From positions 91,310,979-91,374,978 of the forward strand of contig OZ022501.1 in NCBI GenBank assembly GCA_963989385.1: a stretch of 64,000 nt of DNA, given 5' to 3'. Made by a program: the position numbers and the translations under genes. This DNA is from Ctena decussata (lineage: Eukaryota; Mollusca; Bivalvia; Lucinida; Lucinidae). The notes beneath the pieces are model-generated. The model was not told where the DNA came from. It saw nothing but the letters and a program-made list of their open reading frames with translations, and did no database searches. Of the stretch, positions 1-64,000 are shown piece after piece (the first letter of the stretch is position 1; each line of letters begins with the position of its first letter).

Positions 1-917
1 TCAACTGTTTCCATGTTTGGCACTCTTAGTGTTAAAATGTTCTCCATAAAAATATGGGACGTGAGGCAGCACTACTGATATCCCATAATTTATATACATA
101 TATTTCAGGGAGAACTCTGGTTTAATTCCTCAAATTTAAACTTATCTGACGTTATAGGTCCTTTGTACTAAATCTTCAACAATACTGTGGCCATAAACAG
201 TTTCAAATCTAGGTCTTTTTCATATTCCAGTTTGGACATGTCCATGTGATAGTTGTATCTGTAGGATTTCTGGAGGCATGGAGGGACATAAATCTTATTT
301 GCGGGAGAGTAGTATGCTCTAGCAATTTCTTGCTGGCCCAGTTCCTTTAGTTTTACTCCTCACAGTTTGACATTTATCCACCTCTTACACATTGAAAAAG
401 CCTTTCACAACCATCTGTATCACTGGATGCTTGCAGAAGAACTCAATCAGATCAGAGTGAAATGGAATGTTCCATTTGGCAGCATGGTGATGTGGTGTGG
501 AAGATACCTGTGAATAATAAGCATGGTACATGTATAATATTTATGGTGCACACAGTATTGCTACCGAGAGATAGCTGTCATATAGCAAATATTCACTACT
601 GACAGTTGGCTGGCAATAGTGGACGTTCCCTACTGACAGCTTTATAGGTATAGATGATCAAGTAAATCAGTGAAACTAATTTCAGACATTTTTGTCAACA
701 GCCAGCTGTCAACAGAGATCGCCTATCTCAAATCAGGATGTACTGAGTAAGCCTAATTTCTACCTGTGGGTCATTTGCAACCTGCATTTCTAAATCACTT
801 TGACGATAAGGTTTAATACACAGTACTTGCACAGATATTCAAGAGATGTAGCACATGATACACTACCTCATGCCAGGTGCAGATAGCTAAGATTAAGAGC
901 AAAGTGTGCATCTATAC
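1..917. other. No gene recognised
   Basis: I see no convincing coding region, RNA gene or clear repeat in this stretch. It is AT-rich and broken by stops in all frames. It could be intron or intergenic sequence; there is nothing to tell these apart. Confidence 0.5.
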
Positions 918-1112
918 AGAGCCCGAGATAAGAGGGAGTATTTGGTGATAATCAGGGATAATTTTTGCTAATTTCGGATAAAAACATATGTTGTGACCCC
1001 TCATCTGAACCGTCTCATCGGTTCAGATGAGGGGTCACAACATATGGTTTCAATGAGAAATAAAGAAAATTATCCTTTAATTATCATCAAATACCCCTCT
1101 TATCTAGGGCTA
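918..1112. mobile_element. Palindromic MITE, family A, copy 1
   Basis: The whole ~195-bp unit folds back on itself. The outer ends read cagagcccgagataagaggg and a matching ctcttatctagggct. The centre is a strong hairpin with arms based on ttgtgacccctcatctgaac and its complement (about 990-1047). Three further copies lie at 6127, 6955 and 9436. There is no coding capacity, so it would be a non-autonomous DNA transposon (MITE). The superfamily is not assigned because no clear target duplication is visible. Confidence 0.75.
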
Positions 1113-2165
1113 TGTCTAAGACTATACCCTCTAATCAGCCTTCCCTTCCCTATCATGCCTATGCATCAGAATATCCATCGATCTTGACAAATGAAAACTT
1201 ACATTCATCTGCATTACATGTGATTCTGCCAGTTTTTGCTAAAGCACCTTTTCATGTGCATCAGTATCTAGACTACATGCTGTTTTTGCATAATTATACT
1301 GCATAATAACCCTTAAAGGGCTAAAAAAGCAGACGAGAAAATATACGTCTGCAAATTTTCAAAATCTGTTTGGTATTTAGCAATATCATTTTGAAAATTC
1401 AAAGTGTAGACAGCAAACAGTGTAGATCTTGATAAGGTGGCTCATATGAGCCACCTCATTTGCATCTGCTTGCAAAATCAACCAATTTCACTTTTGGAGC
1501 TTACAGTGCTAGAACAGTTTACAGTATTTAAAAAGCTCAACTCAGCTCTTTTTTCTTCATGTCATCTTTAAACAGTGCAGAACCCTGATCAGACTGATTC
1601 TTGGCCCTCCTTTCTTGACACATCACCGGACAGTAAACTCAACATCTTACAGTAATCAGTTAAGAAGTTACAATAATTTGGAGGCAATTATATTCAATCT
1701 CTGGAATATGGTCATGTTAAACACATATCCAGCCACTTCTTTGATACAGAAAAAAACAACTTTTTTTCATTTGATTTTGCTTAAACTGTCACATAAATTG
1801 ATATTTGTCAATGGTCACATACCGTTATACTTCAGTCCCTGTTCATTAATTATTCAGGTATAGACAAAGAAAAGTATTTCATGATTAAGATAGTTTAACT
1901 TGCAATAAACACACATGTTGTGGCTCCCCATTAGAACCACCTAAGCAAGACCATGCTAGCAAAGGAGATGCAACTTCTATCCTTATAAAAAAATAATTCC
2001 CAGATTTACAGTCAAATATTATCATATTTAATGCTCTGGCTCTATTGTATAATGTTTCAGAAAATCCTGTCCCGACAATCTTCTCATATATTCCCAGAAA
2101 TATTTTTAAGTGGGGACACATGGGGCCCTTTTTTCTGCAAGGAAACACAGACTTACCTATTACTG
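1113..2165. other. No gene; 3' flank of the GT31 gene, with a 22-bp perfect palindrome
   Basis: No coding region is supported. Positions 1435-1456 are a perfect 22-bp palindrome centred on ctcatatgag. A related sequence lies near 5290-5320, so this may be the core of another short palindromic repeat. Downstream of the GT31 stop, a minus-strand ATTAAA occurs about 135 bp past the stop (near 2027-2032). It is a weak polyadenylation candidate. Confidence 0.4.
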
Positions 2166-3437
2166 CTAGGTCCAGCCTAGAGCAACATCATTATTCTTGT
2201 CACACTGAGATGGTGCATCCAGAGCCTTCCGGAAATTGGAGTACTGTTCTTGAGGTGTGATATGATGAATAACAACCAAATACATGTAATTACATAATCT
2301 TAATCCTGAGCCTGTTAGAGTAAACCTGCCAGTTTTCACTGGTTCTACACTTAACCTATCAGCTAGCACTCCTATATATGCGTCTTCATTCGGAATTGGA
2401 GTCACATACTCGCTGAGATTCACCATTCGAGAAACAACATCTGCTGAGAGAACATAGCCCATCCCACTTGAGTAAGGAGGGTAGTGAGATTCTGGGTATT
2501 CTTCAAAAGACACAACCCATTTATTAATAGGGTTCCGTATCACTTCTAATTTTTCTGGAGTATTCACAACTAATCCTATATAAACATTCGCTTTTGGAGT
2601 ATCAGCTTCAAGTATATTCAATAGAAGTTTTGCATTCACAAAAACATCATCGTCAGTCTTCAGGACATATTCTGTCGGACACAAAGTACTTGCCCAGTGT
2701 AAACCATGCATAACTTTCTGAGTGAGATTCCTGTAAGAATCAATATAGCTGCCTTTGAGTATATCACCAAAATGATTTATTTCGTTATCTACAAGAACTT
2801 CGGATGGTCGGTGAGTAGACTGGCCAACCAGAAACAAACACTGCCATGCAAATTTTGTTAAGTTAAACCTGGAAGGATTGCACCATGTTTCTCTGATAGC
2901 TTTCCGTCTGTCAGAATTTTCTGGTGCTGAAGTTATCACAATTAAAAATTTGCTGCCCCGCTGACAATTTGGCTGCACTGAAAATATATCATACAATTCT
3001 TGAATATGCCATTTTATAACTGTGTCTTCTATAAACTGTATTACATGCTTTTTACCGAACACTTCCACTGATTTATGATGAAGCTTTGTTCGTTTTCCGG
3101 ACTTGTATTTTTCGGCAGACGAATCATCCTGATGTCGCATAATCGGCACACGGTTACTAATATAGGTCAAGATGATGCTGTAGGTCACAATAAAGGCCAC
3201 AGACAACAAAATTACTGAAGTAATACTGGCTTTAAGCAAAACACGCTTTGACTGACGCCGCATCCGAGAGGACCTCATGTCCGTCAAAAGTTCAACTGAA
3301 ACCAGTGTCTGTGAGACTGTTCTCAGGAAATGACCGGTGGCAGTCTCATGTCCCTGAGACCTGGACTTCTTTGGCACCATGGCTGTGGATGAGTCGAGAA
3401 GCTCTGTGAATTCAGTGGGAACACACACATTCCACAA
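2166..3437 (-). CDS. GT31 family beta-1,3-galactosyltransferase-like type II Golgi protein
   Basis: Intact single-exon ORF of 423 codons. It probably transfers galactose or N-acetylglucosamine in beta-1,3 linkage to glycoprotein or glycolipid acceptors in the Golgi lumen, as GT31 enzymes do; the exact sugar cannot be read from sequence. A membrane anchor lies at about residues 67-92. GT31 blocks follow in order: SDRRKAIRETW (175-185), DILKGSYIDSYRNLTQK (225-241), the metal/UDP-sugar motif KTDDDVFVN (260-268), YPPYSSGMGYVLS (319-331) and PNEDAYIGVLA (349-359). N-glycosylation sequons occur at NLT 192, NLT 237 and NLS 340. Length is normal for the family. The true start is probably Met20 (3380), which sits in a perfect gccATGg context. 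Met54 would give the shortest cytoplasmic tail. Vertebrate B3GALT genes are also often single-exon. I see no inactivating change. Confidence 0.88.
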   Translation of the reverse strand: MWNVCVPTEFTELLDSSTAMVPKKSRSQGHETATGHFLRTVSQTLVSVELLTDMRSSRMRRQSKRVLLKASITSVILLSVAFIVTYSIILTYISNRVPIMRHQDDSSAEKYKSGKRTKLHHKSVEVFGKKHVIQFIEDTVIKWHIQELYDIFSVQPNCQRGSKFLIVITSAPENSDRRKAIRETWCNPSRFNLTKFAWQCLFLVGQSTHRPSEVLVDNEINHFGDILKGSYIDSYRNLTQKVMHGLHWASTLCPTEYVLKTDDDVFVNAKLLLNILEADTPKANVYIGLVVNTPEKLEVIRNPINKWVVSFEEYPESHYPPYSSGMGYVLSADVVSRMVNLSEYVTPIPNEDAYIGVLADRLSVEPVKTGRFTLTGSGLRLCNYMYLVVIHHITPQEQYSNFRKALDAPSQCDKNNDVALGWT

Positions 3438-4022
3438 CTCGAGAGGTCACAACGAACTAGGACACCATTTTGAACTCACACCATTCTGAAATACAAAACA
3501 CAATTTGTATCGTACGCCTTATAATTTATAAGAGAATCTTTTGGTCTTCATTATAAATATTCAGTCACCAGACATTTCTAACCCTTGCAGCACCAGAAAG
3601 CAGATGACAAAATTTAATTCTGTAAAATTTAAACAATGTTTCATCCCAGCCTTATCACACTGAGAATTAAAAATAGCCATCAGAGGAGATGGCAAATCCC
3701 CCGACCGAAGACCCCCATGGGCCTTGGTAAAAAGGGTGCCCTTCAAAACACATTAGTAATATATTGTCGTTCTTTTATGCTTCTGATTGACATTAACTGT
3801 TAACAGATGCATGATTATCTAACACTCAGACTAAAACAGTATGCTTGACTGCTAAAAAGAGGTAATATCTCAAACAGCCACCATATACACAAATGTATAG
3901 TATACGATACATTCAACTTTCAAAATGTGTGAATAACTTCTAAAGTACAAGCCCTACAAACCTAATTTTGAGCTCTCTAGTAAGTGAATTTGGACAAAGA
4001 ATCCAAATCTGGAAAAAAAAAA
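3438..4022. other. Upstream flank of the GT31 gene; no gene seen
   Basis: This would hold the 5' UTR and promoter of the minus-strand GT31 gene. I see no unambiguous TATA box or other motif, and no supported ORF. Confidence 0.35.
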
Positions 4023-4025
4023 TTT

Positions 4026-4056
<31 letters not shown>

Positions 4057-4070
4057 GGGGGAGGGGGGGG
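4023..4070. repeat. T13-G26 homopolymer tract
   Basis: Thirteen T are followed by 26 G, an A and eight more G. A run this long can form stacked G-quadruplexes. It is also error-prone in sequencing, so its exact length is uncertain. Confidence 0.95.
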
Positions 4071-4224
4071 TGCGGGAGGGGACACGGGAATGTGGAGGGG
4101 TAAGAGAGAGTTAGGAACACTGATAAGATATCACAGCATGATCATCAATATTCTAAAAGGTTCACGGTTATTAAAATTCTGGAGCTGGCCAGGGTTATAC
4201 AGTTATGGAACAGAGACTCAAACA

Positions 4225-5160
4225 GCAGCTCAAACTACCAAAGGGAAATAATTCACTAGGTCTAAAAGCAGGAGTTATCATTCATGTATGAGACAAATTG
4301 TCATGACCTGTTCTGCATATCTGTGAAGTATCATGAAAATATTTCAAAAGGTATTCAAGCTATTGAGCGGACACTTAAAATCATCAAAGGGAAATAACTC
4401 CAAAAGTAAGAAAGCAAGAGTTGTCATTCTTGTTCGCAACACATCATCATGACCTGTTCTACATATCTGTGAAGTATTATGAAAATATTCCAAAAGGTAT
4501 TCAAGTTACAGAGCGGACATGAAATCACACCTAAAACCATCAAGGGGTAATAACTCAAAAAGTAAGAAAGCAGGAGTTGTCTTTCTTGTTCGCGACACAT
4601 CGTCATGACCTGTTCTACATATCTGTGAAGTATCATGAAAATATTCCAAAAGGTATTCAAGTTATAGAGCGGACACGAAATCATACCTAAAATGATCAAG
4701 GGGAAATAACTCAAAAAGTAAGAAAGCAAGAGTTGTCATTCTTGTTCGCGACACACCGTCATGACCTGTTCTACAAATCTGTGAAGTATCATGAGAATAT
4801 TCCAAAGGGTATTCTAGTTATAGAGCGGACACGAATCTGCCAAAAAATCACACCTAATATTATCAAGGGGAAATAACTCAAAAAGTAAGAAAGCAAGAGT
4901 TGTCATTCTTGTTCGCAACACATCGTCATGACCTGTTCTACATTTCTGTGAAGTATCATGAAAATATTCCAAAGGGTATTCAAGTTACAGAGCGGACACG
5001 AATCTGCCAAAAAATCACCAAAGGGGAGATAATTCAAAAAGTACAATAGCAAGAGTTACCATTCTTGTACGCGACACATCGTCATGACCTGTTCTACATA
5101 ACTGTGAAGTATCATGAAAATATTCCAAAGGGTATTCAAGATATAGAGCGGACAAGAAAG
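4225..5160. repeat. ~156-bp tandem repeat array, six copies
   Basis: The phrase catgacctgttct recurs at 4302, 4448, 4604, 4760, 4927 and 5083, giving spacings of 146, 156, 156, 167 and 156 bp. Each unit also holds a match to gtgaagtatcatgaaaatat and a gagcggac phrase. The array runs straight into a CGGA microsatellite and a hairpin tail. A single-unit relative with the same tail lies in both arms of the large inverted duplication (about 42420-42630 and 59430-59640), so this is a dispersed element whose body has expanded here. Short ORFs through the array follow the repeat and are not genes. Confidence 0.9.
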
Positions 5161-5163
5161 TGT

Positions 5164-5265
5164 TTACGGACGGACGGACGGACGGACAGACGGACGGACG
5201 GACGGACGGACGGACGCCAGGCTCATCGCTATATCCCCCGAACCTTTCGGTCGGGGGATAAAAAG
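5164..5265. repeat. (CGGA)n microsatellite plus hairpin tail
   Basis: About thirteen CGGA-type units (5166-5216) are followed by a stem-loop, tatcccccgaac then ggtcgggggata, with a ctttc loop. The same microsatellite-then-hairpin ending occurs near 42420-42500 and 59570-59640. It is therefore part of the repeat family, not a chance hairpin. Confidence 0.85.
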
Positions 5266-6126
5266 CAAGAGGGCAAACAACATAGATCAAGATGAGGCAG
5301 CTCAAGATGAGCCGCCTCATCAGGCTCTATGCTTTTTGCAGATTCAACTAGTCTCAGTTTTAGCACTTGTTTTCTTCTCAAAGATCCACTTATTCTATAA
5401 GGTCTTGTATCCTGAAACTTTGGGCAGATACAAGTAGTGCAGACCTGATCAGACTCTGCAGGGTCTGTACCATCTGCCAGCCAACTTCTGCCCAAATATT
5501 TTGGGGAATTTTCTTTTTATGTTTTCCCAACCATGTTATCTTGTTAGTTTTGTTAGCAAACTATGTAAGCTGAAGAGACACATATTGCAATCCTGCACAG
5601 CTAAAGTGCAGTGATAACGCACATATGTCAAGTCAAATGAATAATCCATTCTGGAGTAGGGTAGGCGGAATGTATGTACCATATGTCTAAGTTTGTGTAT
5701 ATGGATATATTAACCTTAAGGTGTATGGCACACCTCTGTGTTTTTCCACCAATTACCAAGGAGAACAACTTCTGCCAATTCCTGTTTGCTTCCAAAATGG
5801 TCTCCTCGTTAAGGACACAATTTGCTCCATCATTAATTTATTGCCAAACTGAAACCAGTAGCTGTCATATTTGCCCAAACCATATTTCTTCCGTCATTAG
5901 ATGGGAGTATTCCCTTCAAAATCAATCCCAAAAAATCTAGATGCATCTCACATGACATATTTAGATTTTTTGGGGTTGTTTTGGCAGGTTTTCACTGTTT
6001 TCAGTGGTTTAAACCACATCCCCTGAATGAACATGTCCATGACAAAATGTCAGAAGAGTCAAAGAAATTCATGAAATTGAGGTTTATGAACAATACTACA
6101 CTACAGATATCTGGCTACATGACTCA
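5266..6126. other. No gene recognised
   Basis: No ORF has protein-like composition. Around 5280-5320 is a short inverted motif (gatgaggcagctc ... gagccgcctcatc) resembling the palindrome at 1435-1456. Nothing else stands out. Confidence 0.4.
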
Positions 6127-6326
6127 CAGCTCTAGATAAGAGGGCGTATTTGATGATAATTAAGGATAATTTTTTTTATTTCTCATCGAAACCATATGTT
6201 GTGACCCCTCATCTGAATCGTCTCATCGAGACGGTTCAGATGAGGGGTCACAACATATGTTTTTATGCAGATTTAACAAAAATTATCCCTAATTATCACC
6301 AAATACTCCCTCTTATCTAGAGCTCT
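6127..6326. mobile_element. Palindromic MITE, family A, copy 2
   Basis: The ends are cagctctagataagaggg and ccctcttatctagagctctg. The centre is an almost perfect hairpin, acccctcatctgaa paired with ttcagatgaggggt. This is the best-preserved palindrome of the four copies and has no coding capacity. Confidence 0.8.
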
Positions 6327-6954
6327 GATGACTAGGTTTTATTGCTCTAGAATGACTCCCAAGAATCTAAATCACTTTTTTTTTTGTTATTCTGTTACAT
6401 GGTGGGTTTTCCCCTTCCAACCAAATCCAAATCAGTCATCATAGACAGAGCTAGATCTTTGGGATTGTTCCCCTGTCTTATAATCAAATAAACACAGTTT
6501 GTTCAATAAATATCATAAGTGTCCTTATGCGGAGAATACAACACTAACAATCAAACAGTCAGTCCACTCACACATGCGTACACCACCTATGACCTCTTAA
6601 TTTAGGAATTCCTGGATTAGTACTGCCAACAACAATTTAGGATTAATAAGAAAAAATAAAATCTTGTCATTAAACAGTCTGAATCTGTCTGTCACCGCCA
6701 CCATAACACTGTTGTGGAATTAAGGTCATTTACGGGTTACACTTATGTGAATGTGTATACATTGAATTTGTACATGTACTTTCAGGGGAATCAACTCTTA
6801 ATGAAAAGAATTTGCTCCCACAGGTGCAAATTCTTAGGAGTAGACTCCTTCTTGGAAGAGTCAGCAAACAAGAAGTCACAAAAGTTGTATCCCTTTCTAA
6901 AAATGGTAGAAAACACAGGTGTGCAAATGCACCTTATTATGCAGTACTCTTAGA
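6327..6954. other. No gene recognised
   Basis: Sequence between two copies of the same MITE family. I see nothing supported here. Confidence 0.4.
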
Positions 6955-7158
6955 CAGAGCTCTAGATAAGATGGAGTATTTAGTGATAATTTGGGATAAG
7001 TTTTTGTTATTTCTGCATAATAATATATGTTGTTACCCCTCATCTGAACCGTCTTGACGAGACGGTTCAGATGAGGGGTCACAACATATGGTTTCAATGA
7101 GAAATAAAAAAAATTATCCTTCAATTATCATCAAATACCCCTCTTATCTAGAGCTCTG
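6955..7158. mobile_element. Palindromic MITE, family A, copy 3
   Basis: The ends are cagagctctagataaga and tcttatctagagctctg, with the same central hairpin as the other copies. The outer cagagctct...agagctctg match is the longest of the four and helps to define the element ends. Confidence 0.8.
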
Positions 7159-8329
7159 TAAGTCTCTAGTTAGCCCTGTAAGTAAATATTACTAAATAAG
7201 TTTCAGTAGGATCTGGTGTTATCATGAAATATCCTTGCAGAATGGTAACTGCTACAGTACAGACCCTGGTCAGACTGATCTGGGTCTACACTTTTCACTC
7301 AAGCACCTCTGTCTTAGTATTTAGGACAAAGATGGCATACAGCAAATGTTCTATGATATCCTACATCATCTGGGAAAACAGCTCTATCCGTATTTTTCCT
7401 CAAAACAGAGAGTGGAATTGCAAAATGTGTAGACTCTGACCAGACTGCTTCTTTTAGACGCAGTCTGATCTGGGTCGACACTTTTAGTATTGGCATTTTT
7501 TGTAAAAAACCTTGGTGTTTGAAATTTTAAAGTGCAGTCCCATCACTATTCACCAGAGGGGGTAGTATTTTGATAGTCCCCAGAAATCAGTGTATGAAAT
7601 ATCAGGATAGCAAATAAGCCCTTGACCGATATTTACAGACATACATGTAACATGACATCTGAAAATGGGGTTTTGCACAAAACTTGCATGATGAAACACA
7701 TCTGATCAATATCAGAATTATGCCAGACATTGGGACAGAGCGAAAGCATTTACCCACATCTGTATCCCATGTGCCAGCTCCTGCAGGAGATGAATAAATC
7801 CATAAACCTAAATCTGACAGCTTTCCCTCAGTTCCGATTCTGAGGAGTCCTTTGGACCCTCATTTTTATTTTTAAGGGTGACATGTAGAAAATGAAGAGT
7901 CCCGTTCTTTTATTTGTCTTTATTATTTCTTTAATTTTGCATAAAGTGTTTGAAAACAGGTACATGTTTTTTGTGCTTTATTCTGTTACTAATATTTGAT
8001 CCTTTGACCATACCAAGTCATTGCAAACGTTTCTGACATCAGAATTCATAACCTTCTGCTTATGCTGTACTCTAAATCCGAGATTCCCAGAGGACCCTAA
8101 AAGTTTTTTCTGGGAGTCCAAGGAATGATTTTGGGAGTAAATGACGCAGAACCTGGGTTAGGGAAAACCCTGTCATAAAGGCACAGTCTGACCAAGGTCT
8201 TGACTGCTGTTAGACATTCTTGTCATCCTCCAACCAAGAATTACAAGCATTTTTTCAGACATATTTCCAGATTTTAAATCAAGCCCATGAGCTAGTGTAT
8301 TTGAGCTGCAACACAATAAAACCAACAAA
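7159..8329. other. No gene; short inverted motifs only
   Basis: At about 7427-7490, gactctgaccagactgc is complementary to gcagtctgatctgggtc, a likely worn palindromic repeat. A related phrase lies at 7256-7295. Short pieces with ggagtcc/ggaccct occur at 7845 and 8090-8140, resembling 11470-11560. No gene is supported. Confidence 0.35.
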
Positions 8330-8515
8330 GCGGGAAATGTGGGCCCAGCGAAGACTCAGATCAACCTGGGCATCTACCCAGTCCAATCAGTCTACGCTTT
8401 GCAGTTAAAAGGTAGCTTAGGTTCTAAGCTAGCTCTATGCAGACAGCGACGACTCTGATCAGACTGGGCGGATGCCCAGGCTAACCTGAGTCTTCGCTGG
8501 GTGCACATGCCACTT
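8330..8515. mobile_element. Palindromic MITE, family B, copy 1
   Basis: The left end, gcccagcgaagactcagatc, is complementary to the right end, aacctgagtcttcgctgggt. The two halves give a ~170-bp fold-back. Other copies lie at 27485 (degenerate), 37809, 42115, 44053 and 59754. It is non-coding. Confidence 0.75.
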
Positions 8516-8608
8516 ATTTGTGATTTTGTCGTGTCGCAACTCATTCAAAATGAATGGGTACAACTGCATGTTTTTCTGCAATTTTTACAATAGGATACAA
8601 CTTATAGA

Positions 8609-8840
8609 AAGGCTCTGTGGCCAAGGGGCTAGATTTTGATAATATATGTCTCGGATTTAAATCCTGGTTTAGTGGTTAAGCCAAATAGCAACTGGATATC
8701 TCTCTGTCAACCCAGCAGTAAATGGGTACCATTTTTTCCAATCAGGGAAGGATAAAGGAATGGGCTACACCTTTCAGATGCTGTGCTCACAGTACAGTGT
8801 CAGAGCCTCTTACAACATTGTACCTACTGCCACTAGGCCA
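8609..8840 (+). mobile_element. tRNA-derived SINE (degenerate)
   Basis: It begins with an A-box-like ctgtggccaaggggctaga and, 40 bp on, a B-box-like cggatttaaatcc, as in SINEs derived from Leu/Ser-type tRNAs. The tRNA part is too degenerate to fold as a functional tRNA. A unique body follows, containing cccagcagtaaatgggtacc. The downstream limit is approximate. Confidence 0.5.
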
Positions 8841-8847
8841 TGGGAAA

Positions 8848-9424
8848 CAGGGATACAGACTAGCGGTCGCCCACTCGCCCACTGCAAGTAAAAAATCGGG
8901 TGGGCGCCTAAAATTAAAATGATAGTCGCCCAGTTTGCGATCGTCAGCTGTCGGCATGTGTCTGGTGAGTTTTCGGCTTGGAGTAAAATCCGCCACCTCT
9001 AAGGGTATTGCTAACTTCCGCGCCGATATCGGCTATAAATATTTGGTGTTCCGTCATACTTGTGTGTTGGATTTTACTCACTATCGAGAAACAACATGGC
9101 CGCCTCCTCATAATGGAAGATTATTCAAGATAGATAGATAGACCGATTTGACAGCTAAAAATCTTAACCATTTATAAATTTTTCGCGTGTAATATGGCGA
9201 TACATCGCTGGTGTTTCACACCCGGTTGCTAAAAGGAAACAAAACCATGAAGAAAGGAGGGTTTACTACAAAGCCTACGGAAACGGCGCAATTCTCGCGC
9301 AGATTCTGAATAAAAGATTTCCACGTTTTAAATGTGGGCCCCTAAATTTCTGGCTGGGCGACTAGGTTTCAGTTTTTAGGGTCCCAGCTGGCTCCTATGA
9401 AAAATGAGTTAGTCTGTATCCCTG
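8848..9424. mobile_element. Non-autonomous DNA element, CAGGG ends, 5-bp TSD
   Basis: The terminal inverted repeat is cagggatacagacta on the left and tagtctgtatccctg on the right. The element (577 bp) is flanked by a perfect 5-bp duplication, ggaaa, at 8843-8847 and 9425-9429. Just inside the ends are gtcgcccactcgccc and a complementary-looking ctgggcgac. There is no transposase ORF. The CAGGG start plus 5-bp duplication is shared with the elements at 15214 and 16562. I recall a hAT subgroup with 5-bp duplications, but the superfamily is not proven here. Confidence 0.8.
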
Positions 9425-9435
9425 GGAAACCTTTT

Positions 9436-9637
9436 CAGTGCTCCAGATAAGAAGGGGTAACAGAGATAATTTAAGGATAATTATCCATATTTCTCCATAA
9501 AAACATATATTGTACCCATCATTAGAACCGTCTCGTTAAAATGGTTCTAATGAGGGGTCACAAAATATGTTTTTGTTGAGAAATAAGAAACACTATCTTT
9601 GAGTTATCCTCATTATCCCCCTTATCTGGAGCTCTGT
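9436..9637. mobile_element. Palindromic MITE, family A, copy 4 (diverged)
   Basis: The ends are cagtgctccagataagaagg and cccccttatctggagctctg. The central hairpin has diverged, with ttagaaccgtctc paired to the atggttctaa side. It is the most distant copy, suggesting the family has been active over some time. Confidence 0.7.
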
Positions 9638-9706
9638 AATTACCTAATTTTGTGGCTTCCAGTTTGCTTTCCTAGACAAGGAACCCTTCAATGGCAGATT
9701 CTGTCA

Positions 9707-11140
9707 AAAGGGGGGGTATCAATAAGGTGGGTTTTCTGCATCCTACCAAAGTTTTATTTTTTTGACTGATGTTATACTCTAGTGTGTCTAGTTTATTGAA
9801 CCATATGTGACTTTGCGCGGAAAGCCCTAGCTACTGAGCTATGGGTCCAAAGAAGTGGGTGGGGTAATCCAACATGGTTTTAGCCTGTCTTGTAAAAACA
9901 TTCTCATTTGGTAGAAGAGTACAGCAGACAGACAGGATTTGATAAAATGATTAACAGAACATCTAAACTATATTTCCATATCATTTTATTTGGTCTAATT
10001 TGAACATATGTTGTCAAAAAAGACTTCTTTTGACATTTAGCATTTTTTGATATTTTTGACCTCAATTTTCAATATTTCTTGGCCTTATTGTTAAATGAAC
10101 AGACATGTTATCATCAAACTCATGTCAAGGAAGTACCTTGAGAAGGACATTCAGATGATGTGACCAGAATATCACAATAGCATAGTTTTCATGGTCGACT
10201 GAACACATAAACTTGCATGGAAGATGGTTTTCTTTCTATTTTGACCTAGAATTACGAACCTTTGGTCAAATTACTATTTTAACTGCTATATTATGCCCCA
10301 CGCCCCTGCCACTAAAGGTGAGGGAATACATATTGGCTTCAGTGCGGATCTCGTTGGCATCTGCAATTGTGTATGTGTCACATATTAAGTCCTTCTGTGA
10401 CCTTGGAAACAAGGTCAAGGTCATCAAAATCTGACCTTGACCTTGTTTCCAAGGTCAAAGTATGTGACCCAGACACAGATGCAGACGCCAAGGAGATCCG
10501 ATCTGAAGCCAATATGTATTCTTTCACCTTTAGTGACGGGGGTGTAGGGCATAATATAGCAGTTAAAATAGTAATTTGGCCAAAGGTTCGTAATTCTAGG
10601 TCAAAATTAAATGAAAAAACATCTTCTGAGCAAGTTTATGTGTTCAGTCGACCATAAAAACTAGGTCATTGTGATATTCTGGTCACATCATCCGAATGTC
10701 CTGGTCAGGGTGCTTCCTTGACATTAGTTTGATGACAACTGGTCTGTTTATTTAACCATAAGGCCAAGAAATATTGAAAATGGAGGACAAAAATATCAAA
10801 AAATGTTGAATGTCAAAGGAAGTCTTTTTTGACAACATATGTTCAAATTAAACCAAATAAAATGATATGGAAATATAGTTTAGATGTTCTGTTAATCATT
10901 TTATCAAATCCTGTCTGTCTGCTGTACTCTTCTACCAAATGAGAATGTTTTTACAAGACAGGCTAAAACCATATTGGATTACCCCACCCACTTCTGTGGA
11001 CCCATAGCTCAGTAAGTAGGGCTTTCCGCGCAAAGTCACATATTGTTCAATAAACTAGACACACTGGAGTATACCATCAGTCAAAAAAATAAAACTTTGG
11101 TAGGATGCAGAAAACCCACCTTATTGATACCCCCCCTTTT
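9707..11140. repeat. 1.43-kb near-perfect palindrome (fold-back element)
   Basis: Left arm 9707-10423 and right arm 10432-11140 are reverse complements with a loop of only 8 bp. The tips read aaaagggggggtatcaataa and its complement. The arms meet at ttggaaacaaggtcaaggtc. Small mismatches and indels are spread along the arms, so this is an old structure, not a recent artefact. Each arm contains a tRNA A-box-like phrase, tagctcagtaagtagggc (right arm). No obvious TSD and no transposase. It would be classed as a fold-back transposon or long MITE. Confidence 0.85.
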
Positions 11141-11858
11141 TAGAAAGTTCACAATACAGACCTCCTTGCTGGGCACCATTTGACTGTCAGACATGTTTGA
11201 TGTCCCAGGATGAAAATATGCATACAGGCATCAGAAAATGAGAAATCATGGACACAACTTCTTATAAAACACAAGCTAGACTGAAAGTTATGTCCGAAAT
11301 TGTTACCTTGTGTGCTTTCCAAGCTTAAAGCCTCCAGACTTCGCTTCTTTTTTTACCAATATTTTGTTTACCATTCATTACATCCTATTTCTCTTTATTT
11401 CAAATACCAAATTAAGGCAAAGAAGAATTCTTTGATCAGAATAAGGGTTTTCACTTGAATTTTAAAAGAAGGAGTCCGGGACTCCTCCTTTTCCAAAAAT
11501 AGGAGTCCCATCTGAAACATAAGAGTCCCAGCCTGAAAAATTGGAGTCCCACAGATTTCAACATAAAATTTAGCTCCAAAAGCCTTCAATAAAAATTTTA
11601 CTTATCTAGTTAAAACTGTCTCAGGATATTGTCCCTGGGGTTGCAAAAGATGAAAAGCACTCAAACAGGACAGGGGAAGGGCAATGTTTTTATGATTGGA
11701 CATCAAATAATTATCATTATTATGTTATAGATGAGTAAAAAAAGTTATGACAATTATTTAGAAATGCTTCCATTTTATGTCAAAGGTATTAATTTACTTT
11801 TCCCTTCAGAGATATTTCATGTTATCAACCTTACTCCCCAGCAGCAGTGTAACATGTA
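11141..11858. other. No gene recognised
   Basis: At 11470-11560 there are repeated ggagtccc phrases around a small hairpin (aggagtccgggactcct). Otherwise AT-rich sequence without a supported ORF. Confidence 0.35.
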
Positions 11859-13628
11859 CAGTACACGCAACGTGAAGACTTGATCTGACACGCTCTCGCG
11901 TGACACTTAAAATTGCGAGGAAGGGATTAAAATCCACATGATTCTCTCGCAACTCTCACGCATTTCACACTAAACTTCCTCGCGTGTTTGAAAATCGCCA
12001 CGTTCCACGCAAGAAAATTCCTCGCATCTCGCGTGAAATTCATAGAGTGATGTATGCGAGAAACTTTCTCGCATCACGCGTGGAATTTTGTCCAGGTAGG
12101 TACAATGTACATGTACAGTAAATGCAAGTTTCTATACATATACCTTTACGATTCGCAATGCATTTTTTTTCGACGCTGATAACGGTTCAATTAATACATT
12201 GTAAGCGTGCGTGAATAACCTAATTGATCGCATCCTCAACGCAAGTATTGTTTGACCGTTTTTAAGGATGTGTTGATAAACAATCATGATCAGCGTAATT
12301 TTGTTGCAATTACGCAGCGAGTTAATTAGAGAGGCTTATGTTTGAAAGAATGTTGTTAATAGGTTACTTACATGTAGTAGCAAAATTCTAGAATGATGAC
12401 ACAGACAAAAATTTTCGCTCAGCCGCCACCGATAATAGCCCAATCCATGTCAAAACAGTCACAAAGATCAAAGCGTTTCGATCAAAGCTATACCGCTATT
12501 GGCACGTGCCGAAATGTTTACTTATTAACCAATATAAACTTTCTGATGTAAGAGCTGTCAAGTTTCCATTAAAAGCGCACGCGACAACAATGACTTGATT
12601 AGCAAATGGGCTGTCTCAGAGGTGATTGACGTCCGCTTAACCACTCGCTGAAATATGCAAATTTGTAAACCTGTTGGTTTGACAGCTAAAAAAAAAATAC
12701 GTCACAGCTGCATCCATATAGAAAATATGATTTTGCGTCGTGGATCAATAGTCAAAGTGTTTGGATTTTAAAAATGCATCAAAATGAATGAAAAATAAGA
12801 GGTGAGAAGTTTGTTTTTTATTCCGATCTCCGCGTTGCAAAATCACATTATCTATAAGAAAAAAGAAACTGATTCTGCTGCGCGAAAAATTCTCACTCAA
12901 AGTAGTCGGACTAATAAACATAATATATATGTATTCATATTTAGAGGTGACTGAACGCATTCAGGGCCTTTGCCGTAATAAAATGTGAAGACGGTAGCAT
13001 TTGTTGAAATACGTAAACACAGCACGTTTATAGGTCAGTCTCGTGCCTTGACATCAAAGGACGCCGCTCAGAGCACAAAATGGTGAAAGGAATCTTATTC
13101 CATACGCTGATAGTAAATATGAGGATCAGCCTGCGCAGTATTGTATACTATGCGACAAACTGGTATGCTTTACGCGTCATAGCGTGAGCGGTTTATGCCG
13201 TCTATTTGTTCGGTTATTTCTGGAATGGCTGAAATTGCCGATCGTAATTTTTGCCGCTAAAAATTTTTTAGTCGGCGCCAGAAAAGACCAGTCGGTTGGA
13301 AACCGGAATCACAACTTTTTTAGGCCCAAAGTAAAAATATAAATGAATTACCTGTACCTGTGAAATTGATAGGAATCGTTAATCCTTTCCACTCGAAGTT
13401 TGACGCCGATGACTCACCTGAGCATACATGGAGTTAATCCTTTCTCTCGAAAGTTGCGTGTCTCGCGTGAAAAGAAATTATTTTCTCGCGAGTTTAACGT
13501 CACGCATCTCGCGAGTGTCTCGCATCTCCCACGCATTTCACACGCAAAAACCCCACTAAACTTTCGTGGAAAAGATTAAAATTTCTCGCGAGAGCGTGTC
13601 AGATCAAGTCTCCACGTTGTGTGTACTG
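11859..13628. mobile_element. TA-flanked non-autonomous element with CTCGCG-rich ends
   Basis: Terminal inverted repeats of about 45 bp start with cagtacacgcaacgtgaaga on the left and end with acgttgtgtgtactg on the right. TA lies on both sides (11857-11858, 13629-13630). Inside each end are many ctcgcg/cgcgag phrases arranged in opposite orientation (11890-12090 and 13440-13590). TA duplication and a CAGT start fit a Tc1/mariner-type element, but no transposase ORF is visible in 1.77 kb. Confidence 0.7.
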
Positions 13629-13630
13629 TA

Positions 13631-14329
13631 AAAGCCACAGTTCAGCACTATTCAGTGATGCCCAGTTCACTGCAACATTACTTACAGCAGTTACTTTAGC
13701 TTATCTCAACATCTCCACCCCTCCCCAACTCCCACCCACCCACTTCAGTGCACCTAGTCCCATCCACCAACATCATACGCAGAAATTCGTCTACATGCAC
13801 TTTACCGTTTTCAATCAGAGTTTCTGACTGATTGTAAAAATCGAAATTGAGTTTGATATACACCTGAATTTGTATCTGTCGTTAAATCTGCTGTATATCA
13901 TCCCATATCTGTGTTAATTAACATTCCTAAACCGCGTGTTGAACTGTCTTTGTAGAACTTGCCGATTTCCCAAAGCAGTATTCATAAATCTACATTGGCA
14001 GTCGTTCTGCAAATCAACATCGTGCGTGAGATATGGCGGGAAACAGACTAAAAACGACGGGAAAGAATTTTATAATCTGTATCTGCAAGGTACTCCAAAC
14101 GCCTCTAAAAGAGTACTACATGGAGTGTGTGCGCGAATGGCCTGACTCACAACAAGAAAGATAATAAAATAAATAAATAATAATAATAATAAAAATAATT
14201 GATATTGTTGTTTTATTTATGTTCAATTTAGAATTTTGTGAGTATTGTATCAGCTGTGAAATCTGCATAAACATTGATTTGGTATTTGATGATAATTTAA
14301 ATTATGAGGGATGATATGATGAATAATGA
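13631..14329. other. No gene; simple-sequence tail near 14165-14200
   Basis: The phrase aataaataataataataata near 14170 may be the 3' tail of the minus-strand LINE fragment that follows. No coding region is supported. Confidence 0.4.
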
Positions 14330-14790
14330 AGTATTATCAAAATGACGTTTTCTTAAGCCCTGCTCGGAATGATCCGAGGTCTGGGCTAGAGCGTATGTCA
14401 GGAGGAAGGTTGTTCCAGATTTTAGCGGTTCGGGGGAAAAATGAGTACCTATGTGAGTCAATCCATGAAAAGGGGAAGGTGAATGTGTCTCAGGGAGGGA
14501 TGTATGGATTTAGGAAGGGAAATTTTGACTAGGTTGTGGTGAATTTTATAGAGCATAACCAGGGATGAAATTTTTCTTCTTTTCTCTTATGTTGGCAGTT
14601 TTAATTTTGATAAAACACTGCTTGTATAGCTGTAGTCAGTAAAATAAATCTTAATGCTCTATGCTGAATCATTTCAATTTGGTGAATATACTTTTTCTGC
14701 CAGGGATCCCTAACTGATGCAGCATACTCGGTAAGAGGCCGAACATTAGTCTTATAGGTGATGCTCAAACCAAAGATCTGGAAAGCCAAC
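14330..14790 (-). pseudogene. LINE reverse transcriptase C-terminal fragment (Jockey/L2/CR1 type)
   Basis: On the minus strand, in more than one frame, are typical C-terminal phrases of non-LTR reverse transcriptases: YKTNVRPLTEYAASVRDPWQ and QIEMIQHRALRFI (about 14640-14770), then, frame-shifted, a LVMLYKIHHNLV-like piece and finally SSPDLGSFRAGLKK near 14340-14380. These are normally the region after the RT palm, ending the ORF2 protein. Frameshifts and stops show it is dead, and the catalytic part is missing. The exact clade cannot be fixed from this piece. Confidence 0.75.
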
Positions 14791-15213
14791 AGTTTTGGGG
14801 AACTCTCTGATTTGCCTTGCTAAATTGTAATACAATTATATCTGATGACCGTATCTAGCAACTCGAAGTTACCGATTGCATTTTCCAAGTTAAAAAATTT
14901 GATGATGATCATGGCCTCTAAACCTCACAATCACCATTTTAAGAATAGTTTTCAGTTCTTTATTTGTAATAATCCCCCGGTGAATCGGTCCATAGAGATT
15001 CCGAAACGCACCAAAACACCGGAATGCATCTGTAATTACCGGAACGCACTATTGATATAGGGTTTTCCCGTATAGATAATGGTTTTGGGGTTAAGTGCGA
15101 AGTGCTCATTGGCGAAAAGCATTATTTGAGCCCTATTTTGTTACATTGATTCAATGTGTACGTGGCCAGTAGGACACTTCTTGAGTCTTTGCTACTTTCC
15201 ATTTCAGTGTCAA

Positions 15214-16292
15214 CAGGGCTCTCACACCCCTTTTTGGGAATGGGGCCGGGGCCTTCAGAATTGGGAAAAATAGCGTCATTTTGTCTAAAATTGGGAAAAT
15301 TTTCATTGTTTTATGTGGGAAGTGTTCATTGTCAGACCAACACAACTTACATATGGTATTGTTATATTTTCAGAGGAATCCAGTCAGTAAGCAGACATAG
15401 ATCTAGCAGATAGTGAATCATAATAAACTTTATCAAAATAGTTGGGATATTAGATAATAACAAAACTATTTGTCTGTGTTGAGTTTTTCTTTCTTTCCTT
15501 TGAACTGGCAACTTCCCTATCTTGCCACTCTCAAATTGGAGACAAGACTGGGACCTAGAAAAAAAAGTGTTTCAATATAACAACAGTAAAAGAAGCATCT
15601 GTGAACTAAGCATAATGTGAGGTTGAGAGAAAGTGGCCTGTCACAATGCAGAACATGGCAAAACTTTCAGTCCTGCAAGTACAAAACATCCACAGTATGT
15701 CACTATCACTATACTAACTCTTAAATGTCCCGGTAATCCTGTTTATGATTTTGGATATGGCCGAAAATGTCTGTGAAAATCAATTCAGGTACGAAACACA
15801 AAAACAGCAGAATCATCCACCAAAGGTGAAAACTCCGATCAAATTTTAGCATTGGAAGGCTTTAAATTAAAGAATAAGTCAAAATATTGTTCACCACAAC
15901 AATATTGGCCCTTGAAGCAAAGAAAATAGTAACATATTGCAGCGAAAATCGCTAGGCTATTCGCCCTCTAATGAAAGGGAAGTAACTCTAACAGTACATG
16001 ACAACTCTAACAGTACATGATAAAACCCGGTACCACTTTCCAGTAACAAAACATGACGATCGTGATTGAAAATGTAATCGCTTCCCGATTTTTAAAGTTA
16101 TAAATTATGTTAACATTTTTAGTTTTAAGTGGTTTTTAATACATTTTGCGTTGATGCAACTGGAGTATTCTTGGACCAAATAGGCTTAGTCAGATTGGGA
16201 ATTTTTCGTCTGGAATTGGGAAAAAAACATACTTTTTGGCATTGGGAATGGGGCCGAATTTCGGCCCCAAATTTCGGTGATCGAGAGCCCTG
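15214..16292. mobile_element. CAGGGCTCTC DNA element, copy 1 (5-bp TSD gtcaa)
   Basis: 1079 bp with terminal inverted repeat cagggctctc / gagagccctg, extended by cccctttttgggaatggggc and a complementary-looking cattgggaatggggcc inside the right end. It is flanked by a perfect 5-bp duplication gtcaa (15209-15213, 16293-16297). No transposase ORF. Its twin follows 270 bp downstream in the same orientation. Confidence 0.85.
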
Positions 16293-16561
16293 GTCAAGGA
16301 TCATAAAATGCATTCAACACAATTTCATTTACTTCTATGATGCCTTGAATAATTAAAGAGCGCATAATAATGATTCCTGACCAAGCAAAAAGCTTTTTTA
16401 CAGACACCAGAACAGACACAATTCTGCTTTACATACACTCTCTGTCTCTATTCTTGAACAGGAAAGCATTATTACCAGAAAACTTTTTTTTCTGTAAGTT
16501 GTATATCAAATTGAAATCCTACTTGATTACCCTCTAAATAAATAATATTCCAGGCCTAATA

Positions 16562-17645
16562 CAGGGCTCTCACACCCCTTTTTGGGAATGGGGCCGGGGC
16601 CTTTAGAATTGGGAAAAATAGCGTTGTTTTGTCTGAAATTGGGAAAATTTTCATTGTTTTATGTGTGAAGTTTTCAATCATTGTCAGACCAACACAACTT
16701 ACATATGGTATTGTTATATTTTCAGAGGAATCCAGTCAATAAGCAGACATAGATCTAGCAGATAGTGAATCATAATAAGTTTTATCAAATAGTTGGGATA
16801 TTAGATAATAACAAAACTATTTGTGTGTGTTGAGTTTTTCTTTCTTTCCTTTGAACTGGCAACTTCCCCTATCTTGCCACTCTCAAATTGGAGACAAGAC
16901 TGAAACCTAGAAAAAAAAAGTGTTTCAATATAACAACAGTACAACACTCTAGGTTTGAAGCATCTGTGAACTAAGCATAATGTGAAGTTGAGAGAAAGTG
17001 GACTGTCACAATGCAGAACATGACAAAACAAAACTTTCAGTCCAGCAAGTACAAAACATCCGCGGTATGTCACTATCACTATATACTAACTCTTGGATGT
17101 CCCGGTTATCCAGTTTATGATTTTAGATATGGCCGAAAATGTCTGTGAAAATCGATTCAGGTACGAAACGCAAAAACAGCAGAATCATCCACCATAGGTG
17201 AAAACTCCTATCAAATTTTAGCATTGGAAGGCTTTAAATTAAAGAATAAGTCAAAATATTGTTCGCCACAACAATATTGGCCCTTGAAGCAAAGAAAATA
17301 TTAACATATTGCAGCAAAAATCGCTAGGCTATTCGCCCTCTAATGGAAGGGAAGTAACTCTAACAGTACATGATAAAACCCGGTACCACTTTCCAGTAAC
17401 AAAACATGACGATCGTGATTGAAAATGTAATCGCTTCCCGATTTTTAAAGTTATAAATTATGTTAACATTTTTAGTTTTAGGTGGTTTTTAATACATTTT
17501 GCATTGATGCAACTGCAGTATTCTTGGACTAAACAGGCTTAGTCAGATTGGGAATTTTTCATCTGGAATTGGGAAAAAAACATACTTTTTGGCATTGGGA
17601 ATGGGGCCGAATTTCGGCCCCAAATTTCGGTGATCGAGAGCCCTG
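16562..17645. mobile_element. CAGGGCTCTC DNA element, copy 2 (5-bp TSD taata)
   Basis: 1084 bp, very similar to copy 1 along its whole length, with small substitutions and indels. It is flanked by its own 5-bp duplication taata (16557-16561, 17646-17650). Distinct duplications show two separate insertions, not a segmental duplication. It is non-coding. Confidence 0.85.
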
Positions 17646-17749
17646 TAATACAACACACAAGTAAAGGAAAACCATATTTTCATGGTGCGTTCCGGTAATT
17701 ACAGGTGCGTTCCGGTGTTTTGGTGCGTTCCGGTATTTCTATGGACCCC

Positions 17750-19236
17750 TGGTGAATGATTGTCAATTTTGGCGTATCATCAGTAAACAATTCAGATTCA
17801 GATTCAGAATTGTTGTAGTCTAGGCCCTATGGCCGCAATGACTCTCTATCTATCTCAGGTATTTTTCTTCTTGGTATACTACTGTGCAATAACTACAGTA
17901 ACTGCTCGTAAGTATTTTGTCTTTTATCGTAAAGCTAGTTCTTGTAAAAATCTGAAACGTTGACACACATTACAGAAAATTTTCTGCCAATTATCAAGAT
18001 GTCCTGAAGACCCTGGTTAAAAAAATATACATAATGATACTCCATCTTACAAACAACATACTGATATAAATTTTAACCGGCAAGTTACATATTTACCATT
18101 CAATTTTGCTATAATTTACTGCGGCTACAAATCCGTTTCCACATTTCACAAATGGCGTCCCAAGTTGAAGGTCGCAGGGAAGATAATCTATATTTTTTTG
18201 ACACACCTCCAAATTAAAGCAAGTAAAAGCTTTCAGAAAACATATCAGGTGTTCTTCAGTGGGACCACTGAGTGGGACTCGCCCTATAGTTCAGCTACAG
18301 TGACGTTTAACTATCTATCGATTTCTGGATATCTATAATTCGATTTATGGGTATCTATAGGGCAGCTCTATTTTTTACACATCAACCATGGTCTCTCCGC
18401 CTTCTGGTATCGCGGCTACATGTATTATCAACTCAGGCGGACCACTCCGTTTTAAGTGCTGCTGTTGCAATGTCAACTTCCTCATCTGGGAGCTGACTGC
18501 AGTCCAGAACTGCATTGTCACAATTACATTTCATTGCCGCAGTAAACAAAAGTATCATCGTACCTCAAAGGGTTCCTGAGTTTAAAAAACAAAACAAAAA
18601 CAAAAAAAACTACCTCATCTCCGCCCTCCCTCCCTCCACCCCCAACCCACACACACCAAAACACACAAACGTACACACAAAAGAAGAGACAGAGAGAGGG
18701 TGTTTATGATCCGACCACAACAATTTCAGATATCTCGCTCAAGAGGTTCTACAAATTAGCGGTCAAATCTGACCAGTCATTCTTGAGAAGTCAGTTGCCT
18801 GAATGATTTTTTACCAATTTTGGGCATGGAGACCATCTAGCTTTTTTGGTGCCCAATTGCTCCAAAAAACTGAAAAGTATTTCAAATTTCAGTTATTCCG
18901 AAAAATGAAGTTCATACAACCTTAAAAGTATTATAGAAACAGAAAATTTTATTTCATTTTAGCTTATTTTAGTGTTTGATCGAAATTTATTTCATTTCTG
19001 AACACTTTAAGTGTTTCCAAACTTGCCTTCATCACTTCATCTTCGCAAGCCAAGGGTACTAAGTCCAATTTGTTCCTTGTTCATAGAGAATGCTCTCTTT
19101 ATATTGCATGTAATGATAGGAGTGCTTTATTTACCTCTGAAGCGGCCGAAAATTATAATTTATGGTCTTGCCAGAAAGTGTGTGAAGCTTTCACCTTTCT
19201 CTTGGACAATATTTATATTAGATTATAGACAGATTG
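17750..19236. other. No gene recognised; low-complexity patches
   Basis: An A/C-rich stretch lies at about 18586-18690 (caaaacaaaaacaaaaaaaa, then cctccctcc and cacacaccaaaacacac). A short open stretch starting at atggcgtcccaag (18152) stops after about 21 codons and is not supported as a gene. Confidence 0.4.
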
Positions 19237-19892
19237 TAAATAATAATAATAATAATAATAGACTTTATTTACAGAGGGAAATACACATTTAGTTAAACAC
19301 TAATCTTCCATGTGGCCCTCTCTTAAATGTAGTTGCAATGTGACAGAAAAAAAAGAAAAGAAACAGAAAAAAAGCATGCAGCATGTCATATTTTAAGAAC
19401 ACACACATCCAACCTGTCAGTTTCCTACTGCAAAAATTGCAAGTATCAGGACAAAACTACCAACACAAATACCACAGGCCCACATTACACCACCTACACC
19501 AAACTTTGTAATCAAGGTCTGCACCAGATGCTACCCAGTAAAACTGGATAAGAATTCTCCCAACTGGAAAAAGGACTACACAAAATTCAAAAATAGCAGT
19601 CCAGTTGAACAGAAGTGTCCCAATAATGTACACTTATTACAGTAAGCTCACAGAAATGTCCAAATAATGTACACTTTTTACAGCAATCTCACATTTTCTA
19701 CAGATCTGTAACACTCACATATATACTGAAAATAACACTATAAAAACTGTAAGTATTGAGACAAATATGGCAGAACAAACACTGCAGAGCCTGATCAGAC
19801 TGCTCCAAAAAATTGGAGAAGTACAATCAGGGTTTGTCAAAATATGTACAGTTATTATGACAAGTCCTCCAAAAAAACTAGAACTACATAAT

Positions 19893-19942
19893 AAACATAC
19901 ACACACAAACACACACACACACACACACAAAAAAAAAAAAAT
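19893..19942. repeat. (CA)n and A-run microsatellite in the LINE 3' UTR
   Basis: About eighteen CA units with interruptions, followed by 13 A. It lies between the ORF2 stop and the 3' terminal repeat of the CR1-like element. Confidence 0.9.
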
Positions 19943-19996
19943 CCATATTATTATGATGAAGAACTAAAATAGAATATACAATAATGATAATACAAA

Positions 19997-22900
19997 TCAG
20001 CTTTTCAACCATTTTATGAAATTATTATGAAAAGAATTAACAGTATTTAAATTTTTCAGTTCAGAAGGTAAACTGTTCCAGACAATTGGTCCTGAATATG
20101 TGATGCTTTGTTTAAATATTTCTCTGTTAGGTCGGGGTGTGGTGAAATTTGAAGATACAGCTGACCGTAACAAAGGCAGATTATCATTAACAATTCTTTG
20201 ATTAAACATCTCATAGATATATGGAGGTGTTTCTGATTTATAAACTTTAAACATGAATTTAGATTTTCGTAAAAATAGTCTTTCATATATAGTCAGTATT
20301 TTCAATTCTTGCATACTTTCAAGAACATTTTCAACATTGTAATCCAATATAATTTTGCATGCACGTTTTTGCAGACGGAAAAGTCTGTTGAGATTAAGTT
20401 GGGACGTCCCACCCCATACTAAGTTACAATAGTCTGTATGAGGCTGAATGTAAGTTTTGTAAAATTGAGTTCTGTGTTCAGTAGAAAGGTATTCTTTAAT
20501 TCTAGATAAAAGCCATAAATTAGATGATATCTTTTTGCATATTTGGTCTATATGACTTGACCAAGATAAATTATTATCTATAATAATTCCAAGTATTTTG
20601 TCTTTATTTATGATATTTAAGTTTTCATTGTTTAAGGTCAAACATAATTTATCAGAATCTAGAACTGCTCTCCTTTGATGGGTAGTAATTAACATCAATT
20701 TGGTCTTTGATGTATTGATAGCCATACCATTAAATTTACACCATTCAGAAAGGTTGTTCAGGGCAATTTGCAAGTTGCTCTCAATTGCTGAGCGTGAAAT
20801 TCCAGTTTCATACAGGGTGGTATCATCAGCGTAAAGATCAGTATTTATTGGAGCTGTATAAAGAGGCAAATCATTAATGAACAATAAAAACATTAGTGGG
20901 CCCAATATAGAACCTTGGGGAACTCCATTAATAACTATTTCATCATCTGAGAGGACATTGTTGACAGTTACTCTTTGCCTGCGATTAAGTAAATAAGAAG
21001 AAAACCATGACATTGTATTATCAGACATTTTATAGAGTTTTAATTTTTGCAACAAAATGCTTGGGTCCACAAGGTCAAAAGCCTTTTTAAAGTCTACCAT
21101 TACAACACCAATCATGGAGCCATTATTAATTGCATCAAGCCACCTACTTATCATTCCTATTAATGCTGTTTCACATGAATGTGAAGGTCTGAAACCTGAC
21201 TGAGTTTTATGCAATAAATTATATGTAATAAGAAAATCCATTAATGAATCATGAACATGTTTTTCTAAGATTTTGGAGAGCACTGGAAGAACTGAGATAG
21301 GTCTGTAGTTATTAACATCATCCTTTGAACCACTTTTATGCAGTGGTGCTACTTTGCCTTCCTTCCATTTATTTGGAAATGCTGAATCTCTAATACTTTG
21401 ATTGCATATATGAGTAATGCAATCAGTTATGTATGGAGCTGCAATTTTAATCAAGCGTGGCCCTATTTGATCACAGCCAGTGGCTTTAGATACATCAATA
21501 TTCATTAAAAATTTTAACACTTTCTCCCTAGAGATTTCAGGAATTGTAAAATGGATGCCATCTGGAATTCTGCTATTGCAGAAAGCTTCAAGCTTATCAA
21601 AGTTAGAATTTAGTACAGGCTCCTTTATTTTTGAAGCTACAGACACAAAAAATTTATTGAATTCATTTGCAATTTCATTATTGTCATTAATATCACAATC
21701 CCCAATTTTCAATGCAGATATGCTACTGTGATGTCTTTTATTAAGTCCAATTTCCTTAAATAATTTCCAGACACTGCCAGGGTTATTTTGATTTTCTGTT
21801 ATCAAAGCTGAATATTGTGCTTTTTTAGACTGTTTTATTAGTGTTACTACCTTATTACGCCATATTTTATACTGAAGTTCATTATTTGTTGATTTATGTC
21901 TATCTCGAGTTTTTATAGCATCAATAATTTCTGGAGTTATCCATTTAGGCTGTTGCTTATGTTTAACTCTTTGAGATTTCATCGGCAAATGCTTATCTAC
22001 AATATTTAAAAACATAGATGTCCATGTATCAACAACATCATCAGTGTCATCAAAAAGTTTTATTACATCCCATGGGGCAGACTGCAAATCAGATATAAAT
22101 TCTTGTTCATTGAAGTGTTTATAAGAGCGATAAGAAATAGTGTGATGAGTCAGTTTTGGAACTGAACAATTTGTTTTACGAGTAATAAATACAGGGAAAT
22201 GGTCACTTAATCCTATTTGGGGAACATCAATTGAACTTACATTAGTCTGCATATTACAGTAAATATGATCTATTAGTGTTTCTGAAGAAGAGGTTTTTCT
22301 GGTTGACTGATTTACCTTCTGAATAAGGCCAAATGGTTCTAGATATTCAAACCATGATTTTTTTATATTTTCATTTAACAAGTCCCTGTTGAAGTCTCCT
22401 AATAAATAAAGTTCTTTCTGTGTTTCCAAAATTCTATCAATAAAAATTTCAAAATTTTCATTCCATTTTAAGGTTTCATTTGGATGTCTGTATAATATAC
22501 CTACAAGGTAGCTCTTGGAATTTGTAGGAAAAACTTCTAATACTAAACATTCAATTTCTTTCATCTCCATATCACATCGTCTCTCTACCTTTACTTCATT
22601 CTTAACATATACAATTATACCACCACCTTCTTCACATCGCTCTTTTGAAATTATTCTGTCTTTTCTAAAAAAACTGATAATTATCTATAAAAAAGTAATT
22701 GTCAGGGTGATAATTTTTCAGCTTTGTTTCACTGAGTCCAAAAATATGAATATATTATTTGAATTATTTAACATCAAATCTATTTGGTCAAACTTATTTT
22801 GTATACCTTGGATATTAATATGTCCAATTTTAAAGCCTTTAGTAGTTAATTGAAGATTAAGAGAGGTTTCGGCACACATGGAAGAGCTAATATTTTCAAC

Positions 22901-23326
22901 ATGCGTCAAATCATTATATACAGAATTAAAATTATCATCAGAAACATTACTGTCAAACAGTGTTGACAGGTCATAAATGTCACTTTGTTCATTTAGATTT
23001 CTTGCTGTTTCACTGTCATTAATTGTGTCATCATTATATGCACAGTTGTCTTGGCTGATTGAATCTAGCTCAGTTCTGTTTTGAGATGTATCCTTCTGAT
23101 TAGAAGAGTTATAATAGCATATTGTGTCATCACAAGTTTCATTTATAACACTTACGGATTGATTTATATCCAGTTTATCATTTAAAGAAACAGTATTCGT
23201 TAGGTTACAGTCACATTTCTTTAAATTACAATATTCACAAATGTTTACTAATAATTCAAAGCTATTATTGGTAGGTATTATTGGTAAATTTATGATATTT
23301 GAAATTGTGGCATATTTGCCCTTGTC
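19997..23326 (-). CDS. CR1-like ORF2: endonuclease and reverse transcriptase (one frameshift)
   Basis: Replicative protein of the LINE. The intact 857-codon part (22570-19997) holds the C-terminal half of an APE-type endonuclease (YLLGDFNRDLL, TLIDHIYCN, IGLSDHFPVF) and a complete RT: NNYRPISVLPVLSKILEKHV, DFKKAFDLVDP, NGVPQGSILGPLMFLLFIND and the catalytic LYADDTTLY (about residue 578). The endonuclease N-terminus (GHINIQGIQNKFDQIDL, 22720-22860) is in the other frame. The break sits at a run of five T on the minus strand (22740-22744), so a single-base slip explains it. Upstream of that, the frame stays open back to the ORF1 stop with no ATG before the endonuclease region. ORF2 is therefore in the same frame as ORF1, separated by one TAG. 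Confidence 0.88.
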
Positions 23327-25558
23327 CTATTTTATGTCCCAGCATAACCCTGAAGAATCCTTATGTCCATAACAGTGACACTTAAAGCAACAGACTTGCT
23401 TTTGGTGTTTGCACTGAAAAGTAGTATGGTTAGATAGTCCGCATTTCATACAGCGTTCTAACTGTGACTTCTCTGTTTGATGTTGTGGTTGATTACGTCT
23501 TCCATATCGCGCCTCTGTAAAAGCTGGACTCTCATGTTGGCCAAAATTATGAGAGTTGTGCTCTATGGAGACAGGTCTCCGTCTGGTTTGAGTGTGGCTT
23601 ATTTCCCTGTGCCTGAAATCTCTGACATGTTGACTGGTATGATCTACTCTGTTTTGAGTAGAGTTTGTCGGCAATTGGTTAAAATTGTAGACACACTTCT
23701 CAAAATTGTCTACAACACACAAATGTTGATTTATTGTCCCCAGTAGTCTCTTTATCCCTGATCGTGATAGATGAACATTGTCTCTTGGTTTAAAGAAATG
23801 ATGTCTCAGCTGATTCTGTTTATCATAAAAATCCGCATTTGTATCAATGCATGTCAATTCATTAGTGTGGCACAATCTCATGATCACTTCATTAACTTCT
23901 GTAATATCTGTATCTCCACGTGGACAAGAAGTGCATAAGAATAGTTTACTGTTTGAACTTGTGTTTTTGATGGATGTAATCAACTGTTCATATTTTTCTT
24001 CAAAATATTCAGGATCAGTTTTACTAGATGCATTGTTCCCTCCAACATAAACTATAATATTAGCAAATTTTTTCAGGTCATATATTTGAAGTTTGTCAAT
24101 GATAGTGTCAATGGTAGCACCAGGTATTGACTGACATTCCACATTATTTGTTAGGCCTTTCCTGTTAATGCCATTTATAATTGAATCTCCAATTATTAGA
24201 GTTCTAGAACTAACTCGTGATTGTCCATTGTTTTGCGTAGCCGTTTGCTTAAACTGTTGATTTGTGTTCTTATTTGAACGTTGATTTGAAGAGTGTCCTT
24301 GTTTCACTTTGTCATTTTTGGAGTTGTGATTTCCATTTCTATTTACTGAATTCTCAATGACTTCTGGCTTATCTAAATTTTTTGATAGAACATGACTATA
24401 TGTATCTCCTCCAGGAGTCAGTTTCGTGTCTTCTCTGGTTTCGTCAAGTGTCACAAAAGTCGAATCGTCACATACTGACATAACTGAAACTGCTTGAAAT
24501 TCAGCCTTATCAGATGTTGGTTCTGGTCTAGAATTTAGAAGCATATCAATCTTTGAATTTATTGAAGTCAGCTGTTCTTGTAAAAATCTACTGATTTTAG
24601 TTAGTTCTTCTACCTGACTGCTGATTGATGATATTAAGGGCATTTGTTGCACACTGTCTGTTGGCTCTGTAGATTTTACTGGAGATACTGCTGGTGGCAG
24701 AGGTGCCACTGGTAAGTCCTTTTCCAGAGCAGACGTTGATGTCTGTGACAGAGTTTGATTAATGTCATCATCAATTTCTCTAGTATACTGTTGATACAAA
24801 TGAATGGCTAATCTCGAAAAGATCATTTCTCTCCATAGTTTATGTCCAGGCCCAGTAGCTGATATCGATGCAGCATTATTGTCACTAGTTAGTGTACACC
24901 ATTTTCCTCTAATGTGTGTAGTGTAATTTGACTTAACTTCATTGATGGGCTGAGCATGCAGCTCCTTGTCTATTGAGTTAATAAATTTGACATATAAGTC
25001 CTTTGATGAAAATATTATGGTAATTTGTCCATCACTTGGGATCACATGGTACAGTATACCATTAAATCTGTCTTCAGGTATACCTCTAAATTGTCTTATT
25101 GGTGTTGAAAGTCCCGAAAACAAAGACTGTGACTGCGTTTGAATTGGTGAAACACTTCTGGTACTTTCGTTTTCTTCAGACAAGGTGGAGTTATGTTTCT
25201 GATTGTCATTTTCTGTCTGAGAATTTTCCAAGTTTTCCAAGTCTTCAGACAAGGTGGAGTTATGTTTCTGATTGTCATTTTCTGTCTGAGAATTTTCCAA
25301 GTCCTTAGATGCCCTTGTTGTTGGTGTTGACAGCCCAGCAAACAAAGATTGTGATTGTGTCTGAAGTAATGAAACACTTTTGATACTTTCATTTTTCTCA
25401 GATATAGGCATTCCTATGGGCACTAATTTTGTCCCTCTTGTAGCTGATCTGTTTTTGTTCTGTTCTGAGATGATGTCTCTTTCAGAGAACACGCAGTCTG
25501 AAGTTGTTGAAGCTTCTCGATATCTAATACTGATCAAATTTACCCTTCTGAACTTCAA
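23327..25558 (-). CDS. CR1-like ORF1: esterase (SGNH) plus zinc-knuckle protein
   Basis: Intact 743-codon ORF, the RNA-binding partner protein of the LINE. Residues ~450-610 form an SGNH/GDSL-type esterase-like domain: LIIGDSIINGI with the GDS serine (~456), VYVGGNNA for the GxN block and DNVHLSRSG with the catalytic-type DxxH (~592). Such domains are known in CR1-group ORF1 proteins. The C-terminus has two zinc-knuckle-like motifs, CMKCGLSNHTTFQC (CX2CX4HX4C) and CFKCHCYGHKDSSGLC. The N-terminal third is polar and low-complexity. It carries a 69-bp in-frame tandem duplication (about 25174-25311, phrase NSQTENDNQKHNSTLSE twice) and a second repeated phrase, TQSQSLF.GLSTP. The start is the first ATG of the open frame. 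Confidence 0.87.
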   Translation of the reverse strand: MKFRRVNLISIRYREASTTSDCVFSERDIISEQNKNRSATRGTKLVPIGMPISEKNESIKSVSLLQTQSQSLFAGLSTPTTRASKDLENSQTENDNQKHNSTLSEDLENLENSQTENDNQKHNSTLSEENESTRSVSPIQTQSQSLFSGLSTPIRQFRGIPEDRFNGILYHVIPSDGQITIIFSSKDLYVKFINSIDKELHAQPINEVKSNYTTHIRGKWCTLTSDNNAASISATGPGHKLWREMIFSRLAIHLYQQYTREIDDDINQTLSQTSTSALEKDLPVAPLPPAVSPVKSTEPTDSVQQMPLISSISSQVEELTKISRFLQEQLTSINSKIDMLLNSRPEPTSDKAEFQAVSVMSVCDDSTFVTLDETREDTKLTPGGDTYSHVLSKNLDKPEVIENSVNRNGNHNSKNDKVKQGHSSNQRSNKNTNQQFKQTATQNNGQSRVSSRTLIIGDSIINGINRKGLTNNVECQSIPGATIDTIIDKLQIYDLKKFANIIVYVGGNNASSKTDPEYFEEKYEQLITSIKNTSSNSKLFLCTSCPRGDTDITEVNEVIMRLCHTNELTCIDTNADFYDKQNQLRHHFFKPRDNVHLSRSGIKRLLGTINQHLCVVDNFEKCVYNFNQLPTNSTQNRVDHTSQHVRDFRHREISHTQTRRRPVSIEHNSHNFGQHESPAFTEARYGRRNQPQHQTEKSQLERCMKCGLSNHTTFQCKHQKQVCCFKCHCYGHKDSSGLCWDIK

Positions 25559-25589
25559 TTAAATAAGGCCAGCGTCTCAGATACCGAAG

Positions 25590-26290
25590 CCTCATTTTTG
25601 GATTATCGGATGGTTTTATTATAACTAGAATTTACGATAAACGAGATCATTTTCATTTTGAAATTGTTAATTTTCCATTCTTAGATGGTGATGATCCTCG
25701 TTCTACATCCTACGGTGTTTATATTTCTCAACTTCATTCGTTTTACTCGAGTTTCCAGTCATGTTGACGACTTTTTATGATTATTCGTAATAAATGATAG
25801 TGGTCAAAGTACCCAAATCATAAGTCCGAACTCGTAGGTCAGTTAAACATAGACAATTCCGGAATATTTTAGATACACAGACATGGACCCCAAAACAGAG
25901 GTGTGATCAGGTGCCCGCGATCAGGTGTTAAAGCTTTAACAGCTATAGATATCCATAAACTTCGTAAAGCGTTTTCAAAATTTTATCGATTGCATTTCGA
26001 CACTAATGTCGGAATGAAAGCACTTCTTCTGCAAGGCCTTTCGGAACCTGAATTTTATGGCGACTTGGTGTATAAATTCAGAAAAATAATCGGTAAAAAT
26101 GACTTTCCTTATCATTTCAAGAACATAATAATTTGATATAAACAGACTGGTTATAATGTAGATGTTTTGCGACAAGCTGCATGCTTGGTGGTTAACCCAA
26201 TTAAAGTTAACAGCTTTGCTTACCTCTTCGATTGCACGACGGTGGGTCGGGCCTCAGACTTTATAAAGGCGCCAACCAAAACCTAACACA
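25590..26290 (+). pseudogene. Decayed retroelement reverse transcriptase C-terminal region
   Basis: Plus-strand frames contain TRIYDKRDHFHFEIVNFPFL and DPRSTSYGVYISQLHSF (25620-25765). After an intervening stretch come KLRKAFSKFYRLHFDTNVGM and LLLQGLSEPEFYGDLVYKFR (25945-26100), then VLRQAACLVVNPIKVNSF and FDCTTVGRASDF (26165-26265). I recognise these as the C-terminal segment of a retroelement RT protein common in molluscs, amphioxus and corals, but cannot name the clade. Stops, frameshifts and an insertion (about 25790-25900) show it is dead. The CR1-like element lies head to head with it. Confidence 0.6.
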
Positions 26291-26596
26291 GACGGCTGAT
26301 GACTGACACCCGTTCCGGGACATCTTCCGTCGGACCCACCGTGGTTTAACTGGTAGGTTTCTTCTGCTCCACAATTTCAGTGTTACTATTTCTGCGAGTC
26401 CTCATATTTGTTTTATCTTAGTTTTAACTTTGATTTCTATGTTCCTGAGAAATTACAATTATGACGTCCGCAACTTTCTACACGGGGGTAATACCAATGC
26501 TTCTACCTATGCTGTCGACCGAGCCGGTACTGCGTATTTGGCTGTCGACCGAGAATTACGGCTTTCGACCGAGCAGTTCGGCTGTCGATGGTGTTA

Positions 26597-27484
26597 GTAT
26601 CCAAGGTCGGGTGCCTTCTGAGCTATGAAAATTGAAAAAAGAAACATTTTAATCACCGCCGATCGTCAAAGAGGTGTTGAACTTTATACCTGATCTCTTG
26701 GTAAGCGTTGTGACACAAAGATCTTTACGAAAATGTACTTGGTATAAAAAAAACTTCCATTTTCTTCGTTTATTTGCAAAATTTCAGCGTTTACAGCTGT
26801 CAGAGACAAATAAAACTGCCTGGACAGTTTGCTTTGCAAAAGAGCTCTGGCGAACTAATATCATTAGCCTCATTTATTGTTTCTGCTAGATGTTATGAAC
26901 GATTAAAATAAGTTACAATACGGCTGTCGATGACCAATGATACGGCTGTCGATTGTAAAAATATTTGCACGGTACGGCTGTCGATAGTGATTGGAATTGG
27001 CATGTTGTGGATTTAAGTCAAAACCAACGCATTTATGGGATTTTTTGGTTGAGTCTGTACAAAAAGTCACTCAACAGACTATAGTATAAGAACAAGCCGC
27101 ACATTACAGTCCCTTTGTATATATGAAGCACAGGGGTAATGAAAATAAAAGTAAGCGTTTAAAGGCGTTCCTAGGCGACGGTTCTGGTGTAATACGTACT
27201 TAATATCCCTTGGAGTAGGTGATTTATATCGTATTTTGTATTGCCGAAGCTGTTGTTATCACGTTTAAATGTAAGCTTTAGCAGATTTACAACCTCGGCT
27301 GGGGAAGAGAGAGCTAATTGTTGTGATATTGATTACTTGTTATTTTGTGGATTTTGTTCAGAGGGGTTTTCTCTTCTTCCTGATGCCTGTGATAGGCTAC
27401 GTCATTTGATTGCAGCACTCTTTGGGCATTCAATTTTACATTTAGCAAATAAAATGTACAGTGTTTGCAACGTATTTTATGTTT
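26597..27484. other. Interior of the 12-kb interval; no gene recognised
   Basis: Apart from the subterminal ggctgtcga cluster at 26922-26990, I see nothing supported. A 107-codon open stretch at 27241-27564 overlaps a degenerate MITE and has no recognisable features. Confidence 0.4.
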
Positions 27485-27632
27485 CGCACAGCGAAGACTC
27501 AGATCGGCTTGGTCATCAGCCCAGTATGATTAGATTCTTCGGAGACTGCATGAAGGAAGTTTAGATCAAATCAATCCATCGAGCGCAATGAACACTCTTA
27601 TCAAACTGGACGAATCTGATCTAAGTCGTTAT
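27485..27632. mobile_element. Palindromic MITE, family B, degenerate copy
   Basis: It contains agcgaagactcagatcggct and, on the far side, aaactggacgaatctgatct, matching the family B halves seen at 37809-37999. The outer ends are worn. Confidence 0.5.
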
Positions 27633-27803
27633 TAGGGCCCAACATCAATTTGCTTTTTTTGTCCTGCAGCGGCTCGAATACTTTCGTTTGAAGAAGATCT
27701 GATATGATTCTACACCGCTTGTCCACATCCTTCTGGTCTGGTCTACACCGCTTGGTCAGATCCTTCTGATCGTTTCATTTTGCCCGGTTGGCTCAACTGC
27801 ATA

Positions 27804-27805
<2 letters not shown>

Positions 27806-27856
<51 letters not shown>

Positions 27857-27903
27857 ATTCCCTCATTCTCTCTCCGTCTCTCCGCCCTCTCTCTCTCTCT
27901 CTC
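27806..27903. repeat. (TC)n microsatellite
   Basis: A nearly pure TC run at 27806-27852, then a degenerate part and another TC run at 27886-27903. Confidence 0.95.
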
Positions 27904-28066
27904 TGTTGAGATATTATGAGACAACTGGTGTTATTTTTTTTAGTTTTCACAATCAAATGTGATTTAAAATCACATGGAACATAAATGAACTTCTCACAAA
28001 TCTGTGTCCAGTGGCACCAACCACCTACCGCCTGCTCAACTTCATAAGCTAGCTAGAGGCTTGAAA

Positions 28067-28198
28067 TCTGAGATGAAGGATGACGAACCTTTTCAAAAGT
28101 TTCGTTATGAAACTTTTCAAAAGTTTCGCTATGAAACTTTTCAAAAGTTTCGTTATGAAACTTTTCAAAAGTTTCGTTATCCTTCGATCTCATGATTG
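28067..28198. repeat. 24-bp tandem repeat of a palindrome, inside a larger hairpin
   Basis: Four units of gaaacttttcaaaagtttc plus gttat spacers (28086-28181). Each unit is itself a palindrome. The block is framed by gagatgaaggatgacgaa on the left and ttatccttcgatctcatg on the right, which are partly complementary, so the whole 130 bp can fold as one hairpin. Confidence 0.85.
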
Positions 28199-28389
28199 TA
28201 GGCTACTATCGAGGCTATGAACAACGATGCTGTCCTGACTGCGCGGATGCGCATGCACAGGCTGATCTGTACCTTTGTTATTACAATATGCGAAAAGCAG
28301 ATCTATCATGTATTGATATGCTTTTGTTTGCTGGCAAACGTTCCGAATTTATTATCATCTATTCTATTCTATTCTTTTCCATAACCTTA

Positions 28390-29483
28390 CTAGGTCGTTG
28401 GGGCAACACGGATGATTTCGAAACAATCCCTTTCCACCTTGTCCTGTCTTCAGCTGCCCCAGTTGAGCTAGCAAAATCTATCCCTGTCCATACTTTAGTA
28501 TTGTCTTCCCACCTCTTCTTCTGTCTACCTCTTCTTCATTTTCCTTTCATTGTGCCCTTTAGGATCGTCTTTGTTAGACCAGAAGACCTTGAGACGTGGC
28601 CAAACAACCTTAGTTTCCGTTTCTTGACCAGCGTCAGGAGTTCATCATATTCTCCAGTAGCTGCTTGGATCTTCCTGCGAACCTCCTCATTGGTTATCTG
28701 GTCCTTGTACGAAATGTTTAGTAACCTTCGGTAGCAACTAATCTCAAAGGCCTGCGTTCATTTCTCTGACTCTGCTGTCAAAGTCCACGATTCACAGGCA
28801 TACAGAAATATGGGAATGACAAGGGAGCGCATAAGCTTCACCTTTGATCTAAGACATATGTTGTTAACTCTCCAAATTGGTTTCAGCTTGGTAAGAGCTT
28901 AAGTGGCTTGTGCAGTCCTTGAGAGAACCTCCGTTTTGAGCCATCATCTGAGACAATTGCTCCAAGGTATAGGAAGCGTGTTACAGTACCCAGCTTCTGC
29001 CCTTTTAACTTCATCTCCCTCTAAATGCCATCTGTACTATTTGTTGCCAGTTTGGTCTTCTCAGCACTGATCTCCATCTTATATCTCGCGCAAGTTTTGT
29101 CGAGACTTTCAACTAGGGCTTCTAGTTCCTGCTTTTTCTCAGCTAGAGCGTCTACGTTATCGGCAAACCGCAGATTGGTAATGTTTCTGCCGCCTATGCT
29201 AACCTTTTCGTCATGTTCTTCAAGATCATCAGACATGATCCGTTCGAGAAAAATGTTGAAGAGGGTGGGTGACAGAAGACATCCTTGTCTTTCTCCAACT
29301 GTTGTTCTGAACCATTCTCCTGTGCTGCCGTCCATCAGGACTGCACTTGCAGCCATGTCGTATAGCTGCTCAATGGTGCGAACTAGATTTGCACTGATAT
29401 AATTGTACTTCCGCATGGTGGCCCATAAGGCTGCATGCCATACCCTGTCCAAAGGCTTTTTTTTAAATTAATGAAGACATGGT
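28390..29483 (-). pseudogene. Reverse transcriptase C-terminal part (RTE-like), interrupted
   Basis: Minus strand. A 143-codon open piece (29452-29021) reads DRVWHAALWATMRKYN, TVGERQGCLLSPTLFNIFLE and NLRFADNVDALAEKK. The catalytic FADD box has become FADN, which would abolish RT activity. Further down, after frame breaks (28740-28400), come NEEVRRKIQAATGEYDELL, KRKLRLFGHVSRSSGL and GRQKKRWEDN-like phrases typical of endonuclease-RT proteins of RTE-like elements. The N-terminal neighbour sequence is found 4.1 kb away at 33630-33790, because another element inserted into the RT. Confidence 0.75.
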
Positions 29484-29485
29484 AC

Positions 29486-32400
29486 TAGTCCGGGGGCATA
29501 TGTCGTTCCCGTGAACATTCGTGTTAATTTTTGGCAACATATATCAACTTCATCAGTGGTGGGTACACAATGGAAATACACATGTTGCCATTTTTTCTAA
29601 TGACTCTTTGGCCGTAACGATCGATAATATACGTTACATATATGTATTTGTGTTAAAATCATGTAATGTCTAGGTAGCTCCTTATGTTTTATTTTCATTC
29701 TTGTCTTTTTTCTATAGAATCATCTGTAAGTATTAGAAAATAAAGCTAAGTTTGTGTTTTCATCATTAACTACCACAAGTAGTAACGTAAATAACTTAAA
29801 TTCATAACATAGTCCATTATAATACAACTTCCAGTATTACGTCATTATCTCTCACAGAACATTTATGAAAATAATATCCTGGTAGTTCTTATAGAATACT
29901 GTTTATTTGGTGCTACCAGCCTTATTACCAAGTGGTTTAAGGACTTCATGAGGTGTGTTTTATACGTGACGAAACTAAGAATATTTCAAACTGTAATAAA
30001 TATGAATTGACAGATTCAGAACAGGCACACTACATTTTGCTGTTTGCTTATTTGTTATAGCATAAACCAAAAGTTTTTTATGCTATTGCCCAGCTACTCA
30101 AATTTACGATTCTTGATGCAGTAACATACGTGACATCTTTGTATATAAAGCAAAAACTGCTAAAACAGACTGAAAAAAAAAATCTGCAACCATAAACAAG
30201 CATTTGATTTGTATAAAAGTGCTAAAAAAGTGATATAGTCAGTTTGAGGAAGTTGAAACCTGATCGGCGGTTTTCCTGGTCATGGTAAATCAAACATCAC
30301 CAGTAATCAGAAATTCAAAATATTATTGAAAATATCTGGTACATTTAACATACAAGTTGTAAGAATATAAAACAGAAAATATAACCTGACCCTTGAAGAG
30401 TGAAGCCACACTGTTACCTAACAAAGCTAACGCGAACATTTGCTGACAGAGAATACTTATGTTCGTAAGACTGTCACATATTTTACGTGAACAAGGGGAA
30501 CATTATTGTTCAGCTAAGTCGAGAAACGAAACTAGCCCCAGGTTAAAACATTGCAGAGTAGTTTATTAAATAGGCATATCTGGTCTACGGTTATAGTTCA
30601 CAACGGTAATGTACTAGTTGGGACCTTAAGAGTACAATGTTACACACAATTATTATAAGTAGAAGGAAAAGAATAAAAGAAAGTTGTTTCACGGGCTATC
30701 ACAGCAATAAAAAATACAATTATACATATACTTGTTTAAAGATTATCTTTACTTCCATGCTATTTTCTCCCCTTTTTCGTACTAGTATGATTATATACAA
30801 CAGTCTCTTAAAAGAATTGATTCAGCATGGAACCTATGCTTACTTTTGATTTAACAGTTAATCTATTTTTAAGGGACAGAGTTCAACAGAGTTTTAAGCC
30901 ACATATCGAAATTGTAAGTAAAGATGACAAAGTATTTTGATGTAGGATATTGCTGTTCTGTTATATCTTGGCGAATCCCAGGTTTTCCTAATAATTCATC
31001 GAACCATGATTATACTTTTTAGCACGATAACAAAACAAAGAGAAGGAAAACGAAACTAGTAACGAAAACAACAATTTACTGAGTAGTTTATATAGTTCTC
31101 ATATCTTATATGATCAAAAAGTAGAATAGCAATAAGGAAATGGTACAAGTGATGCATACTGTATATATCTTGTAAATAGCCTGAATTCCTGATTTTCAAA
31201 TGATTTCATTGACTATGATCATATTACCATATTGCAGCTAAGCAATAATCACGGAAATAAACTTAGTATTTATTAAATGTTACTGCTATCCTGAATGATC
31301 CTTGTCCAGATATTTAATATACAGTATTATGACGCCGGTAATATCAATACAACAACTGAAGAAATATACATAATAAAAGTTGAATGATCAAAGTTAAATT
31401 AGACTTTTGTTATATTTACCTGTGTGTGACAATGTATCCGAACAAAGACAGGGGTGTACAATATTACCTGACCAAATAAATCTTCGTAATGTTACACTGA
31501 GCGATACATGTCGGGCACAGACCGATAATAAGACACTCTGTGTTTCATAAAAAACATAGTTTTTCATTGTCACATTGTCACATAATATGTAGCAGTGTAA
31601 CCGATGGGAGCAATACAAACGGGTAACGTTGTTTACAATTCCGCATGTAAGTTATAATAGTGGGATTAACAATATCTTCCTTTTGAGGTAGTACTGTGCA
31701 AAGGGCTGTTGAATGAGAATAAAATCGACATCATAGCAATAAGGGTATTATTAGCAGTCACCTGAGTCGATACTTCTGTCATTTGCCTTAGCTGATAGGC
31801 TCTTTTGCGTATAAGTTGTCTGATTGGTTCGGTCGACAGCACAGGTAGGGAAATAGGTATCACCTCTGTGACAGTTCTAAACCAAGACATAAATCACTTA
31901 TGTCCAATATCAACTTATATATACATAATTTCCTGGTCGCATGTAATTTTAAATGATAGGCTTTGTGATGTTGCTACAAGTCATATTAAATGTTAAGAGA
32001 GCTCTACATGCTTCAGATGTAAAGATCTATATGTGTCCTGATGAGTTCTTGTGTGAATTAAATAGCGAACTTTGCCATCTTAATAATGGTAAGTTAAATG
32101 TTCTCTGATATCTGAGAATATTGCCTTCAAAAACGCTTTCTCAATAATAATAATAATAAATCCCTGATAGATTACAAACATGTAACGTAATGTTACTGTT
32201 ACATTGCCTTTCAAGTACAGGACAACCCGTAATAATTATAGTTCAAAGACATATAACTTGGTGTTTCTTAACAGTTTGATGTACATCTGCTGACTTAAGA
32301 CATAAAATATAACAATGAAGGGCTACACCATCTACAGTTAACAATTTTTGTCAATTTAAGGGAGATTCTTTAGAAAAAAAGTGGCATTTTTTCTCTTAAT

Positions 32401-33627
32401 CTGTCAATGCCACTGCTAACTGCTACCTAACTAATTCAAAAGACACAATCAGTTCTTTCAAAGATGGGTATGATTCAATCAGATGAGACAGGGTGTCTTT
32501 ATTAAAAACAACACATCCTTACTTCATTGAAGCGATTCATTCAGATCATGGTTGTTTGTTTTATTATTTATTTTTAGTTATAGTGATATACGTTACAGGT
32601 CTTGCGTGATGGATAAGTCATCTTTATAAAATAGTCCAATTTGTTTTTTTATATATCAAGATATTTAAAAAAGTTGTGTTTATAAATTTATTTGCTCTCT
32701 ACACTCCATATGTAAAAGCCAGCTGCTGTAAAGGGGTAATGTTACCCCACCTTCTACGTTGACCAGTTTCTAGGTAAAACACAGAAATAAATGTAGTAAC
32801 AACGATTTTTGAGCTTCAAACAGCCTGTCCTTGACAACTATGATAAAGGCATAAAAATAACAAATATGCCTACAGGGCCCCATTTGTATTGCACATGACT
32901 CTGGATTATTATCCCTCGGACAGTTATGTAACGTAATGTTACTGGTAAGATGCCTTTTGAATGAAACACCAATGTTATTATAGTAGAGTGAACATAAGAA
33001 TGGTGTTTTTCATAGTTACTAGTACACTTTTCATCTTAAGACATAATACAAACTTCAACAACCGTTAGCTCTTCTTACTAGTGTTTTGGGAATTCTTATA
33101 AAATATGTTACATTCTGTCTTCAATTAATACTGCCACTACTAACTGCAACCTAACTGATTCAAAGTATATAAGAAATTATTTCAAAGATAAGAGGAGCAC
33201 GATTCAAAGACTAGTGATACCATATGCTCATTAAGGACCACATGTATTAACTTCATTCCACCGATTTGGTATAATTCTCATAGTTCATTCGAAATTTTGG
33301 TTACAGTAATATACGTTACGAATATGTCATGACAGTTGACCAATATTTAAAGACTACTTTTTGCGTTTTATGTCTTAGAATATTCAAAAAGACATATTTA
33401 TAACATAAAACACTTTCTACAACTCATTTGTTACAACTGGGTGTTGTATTGGGCCAGTGTTACCCCACCCACTACTTTGGCCATTTTCTGGGTAAAATTA
33501 TGAAAGAAAAAATGGCAACAACCATTTTTCAACTTCTAAAAGACTGTGCTAAGTGACTATGATAAGGGCGTAAAATTAACATTCATGTTCACGGGACCCC
33601 CTTTTTACGACATATGCCCCCGGACTA
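29486..33627. mobile_element. 4.1-kb element with ~150-bp inverted ends, inserted in an RT pseudogene
   Basis: The left end, tagtccgggggcatatgtcg, is complementary to the right end, cgacatatgcccccggacta. Similarity continues inward for roughly 150 bp (a gttcacggg-type phrase and a ggcaacatgtg/ggcaaca phrase on both sides). The flanks show a possible 2-bp duplication, ac (29484-29485, 33628-33629). The insertion point is fixed by the RT coding sequence that stops on one side and resumes on the other. No transposase is recognised. The interior is AT-rich, with repeated cgtaacgtaatgttactg-like phrases. Confidence 0.65.
32130..33605. repeat. Diverged direct duplication (~720-bp unit) inside the 4.1-kb element
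   Basis: Matching landmarks occur twice in the same order: atgtaacgtaatgttactg (32180 and 32925), ctaactgctacctaact / ctaactgcaacctaact (32415, 33137), gatatacgttac / aatatacgttac (32585, 33308), ttaccccacc (32742, 33462) and actatgataa (32838, 33557). The second unit reaches the right terminal repeat. Confidence 0.65.
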
Positions 33628-33629
33628 AC

Positions 33630-33790
33630 AGCTTCTGCTGATGTTTGAGATACTTTTCACACAGGATTCTAAGGTTGAAGATCTGTTCTGTGGTGCTCCT
33701 TCCGGCTCGGAACCCAGCCTGTTCTTCAGCGATTTTCTCTTCGGCTTGTAGTTTAAGCCTGTTCAAGATGACTTTCAGCAGAATTTGTTA
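33630..33790 (-). pseudogene. Reverse transcriptase N-terminal piece separated from 28390-29483
   Basis: Minus-strand reading gives VILNRLKLQAEEKIAEEQAG and FRAGRSTTEQIFNL followed by RILCEKYLKHQQKL. This is the RT segment that normally precedes the DRVWHAALW block found at 29452. It ends exactly where the 4.1-kb element begins. The upstream end (33790) is truncated. Confidence 0.75.
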
Positions 33791-34458
33791 TCATCACATG
33801 CGTAATAAACGTGCATTTTTTGAAGAATGGAGCGTTCACAAATATTGATGATCATCTACATTCGTTTTGTGAAAACATGCCAGAATGAGTTTCCATTGAC
33901 GGCATGCAACCTGGTAGAATCGAGCCAACCTTGAAAATTATCTTCTTGTGAAAAACGTCCATTTTTGCAACACTCAAGTTTGAAAAATGCAGTCATCGAC
34001 TGATTTAAAAACTAAACACTTTCTATAATCAACTATAAACTTAAAAAATGCAGTCCTTGCCAAGATCTGCTTTCAAGTTTAAACTTGTATCCTTGACTAG
34101 ACTAAAAAAGGAAACCCCTCCCCACCTACTCCCACGCCACTAAAACAACAGTAACTCGGTTGGTTGGTTGATTTGATGCTTAACGTCCACGGTAAACAAC
34201 TAAGGTCATGTCGGGACGGTCAGTTAATCTAACCACACTATTCCTGGGCAGGATTATATTTTATTTTCGTCCTTTGAGATCAGAGGATATATTCTGAGAA
34301 ATCTGAAATTTTAGATTGGTTTATACTCATATTCTAAGCCATCATTTTATATATTATTTGGACCCTTTTTGATACTAATCAGTCTTTGAATCGACTGTCC
34401 AATTAAGCTTAAGCAATTACAGTATGCTCTTCTTTGGTTTCGTCACCAGATATTGCCA

Positions 34459-34504
34459 GGGTCACTGAAGAGGCTTTATTAGCCGAAACTACGTAGTCTG
34501 GCCC
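34459..34504 (+). ncRNA. Hammerhead ribozyme 1 (type I, stem III without a loop)
   Basis: Order of elements: gggtca (stem I 5' side), ctgaaga (invariant CUGANGA), ggc-tttatta-gcc (stem II and loop), gaa, then actacgtagt (stem III), c at the cleavage site (34498) and tggccc (stem I 3' side, pairing with gggtca with one G-U). All core bases of the family are present. Stem III is a perfect 10-bp palindrome with no loop, so a single copy would be unstable. Two copies on a tandem transcript could pair to form a double hammerhead. Confidence 0.88.
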
Positions 34505-34841
34505 ATGTTCCTTCTTGTGAATGTATTCTCTGCTCTTGAAGGAACTCTTTCAGATTTTAATTTTACCTCACTGCAGCTGGTGTTGTGCAGTGTGGCGGCC
34601 GTAAAACGTCTCCCCGTACATCATCCATAGTGCAGATTATATTTTATTTTCGTCCTTTGAGATCAGAGGATATATTCGGAGAAATCTGAAATTTTAGATT
34701 GGTTTATACTAATATTCTAAGCCATCATTTTATATATTATTTGGACCCTTTTTTATACTAATCAGTCTTTGAATCGACTGTCCAATTAAGCTTAAGCAAT
34801 TACAGTATGCTCTTCTTTGGTTTCGTCACCAGATATTGTCA

Positions 34842-34887
34842 GGGTCACTGAAGAGGCTTTATTTGCCGAAACTACGTAGTCTGGCCC
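34842..34887 (+). ncRNA. Hammerhead ribozyme 2 (tandem copy)
   Basis: Identical layout to ribozyme 1, 383 bp downstream: gggtca, ctgaaga, ggc-tttattt-gcc, gaa, actacgtagt, c, tggccc. The only difference inside the 46 bp is one loop II base. Cleavage at both copies of one transcript would release a 383-nt RNA monomer. Confidence 0.88.
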
Positions 34888-35267
34888 ATGTTCCTTCTTG
34901 TGAATGTATTCTCTGCTCTTGAAGGAACTCTTTCAGATTTTAATTAGACCTCCTAAGCGGTTAACCAGTACTAAGTGCACATACTTTCGCCAGTAACTGA
35001 CAACTACCCTTCTTGAATCAGCGGAAGGAGAAACGAAAGTATGTGGCCAGACCGGGATTCGAACCCAGGACCTCTGACTTACGAGTCAGGTGCCCTACCG
35101 ACCCGGCCCGACTACAGTAACTCGGAATTGGCTATTTTTCAATTATCAAGGTATACAAAAGCACTATTCTTTCCATTTTCTCTTCCTTGGTTACATATTA
35201 AGAACTTCGAAAACTATTAAACATCACGGGAACGTAACCCCAGATTTACACCTAACATAATAGTAAC

Positions 35268-35390
35268 AAGAGGGCCACGAGGCCCTGAAACGCTCACCTG
35301 AGTAAAAAGGTCAAAGGTCAAACTAGGGTCATCATTTGAACAGACCTGGCAGTTTTACATTGTCAAAATATAAGAGTTGTTGTTTTATTG
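35268..35390. repeat. Dispersed repeat fragment (aggtcaaggtca type), left part
   Basis: It starts aagagggccacgaggccctg and continues with aaggtcaaaggtcaaact. Related sequence continues at 37320-37790 beyond the minisatellite block. I recognise it as a dispersed non-coding repeat, not a gene; the class is unknown. Confidence 0.4.
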
Positions 35391-35505
35391 TTTTACGTCC
35401 ATGTTACACAGCTATGGTCATGTCGGGACGGTCAGTTACCCTAATCACACAATTCCTGGGCAGGCTAAGACCTCCTAAGCGGTTAACCAGTACAAAGTGC
35501 GCAGC
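35372..35505 (-). mobile_element. SINE tail and body, truncated (uninterrupted copy)
   Basis: Same family as 34157-35112: ttttacgtccatgttacaca, gtcatgtcgggacggtcag, ctgggcagg, then agacctcctaagcggttaac without any insert. Its tRNA-like head is missing where the 45-bp minisatellite begins. Confidence 0.7.
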
Positions 35506-35830
35506 AGAATTAGCGCCACTTCGGGAGACTTCACCCTCTAGTAGCGCAGCTGTAGTAGCGCAGCGACATCAGCGCCACTTCAGGAGACTTCACCCTCTAG
35601 TAGCACAGCGGCATTAGCGCCACTTCAGGAGACTTCCCCTTGTAGCAGCGCAGCGGCATAAGCGGCACTTCAGGAGACTTCAACCTGTAGCAGCGCCGCG
35701 GCATTAGCGCCTTTTCAGGAGACTTCACCCTCTAGTAGCGCAGCGGCATTAGCGCCCTTTAAAACATTTCCCCCTCTAGTGGCGCAGCGGCATTGGTGCC
35801 ACTTAAGAGGACTTCGCCCTTTAGTACAGC
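35506..35830. repeat. 45-bp minisatellite, orientation 1
   Basis: The phrase gagacttc recurs at 35525, 35584, 35629, 35674 and 35719, mostly at 45-bp steps, with gtagcgcagcggcattagcg between. This is the reverse complement of the unit at 36421-37150. Confidence 0.9.
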
Positions 35831-36420
35831 AGCTCAACCTGGGCATTGTTTGTGACACCAGTTCCCAGGATCAGCTTGACCTCATCTAGTACACTGACCC
35901 TGTAGGGAGTTTTGTCCAAGCGGCCTTCAGCCGCGATGCTTGCCTAGTGTCCGGTGTCATCAGTAAAGAGCTGGTTCGCGGATCATGCTTGATAGTAAGA
36001 GGCCACCGCCAAGATGGCTCAGTAATGAACAGCACCGCCTAGATGGCCTTGACCGAGGGCCCTTGCATAAGGAGCTTGTTGTAAATGGTTGTCATGTGTC
36101 AGGAATATTTGGATTCATTGCTTCCAGAAACTAAAGTGCAGTAACACTGAATAAGCATTGTTGTGACATTCTCAGGCCATTTTTTAAGGTGACAATATGC
36201 CTGGTTCAGCTCAACCTGGGCACTGCTTGTGACCCTTCCCAGTTCCCAGGATCAATTTGTTTCTACCTGATTGCACTGACCCTGTTGGGAGTAGGTCTGA
36301 TAATGTCTGATCAAAAAAGTCTAAAGTATTACCATAAAGATAACGTAAATTTTAAATTTTGGCAACTGAGTTATTACTGAAGACTCAGGGATGAATAAAA
36401 TGCTGAGCTACTGAAAGGTG
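35831..36420. other. Spacer between the two minisatellite blocks
   Basis: It contains a direct repeat: cagctcaacctgggca with cagttcccaggatca at 35829-35875 and again at 36208-36255. No gene is supported. Confidence 0.5.
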
Positions 36421-37150
36421 ACGACTTCTAAAGTCGCACAGTTCCACTGCTTTATTAAAGGTGATGTCTTCTGCACTAGCGCTAGTTCCGCTGCGCTACT
36501 AAAAGGGGCTGTCTCCTGTAGTAGCGCTAATGCCACTGCACTACTATAAGAGAATGTCTTCTGAAGTAGCGCTATTGCCGCTGCTCTACTATAAGGAGAA
36601 GTCTTCTGAAGTAGCGCTATTGCCGCTGCGCTGCATAAAGGGACTGTCTTCTGTTGTCGCGCTAAAGCCGCAGCGCTACTATAAGGGAATGTCTTCTGAA
36701 GTAGCGCTATTGCCGCTGCGCTACTATAAACGGATGTCTTGTGAAGTAGCGTTATTGCCGCTGCGCTACTAAAAGGGGAAGTCTTCTGAAATAGCGCTAT
36801 TGCCGCTGCGCTACTAAAAGGGGCTGTCTCCTGTAGTAGCGCTAATGCCGCTGCGCTACTATAAGGGAATGTCTTCTGAAGTAGCGCTATTGCCGCTGCG
36901 CTACTATAAGGTAATGTCTTTTGAAGTAGCGCAAATGCCGCTGCGCAACTGTAAGGGAATGTCTTCTGAAGTAGCGCTATTCCCGCTGCGCTACTAAAAG
37001 GGGAAGTCTTTTGAAGTAGCGCGATTGCCGCAGCGATTGTATTAGGGGCTGTCTTCTGAATAAATGCTATTGCTGCTGCGCTACTATCAGAAGCTGTCTT
37101 GTGAAGTAGCCCTATTGCCTTTGCGCTACTGAAAGATGTCTTGTGAAGCA
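36421..37150. repeat. 45-bp minisatellite, orientation 2
   Basis: About 16 units of the type gtcttctgaagtagcgctat plus tgccgctgcgctactataag, with starts at 36511, 36556, 36601 and 36646 (exactly 45 bp apart). Because 45 is divisible by three, one frame stays open for 80 codons and reads as a 15-residue repeat. I treat that as a by-product, not a protein. Confidence 0.92.
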
Positions 37151-37319
37151 GTGCTTATAAACATAAAGGAGTACTATTTTTAATTTTGTAGTAGATCTAT
37201 CTGTACATTGGTCCACCCACCAACCCTCTTTTTCGTGATGGTCTTACGTGAAAGATGGACCGAACAATCTTGGAACAAAATCTTCAAAACTTTCCATGAA
37301 ATCTAGAGTTCTAGCATAT

Positions 37320-37790
37320 TCTTATATTTGATCTTGGCGTAAAAAAGGTCAAGGTCAACTCAAGGTCATCATTTAAACAATCTTTGTTTTACTCGAGTAC
37401 CCAACGCTACATACCAAAGTTCAAGGACATTTGTCAATTGGTTCAGGAGAAGAAGACTTTTAAAGGTTTTTACCTTATGGTGGCAATGTCGGTCATGTGA
37501 TCTGGACGCGCTGAACAAATTTTCGTTCCCTCAACTTCTCAAGGCTCTGTATGAAACATGGTGACAATTGGCCCAGTGGCTTTTCAGGAGATTGTCAAAT
37601 TGTCAAAATATGAGAGTCCTGTGTCAAAGGTCGAAGAATGACCTTGACCTTTTGTACTCACAAATCTTTATGTACTCATTAACACTACAGTTTAAATTGT
37701 CGAAATATGAGAGACCTGGGTCAAAGGTCAAATAATGACCTTGACCATTTTTACTCACAAATCTTCATGTACTTATTAATACAATAATGA
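37320..37790. repeat. Dispersed repeat (aggtcaaggtca type), right part
   Basis: It contains two diverged direct segments, each with gtcaaa.tgtc(a/g)aa.atatgagag followed by aatgaccttgacc (about 37595-37660 and 37690-37750). Non-coding. Confidence 0.4.
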
Positions 37791-37808
37791 CCTACAGTCA
37801 AAGCCGAT

Positions 37809-37999
37809 AATGTGACATTTGCGCCCAGCGAAGTCCTAGATCAGCCTGGACATTGGCCCAGTCAGATCAGAGTCTTTGCTGTGTGCTAAGTGTATAGCTA
37901 AGGGCCTACGCCATTCCTTGCAGGCAGATAATACTCTGATAAAACTGGACGAATGCCCAGGCGGATCTTTGTCTTCGCTGGGCGCTAATATCACATTGT
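37809..37999. mobile_element. Palindromic MITE, family B
   Basis: The outer ends, aatgtgacatttgcgcccag and ctgggcgctaatatcacatt, are complementary. The inner halves match the other family B copies. Confidence 0.75.
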
Positions 38000-38624
38000 T
38001 GGTTTTGTCACGGTGCGACTCTGATAATTTCGACGAATGGTCCTAAACTGTACGGAAATAAAGTTATAAAAATGATTTTGTTCCGCTTTATAAATGCACT
38101 GCAATCCACTTAAATCGTCGACATCCGTACCAAGTTACATCGACTGCAGTATCAGACACAATATTACCTCATCGACAGCAGTATCACTGAAAACAAAACT
38201 CTCCCGGAACATCTTTCCAACGTGCATTTCTTTGCAAACTTTAAACGTTTAACCTTTGGAATGATATTTTCCACGTGTTTCAATGGTTGATTAGCAACGA
38301 GATAGGTTAAATAACACACTTTTTGCATATTGTGCCTATTTTTTACTTTTTTGGGTTTGACACTGCTTCATATGAAAACAAGCGACACAATCGCTCACCA
38401 AGACTTTTCGCAGAAAAGGAAAATATCTAACAACAAAGTCTGACAGAAAAAATATTGAAAAATACCTTAGGATTTCACTGAAGAAACTTCCGTTCGCGTG
38501 TTATCCCTCTATCGACAGCAGTACTGCTCGGTCGAAAGCCGTATTTCTCGGTCGACAGCCAAATACGCAGTACCGTCTCGGTCGACAGCATAGGTAGAAG
38601 CATTGGTATTACCCCCGTGTTCTA

Positions 38625-38915
38625 CGCCACCTGGAGTATTAAACAATACTTTATTTATCAGTTACAACATAAGTACAACATAAGTACATCAATATACAGT
38701 TTTATACATTCCAGGATCTGGCTGTAAGCTTAGAGCTTATAAATGCCATTTCCTGCCAGATCATCAACAAACTACGGCATTTGTGAATGAGTGCTAATAT
38801 TTATCTGTAACTTGTGGTACATGTACATCTCGATAAAGAACTGTTAACACAAAGAGGAAAAATAAATAACTGGAGTAGAATATTAAACAGAATGATTGGA
38901 AAGCAAGAAAAAAGA

Positions 38916-38950
<35 letters not shown>

Positions 38951-39858
38951 CATGTGCAACATTACATTGTTTATACTATATATAATACATTAGGCGAAAG
39001 AGTCATATTTGTAAATAATATACAAAACAGGATTGAATCTAATTCAAACTAAGATGAGTAGTCACACAAAATAACAGTACAACACAGTAAAGTTTGCGTA
39101 CAATGGTTCAAAGTAAGAAGTAAAGAAGAAAAGAACTGCTGCGAACTCTGCTCTGATTCTACCATATTTCTGCACTTCAATTGTTACAACTAGCCGAATA
39201 CGTACATGGTATACTATATGTGTTCCTTTTGGAGTTAGCTAAATCTTTTAGAATTTATAAAATAATTCTGAACTTTTTTGTGAATTCTATTGGATATTAG
39301 CGGGAGGCGTAGAAACTAAACTGCTGATCGAAAATGTAAAACTGACCGCACAGTTTTACTTCCTATTTCAATGAAAATTATATCAACGAAATGCTGAATA
39401 ATTGTATTTTTCGGAATGAACACGGAAAGTGATCATTTTATGACAAAAAAAAAAAAAAGAGAAATATGCGGGCAAAAACTTTGGTCAACGCAGTGCAAAA
39501 GTCATGATTTACTACATATTTTATACATTTTGAGGGTAGTCAATTAAACTAAAAATGACCGCGGTATTTCTTATGCTGTCTTTTTAAAAATATATCAGGC
39601 TGTTCGAATGCGGATTTCAAAATGAACACGGAAAAATGGATTTGAATATAAGGAAAAATTAAATTAGAAGATAAAGATGACTTGCCCATATCTCGTAGTG
39701 TATTTCATTGCCTGTTCGATTCGCGAATAACGATTATCGATTTTTAAAGAGTGGCGTGGAATGTTATCCATGGTTAGACATTCTATCAAATCGAACAACT
39801 AAGTGTCTGATGAACCAAAGCAGGACCAAGGGCTCGATTACAAACCTGTTAAGCCCCC
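38625..39858. other. No gene; microsatellite only
   Basis: A (GA)n run lies at about 38919-38947. The phrase caatactttatttatcagtt at 38643 resembles the 3' end of a minus-strand LINE, but too little remains to classify it. No coding region is supported. Confidence 0.4.
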
Positions 39859-40639
39859 AGTAGTATGTATTCCGGTGCATGAAAGTGAAAAGAGGATGAG
39901 GTGATGAGGATGAGGGGTTGCATAATTAATTAATTATGTAATTAATGACGTAATGGGGCAGGTGGTAATATGACGTAACAATTAGCACCTTTGGGAAGTT
40001 GACGGAAGATGCGGTTTGGATGGTAGCGTTGACGTAATGTCACAATGCATCAAATTATCACCTTTGGGGAGGTTGGTGGAAGATGCGTTTGGGAGGCTGG
40101 TGTTATTGCTTGAAATGAGCAAGAACAACGCTTTTAATTAGGTAATTAACGACGTCATGTGGTCACCTGGGAATAAATGTCGTAACATCGATGCTATCAG
40201 TTGTCACGGCACTGTGAATACTAGCACCCTGTCTAATATTAATTCAAAATGTTTCTCTTGTTTGTAATTTTACAATAGAAATGCTATCGAAAACAGACGC
40301 AGATATTCAAAACGTTCTTTTTTTCCGTCGTAGATCTACTTTCGATTTCTACATTCGGTTTAATACACCCAAACAAACAAACAGTGCAACCTGCTGGAAG
40401 CTATTTTGAAATCAGGTCAATTTCAAGATTGACCGCGGTCCATTTTGGAATTCCAAATTGGACAGCTCAGTTTTGAGATAGGTCGTTGTTGCTACCCACT
40501 GTCAATATTACGATTGTGGGTGCCTACCGACATTGCTTACTTATTCATGAAAGTTATTGTCAAATCTTCAACTAGAGACATATAACAAAACACACTTTCA
40601 TTTAATCTGCGCCGATTATTTTTTTAAAGATTTTTCTTG

Positions 40640-41340
40640 TTTCTTTTATTTATGGCTCTTACTTTGCAGGTATGTCAAATTCCTGCAAGACAAGCTTTAT
40701 CAAATCATTGTTGGAGCAGTCAGACAAGACTTTTTCTGAAAAGCCCTGACGCATCATATATTTCTACAATGTATACCAAAGCAAATTTACTGAAATGGAA
40801 GCCAGTATACCAAATATATCATTTTTTCAAGGCCTTCCCCAGCGATGCGACATCGAGAAATTCGCTGAGTCAGAGAGACATCTGTTTCTAGTGTTCGATG
40901 ATTTATATTACGAAGCCATTTCTTCAAAGGACTTAAGCGACCTGACAATAATTTTGTGTCATCACCAATATTAGTCGCATTTTTACCTCCTATATATATT
41001 TACCAGCGGTAAATTTTCCAAGACTGTAGCGACAAACTGGCACTATATTGTCTTGTTTACTTTGCGCAATCGACTGCAGTTAATAACATTAGCTACTCAG
41101 TTTTTGTCTGTGTATACGACAGGGTCATTGTAGAAAATTTAGTTATTGATTTATCACCCAGGTGTCCAAACCATCGCTATATGCTTAGGAAAAACGTTCT
41201 TCCAGGGCAATATCCGATTATTTATGAATTACAATAGGTTTTCTATGTGGTGTACATTATCGGAAATATACTCAGTATCACTCATGAACAGAATAGATGC
41301 ACACGTATATTTTCTCAGGTATTTGAGTGTCAGAGGAGAC
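40640..41340 (+). pseudogene. Broken FtsK/HerA-type DNA-packaging ATPase (Polinton/virus-like), left copy
   Basis: Remains of a P-loop ATPase of the kind that loads DNA into capsids in Polinton/adintovirus-like elements and their viral relatives. In one frame from about 40666 come a degenerate Walker A (GMSNSCKTSFIKSLLE, where the usual GxGKT glycine is lost), an in-frame stop at 40747, then FFQGLPQRCDIEKFAESERH and the Walker B stretch LFLVFDDLYYEAISSKDL, then LCHH and a stop at 40972. About 180 bp later, in another frame, is HPGVQTIAICLGKTFFQGN, which fits the segment expected after the HH pair. A lost P-loop residue, a stop, an insertion and a frameshift make it non-functional. The assignment rests on motif order recalled from the family, not on a search. 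Confidence 0.6.
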
Positions 41341-41549
41341 ATTTACTGCAGACCGCTACCGCAAAGCAGTTAAATGTGCTTTACGAAATAGCATTTAATG
41401 TACTTAAAGGAAATATTTCTCTCACGGACGAGGACTTTTCTATACTTTATAAGCATAGAAATGTGCTACGGAAATTGTCTTTGAAAGAAATAGACAGATA
41501 TACGAAAAGGCAATTACTTGAGTGGGGTTTAATTGCAAAAAACCTTTGA
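41247..41549 (+). CDS. Small basic ORF next to the ATPase remains, left copy
   Basis: A 100-codon open frame with RRHLLQTATAKQLNVLYEIA and FNVLKGNISLTDEDF followed by a basic, leucine-rich stretch (HRNVLRKLSLKEIDRYTKRQ). I recall small proteins with the pattern LxxIAxNxLxGNxxL in mobile elements that also carry this kind of ATPase, but their role is unknown to me. In the right arm the frame is one base different and the ORF runs to 143 codons. It may be a remnant rather than a working gene. Confidence 0.4.
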   Translation: MVYIIGNILSITHEQNRCTRIFSQVFECQRRHLLQTATAKQLNVLYEIAFNVLKGNISLTDEDFSILYKHRNVLRKLSLKEIDRYTKRQLLEWGLIAKNL

Positions 41550-41639
41550 TCGCTACTGGGACCACTTTGATCACTGCTGGGCACATTTTGATCGCTACTG
41601 GGAACGTTGCAGTTGCAGATATAAAATAGTCAGACTTAT

Positions 41640-42330
41640 TTTCAGTTTTGTATTTCTTATACCTTCAGCTGCAAAGTAGCCGAGTTCAAAGTTAAGGGGC
41701 ATATTGATTTGATACTGTCTGTCCGCATTTGCCTGTAAGCCCGTTTACTTGTTTGTTTGGCCGACCATTATGCAATTAGCACTCAATAATGGTTTTAGGT
41801 AGAATCTTGAAATTTAATGTACATAAAGGTAAAATATTACCTAGTGGCCGTTGGGATAAAGATGGTTAGAGCCCCACTGTGTCTGGGGCACAACACCTAC
41901 AAGGAGGAGCCCATGCCTCTTCTTTCGCATCCTTTTTATTTCCAAATTATTCGAAAAAGGTACCTATTTACTGCGGGGTTGACACCCATCGGGCACACTA
42001 AGTCGAAATGACATCGTACCGACGTCGATGCGACGTCGGTATGATGTCATTTCGACGTGCCTACTAGGCAAAGAGAGTTTTTCAGGCGCCAGTTGACCCA
42101 AACCGAGAATACCAACAAAGAGGTTGTGCGCCCAGCAAAGACTCAGATCAGCCTAGGAATCCGGCCAGTCTGATCAGAGTCTATGCTGTCCGCATGGATG
42201 TATCTAAGACCCTCAGCTACCCTTTAAGCACTTAGCAAAGAGTCTGATCGGACTGTGCGGATGCCCAGGCTGATCTGAGTCTTAGCTAGGCGCACAACCA
42301 CTTTGTTTTCTCGTGTTGCGGCTCATGTGG
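41640..42330. repeat. Dispersed repeat block, copy inside the left arm
   Basis: Shares aagtagccgagttcaaagtt, a gtttggccgaccattat phrase, ccatgcctc.tctttcgcat and the inverted motif cgaaatgacatcgtaccgac / gtcggtatgatgtcatttcg (42007-42058) with the block at 43495-44257, ending in MITE B. The second copy lies just beyond the arm, so the left side has two direct copies and the right side only the arm copy (59754-60420). Confidence 0.8.
42115..42306. mobile_element. Palindromic MITE, family B
   Basis: The ends, aacaaagaggttgtgcgccc and gcgcacaaccactttgtt, are complementary. The inner halves carry actcagatcagcct and aggctgatctgagt. Confidence 0.75.
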
Positions 42331-42419
42331 AATGGGCATTAATTTAATTGGATCGTACTTTTTTTTTACTTCCGTTAATGTGATTGACGAGTTATGTCCC
42401 TTTTTGTTTGAGTCATTTT

Positions 42420-42630
42420 TATCCCCGACCGAAAGGTTCTGGGATATAGCGATTAACCTTGGGTTTGTCTGTCCGTCCATCCGTCCGTCTTCTGTTCGTC
42501 TGTCCGTACAGATTTTCTTGTCTGCCCCATATCTTAAATATCCTTTGGAATATTTTCATTAAACCTCGCAATTATATAGAACAGGTCATGCTGATGTTTC
42601 GCATATAAGAATGGTAACTCTTGCCATAAT
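42420..42630 (-). repeat. Single-unit relative of the 156-bp/CGGA/hairpin element
   Basis: In complement it carries the same tail as 5164-5265 (ccccgaccgaaaggtt ... gggatatagcg), a tgtccgtccatccgtccgtc microsatellite and one body unit (gaatattttcattaaacc, gaacaggtcatgctgatg). The right-arm copy is at 59430-59640. Confidence 0.8.
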
Positions 42631-42769
42631 ATTTTCTGCTTCGTCAGTTGTGACGCTTTCTAGAAGACTTTCACCGATGTTTGATATATTCCTGTCATGC
42701 CTGTCTTTCATCATTACACAGGTCGGTCAGTCTCGTGCGCATATAATCAAGTAAATGTTCTTACTACAA

Positions 42770-43092
42770 TGAAGGCTGCAGATAATATCTCGGGATAATA
42801 TCACAGCGGCCGCCAATGACACTCATGCACAGGTGACAATTACTGTTTCACGCGTTGAACCGCCTTTAGAAATTCAAACCATAACAGCAGACTTCAAAAC
42901 GCTATCTTCCATCGAGTTTATTGTTTTCCACAATGAAAGCTGCAGATAATATCTCGGGATAATATCACGGCGGCCGCCAATGACACTCCTGCACAGGTGA
43001 CAATTACTGTTTCACGCATTGAACCGCCTTTAGAAATTCAAACCATAATAGCAGACTTCAAAATGCTATCTTCCATCGAGTTTATTGTTTTC
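42770..43092. repeat. 164-bp tandem repeat, two copies (left arm)
   Basis: The phrase gagtttattgtttt recurs at 42914 and 43078, exactly 164 bp apart. Each unit has ctcgggataatatcac, gcggccgcc and caggtgacaattactg. The right arm has five copies. Confidence 0.93.
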
Positions 43093-43193
43093 AATTTTAA
43101 AGGCGATAAGTGTTTTGCAAGTGAGACAACTTATTTGTCAATATCGCACACCAGGCAATATCGCACACTACGGTACTTACCCTACATACTGGG

Positions 43194-43415
43194 TCAGTTC
43201 TGAGTGTACACAGGGGAGGCCCAGCCCCGGAGGCCAGTGACTATGAAGTCACTGCCCGTCCAAAGGTGGGCACCAGGGCAGTCCTCCACCGACACCACTG
43301 CTGTAATGTTCACACATAAGTTTGCAAATGGTATAACTCCACATCTGCATAGATTCACAAAAATTAATATCAAGAACGCACAAATTTCCATCTTTACTCT
43401 AAGGATTACTTGCAA
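43194..43415 (-). CDS. Possible small secreted peptide, left copy
   Basis: A 73-codon ORF. From the internal Met of MEICAFLILIFVNLCRCG it has a good signal-peptide shape: hydrophobic core, then Cys-Gly. The mature part would be short (VIPFANLCVNITAVVS... ending PVYTQN), with two cysteines and one NIT sequon. The identical ORF in the right arm (58123-58374) extends ten codons further upstream. It may be a real peptide, an exon of a larger gene or chance; I do not recognise it. Confidence 0.3.
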   Translation of the reverse strand: MQVILRVKMEICAFLILIFVNLCRCGVIPFANLCVNITAVVSVEDCPGAHLWTGSDFIVTGLRGWASPVYTQN

Positions 43416-43494
43416 GGAATGACAGACCCGACCACCTGCAGTACCCTAAACAGCTTCTGTCGCAGACATATTATGTCACTGGCCTTCATAGTCA

Positions 43495-44257
43495 GAGTTA
43501 TTTTCATTTTTGAATTTCTTGTACCTTCAACTGCAAAGTAGCCGAGTTCAAAGTTAAGGGGCATATTGATTTGCTACTGTCTGTCCGCATTTGCCTGTAA
43601 GCCCGTTTACTTGTTTGTTTGGCCGACCATTATACAATTAGCACTCAATAATGGTTTAAGGTAGAATCTTGAAGTTTAATGTACATAAACGTAAAGGTTT
43701 CTCATAACTCATATTTTCTAGTGGCCGTTGAGATAAAGGGGGTTAGAGCCCCAATGTGACTTGGGCACAACACCTGCAAGGAGGAGCCCATGCCTCCTCT
43801 TTCGCATCCTTTTTATTCCCAGATTCGAAAAAGGTACCTATTTGCTGCGGGGTTGACACCCATCGGGCACACTAAGTCGAAATGACTGGACCGACGTCGA
43901 TGCGACGTCGGTATGATGTCATTTCGACATGCTTACTAGGCAGAGAGAGTTGTCCAGGATCCGGTTGACCCAAACCGGTGACCTGCACCATTCTTCTGCA
44001 CCATAAACGAGTCGCTCTATCCACTCGATCAATGCGCCGCCGCGGAGAAAAACCAACAAAGTGGTTGTGCGCCCAACAAAGACTCAGATAAGCCTGGAAT
44101 CCGCCCAGTCTGATCAGAGTCTATACTGTCCGCATGGATGTAGCTTAGACCCTCACCTACCCTTTAAGCACTTAGCAAAGAGTCTGATCGGACTGTGCGG
44201 ATGCCCAAGATTTATCTGAGTCTTAGCTGGGCGCACCAACCTTTAGTTTTCTCGTGT
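43495..44257. repeat. Dispersed repeat block, second copy outside the arm
   Basis: Direct repeat of 41640-42330, with extra sequence: a SINE-like piece at about 43960-44045 whose complement contains gatcgagtggatagagcgac, an A-box-like phrase. It ends in MITE B (44053-44247). Confidence 0.75.
44053..44247. mobile_element. Palindromic MITE, family B
   Basis: The ends are aacaaagtggttgtgcgccc and gggcgcaccaac. It occupies the same position relative to its neighbour repeat as the copy at 42115, so it was duplicated with that block. Confidence 0.7.
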
Positions 44258-44289
44258 TGCGGACTATATGGAAACTATTCCTGCGCAGG

Positions 44290-44468
44290 CTTAGACCACC
44301 TAAGCGGTTAACCAGTACCAAGTGCACATACTTTTGCCAGTAACTGACAACTGCCCTTCTTGAATCAGTGGAAGGAGAAACAAAAGTATGTGGCCAGACC
44401 GGGTTTCTAACCCAGGACCTCTGACTTATGATTCAGGTGCCCTACCGATTGCGCTACGTGGCCCGACG
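44290..44468 (-). mobile_element. tRNA-derived SINE (same family as 34157-35112)
   Basis: Body phrases ctaagcggttaaccagtacc and gtatgtggccagaccggg are followed by the tRNA-like head, whose complement reads gggccacgtagcgcaatcgg (A box) and ctgggttagaaaccc (worn B box). The anticodon arm is again one base short, so it is not a tRNA gene. Confidence 0.75.
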
Positions 44469-44550
44469 ACGTACTGAGAAGAACTCAATATACGATGAGT
44501 ACTGCATTATCCGCTACCAAAATCAGTGCTACTCTAGCAATCTATTTGGA

Positions 44551-44645
44551 GGTTGTCTCCGTAGCGCAGTTGGTAGCGGTGACAGATGGTGCAGTGCTAG
44601 GCGGAGTTGTCTAGGTCGTGAGTTCGAATCCCGCTCGGGCCTATG
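44551..44645 (+). mobile_element. tRNA-derived SINE head (second family)
   Basis: A box ccgtagcgcagttggtagcg, then gtcgtgagttcgaatcccgc (B box) about 45 bp on. The sequence between is too long and unpaired for a true tRNA. The head starts a SINE in the opposite orientation to its neighbour. Confidence 0.65.
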
Positions 44646-46084
44646 AAAATATTTTTCAGCATTTCTGCGACGAAATGAAGTTGCATCAATGTCAGTACAA
44701 CGTCGTTTTGACGTTATATGCCCAACGGGACTTAACATTTCAGACTGAGCCAAGTAGGCACATTGCGTTGAAATGACGTCCTACTGGCATCGATGGGACG
44801 TCATCACGTCGCATCAACTTAAGACAATGTCATTTTGACGTCATTTGCACGCTGGAAGGCCTGTTTCGACAACGTGAGCACTGGCAGCTGTTTCATGTGT
44901 ATGTACCAAGCTGTACACACTATTTAACACCTTTGAGACAATCCACCCCAAAGCATATTACTTTGACCATATTCAGAATACGCATCCGAATCCGATTAAA
45001 TTGGTATTGGCAAGTATTTGGTATCTTATGCTTTTCAGAATACGTAGAAAAGACTGACATGAAAATTCCAGTGTTCCCAGCAGTGATCACTAGTGTTTCA
45101 AGACGTTGTCTGTATTTTTGACTATACCAGTAGTACTAGTGGTGGGGCTTGCTGTAATAGATAGGACCAGTCGTGTTCCCAGTAGCGATTAGTTGTGACT
45201 TTTGTTACTTTACACAAGATCAAACTTCTTAGTAGTGATAGTTACAGCCATAGACTCAGGCAGTGGCCAGAGTAAATATCAATAGTATAATATGTTCTCA
45301 AACTCTATACCAGAATGCTAGAAGAGACGCAGTGATCACTAGTGTTTCAACACGTTGTCTGTGGTTACAGTTGCTACTTTTTGACTATACCAGTATTACT
45401 AGAAATGGGGCTTGCTGTAATAGATAGGACCAGTAATCTTATTTAACATAAGTTGTAATAGTTGCTTTCTTACTTTCTAAACAATGCCAGTGTTCCCAGT
45501 AGCGATTAGTAGTGGCTGTTGGTACTTTACATAAGGTCAAACTTCTTAGTAGTGATAGTTACAGCCATAGAGTCAGGCAGTGGCCAGAGTAATTATCAAT
45601 AGTAAAATATGTTCTCATACTCTATACCAGAATGCCTGGAACTAACTGTCATAGGCAATCATGCTGGTGTTCCCAGTAGTGATCAGTAGTGACAGTTTGT
45701 GCCTTGGACAAGATCAAAAATCCTAGTAGTGATACTTTTTGGTATAAAGCGTAGCAGTATTCGCAGAAGCGAAAGATAGTAAATGTTGCTTTAATAAACT
45801 TAATCAGTGTTCCCAGTAGTGATAAGTAGGATTTCAAGATGTGATCAGTAGTTACTTTCGCTATTTTAGACTATATCAGCGGTTCTTGTAGTGATAGTTG
45901 CGATCATAGACGCGGCCAGTCTATCCAGTAACGATCATTAATAAAACAAATGCTATTTTACCCTTTATATCAGTATCCTAGAAGAGACGTATTGTTATAG
46001 ACAATGCCAATATTCCCAGTAGTGATCAGTATTTACTGTCGGTACTTTACTTTAATATCTTACTATTCAGAACTTATATATCTT

Positions 46085-46345
46085 CACTGCAGCTGCTGTC
46101 TGTGCCGTGTGGCGGCTGTAAAACGTCTCCCCGTACATTATCATAATGAAGATGATATTTTCTGGTCTTTTTGTGATCATTGAGTTCATCTTAGTTATTT
46201 TGGAAACAGAGTTCCGCTTAAGCCGGTACTAGGGGTGTGGCTGGTGTTGCACATTTCATTATTGGTCATGAACATACGAAATTAAACCGAGTCTCCTATT
46301 TTCTGTTTTTTTTTATGTATTCCTTGCTTCCAAAGGATCTTACTG
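46085..46345 (+). mobile_element. Fragment of the hammerhead element linker plus unknown sequence
   Basis: 46085-46155 matches the linker of the element at 34252 (cactgcagctg, gtaaaacgtctccccgtaca). No ribozyme core remains here. The following ~190 bp (gccggtactaggggtgtggc) is not satellite-like and I cannot classify it. Confidence 0.5.
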
Positions 46346-46796
46346 TTCAGAACTTATTTAGACTAGATCTAAGTTCTTAGTAGGAATACTTAATTTTATA
46401 GACTTTGGCAGTGATGATCAGTAGTAATAGTTGGTATCCTGCACTCTATCAGAATACGTAGAAAATACTGTTATAGACAACTCCAGTGTTCCCACTAGTG
46501 ATCAGTAGTGTTTCAAAATGTTATCAGTAGTTACAGTTGCGATTTTTCACTATACCAGGAATACCAGTAGTAGTAGTTGCTGTTGTAGACAGGGCCAGTG
46601 ATACTTCTAACGATCATTAGTAATATTTGCTATCTTACTTTCTGTATAAGATATCCTAGAGGAGGCTTTCATAAACAATGCAAGTGTTCCCAGTGGCGAT
46701 TAGTAGTGACTGTTGGTACTTTACGCTAGATCAAACATCGTGGAAGTGATAGTTACTGCTATAGGCTCAGGCAATGACCCCAGTAATGCTCAGTAG

Positions 46797-47755
46797 TGTA
46801 ACGTGGGCCGACCTGCAAACAAACCCCGTCAGTGGAAAAGCATGCTCACCCACCAAGGGCGGTTTATTTGCTTATATACCCCAACATTTACTCGACCACA
46901 AACTACCGAGTTTGTAATTTGCATATCTATTTATATCTGTGACCTTCTACCGCTACATTACTTTCCCCTCCGAGAAGTCTCGTCCCGAGACTTGGCCTGG
47001 GAATTACATGGGTAAGGCAACTCCGGTCTGGCAGTTGTCATTATCCCACCGCTGCCACCAAATGTAACGTGGGCCGACCTGCAAACAAACCCCGTCAGTG
47101 GAAAAGCATGCTCACCCACCAAGGGCAGTTTATTTGCTTATATACCCCAACATTTACTCGATCACAAACTACCGAGTTTGTAATTTGCATATCTATTTAT
47201 ATCCGTGACCTTATACCGTCACATTACTTCCCCCTCCGAGAAGTATCGTCCCGAGACTTGGCCTGGGAATTACATGGGTAAGGCAACTCCGGTCTGGCAG
47301 CTGTCTTTATCCCACCGCTGCCACCAAATGTAACGTGGGCCGACCTGCAAACAAACCCCGTCAGTGGAAAAGCATGCTCACCCACCAAGGGCGATTTATT
47401 TGCTTATATACCCCAACATTTACTCGACCACAAACTACCGAGTTTGTAATTTGCATATCTATTTACATCTGTGACCTTCTACCGCCACATTACTTTCCCT
47501 TCCGAGAAGTCTCGTCCCGAGACTTGGCCTGGGAATTACATGGGTAAGGCAACTCCGGTCTGGCAGTTGTCATTATCCCACCGCTGCCACCAAATGTAAC
47601 GTGGGCCGACCTGCAAACAAACCCCGTCAGTGGAAAAACATGCTCACCCACCAATGGCGGTTTATTTGCTTATATACCCCAACATTTACTCGATCACAAA
47701 CTACCGAGTTTGTAATTTGCATATCTATTTATATCCGTGACCTTATACCGTCACA
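46797..47755 (-). mobile_element. TRIM-type LTR retroelement with four LTRs
   Basis: Four 161-bp LTRs (46797-46957, 47063-47223, 47329-47489, 47595-47755) are separated by three 105-bp internal segments, a strict 266-bp period. Each LTR runs TGTAAC...ACA. The whole block is flanked by a 4-bp duplication, gtag (46793-46796, 47756-47759), inside satellite sequence. Read on the minus strand, the internal segment starts with a primer-binding-like tttggtggcagcggtgggat directly after the LTR (Leu tRNA type) and ends with a purine tract ggaggggaaagtaa directly before the next LTR. There is no room for gag or pol. The short ORFs of ~70 codons repeat with the unit and are not genes. Confidence 0.88.
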
Positions 47756-48945
47756 GTAGTAAAATATGGTTTGATATTTTTTATCTGAATGCCTAGAAGA
47801 GACTAATTGTCAAAGGCAATACTGGTGTTCTCAGTAGTGATCAGTAGTGTTTCAAGATTTGTTCAGCAACTCATTTCGCTATTTTGGACTATATCAGAGG
47901 TACTTGTGGTGATAGTTGCGATCATAGACATGGCCAGTGCATCCAGTAACAATCAGTAATTTAAGTTGCTATCGTAACCTCTATATCAGACTTCTTAGAA
48001 CAAACATTTTGTTATAAAAATATCTGTGTTTCCAGTTGTGATCGGTAGTGTTTCGAGGTGTGATCGGTAGCTACAGTTGCTTACTATTACCATATCAGAG
48101 TTATAATTATTGATAATTGCTGTCATAGACAGTAATGACCATCAGTAATAATTATTCTGATACTCTATATCAGAATGCCTAGAAGATACTAAGTGTTACA
48201 GGCATTGCTAGTGTTTCCAGTAGTGATCAGTCGTGACAGTTAATATGGAAGGAAAGACCAAATATTCCTAGTAATGATACTTACAGTTTTAGAATCTGAC
48301 AGTGTTCCCTGTAGCGATCAGTAGTAGTACAGTTTTAGAATGTGACAGGGAACCAAGAAGTGATACAAATGAACAACTGCTATCAGTAAGTAGATAAGAT
48401 GTGCAACCAGACGTTTTCTACCACAGACAATGAAACTGTTCCCAGTAGTGATTAGTTTTGTTTCGAGATTCGATCGGTAGTTACAGTGGCTTATTAAGAC
48501 TATAATAGAGTTATAATTAGTGATAGTAGGTGTCACAGACAGTGTCAGTGTTCAAAGAAATAATCAATAGTAACAGACGCTCTACTTCTCAATATATGAA
48601 TGCTTAGAAGAAACTTAATGTTAGAGGCAATGCTAGTGTTCCCAGTGGTGATCGGGAGTGACGATTGATACGGTAGAAAAGATCAATGTCTCTTGTAATG
48701 ATACTTACCGTTTGAGAATGTGGCAGTGTTAGCAGAAGCGACCGATAGTAGTAGTTGCTTTAATAGAATTAATAAGTGTTCCCATAAGTGATCAGTAGTG
48801 ACATTTGCTATCAAAGAACCAGAGAAGATGTGCAACTAGACATTTTCTTCCACAGGCAATGGAAGTCTTCCCAGAAGTAGTCAGTAGTATATCGAGATCA
48901 GATCGGCTGTAGCAGCTGCTTTTGTACATTAAATGGGAGTTAATA

Positions 48946-49367
48946 CACAGTTCCGAGAATAGCCGCTAAGCTCCGCCTGCTTAGTTACTGTTACTACGTC
49001 TCACAAGCTTACACAAAGATGGCGGAAAAACAAATGACAACTGCAAGTGCCTGCTAAATGTTGGCGATCTATAGAGAAGAATCAGCCTCCTCATGGCCTA
49101 CACATGGCAGTTGGCGCATCATACATTTCCGATGCGTTCTGTTCTTGCAAAGCAGGGTAAATTTATTAAAGGTGGTGTTAGTTTGTTTTCTTTAAACAGG
49201 TGTACATCCCTTCATTAACTGAAAGGTGAAATCACGGATTTCTGTTGGTATTGACCACGTGCGATTTGTTTGTGAGACTATGTCACGTGCCAAGTTGTCG
49301 TTGCATTGGCCAGGTATACGATATCATGTGATTTTGTGTGACATTCTGGGTGTGGCTCGGAACTGTG
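48946..49367. mobile_element. TA-flanked 422-bp element in the satellite
   Basis: The ends are cacagttccgag and ctcggaactgtg, with TA on both sides (48944-48945, 49368-49369). The interior is not satellite-like and has no long ORF. This fits a non-autonomous Tc1/mariner-type insertion. Confidence 0.65.
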
Positions 49368-50929
49368 TATTGTAGTGTAAGTTGCTGTCTGTGAAGTGCT
49401 AGGGTTCCCAGTAATGACATTTAGAACTTAAGACCAGCTCAGAGAACCAATTATATACTGTGGTTGTCTTCATAGCAGCGATGGATAGTTATAGTTGCTT
49501 TAATTCATTTAACATGTCTTCTCAGTAGTGATCAGAAGTGAAAACTGCTATCAGTTTCTAGATCAGATGTGCAAGGACACATTTTCTGTCATGGCAATGT
49601 AAGTGTTCCCAGTAGCGATCAGTAGTGTTTCGAAATATGATACCTAGAGTTACAGTTGCTGATTATGACCATATTAGAGTCATTATTAGCAACAGTTTCT
49701 GACATAGACAGTGCCAATGTTCCCAGTAATGTTCAATAGCAATAAATGTTCTGATATTCTTTATTAGAATGCATAGAAGAGACTGAGTGTTACAGGCAAT
49801 GCTTATGCTCCCAGTAGTGATCAGTCTTCGCAGTTGGTATGGTAGGCTAGACCAATGTTGCCAGTAATGATACTTACAGTTTCAGAATGTTGCAGTGTTC
49901 CCAGTAGCAATTAATAGAAGTAGTTGCTTTCATAGACTTTATTAGAGTTCCCAGTAGTGATCATAAATAAAAACTGCTATCACTTACAAGATATGATGTT
50001 CATGTAAACATTTTCAATCATAGGCAATGTAACGGTTCCGAGTAGTGATCAGTATTGTTTCGAGATTCGATCGGTAGTTACAGTGGCTTATTGAGATTAC
50101 AATAGAGTTCTGCTATCACTAACTATATCAAATGTTCATGTAGAAATTGTTGTTATGGCAATGTAAGTTTTCCCAGTAGTGATCAGTAGTGTTCGAGATG
50201 TCATATGTAGATACAGTTGCTTACTATGTCCATATCAGAGTTATAATTAGTGATAGTTGCTTTCATAGACAATGCCAATTTCCAAATAATGATCAATAGT
50301 AATAAATATTCTGATACTCTATATCAGAATGCCTGGAAGAGACTTAGTGTTTTAGGCAATGATAGTGTTTCCAGTAGTGATCAGACGTGTGAGATGGTAT
50401 GGCAGGCAAGATCAATTTTCGCAGTAATGATACTTACAGTTTGAGAATGTGACACAGTTCCCAGTAGGGGTCAGTAGTAGAAGTTGCTTTCAGAGACTTA
50501 ATCAGTGTTCGCAGTAGTGATCAGAAGTACAGCTGCTATCCATTACTAGATAAGATATCCATGAAGACATTTTCTATCATAGGCAATGTAACTAATCCAA
50601 GTAGTGATCAGTAGTGGTTCGAGATGTGATCGGTAGTTACAGTTGCTTATTAAAATTATATCAGTTATAGTAAGTGATAGTTGCTATCACAGACAGTGTC
50701 GGTGTTCCCAGAAATGATCAGGAGTAATAGACGTTCTGATACGCTATACTAGAATGCTTAGAACAAACTAAATGTCAAAGTGTTCTCAGTAGTGATCGGT
50801 AGTGACAGTCGATTTGGTAAACAGGATCAATGTTCTTTGGAATGATACTTACTGTTTAAGATGTGACAGTGTTCCCAGTAGCTATCTGTAGAAGTCATTG
50901 CTTTAATAGAAATAATAAGTTGGCTGTCG

Positions 50930-51470
50930 AGTCCTCATCCTTGCTTCATCACAGTCTTTTCTTGATTTTAATTGTTGCCCGTGATGACTCTCTGATGGGT
51001 TATGGGACCTCCATACGAACCGAACTACCAACTAATTGTTTGCACCGCGGCGGAGGGTAAGGGTGAAGGTTTTGGCCCAGTAAAACCGGTTTAAACCTCC
51101 CAGTAGTTATTACCGACCGTCCCAAGGCGATACTTTCGTTGCGGTTGCATTTGTTTTATGTTCGGTGCTGTTTGGTTTATTGTGTTATCATTTTAACCCT
51201 TCTATGATAAAAATTGAAAATAGGTAAAAATAGTTGTTAAATGTTTTTCTTATAATTTGCTTAGTCTGTTGTAACCCTTCTGTTGGTCTAAATTATTTAG
51301 TTTGGTAAAGTGGTAAAGATAGCTGAGTTGCCACCTATTTGGGAAAGAGCTGCTGACTCGTCTTATCACTTGTAATTTATTGTTTGTTGGGATGTCTTTG
51401 TCATTCTTTCCCTTTGATGTTGGGGATAGGGTTTGGGATCAGATTCAGTCAGTTCCTGATGTGTAGTTAC
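50930..51470. other. Non-satellite insertion of unknown type
   Basis: The satellite stops at about 50925 and resumes near 51475. The intervening sequence (gcaccgcggcggagggtaag, cgaccgtcccaaggcgatac) has no inverted ends that I can see and no coding capacity. It may be the 3' part of a retroelement. Confidence 0.4.
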
Positions 51471-54400
51471 TCTTTACATTTCCTATTAGTGATCAGCAGT
51501 GACAACTTCTATCAAAAACTAGATAAGATGTGCAACTAGACATTTTCTAACACAGGCAAAATACGTGTTACCAGAAGTAGTTACTCTAGTATTTCGCGAT
51601 CCGATCTGCAGGAATAGCTGCTTTTATAGACTACAGGAGTGTTAACTGTATTGATAGTGGATGTCTTTGACAGTGTTAATGATCCCAGTAGTGATCAGTA
51701 GTAAAAGTCGCAATTTTACTGTTTATCAGATTTCATAGAAAAGACTTGCCGTCATAGACTATGTCAGAGTTCCCAGTAGTGAGCGGTAATGATATTTTGA
51801 ACTCTAGACTAACTCAGAGAACCAAGTATATACTGTGATTGTCTTCATAGCAGCGATAGATAGCTATAGTTGCTTTAATTCATTTCATCAGTCTTCCCAG
51901 TATTGATCAGAAGTGAAAACTGCTATCACTTACTAGATCCGATATCCAAGTACACATTTTTTATACTGGCAATGTAAGTGTTCCCAGTAACGATCAGTAG
52001 TGTTTCGAATTCCGATCGGTATTTAGAGTTGCTTATTTTGGCCATATCAGAGTTATAATTAGTGATAGTTGTTGTCATAGAGAGTGTCATTGTTCCCAGT
52101 AATGAGTTATAAATATTCTGATACTCTATATCAGAATTCTAAGAAGAAACTGTCATTGGCAAAGCTAGTGTTCCCAGAAGTGATCAGTCTTGATAGTTGG
52201 TATGGTGTGCAAGACCAATGTTCCCAGTAATGATACTTAAAGTTTAAGAATGAGGCAGTATTCTCAATAATGATCGATAGTAGCAGGTGCTTTCATAGCT
52301 TTAATCAGAGTTCCCAGTAGTGATAAAAAATATCAACTACTATCCCTATCTAGATAAGCTGTCGATGTAGATATTTTCTTAATAGGCAATGTAACTGTCC
52401 CCAGTAGGATCAATAGTCTCTATATCAGAATGCTTAGAAGAAACTAAATGTCATAGGCAATGCTAGTGTTCCCAGTAGTGATATGTAGTAGCATTAAACA
52501 CGGTAGACAAGATCAATGTTGCTTGAAAAGATATTTACCGTTTGAGAATGTGGCAGCGTTCCTAGTAGCAATCGAAAGAAGTATTTGTTTTTCTACACTT
52601 AATAAGTGTTCCTATTAGTGATCAGTAGTGACAACTGCTATCAAAATCTATATAAGATGTGCAACCAGACATTTTCTACCATAGGCATTGTAAGTGTTCC
52701 TAGGGGTAGACTGTAGTATTTCGAGATCGGTTATTACAACTGCTTTTGCAAACTTTACGAGAGTTAAAAGTAATGACAGTTGATTTCTTTGACAGTGCTA
52801 GTGATCCCAGTAATATTCAGTAGTAATAGTTGCAATTTTTTCTTTACATCGGATTTCACAGAAAAGACTTACTATCATAGACTATGCTAATGTTCCCAGT
52901 GGTGATCAGTAATGACATTTTGAACTTTAGACTATCTCAGAGAACCAAGTATATACTGTGGTTGTCTTCATAGCAGCGATGGATAGCTATACTTGCTTTA
53001 ATTCATTTAACCAGTGTTCCAAGTAGTGACCAGAAGTGTTTCGAAATGCGATCGTTAGTTACAGTTTTTTATTATGTCTATATCAGAGGTATATAATTAA
53101 TAATAGTTGTTGTTATAGAAAATGCCAGTGTTCCCAGTAATGATCAACAGCAATAAATGTTCTGATAGGCTATATCAGAATGCTAAGAAGAAACTAACTG
53201 TCATTGGCAATGTTAGTGTTCCCAGAAGTGATCAGTCGTTACAGTTGGTATGGTAGGCAAGTCTAATGACCCAAGTAATGATACTTACAGTTTGAGTACG
53301 AGGCAATGTTCCAAGTATCTATCAATAGTAGCAATTGCTTTCATAGACTTAATCATAGTTCCCAGTAGTGATCAGAAGAAAAATTGCGATCACTTACTAA
53401 ATAAGATGTCCATGTGGACATTTTCCTTATAAGCAATGTAACTGTTCCCAGTAGCGATTAATAGTAGCAGTTTCTTTCATAGACTTGAGCAGAGTTCCCA
53501 GTAGTGATCAGAAGTTATAACTGCTATCACTAACTTGATAAGATGTTCATCTAGAGATTATTTTCAAAGTCAATGTAGCTGTTCCCAGTAGTGATCAATA
53601 GTGCTTCGAGATAGATCGTTTGTTCCAGTTGCTTTTGTAGACTATAAGAAAGTTAATTGCACTGATAGCTGCTGTCTGTGAAAGGTGTAGTCATCCCAAT
53701 AATGATCAGTAGTAATGGTTGCTATTTGACTCTATATCGGATTTCACAGAAAAGATTTGCTGTCATTGGCCATGCCAGTGTTCCCAGTAGTATTCATTTA
53801 TGACATTTTGAACTTTAGACTATATCAGAGAACCAAGTATATACTGCTATAGTTGCTTTAATTCATTTAATCAGTGTTCCCAGTAATGATCAGAAGAAAA
53901 AACTGCTGTCACTTACTACATCAGTTATTTATGTAGATATTTTCTGTCATGGCAATGTAAGTGTTCCCAGTGGTGATCAGTAGTGTTTCGAAATGGGATC
54001 ATTCGTTACAGTTGTTTATTATGTCCATATCAGAGTTATAATAAGTAAAGTTGTAGTTGTTGTCATAGACAATGCAAGTGTTCCAGTAATGATCAATAGT
54101 AATAAATGTTCTGATACTCTATATAAGAATGCTTAGAAGAAACTAACTGTCTTTGACAAGCAAGTGTTCCCAGAAGTGATCAGTCGTAACAGTACCGGTA
54201 GGCAAGTCCAAAAATCCAAGTAATGAAACTTACAGTTTGAGTACGCGGCAATGTTCCCAGTATCCATCAGAAGCTGCAGTTGCTTTCATAGACTTAAGCA
54301 GAGTTCCCAGTAGTGATCAGAAGTTACAACTGCTATCACTAACTTGATAAGATGTTCATCTAGACATTTTCTATCATAGACAATATAACTGTTCCCAGTA

Positions 54401-54973
54401 GTGATCAACAGTGTTTCGATATTCGATCAGTAGTTAGAGCTACTTTTGTTGACTATAAGAGAGTTAATTGTATTGATAGTTGCTGACTTTGACAGTAGTA
54501 GTCATCTCAATAATGATCAATAGTAATAATTGCTATCGTACTCTCTGTTAAAGATATTCTACACTGTAAAAAGGACTGTTGTAGACAATGACAATAATTC
54601 AACTGGTGATCAGTAGAGACAGTTGATCAAAGTTCAAAGTTCCATATAGTGATACTTACTGTTGCAAAGGCCCAAGCAATGATCAGTATTAATAGCTGGT
54701 ATCTTGCACTCTATCAGATTACGTAGAAAAGAATTACTGTCGAAGGCAAAGGTGGGGTTCCCAATGGTGAGCTGTAGTTATGGACACTCTAATGCTCTAT
54801 ATCAAAATGCCTATAAGAGACTTACTGTCATAGGCAATGCTCATGCTTTTAGTAGTGATTAGTATTGACAGTAAAAACGGTAGACATGATCAGTGTTCCT
54901 TGTAGTGATACTTGTGATACTTACTTTTATGGACTGTGGCGGTATTTGCAGTAGCGATCGAGAGTTATATCTA

Positions 54974-55067
54974 CCACAATCAAGTCAATCTGTCTATTCC
55001 GGCCCCCTGTCTAATCCGGCCATTTTTTCTCAGTCGGAGAGCTGTCCGGATTAGACACGTTTGACTG
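54974..55067. mobile_element. 94-bp TA-flanked MITE
   Basis: The left end, ccacaatcaagtcaatctgt, and the right end, agacacgtttgactg, are imperfect inverted repeats. The inner phrases tctaatccggcc and gtccggattaga are complementary. TA lies on both sides. Confidence 0.5.
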
Positions 55068-55751
55068 TAGTTGCTTTAATAGACTTTATCAGTTTTCCCC
55101 GTAGTGATCAGAATTAATTAAAGATGTGATTTGTAGTTACAGTTTCAATTAGAAACTATCAGTATTAGTAGTTGCTGTCACATAATGTGCAAGTACTCCA
55201 AGCAATGATAAGAACAAGAGTATTTAGGATCCTTATAAGAGACTTACTGTTACAGACAACGCCAGTGTTCTAAGTAGAGAATCAGTAATGACAGTTGGTA
55301 CTTAAGACAACGTCAGAGTTCCTAGTAATGCTACTGAGTTCTTTAGAATGTGGCAGTGTTCCCAGTAGCGACCGATAGTATATGCTTTAATAGACTTTAT
55401 CAATGTTCCCAATATTGATCAGTAGAAACAAGTGCTATCAAAAACATGATGCAACTACACATTTTTTACCATAGTGAATGTTAGTGTTCCCAGTTGTAGT
55501 CAATAGTGTTTCAAGATATGATTGGCAATTACAGCTGCTATTTTCGAATATATCAGACTTAAAAGTAGTGATACAGTCGAACCTGTCTTAAGGGGTTACT
55601 GTATTAAGGGGTGACCTGTCTTTAGCAGCCACTTTTTGGAGGTCTCTTAGACCAAATACAGTGCAAATGAGCCTGTATTAAGGGGTCACCTGTCTTAAAA
55701 TCTAAAAAAGGTTCCTTCAAGAGCAGATAATACATACAGAAGTAGGAACAT

Positions 55752-55797
55752 GGGCCAGACTACGTAGTTTCGGCTAATAAAGCCTCGTCAGTGACCC
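55752..55797 (-). ncRNA. Hammerhead ribozyme 3 (minus strand)
   Basis: Read on the minus strand: gggtca, ctgacga (CUGANGA with C at the variable position), ggc-tttatta-gcc, gaa, actacgtagt, c, tggccc. It has the same 46-bp length as the plus-strand copies. The change at the one freely variable core position, with all fixed positions kept, argues for conserved function over chance. Confidence 0.87.
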
Positions 55798-56134
55798 TGA
55801 CAATATCTGGTGATGAAACCAGAAATAAAGCATACTGTAATTTCTTAATTTTAATTGGGCAGTCGATTCAAAGACAGATTAATTTCAAATGGATCCAAAT
55901 AGTATAAAAGACGATGATCTAGAATAATACTCTAAATCGATCTCAAATTTTAGATTTCTTTGAATCTATCCTCTGATCTCAAAGGATGTAAATAAAATAT
56001 AATCTGCATTATGGATGATGTACGGGATACTTTTTACGGCCGCCACACGACACAACACCAGCTGCAGTGAGGTACAATTAAAATCTAAAAGAGGTTCCTT
56101 CAAGAGCAGAGAATACATACAGAAGTAGGAACAT

Positions 56135-56163
56135 GGGCCAGACTACGTAGTTTCGGCTAATAA
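56135..56163 (-). ncRNA. Half hammerhead, truncated in loop II
   Basis: The 3' half only: loop II ttattagcc, gaa, actacgtagt, c, tggccc. The element boundary falls exactly in loop II. It cannot cleave alone. Confidence 0.7.
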
Positions 56164-56300
56164 GCAGCCACTTTTTGCGGGTCCCAAGGGGTGACCCCTT
56201 AAGACAGGTTTGACTGTAGTTGCAGTCTTGGGGAGTGCCAGTGTTCCCGGCAATGATTAGTAGTTTAAGTTACTATCTGACTCTATATTAGAATTCGTAG

Positions 56301-57085
56301 AAAAAAAGTGTCTTGATAACGGCATTTCCAGCCAAAAAGATTTAACATCATATGTACGTATCACCAGACTAGTCTATTGCTATTTGATTTCGTTTGAGAT
56401 TATATTATAAATATCTATGTCAGCATCGGTAGATCGGCCATCTCACCGGCCATACGACGTAGAGACGAAGATATCAACACATATGCAACGTCATCCTTTT
56501 GTGTCGTCGCATCTACGTTGATACTTCGTTTTATGGTACTGCCCTTGATACATCTAATTTCGCCCCACTGTATTTTCAATACTGGGAGGTGTGATCTGGA
56601 CCTGCGCTCCAAAATGCTATATCGAGGGCCGAGACAGATGCCTCTCGCCCTTGAAAGAGGGCCGAGACGGTTCCGTCTCGCCCTTGATACAACCTGTCAG
56701 CCCTCCTGAATCTGCATTTGAAAATTGGCAATAAAGGTGTAAATTGCATCGCTCACTATTTTATAACAACAAATGTGTATTGACATATACCCTAAAATCA
56801 TATATGGAAAGCTTTTTAAACCATCATTCTTGAACCTAAATGCAGTCGATAAAAGCTAGTATAGTTGAATAACAAGACCTGTCAGCGGGACAAGATAGCT
56901 CGCCTGACAGTGCCTCGCCCATCACACAAAAAACTTTACTGTAATACTTGAACATTTTGCTAACGCCGACGCCGTCGCCGCCGCCGGGGGTAGTGCAATA
57001 GCTCTTCCTGAACTTTCCTTCAGACGAGCTAAAAAGAACCACAGCACGCACATTTTCCCAGTTCTGCATAATCTTGTAATTCTTC
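56301..57085. other. No gene; small repeated phrases
   Basis: At 56625-56695, gagggccgagac occurs twice around ggttcc and is partly complementary to gtctcgccctt. Near 56960-57000 is a gccgacgccgtcgccgccgc stretch that looks like part of a dispersed repeat. No coding region is supported. Confidence 0.35.
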
Positions 57086-57108
57086 TCTATCTATCTATCT
57101 ATCTATCT
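57086..57108. repeat. (TCTA)n microsatellite
   Basis: About six TCTA units. Confidence 0.95.
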
Positions 57109-57570
57109 CGATACTGAAGACGATCATTTTCTGATCATTGCCTCAGGTGTGGTGGGTGGCTAAATTTAGAATTTAGCTCAAGGGAAAAACAAACTTTCGG
57201 GATGGGCCATTAAAACTATTTACAAGAAGCAGATCAGAGGCATGCTAAAACACATGCCTCTGGACCGATAATCTAAATAAAGGCCTTAAACTGCTCAGAA
57301 AAGATTTCTGTGGTGTTTTGTCACAGTCACTTGTGTCGAAACAGTTTTTTGTAAACATCTGCCAGGAAAACAGCCTCGTTTCTCTAATTTCTATCTCTTT
57401 CTTGTGAATGTTGTGAAATAAAGACGCTGGGAAATTAAAGATTAGACTCCTACACGCAACCGCAACTGCAACTCTCACATCACAGGTCCAGCGGAATACC
57501 GGAGAGTTTCCCTCGGTGTTAGAACTGAGCATTCATTTTTATACACATAAGTATATGATAAAAAGATCAT

Positions 57571-57687
57571 AACACGGTTGTTTTGATCCCATCCTTAATC
57601 TCAGCCCTCGGACCGTATCAGCCGTCGCCCGAGGGCTGATACGGTCCGAGGGCTGAGATCAGGGCTGGGATCTAAACAACCGTGTAA
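57571..57687. mobile_element. Short palindromic MITE with a 26-bp perfect stem
   Basis: A perfect 26-bp stem (57598-57623 with 57634-57659, core gccctcggaccgtatcag) with a 10-bp loop. It is extended outward by imperfect arms, acacggttgttttgatccc and its counterpart gggatctaaacaaccgtgt. Confidence 0.75.
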
Positions 57688-58122
57688 CAATCTATATATT
57701 TTCTTGCTGGCATTCTTTGATATGACTGTGTGGCTGTAATGGCTGATCAGGATCTTCTCTACTTGTACGCTCACGATGATAATTTGCATCGTCATTATTA
57801 TTATTATTATTATTGCTACTACAGATACAATTTTAATCTCCATACTCTAAAAATGATGCGGAAACCGAATACTGCTTTGATGGCTTATCAGGGTCTTTTC
57901 AAAGGCGCATACCATTCTTTACATTCTGTGTGTCCTTTTTTTTCAGTTACTATTATTATGATTTAAAATCTAGATATTTCTTCTTTTTTTTATTTCATAC
58001 GCAACAGTTTTCTTGCCGCTTTACCGAGAAAACCATAACTGTTGTGTATTGGCGAGGCCTTTGTAGTGTACTTGCGGCTTCTTCAAAGCAGTGACTCAGA
58101 AGGCCAGTGATATACATGTAAT

Positions 58123-58374
58123 TTGTCTGCAGGTGGTCGGGTCTGTCATTCCTTGCAAGTAATCCTTAGAGTAAAGATGGAAATTTGTGCGTTTTTGATA
58201 TTAATTTTTGTGAATCTATGCAGATGTGGAGTTATACCATTTGCAAACTTATGTGTGAACATTACAGCAGTGGTGTCGGTGGAGGACTGCCCTGGTGCCC
58301 ACCTTTGGACGGGCAGTGACTTCATAGTCACTGGCCTCCGGGGCTGGGCCTCCCCTGTGTACACTCAGAACTGA
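58123..58374 (+). CDS. Possible small secreted peptide, right copy
   Basis: Same reading as 43194-43415, preserved without change, with ten extra codons upstream because the sequence outside the arm differs. The likely start is again the Met of MEICAFLILIFVNL. A ttgtctgcag just upstream resembles a 3' splice site, so this could be an exon. Function unknown. Confidence 0.3.
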   Translation: MSAGGRVCHSLQVILRVKMEICAFLILIFVNLCRCGVIPFANLCVNITAVVSVEDCPGAHLWTGSDFIVTGLRGWASPVYTQN

Positions 58375-58480
58375 CCCAGTATGTAGGGTAAGTACCGTAG
58401 TGTGCGATATTGCCTGGTGTGCGATATTGATAAATAAGTTGTCTCACTTGCAAAACACTAATCGCCTTTAAAATTGAAAA

Positions 58481-59300
58481 CAATAAACTCGATGGAAGAT
58501 AGCATTTTGAAGTCTGCTATTATGGTTTGAATTTCTAAAGGCGGTTCAATGCGTGAAACAGTAATTGTCACCTGTGCAGGAGTGTCATTGGCGGCCGCCG
58601 TGATATTATCCCGAGATATTATCTGCAGCTTTCATTGTGGAAAACAATAAACTCGATGGAAGATAGCGTTTTGAAGTCTGCTGTTATGGTTTGAATTTCT
58701 AAAGGCGGTTCAACGCGTGAAACAGTAATTGTCACCTGTGCAGGAGTGTCATTGGCGGCCGCTGTGATATTATCCCGAGATATTATCTGGAGCTTTCATT
58801 GTGGAAAACAATAAACTCGATGGAAGATAGCGTTTTGAAGTCTGCTGTTATGGTTTGAATTTCTAAAGGCGGTTCAATGCGTGAAACAGTAATTGTCACC
58901 TGTGCATGAGTGTCATTGGCGGCCGCCGTGATATTATCCCGAGATATTATCTGCAGCTTTCATTGTGGAAAACAATAAACTCGATGGAAGATAGCGTTTT
59001 GAAGTCTGCTGTTATGGTTTGAATTTCTAAAGGCGGTTCAACGCGTGAAACAGTAATTGTCACCTGTGCAGGAGTGTCATTGGCGGCCGCTGTGATATTA
59101 TCCCGAGATATTATCTGCAGCTTTCATTGTGGAAAACAATAAACTCGATGGAAGATAGCGTTTTGAAGTCTGCTGTTATGGTTTGAATTTCTAAAGGCGG
59201 TTCAACGCGTGAAACAGTAATTGTCACCTGTGCATGAGTGTCATTGGCGGCCGCTGTGATATTATCCCGAGATATTATCTGCAGCCTTCATTGTAGTAAG
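58481..59300. repeat. 164-bp tandem repeat, five copies (right arm)
   Basis: caataaactcgatgg starts at 58481, 58645, 58809, 58973 and 59137, always 164 bp apart. Copies differ at few sites (for example gcaggagtg or gcatgagtg, ctgcagctt or ctggagctt). Confidence 0.95.
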
Positions 59301-59429
59301 AACATTCACTTGATTATATGCGCACGAGACTGACCGACCTGTGTAATGATGAAAGACAGGCATGACAGGAATATATCAAACATCGGTGAAAGTCTTCTAG
59401 AAAGCGTCACAACTGACGAAGCAGAAAAT

Positions 59430-59640
59430 ATTATGGCAAGAGTTACCATTCTTATATGCGAAACATCAGCATGACCTGTTCTATATAATTGCGAGGTTTA
59501 ATGAAAATATTCCAAAGGATATTTAAGATATGGAGCAGACAAGAAAATCTGTACGGACAGACGAACAGAAGACGGACGGATGGACGGACAGACAAACCCA
59601 AGGTTAATCGCTATATCCCAGAACCTTTCGGTCGGGGATA
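59430..59640 (+). repeat. Single-unit relative of the 156-bp/CGGA/hairpin element, right copy
   Basis: One body unit (gcaagagttaccattctta, catgacctgttctat, aatgaaaatattccaaagga), a gacggacggatggacggaca stretch and the tail agaacctttcggtcggggat. Same orientation as the array at 4225-5265. Confidence 0.8.
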
Positions 59641-59753
59641 AAAATGACTCAAACAAAAAGGGACATAACTCGTCAATCACATTAACGGAAGTAAAAAAAA
59701 AGTACGATCCAATTAAATTAATGCCCATTCCACATGAGCCGCAACACGAGAAA

Positions 59754-59946
59754 ACAAAGTGATTGTGCGCCTAGCTAAGACTCAGATCAGCCTGGGCATC
59801 CGCACAGTCCGATCAGACTCTTTGCTAAGTGCTTAAAGGGTAGCTGAGGGTCTTAGCTACATCCATGCGGACAGCATAGACTCTGATCAGACTGGCCGGA
59901 TTCCTAGGCTGATCTGAGTCTTTGCTGGGCGCACAACCACTTTGTT
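59754..59946. mobile_element. Palindromic MITE, family B, right-arm copy
   Basis: The ends are aacaaagtgattgtgcgcct and gggcgcacaaccactttgtt. It is the inverted counterpart of 42115-42306. Confidence 0.75.
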
Positions 59947-60380
59947 GGTATTCTCGGTTTGGGTCAACTGGCGCCTGAAAAACTCTCTTTGCCTAGTAGG
60001 CACGTCGAAATGACATCATACCGACGTCGCATCGACGTCGGTACGATGTCATTTCGACTTAGTGTGCCCGATGGGTGTCAACCCCGCAGAAAATAGGTAC
60101 CTTTTTCGAATAATTTGGAAATAAAAAGGATGCGAAAGAAGAGGCATGGGCTCCTCCTTGTAGGTGTTGTGCCCCAGACACAGTGGGGCTCTAACCATCT
60201 TTATCCCAACGGCCACTAGGTAATATTTTACCTTTATGTACATTAAATTTCAAGATTCTACCTAAAACCATTATTGAGTGCTAATTGCATAATGGTCGGC
60301 CAAACAAACAAGTAAACGGGCTTACAGGCAAATGCGGACAGACAGTATCAAATCAATATGCCCCTTAACTTTGAACTCGG

Positions 60381-60812
60381 CTACTTTGCAGCTGAAGGTA
60401 TAAGAAATACAAAACTGAAAATAAGTCTGACTATTTTATATCTGCAACTGCAACGTTCCCAGTAGCGATCAAAATGTGCCCAGCAGTGATCAAAGTGGTC
60501 CCAGTAGCGATCAAAGGTTTTTGCAATTAAACCCCACTCAAGTAATTGCCTTTTCGTATATCTGTCTATTTCTTTCAAAGACAATTTCCGTAGCACATTT
60601 CTATGCTTATAAAGTATAGAAAAGTCCTCGTCCGTGAGAGAAATATTTCCTTTAAGTACATTAAATGCTATTTCGTAAAGCACATTTAACTGCTTTGCGG
60701 TAGCGGTCTGCAGTAAATGTCTCCTCTGACACTCAAATACCTGAGAAAATATACGTGTGCATCTATTCTGTTCATGAGTGATACTGAGTATATTTCCGAT
60801 AATGTACACCAC
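60381..60812 (-). CDS. Small basic ORF next to the ATPase remains, right copy
   Basis: Counterpart of 41247-41549. One base fewer in an A run lets the frame continue to 143 codons, adding a DRYWDHFDHCWAHFDRYW stretch. That stretch is a translation of three short cccagtagcgatca-type repeats and is unlikely to be a protein domain. The shared part (QLNVLYEIAFNVLKGN) is the only segment that looks selected. Confidence 0.4.
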   Translation of the reverse strand: MVYIIGNILSITHEQNRCTRIFSQVFECQRRHLLQTATAKQLNVLYEIAFNVLKGNISLTDEDFSILYKHRNVLRKLSLKEIDRYTKRQLLEWGLIAKTFDRYWDHFDHCWAHFDRYWERCSCRYKIVRLIFSFVFLIPSAAK

Positions 60813-61420
60813 ATAGAAAACCTATTGTAATTCATAAATAATCGGATATTGCCCTGGAAGAACGTTTTTCCTAAGCATATAGCGATGGTTTGGACACCTG
60901 GGTGATAAATCAATAACTAAATTTTCTACAATGACCCTGTCGTATACACAGACAAAAACTGAGTAGCTAATGTTATTAACTGCAGTCGATTGCGCAAAGT
61001 AAACAAGACAATATAGTGCCAGTTTGTCGCTACAGTCTTGGAAAATTTACCGCTGGTAAATATATATAGGAGGTAAAAATGCGACTAATATTGGTGATGA
61101 CACAAAATTATTGTCAGGTCGCTTAAGTCCTTTGAAGAAATGGCTTCGTAATATAAATCATCGAACACTAGAAACAGATGTCTCTCTGACTCAGCGAATT
61201 TCTCGATGTCGCATCGCTGGGGAAGGCCTTGAAAAAATGATATATTTGGTATACTGGCTTCCATTTCAGTAAATTTGCTTTGGTATACATTGTAGAAATA
61301 TATGATGCGTCAGGGCTTTTCAGAAAAAGTCTTGTCTGACTGCTCCAACAATGATTTGATAAAGCTTGTCTTGCAGGAATTTGACATACCTGCAAAGTAA
61401 GAGCCATAAATAAAAGAAAC
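60720..61420 (-). pseudogene. Broken FtsK/HerA-type DNA-packaging ATPase, right copy
   Basis: Inverted duplicate of 40640-41340, with the same lesions as far as I can see: degenerate Walker A, in-frame stop, ~180-bp insertion and frameshift. Shared lesions mean the gene was already dead before the arms were duplicated. Confidence 0.6.
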
Positions 61421-62201
61421 AAGAAAAATCTTTAAAAAAATAATCGGCGCAGATTAAATGAAAGTGTGTTTTGTTATATGTCTCTAGTTGAAGATTTGAC
61501 AATAACTTTCATGAATAAGTAAGCAATGTCGGTAGGCACCCACAATCGTAATTTTGACAGTGGGTAGCAACAACGACCTATCTCAAAACTGAGCTGTCCA
61601 ATTTGGAATTCCAAAATGGACCGCGGTCAATCTTGAAATTGACCTGATTTCAAAATAGCTTCCAGCAGGTTGCACTGTTTGTTTGTTTGGGTGTATTAAA
61701 CCGAATGTAGAAATCGAAAGTAGATCTACGACGGAAAAAAAGAACGTTTTGAATATCTGCGTCTGTTTTCGATAGCATTTCTATTGTAAAATTACAAACA
61801 AGAGAAACATTTTGAATTAATATTAGACAGGGTGCTAGTATTCACAGTGCCGTGACAACTGATAGCATCGATGTTACGACATTTATTCCCAGGTGACCAC
61901 ATGACGTCGTTAATTACCTAATTAAAAGCGTTGTTCTTGCTCATTTCAAGCAATAACACCAGCCTCCCAAACGCATCTTCCACCAACCTCCCCAAAGGTG
62001 ATAATTTGATGCATTGTGACATTACGTCAACGCTACCATCCAAACCGCATCTTCCGTCAACTTCCCAAAGGTGCTAATTGTTACGTCATATTACCACCTG
62101 CCCCATTACGTCATTAATTACATAATTAATTAATTATGCAACCCCTCATCCTCATCACCTCATCCTCTTTTCACTTTCATGCACCGGAATACATACTACT
62201 G

Positions 62202-62207
62202 CCCCCC

Positions 62208-62238
<31 letters not shown>

Positions 62239-62240
62239 AC
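62202..62240. repeat. C-run and (CA)n microsatellite at the arm end
   Basis: About 23 C followed by eight to ten CA units, starting directly at the outer end of the right arm. The left arm has only five C at the same point (39854-39858). Confidence 0.95.
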
Positions 62241-62797
62241 ATGTAGTAATTTCATTGCTGGCCGTCTCAAGGCTGGTTCTTCCTGTTTCATATGTTATTT
62301 GTCACTTCGTGTGCTTTGATATATGGTTTGTTATTTGTCGAAGACATATCAGAGCATGCATGACCTGCATCCGGGTTTTTATTGTATGGGGGATAATAAA
62401 CACAATCTACCATTTGTGAAAAGAAACAGTTTTAAAATGACGTTTTATGAATATAAACTTTATTTTGGCTTCGTTTCCTTTTTAATTTAATCGCCGTTAT
62501 TTGCGGATAGACGTGTTTTTAGACGAAGTCTAATAAAATCATCGTTGCCGCCAAAACTTGACTTGATCTCTGTATGGAAGAGCGCATATGTTATGGAATT
62601 GTTATTCACCTGTCAGAAGATTTAGTTATTATTTGCACTTTGCATTTAGTTTTAAATATGTTTGTCACTTTAACGCTGTAATGATTGATAGAGTTAAGCA
62701 GAACGCGAGAACGCAAATGCCGATGGCTTGAGAAAAAAAAGATTCTATGGTGCGAAAAGTCTTTCGTAGTAAAAAAGTAGTTCTTTTCCTTCCAAAG
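62241..62797. other. No gene recognised
   Basis: AT-rich sequence. An 88-codon open stretch on the minus strand (62606-62872) overlaps the terminal repeat of the next element and has no protein-like features. Confidence 0.4.
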
Positions 62798-62805
62798 GCT
62801 GTACT

Positions 62806-63537
62806 CGGTGCGTAAATTTACCGGAACGGACCTAATTACCGGGTCGGACCGGAACGGACGCTTATTATTCATATTTCCAGCCGATTTTTGAGATATTTTG
62901 ATACAATCTACACGCGCAGATTAATTCAAGGCCCTACCTATGACTAACATGTATTATCTTAACTTGCAACCCCTGATTTTGATTTGATAATATCTGATAA
63001 GGACTATTGGCGAAACAAATGTTTGTCCGTCAGATAAATTGACGACTTATTGAAACATGATAATGGTGCTAACTGTACAATCGATATACAAAGTTTCCCT
63101 TTATACATTTAGACCACTGTAATGTTTCAATTTAAAGCTGAAACACAATGGACTCTACATATTTTCTATGGCTGAAATGTTGGTCATGATACTATGGAAC
63201 AAAAATTCGGGAATTTTTGTGTTTTTCATTCGCTCCAAATCTTGGAAGAAAGATAACCTGATTTTTGTATAAGATTATACGATTTTAAGATGAAACGCAT
63301 ATGCGTGGGGTATTAAGAGGCCTACCCATGGCGCAAAATACTCAAAGAGTATTTTGACTAATATCTCTAATTGATTTGCGCTAGATGGTATACAGAATAT
63401 GTATTAATATTAAATAAAAGTTATTTAATAAAAAATAGTAAAAATATGTACTGAAGATAGGGGAAAGCGGGTCCTTTCCGGTGTCCGTTCCGGTAATTCA
63501 GTCCATTCCGGTCCGTTCCGGTAAAATTACGCACCCG
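62806..63537. mobile_element. Non-autonomous hAT-like element with a perfect 8-bp TSD
   Basis: 732 bp. The left end, cggtgcgtaaatttaccgg, is complementary to the right end, ccggtaaaattacgcacccg. It is flanked by an exact 8-bp duplication, gctgtact (62798-62805, 63538-63545). Both ends carry clusters of ttccggt/accggaa (four or more per side), as in the interrupted element at 14986-17749. An 8-bp duplication with subterminal short repeats is typical of hAT elements. No transposase. Confidence 0.82.
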
Positions 63538-63545
63538 GCTGTACT

Positions 63546-64000
63546 GAACCGGGTAAAATACAGTACCGTATCATCGGAAGCATATCGGAATGTATCGAAG
63601 AATGTCAATAATTTACGGACCAGTCTGGTTTCCGGCCATAGTGGATAACCCCAACATAAGGATACTGCTATTCCATAATGATATCAGACATATTTACAGC
63701 ATTTTGAACTTAGCCAATTTTTATTTTGTTATTATGACATAGCGACAGGGTTTTGCACTTGGATTTTTTTCAATCACAGTAAAAATTTCTCATAGATACC
63801 CCATTAGATTTTGGTCCTTTTTTACATTTTAATTATTAAAGGCGTATAGTGTATTTAAAACATTGAGTGCAGATAATTTTGCGGGACGTATTCTGAAACC
63901 TTGCTTGCAGCCAATTTCTTATTTCAACAGAAAGAAAAAAAATATTATTTGTTTCAAATATTTCTTCTTTCACTTCGTCTTATATCTTTTTTTAAAGATA
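63546..64000. other. No gene recognised
   Basis: AT-rich to the window end; nothing supported. Confidence 0.4.

Follow-up and report, generated by a model that had tools for sequence, protein, structure and literature searches.

How can an RNA that encodes nothing return to an animal genome? The question is raised by positions 34252-34945 of the window, our term for the whole 64,000-nt stretch of Ctena decussata DNA that was analysed, where hammerhead ribozyme motifs sit in a short tandem element. For the RNA circles of animal retrozymes, a return by way of LINEs or of Penelope-like elements (PLEs) stands as a proposal in the text of PMC7229834 available to us.

A retrozyme insertion in the window

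A single insertion fills the stretch 34252-34945: a non-LTR retrozyme, of a kind already known from animals, in a bivalve genome. Its parts, its target, and its relatives in the window are as follows.

34252..34945, plus strand: retrozyme insertion of 1.8 monomers of 383 bp each; position 34252 counts as monomer coordinate 1
34459..34504, plus strand: type I hammerhead ribozyme (HHR), copy 1, by descriptor; predicted cleavage after C at 34498
34842..34887, plus strand: type I HHR, copy 2, by descriptor; predicted cleavage after C at 34881
34499..34881, plus strand: predicted 383-nt RNA monomer that cutting at both ribozymes would release
34563..34634, plus strand: 72-bp block directly 3' of the putative reverse-transcription start, from BLAST and variability
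34936..34945, plus strand: fixed 3' end GATTTTAATT, from junctions; putative reverse-transcription start on an internal RNA site
34180..34251, plus strand: left part of the repeat hit by the first insertion; uninterrupted copies at 35379-35503 and 44274-44448, the latter around the junction
34946..35108, plus strand: remainder of the interrupted repeat on the right side, including a tRNA-like stretch at 35044-35108 (minus strand, below the Rfam gathering score)
46084..46179, plus strand: older family fragment, matching the 72-bp block and its 3' continuation with 84% identity
55695..56164, minus strand: second retrozyme insertion (1.2 units), beginning within the HHR; 3' end shared with the first (TTTTAA)
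55752..55797, minus strand: type I HHR in the second insertion, by descriptor, with C at core position N7

An initial annotation of the window had reported two 46-nt segments 383 bp apart, which we located at 34459-34504 and 34842-34887, and had called the element retrozyme-like. The name is apt: in unit size, in its type I HHR, in having both tandem and dispersed copies, and in its low GC and lack of coding capacity the element fits metazoan non-LTR retrozymes as the available text of PMC7229834 presents them. The unit is low in GC (38%) and non-coding, its longest ATG frame spanning 41 aa, and its longest purine run is 7. With 383 bp it falls within the 150-450 bp of the short, tandem and dispersed units of such elements.

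The annotation was also right that the repeat is tandem (1.8 copies of the 383-bp unit), but its term 'LTR-like' is misleading, as the copies are not an LTR pair. The direct repeat, between 34252-34569 and 34635-34952 (97.8% identity by BLAST), consists of about 311 bp plus the 72-bp block when the ends seen in other copies are used; it results from an insertion that covers 1.8 circuits and stops at the fixed 3' end. We rule out an LTR reading: what is repeated is only part of a tandem unit, and insertions of the family measure anything from 0.3 to 8.9 units.

Compared with uninterrupted copies of its target, the first insertion shows no duplication, and four target bases are missing at the junction. 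For the second, a short uninterrupted copy of the target lies about 50 bp downstream, and again there is no duplication. The two insertions are 87.7% identical by BLAST; in a full alignment 416 of 466 positions agree, with 7 gap columns besides. The tRNA-like stretches at 35044-35108 and 44391-44463, both on the minus strand, belong to a dispersed repeat, probably a SINE, one copy of which hosts the retrozyme.

The hammerhead motif

Each unit reads GGGTCA-CTGAAGA-GGC-loop-GCC-GAA-ACTACGTAGT-C-TGGCCC. All positions that we take to be fixed in the type I core (CUGANGA, GAA, A15.1-U16.1 and C17) are present in the window copies. Stem I pairs at 6/6 positions, one of them G-U, and stems II and III each at 3/3, in agreement with the annotated claim of a complete core and a stem I pairing across the motif. 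The predicted cleavage site falls between monomer positions 247 and 248. On both strands of the 64-kb window a strict descriptor found three sites, all in the retrozyme family; 40 first-order Markov windows of equal size contained none.

Covariance models gave a different answer. The annotation had looked to a hammerhead covariance score, and here it found no support: every search with Rfam 15 stayed below gathering, with no hammerhead at E<=10 in 1 kb and none at E<=5 over the window. On 116 nt, RAGATH-1-hammerhead scored 14.6 bits (E 2.7) against a gathering score of 56.3, and Hammerhead_3 13.4 bits (E 2.2) against 48.5; the best hammerhead score among the seven loci searched was 23.6 bits with Hammerhead_3 (L175, E 0.63). 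We take the poor scores as low sensitivity of those models for the short HHR form. The authors who described metazoan retrozymes used RNAmotif descriptors, a significant Rfam score being no criterion of theirs, according to the available text of PMC7229834. When 10 of 120 viral contigs with a related pattern were searched with Rfam, one hammerhead (type II) was called, elsewhere than the pattern.

The Rfam outcome nevertheless counts against a claim based on covariance, and covariation cannot offset it, being absent: in stem I, 283 of 306 cells were paired against a shuffled mean of 283.5. Partition folding of the dimer RNA did not favour the HHR fold either, giving stems I and III a pair probability of at most 0.03 and stem II 0.82 and 0.30. 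The circular fold of the monomer reached -87.6 kcal/mol against a shuffled mean of -76.9 (z -2.2), a value matched by 2 of 200 shuffles.

Copies across the genome

In the assembly of 1.658 Gb, a 34-position HHR pattern had 2850 + 2703 = 5553 exact matches, and the reversed pattern had none. Core position N7, which is known to be free, takes all four bases among 100 listed genomic sites.

For a closer view we aligned 141 unit-level matches from 41 loci (39 fetched and the two in the window). This high-identity sample is biased, since 40 of 2869 candidates were scored, which favours arrays no shorter than about 690 bp; lengths of 691-780 bp account for 20 of the 41. Some of the 141 matches are older fragments beside the main array (L142, L157, L167). 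Among the 124 units that span the HHR, 118 keep the core intact and 114 have near-complete stems, and 40 of the 41 loci retain at least one near-intact HHR, with core and near-complete stems. The loss of core bases in most copies, which the annotation had named as evidence against its reading, was thus not seen in this sample.

The HHR is less variable than the rest of the monomer (1.3% against 3.0% non-consensus), its window ranking 14th of 383. The five least variable 46-nt windows start at monomer positions 339-349, which lie within the 72-bp block that follows the insertion end. Between the first insertion and the second window copy the HHR differs by 2 changes in 46 positions, which is not significant alone (P about 0.1).

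Insertions share an internal 3' end

In the high-identity sample, 39 of 41 arrays end at monomer positions 309-324, and two (L139, L147) end elsewhere. At the junctions read, the last shared letters are usually CAGATTTTAATT, at monomer position 311, a fixed internal 3' end about 64 nt 3' of the HHR cleavage site. A positional sample, taken from contig C1 as its first 40 regions with an exact HHR pattern, behaved alike: 42 of 43 HHR-bearing chains end at 306-320, the exception being L194. The remaining 8 of its 51 chains have no HHR and were excluded from this count; they end at 315, 352, 327, 49, 49, 37, 43 and 82.

The 5' ends, in contrast, are scattered across the whole unit in both samples. 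They are denser between about 290 and 375 in both, in the high-identity sample partly through length bias. Lengths run from 131 to 1396 bp in the positional sample and reach 3414 bp (8.9 units) in the high-identity sample.

Tandem arrays with homogenised units are also what an ordinary satellite-like repeat would show, had it spread by unequal crossing-over and DNA-level dispersal with the HHR as a relic. Yet dispersed single and sub-unit copies share one 3' boundary (42/43), and a fixed boundary with scattered 5' ends is unexpected from crossing-over. Uninterrupted target sites exist, moreover, and the HHR core is retained, so that we regard a satellite origin as highly improbable.

One length stands out. 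In the positional sample 13 of 42 insertions measure 0.85-1.06 circuits where 5.6 were expected on a flat scale taken over the 41 insertions between 0.3 and 1.85 circuits (P 0.002, for a band that was chosen after the data were seen). It is as if the enzyme often halts on meeting its own start, and a structured region at that place would be an equally good cause. Another 3 of the 42 start at the HHR cut (244-250), against 0.8 expected; at 450-454 bp, their length is roughly that of one circuit with the stretch between start and cut added. These three suggest run-off on linear or cut templates in a minority of insertions. Run-off at an HHR-cut 5' end was considered as the general source of 5' ends and rejected: no array of 41 in the high-identity sample starts within 5 nt of the cut, and with 3/42 at 244-250 in the positional sample it accounts for a minority at most.

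At the junctions there was no clear excess of target-site duplication when slack was allowed and shuffled pairs served as the comparison; the mean adjacent match was 2.0 nt against 1.6 +- 0.27, and the longest 7 nt. A poly(A) or simple 3' tail was not seen in the listed junctions. We compared the 3' flanks with TTAC, the sequence in which the RNA continues past the end. L139, L147 and the second window copy had been excluded beforehand, and 4 of 38 rows (L131, L132, L136, L156) were dropped because they had no end motif. At positions +1 to +4, 17, 18, 24 and 15 of 34 flanks match, where 10.6, 10.6, 10.8 and 6.3 were expected. This excess is in line with target priming.

At one of the 39 fetched loci (L163) two retrozyme arrays stand head to head, at 531-1044 on the minus and 1249-2104 on the plus strand, 204 bp apart; the GIY-YIG matches of this genome commonly show such an arrangement.

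Copies made by LINEs typically have a fixed 3' end and variable 5' truncation, and the insertions described above fit that pattern. The retrozyme might then be a SINE-like element mobilised by a LINE: its transcripts would stop, perhaps at a terminator, at or close to GATTTTAATTTT, the LINE reverse transcriptase would start there, and HHR and tandem form would be secondary. T-runs at the retrozyme end agree with this, as does a LINE-like frame with an RVT_1 domain in the window (19997-22684). Such copying should, however, leave target-site duplications, which show no clear excess over shuffled pairs, and the listed junctions lack the poly(A) or simple tail; arrays of up to 8.9 near-identical units are unexpected if the transcript stops once per unit. 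We consider mobilisation by a LINE quite unlikely. The simplest reading of the insertion anatomy is reverse transcription of circular RNA from a fixed internal start.

Units of an array resemble one another

A circular template predicts both the insertion ends and a close likeness of the units within an array, as found across many copies. Median divergence was 0.96% within arrays (50 arrays) and 5.77% between them. Variants that also occur in at least two other arrays were common to all units of their array in 250 of 336 cases (74.4%) in the high-identity sample, against an expectation of 8.0% and a maximum of 12.0% in 100 shuffles; in the positional sample, which had no shuffle comparison, the count was 120 of 184. 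Units more than 3% different occur in 10 of the 50 arrays. Under a stricter criterion, by which the units of a locus must resemble each other more than any unit from another place, only 23 of 49 loci qualified; a few of these loci hold separate insertions. Units that are mostly near-identical are what repeated copying of one circle gives, and in long arrays later unequal crossing-over could mimic them.

A linear monomer would span 248 round to 247, and copying from 311 would yield 64 nt only. Multi-unit copies therefore need a template that is circular or multimeric. The second kind could be linear multimeric transcripts of existing arrays, on which an internal start of the PLE type would set the 3' end. 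In the anole PLE, HHR mutants inserted like the wild type in vitro, unprocessed RNA being the main substrate (PMC11167929, in the text available). The 10 heterogeneous arrays among 50, the 23 of 49 loci with own-array closeness and the three insertions that start at the HHR cut likewise speak for multimers. The sharing of variants within arrays, on the other hand, is far above that in shuffles, and one-circuit insertions are in excess, though a structured stretch close to the start might halt the enzyme too. We think linear multimers an unlikely template and retain the circle as the preferred one.

PLEs and the question of the helper

GIY-YIG matches (150 scored of 926 candidates) are frequent in frames of PLE size, many of them open frames of 766-774 aa, and occur in tandem and, judged by eye, head to head. 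One PLE unit, L208, has two ORFs. Its ORF2 carries GIY-YIG as the sole Pfam match and matched no solved structure by sequence; relatives carry RVT_1 and GIY-YIG. L208 also carries a type I HHR of minimal form, its stem III almost absent. Among 40 of its copies scored of 311 candidates, 29 are full and 11 partial, and all 11 partial copies end at sense position 275. Six of 12 outer array ends in this family lie at 273-275, five at 229 and one at 727. Measured from the HHR cut, ends 275 and 229 lie 101 and 55 nt downstream.

The retrozyme end contains the 8-mer TTTTACCT of the L208 end at 275 and the 7-mer GATTTTA of the end at 229. For the 8-mer the chance of coincidence is 0.0064 when two windows of 30 nt are compared and 0.10 when it may lie anywhere in both regions, the 7-mer standing outside this calculation.

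In a second PLE family, 8 of 10 fetched stretches could be mapped to the unit L209, and the eight share a single end site, each next to (TA)n. L209 itself yielded no HHR; a loose scan of the 10 stretches had one match (L223), which lies beyond the element end. Altogether, 20 mapped PLE 3' ends abut (TA)n: 12 of 12 in the L208 family and 8 of 8 in the L209 family (loci L210-L227, L229, L231). In the first 14 nt of the retrozyme 3' flanks, by contrast, a TA run occurs in only 1 of 39 cases in the high-identity and 0 of 42 in the positional sample. Given this difference, and since no HHR was found in L209, neither family is shown to be the helper. We do not claim the L208 family as a proven helper, its mapped insertions abutting (TA)n, unlike the retrozyme ends.

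The mechanism looks PLE-like. Reverse transcriptase and GIY-YIG are absent from the retrozyme, in which the longest frame has 41 aa; to judge from its sequence it is not a PLE and would at most be mobilised by one.

PLE-like proteins are also filed under assemblies of bacterial symbionts of bivalves (Thiodiazotropha, a Solemya symbiont), where they probably represent host DNA.

A proposed life cycle

We infer from the sequence, as the annotation did, a cycle of cleavage, circularisation and copying by an enzyme of another element, and hold the scheme as a whole to be probable. Type I hammerheads would cut transcripts of tandem copies into 383-nt monomers, which a host ligase would close into circles. 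With nicked target DNA as primer, the reverse transcriptase of another element would begin to copy the circle at an invariant internal position, some 64 nt 3' of the cut. Copying would run from 0.3 to almost nine circuits and stop at scattered places, and the cDNA would be joined to the target without clear duplication. The likeliest type of enzyme would be the reverse transcriptase of a PLE with a GIY-YIG endonuclease; it is favoured because a PLE starts internally shortly 3' of an HHR cut and because PLEs in this genome show similar fixed ends. For Mytilus, self-cleavage and circles in tissues are in print, as is ligation by RtcB in vitro, in the part of the literature available to us.

A broader proposal is possible rather than probable. 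Animal retrozymes might spread by rolling-circle, target-primed reverse transcription, in which a PLE-type enzyme would recognise, 3' of the hammerhead, a short start site that copies or imitates one in the enzyme's own RNA (GATTTTA / TTTTACCT). Beginning there on the closed RNA circle and running round it, the enzyme would give nearly all genomic copies a shared 3' end and scattered 5' ends.

Comparison with known elements

The closest counterparts are the non-LTR retrozymes of Mytilus galloprovincialis (PMC7229834). Compared by description rather than by alignment, and within the available text, they share the type I HHR, units of about 350-390 bp, thousands of copies in tandem and dispersed form, low GC, the absence of LTRs and the lack of coding capacity. 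A fixed internal 3' insertion end, described here, is not described in the available text of that paper. In open-licence PMC papers, as far as their text was available, we found no report of a retrozyme in a clam-like bivalve, nor of a fixed internal 3' end. What is new here is the insertion anatomy, type I HHR retrozymes of similar size being known from the mussel, on the available text of PMC7229834.

PLEs with minimal HHRs resemble the retrozyme in their tandem copies and in an internal start or end past the cut. In the anole PLE, reverse transcription starts 111-118 nt into the ORF and the HHR cut lies 26 nt into it (PMC11167929, available text), from which we compute a distance of 85-92 nt; the values are 55 and 101 nt in L208 and 64 nt in the retrozyme. 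PLEs differ in encoding a reverse transcriptase and an endonuclease, whereas the retrozyme encodes nothing. Insertions of the L208 family, moreover, lie at (TA)n and, by eye, often head to head, whereas retrozyme sites are mixed.

Plant LTR retrozymes, as presented in the available text of PMC7761336, likewise have HHRs in direct repeats and a proposed circular RNA intermediate. They have, however, type III HHRs, LTRs with PBS and PPT and a 4-bp target-site duplication, where we find type I, no LTR pair and no duplication detected.

The rule of a fixed internal end may be general across retrozymes, and the anatomy helps to explain how such elements spread. With thousands of copies, a fixed internal 3' end, scattered 5' ends and mostly near-identical units per array, the re-entry of circles becomes testable at the bench with a PLE enzyme at GATTTTAATT.

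Other features of the window

Three LINE-like open frames, of 895, 202 and 743 aa, lie at 19997-25558 on the minus strand; the RVT_1 domain is in the first. A single open frame at 2166-3446 (minus strand) resembles beta-1,3-galactosyltransferase (Galactosyl_T), its closest relative being 94% identical. A bivalve host agrees with the named proteins among the nearest matches, from Mercenaria (55%), Sinanodonta, Potamilus and Mya. A 164-bp tandem repeat occurs at 42766-43092 and 58476-59294, about 15 kb apart and in opposite orientations, the consensus sequences being reverse complements by eye. Tandem repeats of 45 bp lie at 35553-35833 and 36458-37130, and the second of them yields an open frame of 248 aa on the minus strand.
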